DNA of 12,662 bases from Thermoplasmata archaeon (GTDB lineage Archaea > Thermoplasmatota > Thermoplasmata > SG8-5). Position numbers and translations under genes: made by a program. Positions 1 to 12,662 of the stretch are shown piece by piece; position 1 is the stretch's first letter, and every line of letters starts with the position of its first letter. The notes under the pieces were generated by a model, which worked only from the letters and a program-made list of their open reading frames with translations, did not search any database and was not told the DNA's origin. The DNA lies in assembly GCA_023136815.1 (NCBI GenBank), contig JAGLQM010000007.1, forward strand, positions 1 through 12,662, in the 5' to 3' direction.

Positions 1-1004
1 TGGCCAATTCTGAATGTCTTTTCTTTCAAATCTCCATAACCATTTGCTATCTGGTAATTCCGCTTGCCCAGTTCCTTGTTAAGCTCGCCAATGTTCTTGT
101 TCAGGGTATTGACAATTGTGGAAACAGTGATTGATTCATAGCCTGGCTCTGGGAACATTTGCATCTTATTCCTTGCCCAGTTGCGGGTGTATTCGGCCAT
201 GGTTTTATGCCGCTCATATCTGGCTTGTGAGCCTTCGGCCAGCATATTGTCCAACTGATAGCTAAGAGCATACATCAAGCTAATATTTGGTGTGGTTGGG
301 TTCTGCTGCTTCTTGAGCCAGTATTTGTGGATGGCCAGAAGATCCGTGTAATGGCCCCTGCCAGTAATTGTTTCGGCCCGCTCCAGAGCAGCATCCGAGT
401 AGAATGCCATTGACAGTCCCGGAGGAACAGCAAAACACTTCTGGGTGCTGGTGAACATTAGGTCAGAATTGAGTTTTTCAGGAACAAGATAATCGCCGCC
501 AGCAGATGAGACCGCATCAACAACGAACATTATGTCCGGATATTCCTTCTTAATTGCCTGGCCTATCTCGGCGATGGGATTTCGAACACCGGTTGAAGTT
601 TCATTGTGAACCAATGCTACTGTATCATAATCATCCTGTGCCAGTGCTTGTAAAACATCTTCTGGCTTGTGGGCTTTTCCCCATTCAACATTTAGCGGTG
701 TGACTTCCTTCCCGGCATCGCCTATTGTCTGGTACATTCTTTTGGAAAATGCACCGCAAACACCTGCTAGTGCTTTCTTCTTAACAATATTCCTGGCGGT
801 TATGTCCATCCAGATAGTTCCGCTTGCCGTTAAAACCGTTCGATTCTGCTGGGTTTCAAAATACTTTCCCAGTTTGTCGATTATTCCGACATAGAGTTCT
901 GTATAATCCGCGCTCCTGTGCCCAATGAGCCTTCTAGTCTGCTGCTGGAGAATATCCACAGGAGTCTCTGTTGGCCCGGGTATTAGCAATCTTTTATGAG
1001 ACAT
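1..1004 (-). CDS. Class V PLP-dependent aminotransferase (alanine/serine-glyoxylate type), C-terminus cut off
   Basis: The reading frame runs from ATG at 1004 to the window edge without a stop, giving 334 visible residues; the family usually has about 355-385, so only the C-terminus is missing. It opens with the family's LLIPGPTETP motif. D163 in FVVDAVSSAGG should bind the pyridine nitrogen, and K189 in STQKCFAVPPGL is the expected Schiff-base lysine. HNETSTG (133-139) and the TP at 238-239 also match. Members move amino groups between alanine or serine and glyoxylate or pyruvate in the cytoplasm; the exact substrate cannot be read from sequence. The start is supported by a GAGG ribosome site (1013-1016) and a TATA box at 1037-1044. 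The carbonic anhydrase-like gene lies 102 bases upstream on the same strand but is separated from it by a hairpin and this promoter. Confidence 0.9.
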   Translation of the reverse strand, partial: MSHKRLLIPGPTETPVDILQQQTRRLIGHRSADYTELYVGIIDKLGKYFETQQNRTVLTASGTIWMDITARNIVKKKALAGVCGAFSKRMYQTIGDAGKEVTPLNVEWGKAHKPEDVLQALAQDDYDTVALVHNETSTGVRNPIAEIGQAIKKEYPDIMFVVDAVSSAGGDYLVPEKLNSDLMFTSTQKCFAVPPGLSMAFYSDAALERAETITGRGHYTDLLAIHKYWLKKQQNPTTPNISLMYALSYQLDNMLAEGSQARYERHKTMAEYTRNWARNKMQMFPEPGYESITVSTIVNTLNKNIGELNKELGKRNYQIANGYGDLKEKTFRIG

Positions 1005-1036
1005 AAGATCAACCTCACAGGAGATTTAGACTGTAG

Positions 1037-1044
1037 GTATAAAG
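1037..1044 (-). promoter_or_regulatory. TATA box of the aminotransferase gene
   Basis: On the minus strand this reads CTTTATAC. It would start transcription near 1015, leaving a leader of about 10 bases that carries the GAGG ribosome site at 1013-1016. Confidence 0.5.
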
Positions 1045-1078
1045 GTTTTCAGAATATCACAAATATTAGCTGTGCTAA

Positions 1079-1098
1079 ATTACCACACATCTGGTAAT
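1079..1098 (-). terminator. Stem-loop after the carbonic anhydrase-like gene
   Basis: ATTACCA (1079-1085) pairs perfectly with TGGTAAT (1092-1098) around a 6-base loop, 9 bases past the minus-strand gene end at 1107. A second small hairpin, TTAGC/GCTAA at 1066-1078, follows. The position suggests transcript termination or 3'-end protection. There is no strong T-run. Confidence 0.4.
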
Positions 1099-1106
1099 AA
1101 TATTCA

Positions 1107-1607
1107 CTAATATTGCTGGAATTCACCATCTTTATGACGCTTGGCCAGTTCAACATAGGTTTGTGCGTTTTTTAGCGCATATTCTTCCAGAGATTTGTCG
1201 CCTTCACGAACAATCTTACCAGGCACGCCAACAACCAAACTATTTGGTGGAATTTCAGCCCCTTCCTTGACCAAAGCTCCAGCAGCGATTATTGAACCAT
1301 GGCCGATAACTGAACCATTGAGAACTACAGCTTTCATGCCAACTATGACATTATTCTCAATTGTGGCACCATGAACAACTGCCCCGTGACCCAGCGAAAC
1401 ATTATTTCCGATTTTTGTGGAATTGACATCATCAACATGAATGACACAATTATCTTGAACATTTGAATTATCACCAATAAAAATGCTGTTCTGGTCTCCC
1501 CGGATAACTGCATTTGGCCATACGCCAGTATTTTTGCCAATGGTAATGTCACCAATTATGACTGCGGTCTTGTGCACGAAACATGAATCATGGACCTCTG
1601 GTTTCAT
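1107..1607 (-). CDS. Gamma-class carbonic anhydrase-like protein (left-handed beta-helix hexapeptide repeats)
   Basis: This 166-residue protein is built of hexapeptide repeats (IGDITIGKN, IGNNVSLGHGA, IENNVIVGMKAVVLNGSVIG) that fold as a left-handed beta helix and trimerise. The three metal-ligand histidines of gamma carbonic anhydrases are present: H57 in VIHVDD, then H74 and H79 in GHGAVVHG. The conserved R36/D38 (RGD) and Q51-D52 are also there. It lacks the long acidic loop of the Methanosarcina Cam enzyme, so it belongs with the shorter CamH/YrdA/ferripyochelin-binding-like group, some of whose members are not demonstrably active. Known chemistry is CO2 hydration using Zn or Fe. I chose ATG at 1607 because a TATA box lies 27 bases upstream, which fits a leaderless mRNA; an in-frame TTG at 1649 would add 14 non-family residues. 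It is divergent from the 1693 gene. Confidence 0.88.
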   Translation of the reverse strand: MKPEVHDSCFVHKTAVIIGDITIGKNTGVWPNAVIRGDQNSIFIGDNSNVQDNCVIHVDDVNSTKIGNNVSLGHGAVVHGATIENNVIVGMKAVVLNGSVIGHGSIIAAGALVKEGAEIPPNSLVVGVPGKIVREGDKSLEEYALKNAQTYVELAKRHKDGEFQQY

Positions 1608-1628
1608 GAAGCCGCATATCTTATTCAG

Positions 1629-1638
1629 GATAATAAAA
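1629..1638 (-). promoter_or_regulatory. TATA box giving a leaderless mRNA for the carbonic anhydrase-like gene
   Basis: The minus strand reads TTTTATTATC, centred 27 bases before ATG 1607. This placement is the main reason for preferring that start over the upstream TTG. Confidence 0.5.
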
Positions 1639-1660
1639 TTTCCCGGCAATCCGTGAAAAG

Positions 1661-1670
1661 ATATTAATAT
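1661..1670 (+). promoter_or_regulatory. TATA box of the small conserved archaeal gene
   Basis: ATATTAATAT is a perfect palindrome centred 27 bases before ATG 1693, the spacing of a leaderless archaeal promoter. Confidence 0.5.
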
Positions 1671-1692
1671 TCAGAAAACCTATTAACGGTTG

Positions 1693-1950
1693 ATGAGAAC
1701 CTACCTGACAGTTATGTTCAGCACCGAGGGAAACCTTCCCTCAGAAATAGCTGACCGGCTCCAGATGATTGGCTTCAAGCCATGTACTGGAAACTATGAT
1801 TTTGTATACCATTGGGATAAAAATGCATCTCTGGAAGATACAATATACTTTGCTGATAAAGTCCATGAAGTCCTCAAGGATATGGGCGTAATGTTCAGCA
1901 CTGAAACCGATGAGATGCCAAAACTTGTTCCTGAGGATGGGGAATTCTAA
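1693..1950 (+). CDS. Small conserved archaeal protein of unknown function
   Basis: This is an 85-residue protein. The pattern MRTYLTVMFSTEG, then IADRLQMIGFKP, then GNYDFVYHW, then FADKVHEVLK, then VMFSTETDE resembles, from memory, a small uncharacterised family found across Euryarchaeota. The alternation of predicted beta strands and helices (beta-alpha-beta-beta-alpha-beta) suggests a ferredoxin-like or ACT-like fold; that is inference. There is no signal peptide or membrane segment, and its single cysteine (C32) argues against metal binding through cysteines. ATG 1693 is preferred over the TTG just before it because the TATA box at 1661-1670 places the transcript start at this ATG. It is divergent from the carbonic anhydrase-like gene and is followed by stem-loops. 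Confidence 0.8.
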   Translation: MRTYLTVMFSTEGNLPSEIADRLQMIGFKPCTGNYDFVYHWDKNASLEDTIYFADKVHEVLKDMGVMFSTETDEMPKLVPEDGEF

Positions 1951-1960
1951 ATTGTAACAT

Positions 1961-2010
1961 GCAGAATCACTTGATTCTGTAACGGATTCGTTAGAATACG
2001 AGATTTCGTA
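1961..2010 (+). repeat. Three tandem short hairpins between the small archaeal gene and nadC
   Basis: Three inverted repeats stand side by side: CAGAATC-ACTT-GATTCTG (1962-1979), TAACG-GATT-CGTTA (1980-1993) and TACGA-GATT-TCGTA (1997-2010). All are perfect and have 4-base loops, and the last two share the loop GATT. They begin 10 bases after the upstream stop codon and end 16 bases before the nadC TATA-like box. They could terminate the upstream transcript or be operator sites. Confidence 0.6.
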
Positions 2011-2025
2011 ATAATACAAGGAAAA

Positions 2026-2035
2026 CTTTTTAGAC
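2026..2035 (+). promoter_or_regulatory. TATA-like box of nadC (leaderless)
   Basis: CTTTTTAGAC lies with its centre about 26 bases before ATG 2056. It is weaker than the other boxes here, but the spacing matches the leaderless pattern. Confidence 0.4.
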
Positions 2036-2045
2036 ATCCCGCATA

Positions 2046-2057
2046 ATGACTAGTCAT
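2046..2057 (+). promoter_or_regulatory. 12-base perfect palindrome over the nadC start
   Basis: ATGACTAGTCAT is a perfect palindrome covering the expected transcription start and the first two bases of the nadC start codon. A dimeric repressor bound here would block initiation. That role is inferred from position only. Confidence 0.3.
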
Positions 2058-2868
2058 GGAACCCCACGAATACCTGGTCGAGGATCTGCTTGACATAGGA
2101 GATATAACCAGCCAGGCACTTATTTCCGACGAAAAAATCGAAGCACATATTATAGCAAAGGAAAATTGTGTAGTTGCCGGAATGTCCGTTGCCAGCCAGA
2201 TATTTGAGAAAGAGGGTATAGAAGTCCAAATTTTGATAAATGATGGCGAGACCGTGATAGACGGAAAGCCGGTGATGGTTCTCCAGGGAAGTGCCGCTGC
2301 AATATTAAAAACAGAAAGACTGGCTCTTAATTTTATACAACGTCTGGCAGGCATAGCTACCATAACCAGAAACCTTGTGAACATTTGCAAGCCCCTGAAC
2401 CCTAACATCAAGATTGCTGCAACCAGGAAGACCACGCCAGGACTCAGAAAGTTCGAAAAGGACGCCGTAGAAATTGGCGGTGGCATGCGGCATCGGGAAG
2501 GCCTATACGATCAAATTTTGATTAAAGATAATCATCTAAAAATTGTAGGCTCGGTGAGCATGGCAGTCAGAAAGGCCAGAGAATCCGGCCTGTCAAAAGT
2601 CATAGAAGTTGAGGTTGTTAATGTTGCCGGGGCAAAGGAAGCAGCCCAGGAAAAGGCAGATATCATATTGCTGGACAATATGGAGCCCAACAAGGCCAAA
2701 AGCATTGCTGAAATTATCAGAAATATTCACCCAGAAGCAATCATAGAAATTTCAGGCGGCATAAACCCTGATAATATAGCCGGATATGCTGATTTTGCAG
2801 ATGTTATTTCATTGGGATGGCTTACGCATTCGGTGAAGGCGGTTGATTTTTCAATGGAATTTTGTTAA
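2056..2868 (+). CDS. nadC: Nicotinate-nucleotide pyrophosphorylase (quinolinate phosphoribosyltransferase)
   Basis: This 270-residue enzyme converts quinolinate and PRPP to nicotinate mononucleotide, CO2 and pyrophosphate, feeding NAD synthesis in the cytoplasm. Hallmarks in order are EDLLDIGDITS near the N-terminus, TERLALNFIQRLAGIAT (86-102), TRKTTPGLRKFEKDAVEIGG (123-142) with the PRPP/quinolinate-binding Arg and Lys, H146-R147, KDNH (157-160), the acidic EVEV (184-187), LLDN (205-208) and SGGI (233-236) for phosphate binding. Length is normal for the family. Near the end, SLGWLTHS has Trp where many homologues have Ala. No nadA or nadB lies beside it. A leaderless promoter at 2026-2035 fits this start. 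The palindromes upstream may regulate it. Confidence 0.95.
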   Translation: MEPHEYLVEDLLDIGDITSQALISDEKIEAHIIAKENCVVAGMSVASQIFEKEGIEVQILINDGETVIDGKPVMVLQGSAAAILKTERLALNFIQRLAGIATITRNLVNICKPLNPNIKIAATRKTTPGLRKFEKDAVEIGGGMRHREGLYDQILIKDNHLKIVGSVSMAVRKARESGLSKVIEVEVVNVAGAKEAAQEKADIILLDNMEPNKAKSIAEIIRNIHPEAIIEISGGINPDNIAGYADFADVISLGWLTHSVKAVDFSMEFC

Positions 2869-2870
2869 TA

Positions 2871-2945
2871 ATCCACAAGAGTTCGCTATTTTGTGGATAC
2901 TGGAGAAAAAACACGGCGGCGATAGAACGCCGTTGTTTTTTCTCC
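2871..2945. terminator. Two hairpins between convergent nadC and tag (likely two-way terminator)
   Basis: The first stem pairs ATCCACAA (2871-2878) with TTGTGGAT (2891-2898). The second is much longer: 2902-2918 pairs with 2928-2945 over 17 base pairs with one bulged T (2933), closing the loop 2919-2927. Its arms contain six A (2906-2911) and six T (2936-2941), so read from either strand the 3' arm ends in a U-tract. This sits two bases after the nadC stop and faces the incoming tag transcript, so termination in both directions is the simplest reading. Confidence 0.6.
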
Positions 2946-3065
2946 GCAAATTTAAATTTTCGACAGCGGAACTTTGCTCCTGGCGTTTCTAGATTAACAG
3001 AATAGTTGCCAGTTCATACCGCAGGGTGCAATTAATTCCAGTTTCATACTATTTTTGACACGTTG

Positions 3066-3641
3066 CTATTCAACACATTCCATCCATCTAAAGCATCCGA
3101 CAACATGGTCATTCACCATGCCAGTCGCCTGCATGTGGGCGTAGATGATGGTTGGCCCTACAAATCTGAAGCCGCATTTTTTCATTTCCTTGGATATGAC
3201 CTCTGCAAGCTCAGTCTTGGCCGGTATCTGGCTCATGTCCTTCCACTTGTTAACAATGGGTTTGTCGTCAACAAATCCCCACAGAAAATCACTGAAGCTG
3301 CCGAACTCCTTCTGGACCTTCAGGAACGCCTTTGCATTGGATATGGCAGCCGATATCTTCCGTTTATTACGGACAATTCCAGCGTCCTGCATGAGCCGGT
3401 CAATATCTTTCTGGGTATATTTGGCAATCTTTCTGGCATCAAATCCTGAAAATGCATTTCTGAAATTCTCCCGTTTCCGCAAGATAGTAATCCAGCTGAG
3501 GCCTGCCTGGAAACATTCCAGTATCAGAAATTCAAATAACTGGTCGTCATCTTTCAGGGGCTTTCCCCATTCAGTGTCATGGTATTTTTCGTAAAGAGGA
3601 TCGCCACTGGCCCAGGCACATCTCTGTTTTTCAGAAGGCAT
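3066..3641 (-). CDS. tag: DNA-3-methyladenine glycosylase I
   Basis: This 191-residue base-excision repair enzyme removes 3-methyladenine from alkylated DNA. The zinc-binding 'snap' typical of Tag is complete: C8 (RCAW), H21 (KYHDTEWG), H179 and C183 (NDHVVGCFR). E42 in LECFQAGLSW corresponds to the conserved glutamate of the base-recognition pocket. The helix-hairpin-helix type fold region and DFLWGFVDDKPIVN also match the family, and length is typical. ATG 3641 is preceded by a GGTGAG ribosome site (3645-3650) and a TATA box at 3672-3680. It is divergent from the nucleotidyltransferase, with 86 bases between start codons, and convergent with nadC. Tag is commoner in bacteria than archaea, so acquisition by transfer is possible but not shown. 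Confidence 0.95.
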   Translation of the reverse strand: MPSEKQRCAWASGDPLYEKYHDTEWGKPLKDDDQLFEFLILECFQAGLSWITILRKRENFRNAFSGFDARKIAKYTQKDIDRLMQDAGIVRNKRKISAAISNAKAFLKVQKEFGSFSDFLWGFVDDKPIVNKWKDMSQIPAKTELAEVISKEMKKCGFRFVGPTIIYAHMQATGMVNDHVVGCFRWMECVE

Positions 3642-3671
3642 TATCTCACCAGGACTGGCAGATATTATTCA

Positions 3672-3680
3672 GTTATTAAG
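3672..3680 (-). promoter_or_regulatory. TATA box of tag
   Basis: The minus strand reads CTTAATAAC. A start near 3650 leaves a very short leader holding the GGTGAG ribosome site at 3645-3650. Confidence 0.45.
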
Positions 3681-3694
3681 ATTCCCGACCGGTG

Positions 3695-3704
3695 AAATAT
3701 ATAT
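3695..3704 (+). promoter_or_regulatory. TATA box of the nucleotidyltransferase gene (leaderless)
   Basis: AAATATATAT is centred about 28 bases before ATG 3728, so the mRNA would begin at or next to the start codon. Confidence 0.5.
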
Positions 3705-3727
3705 TCCAGTAATTCAATCAGTAGTTC

Positions 3728-4228
3728 ATGACACTTGACCGCGATACTGTATTAAATGCGCTTGTTGAGGCCCTGGAGCCTCTGGATTATGTTCATGCCT
3801 TCTGGGAAGGTGGGGCAGTGGGCTTTAGCAGGGCAGATTCATGGTCAGACATTGATGTTCAAGGAATTGTAGACGATGATCATGTGGAAGATGTGTTCAA
3901 GATCGTGAATGAAACACTAGCCAGCCTCACCAAAATAACAGCAAAGTTCCGTCTGCCAGAACCAACCTGGCACGGTCATTCTCAATGTTTTTATAAGCTG
4001 AAAGATGCAAGCCCATTTTTATTGATTGATTTGGCAATCATGAAAGAGAGCACCGAAGCAGATAAATTCGATACCTGGGCAACTCACGGCATTCCGCAAA
4101 TATGCTTTGACAAGAAAGGCCAGGTAGTGGAGGCAAAGATAGATCCAGAGACCCATGCAAAGGCCATAATGGGACGGCTGGAGACGCTGAAGAACCTTTT
4201 CGAGAGATTTTTCACATCATGCCAATGA
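3728..4228 (+). CDS. Nucleotidyltransferase domain protein (Pol beta superfamily), N-terminal part of a split gene
   Basis: This 166-residue protein carries the Pol-beta-type nucleotidyltransferase signature. The glycine motif is WEGGAVGFSRADSWSDID, with metal-binding D41 and D43, and a third acidic residue, D101, sits in LLIDLAIM. Relatives transfer a nucleotide (usually AMP) to a small molecule, antibiotic, protein or RNA; the substrate here is unknown. It stops at TGA 4226-4228 in a helical stretch (RLETLKNLFERFF). The next ORF overlaps by ATGA and continues as the helical C-terminal domain expected in full-length relatives of about 260 residues. It is therefore probably one half of a split or frameshifted gene, although translational coupling of two subunits is possible. 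The start is supported by the TATA box at 3695-3704. Confidence 0.8.
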   Translation: MTLDRDTVLNALVEALEPLDYVHAFWEGGAVGFSRADSWSDIDVQGIVDDDHVEDVFKIVNETLASLTKITAKFRLPEPTWHGHSQCFYKLKDASPFLLIDLAIMKESTEADKFDTWATHGIPQICFDKKGQVVEAKIDPETHAKAIMGRLETLKNLFERFFTSCQ

Positions 4229-4515
4229 AGGAAACCAACAGGGGCAATCATATTGAGGCAATGTTTTTCTATCTGGGCCAGACATATCGGCCGCTGGTTG
4301 AGGTTCTGCGCATGAAGCACTGTCCCCAGAGATTCAATTATGCTGCCAGATATGTATATTATGATTTGCCAGAAGATGTGGTGAAACACCTTGAAAATTT
4401 GATATTCATTAAGCCAGAGGACATGGAGGCCAGCATTGAGGAAGTTAGAAGATGGTTCTGGAAAGAAGCTGAAAGTATCTCCGAGGATGAGATAAAACAA
4501 AGGCTAAGCCAATAA
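4225..4515 (+). CDS. C-terminal helical domain of the split nucleotidyltransferase
   Basis: About 96 residues, starting at the ATG that forms an ATGA overlap with the upstream stop; another in-frame ATG lies at 4219. The sequence is rich in helix, with GNHIEAMFFYLGQTYRPLVEVLRMKHCPQRF and ARYVYYDLP, the kind of domain that follows the catalytic core in single-chain nucleotidyltransferases and helps bind the acceptor. It has no catalytic motif of its own. It lies in the -1 frame relative to the gene before it, next to a run of five T (4208-4212). The options are a true frameshift or assembly error, a natural two-subunit version, or occasional ribosomal slippage. I favour one ancestral gene split by a shift. 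Confidence 0.65.
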   Translation: MKETNRGNHIEAMFFYLGQTYRPLVEVLRMKHCPQRFNYAARYVYYDLPEDVVKHLENLIFIKPEDMEASIEEVRRWFWKEAESISEDEIKQRLSQ

Positions 4516-4522
4516 TAGACTA

Positions 4523-4534
4523 TCTTTAAATATT
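4523..4534 (+). promoter_or_regulatory. TATA box of the zinc-ribbon membrane protein gene
   Basis: TCTTTAAATATT would start transcription near 4553, leaving a short leader with the strong GGAGGAG ribosome site at 4553-4559, five bases before ATG 4565. Confidence 0.5.
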
Positions 4535-4564
4535 CACAAGAAGATTATCCTTGGAGGAGAGAAT

Positions 4565-5200
4565 ATGGCATTTTGTAGATATTGCGGAGCCCAGAAAACA
4601 GATGAGAACGTCAACTGTAGCCAATGTAGTGGAGATATTGGACAGTATTATCAGCCAATTCCCTATGGCCCACCTCAAAGACCATCGCCAGACAATGATG
4701 TTGGAAAGGCACTGGGTATTGTAGCCTTGATAATAGTAATCATAATCATCGTGACAGTGATACTGGCTGCCGTTCTATATGTTGTGGTCATTGGTTTTGG
4801 TAGTGCCAGTGCCAGTGTTTCTACTCCAGTGGGTTCCTGGAACGGCATGGAAGCAACCTCTTCCACATCAGGTGAGCTAACCTTTGGTTACTTTAGCGAA
4901 GATGTGGCACCAACTGATTTACAAATAAGAGTTCAGGAAGGTGGGTCTGATGCTGGCTATATTCTTTGGACAGATGATGCATCCTCAACCACTGTCAGCA
5001 TGAATTGGGTCAATAGACCATCCGGAGCCAGTGCCGAATATACGGATTTCAATATTGCTGGCGGTAATGTAAGTCCAGGAGACAAAATAACACTATATGG
5101 CCTGGAACCAGATACTTCCTATAGCATTGAGGTGTACAATTTACCAACAGATTCGATTATTTATATGGGCGGCACAGATTCATTTATAACAGACCCGTAA
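4565..5200 (+). CDS. Zinc ribbon joined to a pilin-like membrane anchor and extracellular beta domain
   Basis: This 211-residue protein has three parts. Residues 1-25 form a zinc ribbon with CxxC pairs C4/C7 and C18/C21. Residues 26-48 are a Pro/Tyr/Gln-rich linker. Residues 49-79 are a very hydrophobic Ile/Val segment ending VTVILAAVLYVVVIGFG, which closely resembles the N-terminal segment of archaeal type IV pilins and archaellins (Pilin_N/DUF1628 type). The remainder (80-211) is Ser/Thr/Gly-rich and strand-rich, probably a beta-sandwich outside the cell. K48-A49-L50 partly fits an archaeal prepilin peptidase site, although the following Gly is unusual; cleavage there would release the ribbon. 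No partner pilus genes are nearby. The function is unknown: a surface protein or pilin-like anchor is likely. The stop codon lies inside the first copy of the 24-base repeat. Confidence 0.75.
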   Translation: MAFCRYCGAQKTDENVNCSQCSGDIGQYYQPIPYGPPQRPSPDNDVGKALGIVALIIVIIIIVTVILAAVLYVVVIGFGSASASVSTPVGSWNGMEATSSTSGELTFGYFSEDVAPTDLQIRVQEGGSDAGYILWTDDASSTTVSMNWVNRPSGASAEYTDFNIAGGNVSPGDKITLYGLEPDTSYSIEVYNLPTDSIIYMGGTDSFITDP

Positions 5201-5219
5201 ACTATCAGGCCTTAAATAC
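5196..5219 (+). repeat. 24-base intergenic repeat, copy 1
   Basis: This copy contains the stop codon of the zinc-ribbon gene. The pattern is CGTAAACTAYCAG followed by SCCYTAAATAC, shared with 6785-6808 and 12621-12644. The 3' end (5211-5219, CTTAAATAC) looks like an archaeal TATA box with a preceding BRE-like stretch and would start a transcript near 5240. Confidence 0.75.
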
Positions 5220-5237
5220 GGATGAATAAAATTAATT

Positions 5238-5269
5238 CTAACGAAAACCAGGTATGGTTTCCGAGTTAG
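5238..5269 (+). promoter_or_regulatory. Stem-loop downstream of repeat copy 1
   Basis: CTAAC (5238-5242) pairs with GTTAG (5265-5269), and AAACCA (5245-5250) with TGGTTT (5255-5260) around the loop GGTA. The hairpin begins at about the predicted start of transcription from repeat copy 1, and its last base opens a GGTGAG ribosome-like site (5269-5274), so it could hide that site. Confidence 0.35.
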
Positions 5270-5276
5270 GTGAGAC

Positions 5277-5339
5277 ATGTTCAGTAAACCATTATCATGT
5301 ATGTCAAATCTAGAATATATGGCAGCAAGAGAAAGTTAG
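5277..5339 (+). CDS. Possible 20-codon small ORF after repeat copy 1
   Basis: ATG 5277 follows GGTGAG (5269-5274) at the same spacing seen before tag and the acyl-CoA synthetase, and the frame closes at TAG 5337-5339. It encodes about 20 residues (MFSKPLSCMSN...) that I do not recognise. A promoter-like repeat lies upstream. Short ORFs of this size arise often by chance, so support rests on the ribosome site and promoter only. A 58-codon frame from ATG 5297 to 5473 is a competing reading, but it overlaps the opposite-strand gene. Confidence 0.2.
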   Translation: MFSKPLSCMSNLEYMAARES

Positions 5340-5418
5340 CAATCATCCCGGCCAATCATGAACAAGAGATATGCAGGGTTGAAAGAGATACAAAAGATTA
5401 CTGGAAATCATCCGATGT

Positions 5419-5817
5419 TCAGTCCTGGATATGTTCCTCAAGTAAGGCCATTATCTTATTTTCAAACGGATGATTTATGGTGACAAACTTGTTCTTTGGA
5501 TTATAGGATTCCATGGTGATATTGACTATACATGTGCTGCCAGATGCCTTGTTCAGGCCCTCAATGTTCACACCTATGGAAAAAAGAATAAACTCCTCTC
5601 CTTTATTTTCCAGAACATTTTCAATGCCTTCAAACTTGAAAAAACACATATCTCCCTGGGGCACCTTCGAGGCATGAAAGGCTTTCTGCTCCCAGCCTCT
5701 GGCCACCAGGATTTCTTTAATTTTTTCATAAACTGGGCATAACCTTTTACTGTTGGTTTCAAAGGGCTTTCCCATTGTTACCTTACACGGTTTTAATTTC
5801 AAAGTAGCCCTGGACAT
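5419..5817 (-). CDS. Hypothetical protein, unrecognised family
   Basis: A 132-residue soluble protein that I do not recognise. It has no signal peptide or membrane segment. Its pattern of LCPVYEKIKEILVARGW (an amphipathic helix), FFKFEGIENVL, GEEFILFSIGVNIEG, STCIVNITMESYNPKN and HPFENKIMALLEEH suggests a compact alpha+beta fold in which two helices bracket a beta-sheet. Four cysteines are scattered rather than paired as a metal site. I start it at ATG 5817 because a TATA box lies at 5846-5855 and the upstream in-frame TTG (5841) adds only eight residues. It is convergent with the zinc-ribbon gene and divergent from the nuclease-like gene. No function is inferred. Confidence 0.6.
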   Translation of the reverse strand: MSRATLKLKPCKVTMGKPFETNSKRLCPVYEKIKEILVARGWEQKAFHASKVPQGDMCFFKFEGIENVLENKGEEFILFSIGVNIEGLNKASGSTCIVNITMESYNPKNKFVTINHPFENKIMALLEEHIQD

Positions 5818-6099
5818 ATTTACCCCAGGGTTCCCATGCAAAGTTGTTTAAAAGGCTTTTCCCCTGATATTTACGTTATATTGCTATTGTGTCTCCACCA
5901 CAGGAAAAATTCTTCCATTTTATTATGAACATCTGCCATAACAATGTCAGATGCCGCATGAACTCAGTATCCTTCTCTTGCTGTCATTGTAACCTATTTT
6001 TGACACTATAATGACGCAATCAAAAATTAGTATGCGTAGATTTGACAAATGTAAATGCGGCTTAAATATCAAATTTACGTTGTGACAATTCAAATATGG
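5818..6099. other. Divergent intergenic region with two promoters
   Basis: This 282-base AT-rich gap holds the TATA box of the minus-strand hypothetical gene (CCTTTTAAAC, 5846-5855) and that of the plus-strand nuclease-like gene (CTTAAATATC, 6061-6070). A short dyad ATTTG-A-CAAAT lies at 6040-6050, just before the second box. I see no convincing gene in the middle, 5860-6030. Confidence 0.5.
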
Positions 6100-6789
6100 A
6101 TGGTACATTATACATTCGTGAAATCTCCAATCATCGGAACACTCTCGGAAAAAGGCCTCCATGCCGACATAAAGAACTTTCTAGCCCAGCCTGGCGACAA
6201 AATTGAAAACCCAGTGGATGGGTTTGTAGCGGATATTTTCAGGGACGGGCTGATAATTGAAATTCAAACGCAGAATTTCGGAGCAATTAGGAAGAAGCTC
6301 ACTTACCTCCTGGGATATTATCCGGTACATCTGGTCCATCCAATAGCAGTGGAGAGGATAATAATCTGGCAGGACTCCGAAGGAAAGGAACTTAGAAGGA
6401 GAAAGTCACCAAAGAAGGGCAGGGCTATAGACATCTTCAAAGAACTTGTTTATATCAGAGGTTTGGTAATGCATCCGAATCTGACTTTTGAAATTCTAAT
6501 GACCAGAGAGGAGGTTATCCGCCGCCAGGACTCGAAAAGAAAAAAGTGGAAAGGATGGTATGTTTATGACCGCGGGCTGATCGAGATTGTGGATAGGATT
6601 ATGCTGGGTTCGTACAGTGATTTTAAGAATCTTCTGCCGAAGGACCTTGGTCTGCCCTTCACAAATAAGGACCTGGCTCAGAAGCTTGGATGCACTCATC
6701 GTCATGCTGGAGCGATTACCTACACAATGCGACGTATGGGCATAATCAGTGAGGTTGGCAAGCGTAGTAATGCTATTCTGTATGCGTAA
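6100..6789 (+). CDS. Probable PD-(D/E)XK-like nuclease with C-terminal winged helix
   Basis: A 229-residue protein from ATG 6100. The N-terminal half contains LSEKGLHADIKNFL, then PVDGFVADI, then LIIEIQTQNFGAIRKKL. The spacing of D40 and E54-x-Q56 matches the D...ExK/Q core of PD-(D/E)XK nucleases, with Gln in place of Lys. The middle has RRRKSPKKGR (99-108), a basic patch. The last 80 residues (LLPKDLGLPFTNKDLAQKLGC ... AITYTMRRMGIISEVGKR) look like a winged-helix DNA-binding domain. From memory, similar uncharacterised proteins occur in bacteria, including Chloroflexi, so transfer is possible. No methylase or partner is adjacent, so it is unlikely to be a simple restriction enzyme. An upstream in-frame ATG at 6055 lies before the TATA box (6061-6070) and is less likely; a GTG at 6118 is another option. 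Confidence 0.65.
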   Translation: MVHYTFVKSPIIGTLSEKGLHADIKNFLAQPGDKIENPVDGFVADIFRDGLIIEIQTQNFGAIRKKLTYLLGYYPVHLVHPIAVERIIIWQDSEGKELRRRKSPKKGRAIDIFKELVYIRGLVMHPNLTFEILMTREEVIRRQDSKRKKWKGWYVYDRGLIEIVDRIMLGSYSDFKNLLPKDLGLPFTNKDLAQKLGCTHRHAGAITYTMRRMGIISEVGKRSNAILYA

Positions 6790-6808
6790 ACTACCAGCCC
6801 CTAAATAC
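6785..6808 (+). repeat. 24-base intergenic repeat, copy 2
   Basis: It contains the stop codon of the nuclease-like gene, as copy 1 does for its gene. It differs from copy 3 at two positions. The 3' end CCTAAATAC (6800-6808) is TATA-like and would start a plus-strand transcript near 6829, into the hairpin chain that follows. Confidence 0.75.
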
Positions 6809-6809
6809 A

Positions 6810-6966
6810 GCTGAAAACCTTCGGTTCTCAGCCTACTCACAACGAACAGTCGTTGTTCGTACACCTAACGGTCAAAGTTAGGATGTAAGGGGGCCTAGGT
6901 AGATGCTGGCTTTTCAAAAGCCAGCCTGAAACGTATTGCAAGCACCCTAACAGCTATACTCTAGCT
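6810..6966. ncRNA. Candidate structured RNA or hairpin cluster between convergent genes
   Basis: Five hairpins fill the gap between the nuclease-like gene and fhs. H1 pairs 6810-6819 with 6823-6832 (9 of 10 pairs). H2 has two competing forms: ACAACGA/TCGTTGT (6839-6856) or ACGAAC/GTTCGT (6842-6860). H3 pairs TACA+CCTAAC (6860-6869) with GTTAGG+TGTA (6877-6887), one bulge. H4 pairs 6905-6914 with 6916-6925 perfectly, and may sit on a lower stem 6888-6894/6942-6948. H5 is AGCTA/TAGCT (6952-6966). The repeat at 6785-6808 supplies a possible plus-strand promoter, so H2-H5 could be an RNA of about 130-140 bases. It does not match tRNA, 5S, SRP or RNase P signatures that I can recognise. Strand is uncertain. 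It could instead be paired 3' ends of the two genes. Confidence 0.35.
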
Positions 6967-6974
6967 CCTGAAAT

Positions 6975-8630
6975 TTAGAATAAGCCAACCACATTACCGT
7001 CATCATCCATATCAATTTTCTCGGCTGCGGGGTGACGCGGAAGTCCTGGCATTCTCATTATTTCACCTGCGATTGGAATTATGAAACCTGCTCCGGCAGA
7101 AAGTTTGACCTCTCGAATATGAACTTCAAAGCCTTCTGGTGCGCCTATTAGTCTTTTGTTATCTGAGAACGAATACTGGGTCTTGGCAAGGCAAAGCGGC
7201 AAATCACGGTATCCCAGCTCCTCCCAGCGTTTAATATATTTCTTGGCTGTTGGAGAATACGTAACACTTTCAGCCCGGTAAATTTTCTTGGACAGCATTT
7301 CTATTTTTTCCTTTATTCCAATATCAAGCGGATAAGCATAATTGGGCATTTTATCGTCGATATTTGACAGAACTGCCTTGGCAAGTTCAATGCTTCCTTC
7401 AGAACCCTTGGCATGAGCCTCGGTTTCAATGCATTCTGTACCATAGCTCTGGCAGAGTTCGATTATGCGTTTCTTCTCGGTTTCAGTATCATTTCCATGA
7501 ACATTGAGACAGACAACTGGCTTCCATCCGAAACCCTGAATGTTCTCAATATGCCTCTGAAGGTTCACAAAGCCTTTTTCCACGGCTTGAACATTTTCCT
7601 TGCCCAGTTCCTTCTTTTTGATGCCGCCATGATACTTCAGTGCCTTGATGGTGGCTACAATGACCACTGCAGCTATTGGTAATTCTGATTTTCTACTAAA
7701 TATATCAAAGAATTTTTCTGCACCCAGGTCAGCACCAAAACCTGCTTCAGTCACATAGTAATCTGCAAGATGAAGCCCGAGTCTGGCTGCTATTAATGAT
7801 GAAGTTCCATGGGCGATGTTTGCGAATGGTCCACCATGAATGATTGCCGGGTCACCATCTATTGTCTGGACAAGATTTGGCTTGATTGCGTCCTTCAGGA
7901 GTACGGTCATTGGGCCAGCAGCATTCAGGTCTCTGCAATAAACTGGATCTCCATTTACTCCGAAGCCCACAAGGGCATTGCCCAGCATTTCCTTGAGTTC
8001 AGATGGATTTTTGCAGAGGCAGAGAATGGCCATTACTTCCGAGGCCGCGGTAATATCGAAGTGTTCTTCGTCAATCATTCCGCTCTTTCTGCCGCCCAGA
8101 CCAACAACAACATGTCTCAGCGAGCGGTCATTCATGTCTATGACCCTTGGCCAGTCTATTCTGCGAGAATCTAAATTAAAATTATTATCAAAATGCATGC
8201 TATTATTGATGAGAGTTGAAAGAAGATTATGCGCCGAAGTTATTGCATGCAAATCCCCAGTAAAATGAAGGTTGATGTCCTCCATTGGAAGTACCTGGCT
8301 GTATCCGCCGCCTGCTGCACCGCCCTTGATTCCGAATACCGGACCAAGAGATGGTTCGCGCAAGCCAACAACCGTATTCTTGCCCAGGCGGTTTAGAGCC
8401 ATTGACAGACCAATAGCCATTGTTGTTTTTCCTTCTCCGGCTGGAGTGGGACTCATGGCAGTGACCAGAATCATTTTTCCATTTCTTTTTGAGAGACTCA
8501 TCTGGTCCACAGCAACCTTGGCCTTGTTGCAGCCAAATGGCAAAAGTAAATCATCAAGGCCGATTTTTGCACCTATGTCCTCAATTGGCTGTAATTTCAC
8601 TTCCCTGGCTATGTCAATATCTTCCTTCAT
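6975..8630 (-). CDS. fhs: Formate-tetrahydrofolate ligase (10-formyl-THF synthetase)
   Basis: This 551-residue enzyme activates formate with ATP and joins it to tetrahydrofolate, giving 10-formyl-THF for purine synthesis or C1 metabolism. The ATP-binding loop TPAGEGKTT is at residues 62-70, followed by REPSLGP (91-97) and GGAAGGGYSQVLPMEDINLHFTGD (103-126), all family hallmarks; DLNAAGPMTVLLKDAI, GGPFANIAHG and YVTEAGFGADLGAEKF also match. Length is close to the usual 555 or so. I start it at ATG 8630 because a TATA box (8652-8661) lies 26 bases upstream; the in-frame ATG at 8654 overlaps that box and adds eight unlikely residues. Its presence implies a tetrahydrofolate pool, less usual in archaea than tetrahydromethanopterin. 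The promoter is bracketed by a 9-base inverted repeat. Confidence 0.97.
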   Translation of the reverse strand: MKEDIDIAREVKLQPIEDIGAKIGLDDLLLPFGCNKAKVAVDQMSLSKRNGKMILVTAMSPTPAGEGKTTMAIGLSMALNRLGKNTVVGLREPSLGPVFGIKGGAAGGGYSQVLPMEDINLHFTGDLHAITSAHNLLSTLINNSMHFDNNFNLDSRRIDWPRVIDMNDRSLRHVVVGLGGRKSGMIDEEHFDITAASEVMAILCLCKNPSELKEMLGNALVGFGVNGDPVYCRDLNAAGPMTVLLKDAIKPNLVQTIDGDPAIIHGGPFANIAHGTSSLIAARLGLHLADYYVTEAGFGADLGAEKFFDIFSRKSELPIAAVVIVATIKALKYHGGIKKKELGKENVQAVEKGFVNLQRHIENIQGFGWKPVVCLNVHGNDTETEKKRIIELCQSYGTECIETEAHAKGSEGSIELAKAVLSNIDDKMPNYAYPLDIGIKEKIEMLSKKIYRAESVTYSPTAKKYIKRWEELGYRDLPLCLAKTQYSFSDNKRLIGAPEGFEVHIREVKLSAGAGFIIPIAGEIMRMPGLPRHPAAEKIDMDDDGNVVGLF

Positions 8631-8640
8631 GCACCTGTAT

Positions 8641-8683
8641 CCTAACTTTATCATATATAGTTTACACGATTGGAAAAGTTAGG
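8641..8683 (-). promoter_or_regulatory. fhs promoter bracketed by a 9-base inverted repeat
   Basis: The TATA box (minus strand ACTATATATG, 8652-8661) sets a leaderless start at ATG 8630. CCTAACTTT (8641-8649) and AAAGTTAGG (8675-8683) form a perfect inverted repeat on either side of the box, 25 bases apart. This is the arrangement expected of an operator or activator pair; the regulator is unknown. Confidence 0.5.
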
Positions 8684-8695
8684 AGAAACACAGAT

Positions 8696-8794
8696 TTGAC
8701 CACCCTGGTTGGCATATTCAAGGAAGCAAGGTACAGTCTCACACAATCCAAGTTTGGCAGGGAAAGTATTTATACTGTGATGAAATCGCGCTAA
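8696..8794 (+). pseudogene. Possible remnant of a DUF4129-like C-terminus
   Basis: The plus frame here reads LTTLVGIFKEARYS and then about 18 more residues to a TAA at 8792-8794. The IFKEARYS motif recalls the C-terminal tail of DUF4129-type proteins (LxELFEEARYS followed by a charged helix). There is no ATG, ribosome site or credible 5' part, because the frame runs backwards through antisense fhs. If it is real it is a leftover fragment rather than a working gene. Chance resemblance is quite possible. Confidence 0.2.
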
Positions 8795-8828
8795 ATAATC
8801 TATCCCTCAGAATAAAATTGTTGGATAG
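8767..8828 (+). promoter_or_regulatory. Promoter region of the acetate transporter gene
   Basis: TATA-like boxes occur at 8767-8775 (TATTTATAC), 8791-8799 (CTAAATAAT) and 8811-8818 (AATAAAAT). The last would start transcription at about 8841, exactly at a small upstream ORF. CTATCC (8800-8805) and GGATAG (8823-8828) form an inverted repeat around that box. Which box is used cannot be told from sequence. Confidence 0.35.
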
Positions 8829-8840
8829 TTTCTGTCTGAT

Positions 8841-8921
8841 ATGGAAAAAATACAGATAGCCTCAATTGGAGGAATCGAGAACCTGGAACGGTTCGAGAAA
8901 CACCTATTTCAAATAAAATAG
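8841..8921 (+). CDS. Possible 26-codon leader ORF upstream of the transporter
   Basis: ATG 8841 opens a 26-residue frame (starting MEKIQIAS, ending HLFQIK) whose TAG stop at 8919-8921 touches the GGAGGA ribosome site (8921-8926) of the transporter gene. A TATA-like box at 8811-8818 would place the transcript start on this ATG, so it could be translated leaderless. Such an arrangement would couple leader translation to access to the transporter's ribosome site. I do not recognise the peptide. It has no obvious run of one amino acid to suggest attenuation. Confidence 0.35.
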   Translation: MEKIQIASIGGIENLERFEKHLFQIK

Positions 8922-8932
8922 GAGGAATAATG

Positions 8933-9511
8933 ATGGGAATCGTAAACGAAACAAAAATAAGACTGGCCGACCCTGCTCCCCTTGGTATCTTCGGGCTTGC
9001 GATGGCAACACTGGTTGCATCTTCAGAGAAACTTGGACTGACTGAAGGAACTGCCGGGCTTCTGCCCTGGGTTCTTTTTTTAGGAGCATTTGCTCAGATT
9101 TTGGCCTCGGGAATTGAGTTCAAGAGAGATAATATCTTTGCAGCAACGGCCTTCGGTGCATTCGGACTATTCTGGTTCGCAGTTGGAATGACATGGTACT
9201 TCGGATACAGCATAGAGCAATTCGGGTTCGCCATTCTTGGTTATCTGATATTCAGCATATACATGACCTATGCTGCAGCATCAATTAACAAGGCATTTCT
9301 GGTAATATTCGTGTTTATCGACTTGCTACTGGCAGCACTCTTGTTCCAGATATTCGGCGGCGGCCCTGCAATGCTGTCGGGAATAATGGAGCTGGCTGTG
9401 GCAGTTAGCGGCTTCTATGCCTCTGCAGCCATTGTACTAAAGACCATGGCTGGGTTTGAGGTTCTGCCGCTGGGTAAGCCAGTGCTTGAATTGAAGAAAT
9501 TCGAACTCTGA
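8933..9511 (+). CDS. satP: GPR1/FUN34/YaaH (SatP) family acetate transporter
   Basis: A 192-residue membrane protein with about six transmembrane helices and no signal peptide. The family signature near the N-terminus is present as ADPAPLGIFGLA (usual NPAPLGLxGF). The second conserved block is AFAQILASGIEFKRDNIFAATAFGAFGLFW, matching the family's GGxxQxxAGxxEF...NxFxATAFxxYGxFW pattern. Known members carry acetate or succinate, usually with protons, across the cell membrane. ATG 8933 is six bases after GGAGGA (8921-8926); ATG 8930 directly before it is an alternative that adds one Met. An AMP-forming acyl-CoA synthetase lies 1.5 kb downstream on the same strand, which fits uptake and activation of short acids. 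A strong hairpin follows the stop. Confidence 0.92.
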   Translation: MGIVNETKIRLADPAPLGIFGLAMATLVASSEKLGLTEGTAGLLPWVLFLGAFAQILASGIEFKRDNIFAATAFGAFGLFWFAVGMTWYFGYSIEQFGFAILGYLIFSIYMTYAAASINKAFLVIFVFIDLLLAALLFQIFGGGPAMLSGIMELAVAVSGFYASAAIVLKTMAGFEVLPLGKPVLELKKFEL

Positions 9512-9520
9512 TTTGATAAT

Positions 9521-9570
9521 CACAGTTATGGCCGCCCTACAGGCCGTAACTGTGCTCCCTTTCCTTTTTA
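9521..9570 (+). terminator. Hairpin plus T-rich tract after the acetate transporter
   Basis: Arm 9521-9533 (CACAGTTATGGCC) pairs with 9542-9554 over 13 base pairs, counting one G-T pair, around an 8-base loop. A pyrimidine-rich stretch with five T (9565-9569) follows. The same T-rich stretch runs into the TATA box of the next gene, so terminator and promoter are packed end to end. Confidence 0.65.
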
Positions 9571-9577
9571 TAATATA
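9565..9577 (+). promoter_or_regulatory. TATA box of the HD-domain gene (leaderless)
   Basis: TTTTTATAATATA is centred about 29 bases before ATG 9600, and there is no ribosome site, so a leaderless mRNA is expected. Confidence 0.5.
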
Positions 9578-9599
9578 TTTGACTATATGAGAAATTATC

Positions 9600-10907
9600 A
9601 TGTCAAAACGAATCATAATCCATGATACAGTACACGGCAGTATCACACTTGACCCATGTGCTAGTAAATTAATTGGCACGCCTGAGATACGTCGGTTGGG
9701 CGGAATACGCCAGCTTGGTCTCTCAAACATTGTTTTCCCAGGGGCCAACCATACCAGACTGGAACATGTCATGGGAACCTATCACATAGCCCAGAAAGTA
9801 ACTCATGCCCTTGGACTGGAGAAGGAAGAAGCAGACATGGTTTCCTATGCCGCTCTACTTCATGATCTGGGCCATGGACCGTATTCACATACCCTGGAAG
9901 CTATTCTTCACGAAAATGCCAATATGGACCATATGGACCTTACTAAAGACGTGATTCGGGGCAAGGCCAGAATGGTATCTGATTCAGACACTCAGATAAT
10001 TCCCGGACAAACAACAATACCAGACATTTTGAGAGAATTTGGACAGGATCCCAGTAAGATAGCAGACCTTGTATGTGGCGAGGGGAAAACCAAGGAAAAT
10101 GGCCTATACGAACATAATGGCCAAGGTTTTTTCAATGAGAAAAATTACCTTTATCATCTGATTCACGGGTCAATTGACTGCGACCAGATAGATTACTTGC
10201 TCAGAGATTCCCATTATACAGGGGTTGCCCACGGGACTATTGATCTGGCTAGATTACTTCAAACACTCACAATCCATAACAATGATCTGGTAGTGCAGGA
10301 AAAAGGGCTAAGCGCAGTTGAGGGAATGCTGGTTGCTCGAAGCCTCATGTATTCTTCGGTATATTTCCACAAGACCTGCCGCATTGCAGAACTCATGCTT
10401 GTAAAAGCCGTAGAAAAGGCCCTGGACAGAGAAAGTGCAATGACAATTCAGAAGATGGATGATGCCGAGTTAATGGGCTGGCTTTATGGCCTTGGAGGAT
10501 TGCAGAGAGAGATAGTTCAGCGCCTGAAATATCGGGTGCTTTACAAGGCAGCATTTGGCAAGCGAGTGGTAGAACTCTCCGAGGAAGAACAGGCCAGGCT
10601 CATGGAGATAACCCAGAACAAGGAATGGCCAAAGATTGAGAAGGCTATAATTCAGCGTCTAGGGTTGAAAGAGGGGGCAATTATTATTGATTTACCTGAG
10701 CCAGACCTTCTGCTTTCAGAGCCAAGAATTGGCAGGGCAGATATTAAAGTATTATCCGGTGAAAGACTCAAAAACCTTTCCAAATTAACACCATTTTCCA
10801 AGGCAATCCAGCAAAAGAAAATATCCCGCTGGGCAGTGGTAGTGGCCTGCGATAAGAAAAATAGGGACGATGTTGGCAGGACCGCCGAAAAGATTATTTT
10901 TGATTGA
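9600..10907 (+). CDS. HD-domain deoxynucleotide triphosphohydrolase-like protein (SAMHD1/YwfO type)
   Basis: A 435-residue cytoplasmic metal-dependent phosphohydrolase. It begins IIHDTVHGSITLDP, typical of this group. The HD metal site is intact: H56 in TRLEHVMGTYHIA, H88-D89 in LLHDLGHGPYSH, and an aspartate in IDCDQIDYLLRD (D195, with D193 close by), with H92 and H97 as likely catalytic histidines. In SAMHD1 and bacterial relatives this fold hydrolyses dNTPs to deoxynucleosides and triphosphate, limiting the dNTP pool and resisting foreign DNA; the allosteric control seen in SAMHD1 cannot be judged here. The C-terminal 130 residues (after about 300) are less conserved and may mediate oligomer contacts. 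It lies between the transporter and the acyl-CoA synthetase but has its own leaderless promoter, so no functional link is implied. Confidence 0.88.
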   Translation: MSKRIIIHDTVHGSITLDPCASKLIGTPEIRRLGGIRQLGLSNIVFPGANHTRLEHVMGTYHIAQKVTHALGLEKEEADMVSYAALLHDLGHGPYSHTLEAILHENANMDHMDLTKDVIRGKARMVSDSDTQIIPGQTTIPDILREFGQDPSKIADLVCGEGKTKENGLYEHNGQGFFNEKNYLYHLIHGSIDCDQIDYLLRDSHYTGVAHGTIDLARLLQTLTIHNNDLVVQEKGLSAVEGMLVARSLMYSSVYFHKTCRIAELMLVKAVEKALDRESAMTIQKMDDAELMGWLYGLGGLQREIVQRLKYRVLYKAAFGKRVVELSEEEQARLMEITQNKEWPKIEKAIIQRLGLKEGAIIIDLPEPDLLLSEPRIGRADIKVLSGERLKNLSKLTPFSKAIQQKKISRWAVVVACDKKNRDDVGRTAEKIIFD

Positions 10908-10929
10908 TGCACCTGATAAGTTTCGAAAT

Positions 10930-10978
10930 CTTAATTATATATGATTCCATTCTCACTGAATATCAATATATGGTGAGA
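10930..10978 (+). promoter_or_regulatory. Promoter, ribosome site and dyad of the acyl-CoA synthetase gene
   Basis: A TATA box lies at 10930-10942 (CTTAATTATATAT), giving a start near 10961 and a leader of about 20 bases with GGTGAG at 10972-10977. TCTCAC (10951-10956) is complementary to GTGAGA (10973-10978), so the ribosome site is one arm of a dyad; the other arm sits at or just before the predicted transcript start. Confidence 0.45.
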
Positions 10979-10980
10979 TT

Positions 10981-12603
10981 ATGACTGGCTTTGATTATGA
11001 CAAGGAATACAAGGAATGGAAATGGAATGTTCCAGAACAGTTTAACATGGGTGTGGATTGTGTTGACAAACATGTGGCTGCTGGCAAAGGTGACAAGCTC
11101 GCACTCATTTGGGAGAATGAGGCAGGTGATGTAAAAAAGTACACATTTGCCCAGATGAAAGAAGAAAGTGACAAATTTGGCAATGTGCTGCGCAGTCTGG
11201 GATTGAAGAAAGGTGACCGTTTTTTAATTAGACTTCCAAATATTCCTGAGTTCCAGATGGCCTTTCTGGGCGGCCTGAAGATAGGGGCAGTTCCAATACC
11301 TTCATCATGCATGTTCAAACCCACTGAGGTGGAATATCGTATTGTGGATTCAGAGGCAAAGATGGCCATTTCTGTGCCTGACTACGTTTCTGCAATTGAT
11401 GAAATAAAATCCAACTGTCCAACACTAGAGCACATTATTGTTGTAGGAGAGTCTGGCAAGGAGCATATCTCATTCGAGGAATTGATGAGTCAGGCATCTC
11501 CTGATCTCACTCCCGAACCAACCAGCTCGGAGGACATGGCATTCTTCTGTTACACATCAGGAACAACTGGCAACCCAAAGGGCGCAGTTCATTTACAGAG
11601 ATGGGCCATTGGAAATGATCCAGATGCATATTACTGGAATAACTATCAGGATGGAGATATCCTTGGACATACTGGCGATCTGAACTGGATTTTTCCTCTG
11701 GGCAACGGATTCCTCTATGCCTGGCGTCATGGAATGACCAGTTTCATTTATGACGGAAGGTTCAGCCCGGAGAAGTGGTTCGAGCTAATCCAGAAGCATA
11801 AGATTACCAATTTAGCTTCCGTTCCAACCTGCTACAGAATGTTCCTTCAACTGGAAGGATTCGAGAACAAGTGGGACCTTAGCTCTCTGAGGCATTGCAT
11901 TTCAGCAGGAGAGCCACTGAATCCAGAGGTGGTGACCGATTGGAAGCGCCTTCTTGGCATTGACATATTGGATGGGATCGGGATGACCGAATGCATGGTC
12001 TATCTGTCCAATATAAGGGACATGAGCATAAAGCCAGGCTCATGTGGAAAACCACAGCCAGGCCATGTTTGCGCCATCGTAGATGAGTTCGGAAAACCAC
12101 TGGGTCCAAGAGAAGAAGGTACACTGGCGGTCCGGCAGGATGACCCTGGCCTTATGAAGGAATACTGGAACAAGCCCGATAAGACAGCAGAGGCCTTCAA
12201 GAATGGCTGGTTCCTTACAGGCGACACACTTTACATAGATGAGGATGGATATTACTGGTTCGCAGGTCGCGGTGATGATCTTATAATGACTGCTGGCTAC
12301 CGTGTATCGCCCTTTGATGTTGAGAGTGCGGTGAACAAGCATCCAGCAGTGTTGGAATCCGCTGCTGTGGCATCTCCAGACCACATCAGAGGCGTAATTG
12401 TGAAGAGTTTCATTGTTCTGAATCCAGAACATGAGCCAAGTGATGAACTGGCTGCCTCAATCAAGGATCATTGCAAGAAGACAATCGCTGCATATGAATA
12501 TCCTCGTGCCATTGAATTTGTCGATAGCTTGCCAAAGACCCAGAGTGGAAAGACCAAGCGCAAGGTCCTTCGTGAACAAGAGTTAGCCAAATCAAAAACA
12601 TAA
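10981..12603 (+). CDS. AMP-forming acyl-CoA synthetase (acetyl/medium-chain or aryl type)
   Basis: This 540-residue ANL-superfamily enzyme makes acyl-AMP from a carboxylic acid and ATP, then acyl-CoA. Motifs are complete: phosphate loop YTSGTTGNPKG (191-201), DGIGMTE (331-337), WFLTGD with ribose-binding D415, hinge GRGDD (429-433), GYRVSPFDVE (439-448) and the catalytic lysine K524 in QSGKTKRK. At 540 residues it is shorter than classical acetyl-CoA synthetase (about 650) and is closer to the medium-chain ACSM or benzoate-CoA ligase subgroup, supported by GHTGDLNW and LGNGFLYAW. The exact acid is unknown. The SatP-type transporter upstream hints at a short acid, but an independent promoter at 10930 and an HD gene in between argue against a strict operon. 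The start is set by GGTGAG. Confidence 0.93.
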   Translation: MTGFDYDKEYKEWKWNVPEQFNMGVDCVDKHVAAGKGDKLALIWENEAGDVKKYTFAQMKEESDKFGNVLRSLGLKKGDRFLIRLPNIPEFQMAFLGGLKIGAVPIPSSCMFKPTEVEYRIVDSEAKMAISVPDYVSAIDEIKSNCPTLEHIIVVGESGKEHISFEELMSQASPDLTPEPTSSEDMAFFCYTSGTTGNPKGAVHLQRWAIGNDPDAYYWNNYQDGDILGHTGDLNWIFPLGNGFLYAWRHGMTSFIYDGRFSPEKWFELIQKHKITNLASVPTCYRMFLQLEGFENKWDLSSLRHCISAGEPLNPEVVTDWKRLLGIDILDGIGMTECMVYLSNIRDMSIKPGSCGKPQPGHVCAIVDEFGKPLGPREEGTLAVRQDDPGLMKEYWNKPDKTAEAFKNGWFLTGDTLYIDEDGYYWFAGRGDDLIMTAGYRVSPFDVESAVNKHPAVLESAAVASPDHIRGVIVKSFIVLNPEHEPSDELAASIKDHCKKTIAAYEYPRAIEFVDSLPKTQSGKTKRKVLREQELAKSKT

Positions 12604-12620
12604 TTGGTTAGACAATTTCA

Positions 12621-12644
12621 CGTAAACTACCAGGCCTTAAATAC
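12621..12644 (+). repeat. 24-base intergenic repeat, copy 3
   Basis: This copy lies 18 bases after the acyl-CoA synthetase stop rather than on it. It matches copy 1 at 22 of 24 positions and again ends in CTTAAATAC, a TATA-like box pointing off the window. A small dyad AATTG/CAATT (12602-12617) lies between the stop codon and the repeat. Confidence 0.75.
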
Positions 12645-12662
12645 TGCCCAAATTTGACATTT

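Follow-up and report, generated by a model that had tools for sequence, protein, structure and literature searches.

We are highly confident that the 24-base sequence recurring three times in the window (the whole stretch of Thermoplasmata archaeon DNA analyzed here, 12,662 nucleotides) is the right end, on the strand opposite tnpA, of IS200-type single-strand transposons and of their transposase-free derivatives, which insert in a guide-directed, stop-recreating manner. Exact matches were found at 5196–5219, 6785–6808, and 12621–12644, all on the plus strand, and the excess over chance proposed in the initial annotation was borne out, as none of 200 dinucleotide-preserving shuffles held a match (mean 0.00, largest 0). 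The unit itself had to be shifted by one base. The similarity of two full-length insertion sequence copies begins at the head, and the base preceding the G is variable (A in 16, C in 16, G in 2, and T in 31 of 65 copies); the element therefore starts with the G, and the preceding C lies outside it.

GTAAACTAYCAGSCC marks one end of an IS200-type insertion sequence. Among 13 genomes of one order (assemblies 59–92% complete), it closes a 712-bp element with an IS200 transposase in two relatives, and elsewhere it stands at the start of derivatives, 36 to ~300 bp long, that lack a transposase. The two tnpA-bearing elements (L043 in genome G001 and L044 in G003, 712 bp each) are 86% alike over 714 aligned columns; their similarity runs from the head to CTAAA, and their flanks are unaligned. 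The transposase, P0001, scored 106.6 bits on the NCBIfam model NF033573 transpos_IS200 (cut-off 55) and 100 bits on PF01797 (cut-off 23), and matched solved transposases, including that of ISHp608. Together with its readable DHVH, WS, and Y...Q motifs, these scores place it in the Y1/HUH IS200 class; the motifs are those given for subclass 1.1, the sole subclass seen in Archaea (PMC6006769). Across the 13 genomes, a tnpA of this type was found at only two of 11 Y1 places. None was found in the window's own genome (61% complete), where the single Y1 gene (L040) shares 31% identity with P0001 and has no head in its locus. G008 holds 111 repeat copies yet no Y1 match.

The further copies anticipated by the initial annotation were found. 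The window's own genome held nine at up to three mismatches (none for a reversed-pattern control) and, with the 20-base core, 12 at up to two mismatches; the core was present in 4–155 copies in ten of the 12 other genomes of the order. Tails were detected for 69 of 252 head copies with the first pattern and for 104 with a relaxed one. Copies without a recognized tail, whether truncated at a contig end, nested, minimal, degenerate, or simply chance matches to the head pattern, were left out of the alignment. The version used, A2, replaced A1, in which some ends were guessed; of 26 clustered elements, L052 and L089 were taken out, and L065 was added. Pairing in these 25 aligned elements reached 98.0% and 96.0% in the head stem helices, 96.0% in the tail hairpin, and 90.0% in the tail clamp. 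Subterminal hairpins are present at both ends without terminal inverted repeats, as in the IS200/IS605 family. The minimal 36–55-bp copies (L061, L065, L082, and L087) are palindromes from end to end, and a covarying core domain of ~70 nt recurs across families of the order.

The fold could also be that of a structured RNA (a 3'-UTR regulator, a terminator, or the terminal part of a TnpB guide RNA). Such an RNA might have spread by transposition or otherwise, with the ~200-nt form retaining its core for an RNA function. Covariation is strong: in 18 of 37 pairs, both partners have changed (107 cells; shuffle mean, 34.9). The terminal hairpins resemble the ends of TnpB elements. We nevertheless consider this reading unlikely. 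No Rfam match reached the gathering score in the window, and a lax Rfam search of five sources returned one chance-level snoRNA match (8519–8562). As to a TnpB guide RNA, PF01385 was found in none of the 13 genomes (control positive in 7 of 14), and PF07282 was not found in the window's own genome. With stop insertions set aside, the copies show no orientation bias relative to their left-hand genes (54 sense, 51 antisense). A·C cells, which are G·T on the tnpA strand, exceed G·U cells of the strand shown by 22 to 7, a count that omits one wrongly specified two-pair row (one A·C cell); therefore, the fold favors the strand that TnpA would read, although that strand may also be transcribed.

The initial annotation had read the 3' half of the repeat as a BRE plus TATA box, offering either the promoters of a regulon with a shared upstream operator or a dispersed, promoter-carrying element. 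By eye, CCTTAAATAC does look BRE/TATA-like, and genes adjoin the copies. However, the family does not conserve the TAAATAC end: most rows of the alignment have TAAAG there. TAAATAC sits in the terminal hairpin loop and is seen in copies of the window's own genome and in two of the sister genome G001 (L094 and L128). The right-hand gene was co-oriented in 64 cases, opposed in 67, and not called in three (144 classified copies, ten of them inside called ORFs). In the window, copies 1 and 2 are each directed into the 3' end of a convergent, opposite-strand ORF, and single sites carry or lack a copy as a clean insertion. On these sequence comparisons, the repeat is probably not a promoter, although single copies may have promoter activity, and a promoter or operator of a regulon is a scarcely credible account of it. 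The dispersed-element alternative held, with mobile-element termini and clean insertions; it accounts for a striking repeat in uncultured Thermoplasmata archaea and calls for caution toward a promoter reading of that repeat.

The insertion sequence reading was examined further at the element borders. A search with joined flanks for element-free sites in paralogues or relatives gave a match for 15 of 64 elements. Fourteen junctions, L176 not among them, were inspected: ten agree, including the N-TAA, three differ by one target base, and one self-hit was dropped (L188 matched its own tail). Target duplication was seen at none of 13 empty sites; only four of these are inter-genome comparisons, and two of the four differ by one target base. 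By comparison with the empty sites, the element inserts 5' of GTAA or CTAA.

The DNA-guide model of IS608 predicts complementarity between guide and target. With a separate, stricter tail pattern, independent of the head (88 tails with distinct left ends), the base before the left-end hairpin and the first target base were complementary in 83 tails, while five break the rule; after clustering of the tails at 90%, the ratio was 20 of 23. The pair AAAG–TTAC, which is the guide and target of IS608 in the available parts of the sources (PMC5934647, PMC6006769), occurs exactly in 15 of the 88 tails. This covariation is consistent with a DNA guide of the IS608 kind. The family offers a natural test of the model, in which nearly all distinct left ends match the adjacent target, and the guide types that it shows in nature suggest that evolution can rewrite the guides of IS200-type elements.

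By analogy with IS608, a Y1/HUH TnpA from the rare full-length copies would recognize a hairpin near each end, and a four-base guide flanking the left hairpin (AACC, AACG, AAAG, AAAA, or AACA) would pair with the cleavage site. The elements would be excised single-stranded and inserted exactly 3' of TTAG, TTAC, or TTAT, which is 5' of N-TAA in the orientation shown. The right end ..TTTAC (GTAAA.. as shown) would then place an in-frame TAA at a stop, altering no more than the final base of the last codon. The TnpA described above presumably moves the derivatives.

The element begins with G-TAA-AC and targets N-TAA; a TAA stop that receives an insertion is therefore recreated, and the element can settle there with the protein unaltered. 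Stops were the most occupied target class: among ATAA, CTAA, and GTAA sites, 16 of 118 were occupied at stops, 14 of 250 at 1–60 nt after a stop, 67 of 2823 in other intergenic DNA, and 9 of 6246 in genes. Site counts requiring TAAA were set aside, because at any occupied site the element supplies the GTAAA. Of the same-strand frames of at least 80 codons that abut copies, 30 of 44 lie in the stop frame, with 8 and 6 in the remaining frames, and all 23 of at least 200 codons lie in the stop frame. Either insertion preference or survival may account for the favoring of stops. A tentative proposal, on which we are nearly evenly divided with a slight lean toward doubt, is that target mimicry evolved, the right-end GTAAA copying N-TAA, so that stops became safe and preferred sites, and that one transposase serves derivatives whose guides diversified to TTAC, TTAG, and TTAT. 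If stops are truly preferred, this would be a simple, harmless lifestyle for a transposon in dense genomes.

In the window, copy 1 (5197–5283, plus strand) is a transposase-free IS200-type element with the terminus GTAAACTATCAGGCC from 5197 and a two-hairpin module (GGATGAATAAAATTAATTC / CGAAAACC..GGTTTCCG). Our best guess for its 3' end is just before GTAA at 5284; the end is uncertain because an apparent relic of another hairpin repeat comes next. Its subfamily mate L006 is readable to ..GTGCGGCA, followed by GTAA. Copy 2 (6786–6884, plus strand, end uncertain) has the terminus GTAAACTACCAGCCCC and three further hairpins, the first two of which recur within G001 elements, such as L093; its target is probably GTAAGG at 6885. 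Both copies are degenerate, and both 3' ends are guessed. The palindrome GCTGGCTTTTCAAAAGCCAGC (6905–6925, no strand assigned), 3' of copy 2, was considered as part of it and dropped after comparison with G001 (L246), where a hairpin like it stands 3' of the orthologous gene and the element is absent; it probably belongs to the ancestral gene end.

As annotated, these two copies include the TAA of the preceding plus-strand gene, at 5198–5200 and 6787–6789. Two of the three window copies thus supply a stop, because the in-frame TAA lands in the same place. The gene before copy 1 (4565–5200, 211 aa) has a weak archaeal pilin-like match (21.4 bits, cut-off 25.2). Among the five homologues shown, four (G001, G002, G005, and G011) reach the same length and that of G012 is two residues longer; judged by sequence, the gene is not truncated by copy 1. 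The gene before copy 2 (6055–6789, 244 aa) has homologues in ten of the 12 other genomes of the order and no family match in Pfam or NCBIfam; six of the eight orthologues shown end at the same length, and those of G009 and G012 are 2–4 residues longer.

Copy 3 (12622–12662, plus strand) is broken off by the contig end. It follows a plus-strand gene of the AMP-binding acyl-CoA synthetase type (10981–12603); the annotated distance of 18 bases to its stop applies to the element proper, and the repeat start at 12621 lies 17 bases past it. In the sequence after the repeat, flagged for inspection, the element passes into another hairpin repeat from ~12647 (CCCAAATTTGACATTT) and then meets the contig end. 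Both G002 and G001 are empty at this place. On the left, the flank agrees with the element-free allele in the sister genome G002 (..GACAATTTCAC joined to GTAAAGCG); the right flank falls outside the contig. The G001 orthologue of the gene carries a separate insertion exactly at its stop codon, which, compared with element-free G002, also lacks target duplication.

Among known systems, a REP/RAYT-type system, in which short palindromes are spread by a domesticated REP transposase, would fit the minimal palindromic copies. In the available part of the report on GTAG REPs with RAYTs (PMC3733652), these are likewise small high-copy extragenic palindromes that sometimes supply the stop (TAG) of the preceding ORF. 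The guide, transposase class, and element anatomy are all different, however. P0001 reached 29.6 bits on NCBIfam REP_Tyr_transpos (cut-off 80) as against its IS200 score, tnpA sits inside a complete element whose two ends differ, and the guides are AACN or AAAN, not GTAG. The stop is recreated here through the TAA common to target and terminus, as the element-free sister allele reveals. We regard such a system as very improbable.

For the IS200-type elements preferred here, the transposase-free derivatives are closest to the PATEs (palindrome-associated transposable elements) of Haloquadratum walsbyi. According to the available part of PMC3119063, PATEs are also transposase-free, with near-end palindromes related to IS605-type elements and no target duplication; they have terminal-only short forms (52 bp there, 36–55 bp here), and their terminal palindromes are interrupted by other small hairpin repeats. 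Our elements have near-terminal palindromes and no terminal inverted repeats, are too short for a transposase, and share both ends with the tnpA-bearing G001 and G003 copies. An IS200-type parent without tnpB, a ~70-nt covarying core found across families of an order, and three guide/target versions with stop-codon regeneration are not described in that part of the report. With IS200/IS608, in the parts of PMC5934647 and PMC6006769 available, the family has in common a Y1/HUH TnpA, subterminal hairpins, 3' insertion at a fixed tetranucleotide, and pairing of a hairpin-side guide with the cleavage site. It differs in having no tnpB, in a fourth target base that varies (C, G, or T) with a matching guide within one element family, and in a right-end cleavage site, TTTAC, that resembles the target, whereas that of IS608 is TCAA. 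The kind of element is known; the family, its natural guide variation, and its stop-neutral landing appear to be new.

The three window copies of the repeat (5196-5219, 6785-6808 and 12621-12644, plus strand), where chance predicts none, were confirmed as described in the initial annotation. The search for further copies that it proposed, in the window's own and related genomes, yielded many. The own genome, 0.95 Mb and 61% complete, contained the 20-base core 12 times. Allowing up to two mismatches, the core was present in 11 of 13 genomes of the order. The others with the core were G003 (155 copies), G008 (111), G007 (70), G001 (55), G012 (47), G010 (23), G006 (14), G011 (10), G005 (5) and G002 (4); at the same tolerance, the core was absent from G004 and G009. 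At least four G006 places shared their in-contig coordinates with G010 places; the two assemblies thus appear to have contigs in common, which may inflate the G006 count. The coincidence concerned contigs C69 and C44 of G006 and C58 and C32 of G010, as if contigs were shared through a binning fault or contamination, the assemblies being placed in different families. Class-wide, 14 of 300 genomes matched: the 11 of the order and 3 of 287 outside it, the latter with one two-mismatch match each; a reversed-pattern control gave single matches of similar magnitude. Named records held at least 115 stretches with the repeat from at least nine assemblies, and among the matches listed these were Thermoplasmata, Thermoplasmatota, Methanomassiliicoccales or 'Euryarchaeota' metagenome assemblies. 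A contig end lay within 141 bp of 4 of the 12 own copies (C178:12622, C187, C136, C128) and within 230 bp of a fifth (C139); thus, the repeat also appears to have caused breaks in the assembly.

IS200-type transposase genes (tnpA) were found inside elements at two loci, L043 of G001 (1370-2081) and L044 of G003 (1372-2083), each 712 bp long. The two elements matched at 86% over 714 aligned columns, from the repeat-bearing head to CTAAA, and their flanks did not align. On the strand opposite to tnpA, the head was located directly past the stop of this gene, which makes it the insertion sequence's right end. TnpA passed the NCBIfam IS200 model (106.6 against a cut-off of 55) and failed the REP-transposase model (29.6 against 80); the solved structures it matched were transposases, including ISHp608. 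These genes represent 2 of 11 Y1 transposase places across the 13 genomes. The remaining Y1 loci compared showed 30-33% identity to P0001, the G003 TnpA, and PF01385 (TnpB) was found in none of the 13 genomes.

The other inspected copies lacked tnpA: they were minimal palindromes of 36-55 bp, head-plus-tail forms of about 110 bp, and longer forms of about 200 bp with an additional hairpin domain. In some, internal tandem repeats of 29 bp or nested modules of hairpins were present. The 29-bp unit, ACGATGCATGGCGGGTCATGCATATGAGC, and close variants were tandemly amplified inside L053, L054, L073 and L090. A two-hairpin module occupied the loop of the head hairpin in L028, L032, L038, L188, L197 and at window 5220-5265; its stem sequences varied between copies, with complementarity largely kept. 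A second small hairpin repeat, GCAAATTTGACA..TGTCAAATTTGC and TCCTATTTTTGAC..GTCAAAAATAGGA, was nested in or adjoined elements at window 12647-12662 and in L007, L008, L009, L097 and L105.

To look for empty sites, the two flanks of each of 64 elements were joined and compared with all loci then collected. Junction-spanning matches were obtained for 15, and 14 were inspected. Ten agreed across the junction, including the target N-TAA: L068/L069 (97%), L088/L163 (96%), L069/L071 (95%), L077/L069, L082/L064, L075/L222, L081/L080 and L228/L144 between paralogous repeats within one genome, and L031/L062 and L090/L225 between genomes. Small gaps lay left of the junction, further off, in L090/L225, L077/L069 and L082/L064. 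One target base differed at three sites, the empty locus having ATAA (L065/L068, L020/L039) or GTAC (L145/L237). The L188 candidate was dropped, its match being its own tail. No target duplication was seen at the 13 empty sites inspected, of which nine came from the same genome as the element and four from another. In G003, another dispersed repeat family (L061, L068, L069, L071, L076, L077) was a target for insertion of these elements. The copy 3 site lacked the element in the sister genome G002 (..GACAATTTCAC/GTAAAGCG) and in G001 (..ACAATTTCACGTAAGGCG), a comparison covering the left flank, the right one being beyond the contig. The gene preceding copy 3 had a separate insertion at its stop in G001 (..AAATCAAAAGC/GTAAACTACC...TTTCCA/CTAATTGGCC), where G002 reads ..AAAAAT TGA TTGGCC; this gene end was therefore struck twice.

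According to PMC5934647, IS608 recognises its TTAC target by pairing with the guide AAAG, which lies 5' to the left hairpin. Read on the tnpA strand, 88 tails gave the guide-target pairs AACC-TTAG (31), AACG-TTAC (19), AAAG-TTAC (15), AAAA-TTAT (11) and AACA-TTAT (7), with the exceptions AACA-TTAC (2), AACC-TTAC (2) and AACT-TTAG (1). The last target base was complementary to the fourth guide base in 83 of 88. Because this base is external to the element, common descent of the elements is insufficient on its own to produce the match. Complementarity persisted after tail clustering at 95% (29/32), 90% (20/23), 85% (14/15) and 80% (6/7). Among 110 tail pairs at least 85% alike with different guide bases, both members fitted in 45, and in each of the other 65 one or both members were among the five exceptions.

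Because the element starts with G-TAA-AC and inserts 5' of N-TAA, an in-frame TAA is recreated where the target TAA was a stop. For 216 copies the upstream sequence extended to 400 nt or more. A same-strand open frame of 80 or more codons, longer than any opposite-strand one, adjoined 44 of these; 30 were in the stop frame, and 8 and 6 in the other frames. Abutting frames of at least 200 codons were all in the stop frame (23/23). Homologues had the same end length in 4 of 5 shown for the copy 1 gene and 6 of 8 for the copy 2 gene, and the remainder were 2-4 residues longer; hence, these genes were not shortened. A copy 2 gene orthologue, G002:C189:7308-8009 (L247), contained two in-frame TGA codons, marking a pseudogene or a sequence error. 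Past another (L246, G001 C133), CGGTTCACCCCCACGCTTGTGGGGAATACRC-like stretches occurred twice with other sequence between, a pattern that, by its motif type, resembles a CRISPR array start.

Site occupancy was calculated in G003 and G001 stretches fetched around copies, with genes called by length only (ORFs of at least 90 codons). Occupied [ACG]TAA sites amounted to 16/118 at called stops, 14/250 up to 60 nt past a stop, 67/2823 elsewhere between genes and 9/6246 inside genes, rates that are comparable between classes and not absolute, as the stretches were chosen for holding copies. Stops exceeded the 1-60 nt class (p = 0.013) and other intergenic sites (p = 9e-8). For [CG]TAA, stops and intergenic sites gave 8/48 vs 59/1009 in G003 (p = 0.008) and 8/21 vs 29/692 in G001 (p = 3e-6). 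Either stops were chosen, or insertions there merely survived.

Across 25 elements, 37 pairs of the fold were 96.1% paired, and 18 changed on both sides. Both-side changes numbered 107 cells, compared with a shuffle mean of 34.9 (0/500 as high), and covariation reached 0.311, compared with 0.137 in shuffles and no more than 0.075 after sliding. Further pair types numbered 26, which is no excess over shuffles (467/500 as high). Over head, core and tail, 22 A.C cells (G.T on the tnpA strand) stood against 7 G.U cells, the cells not being independent events. This excess makes the tnpA strand the likelier one to fold, as single-strand transposition would need. The left gene had sense orientation at 73 of 144 classified copies (10 inside called ORFs), 19 of the 73 lying exactly at the stop, and antisense orientation at 51; on the right, 64 genes were co-oriented with the copy and 67 opposed. 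These orientations tell against a general role as promoter or terminator; the promoter function suggested in the initial annotation was thus not borne out as a general one.

The IS200 features tested were all found, and the anatomy fits the PATE definition of PMC3119063. The nesting of the second hairpin repeat resembles SMR-A repeats attacking PATEs in Haloquadratum. A repeat-supplied stop codon (TAG) has been reported for GTAG REPs (PMC3733652). Among the matches listed in an open-literature search (IS200/IS605 with stop codons, MITEs and archaea, guide covariation, Thermoplasmata/Methanomassiliicoccales repeats), titles and abstract openings described neither this family nor stop-regenerating insertion by IS200-type elements. 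We therefore place the element family in an already known kind; two of its traits are notable.
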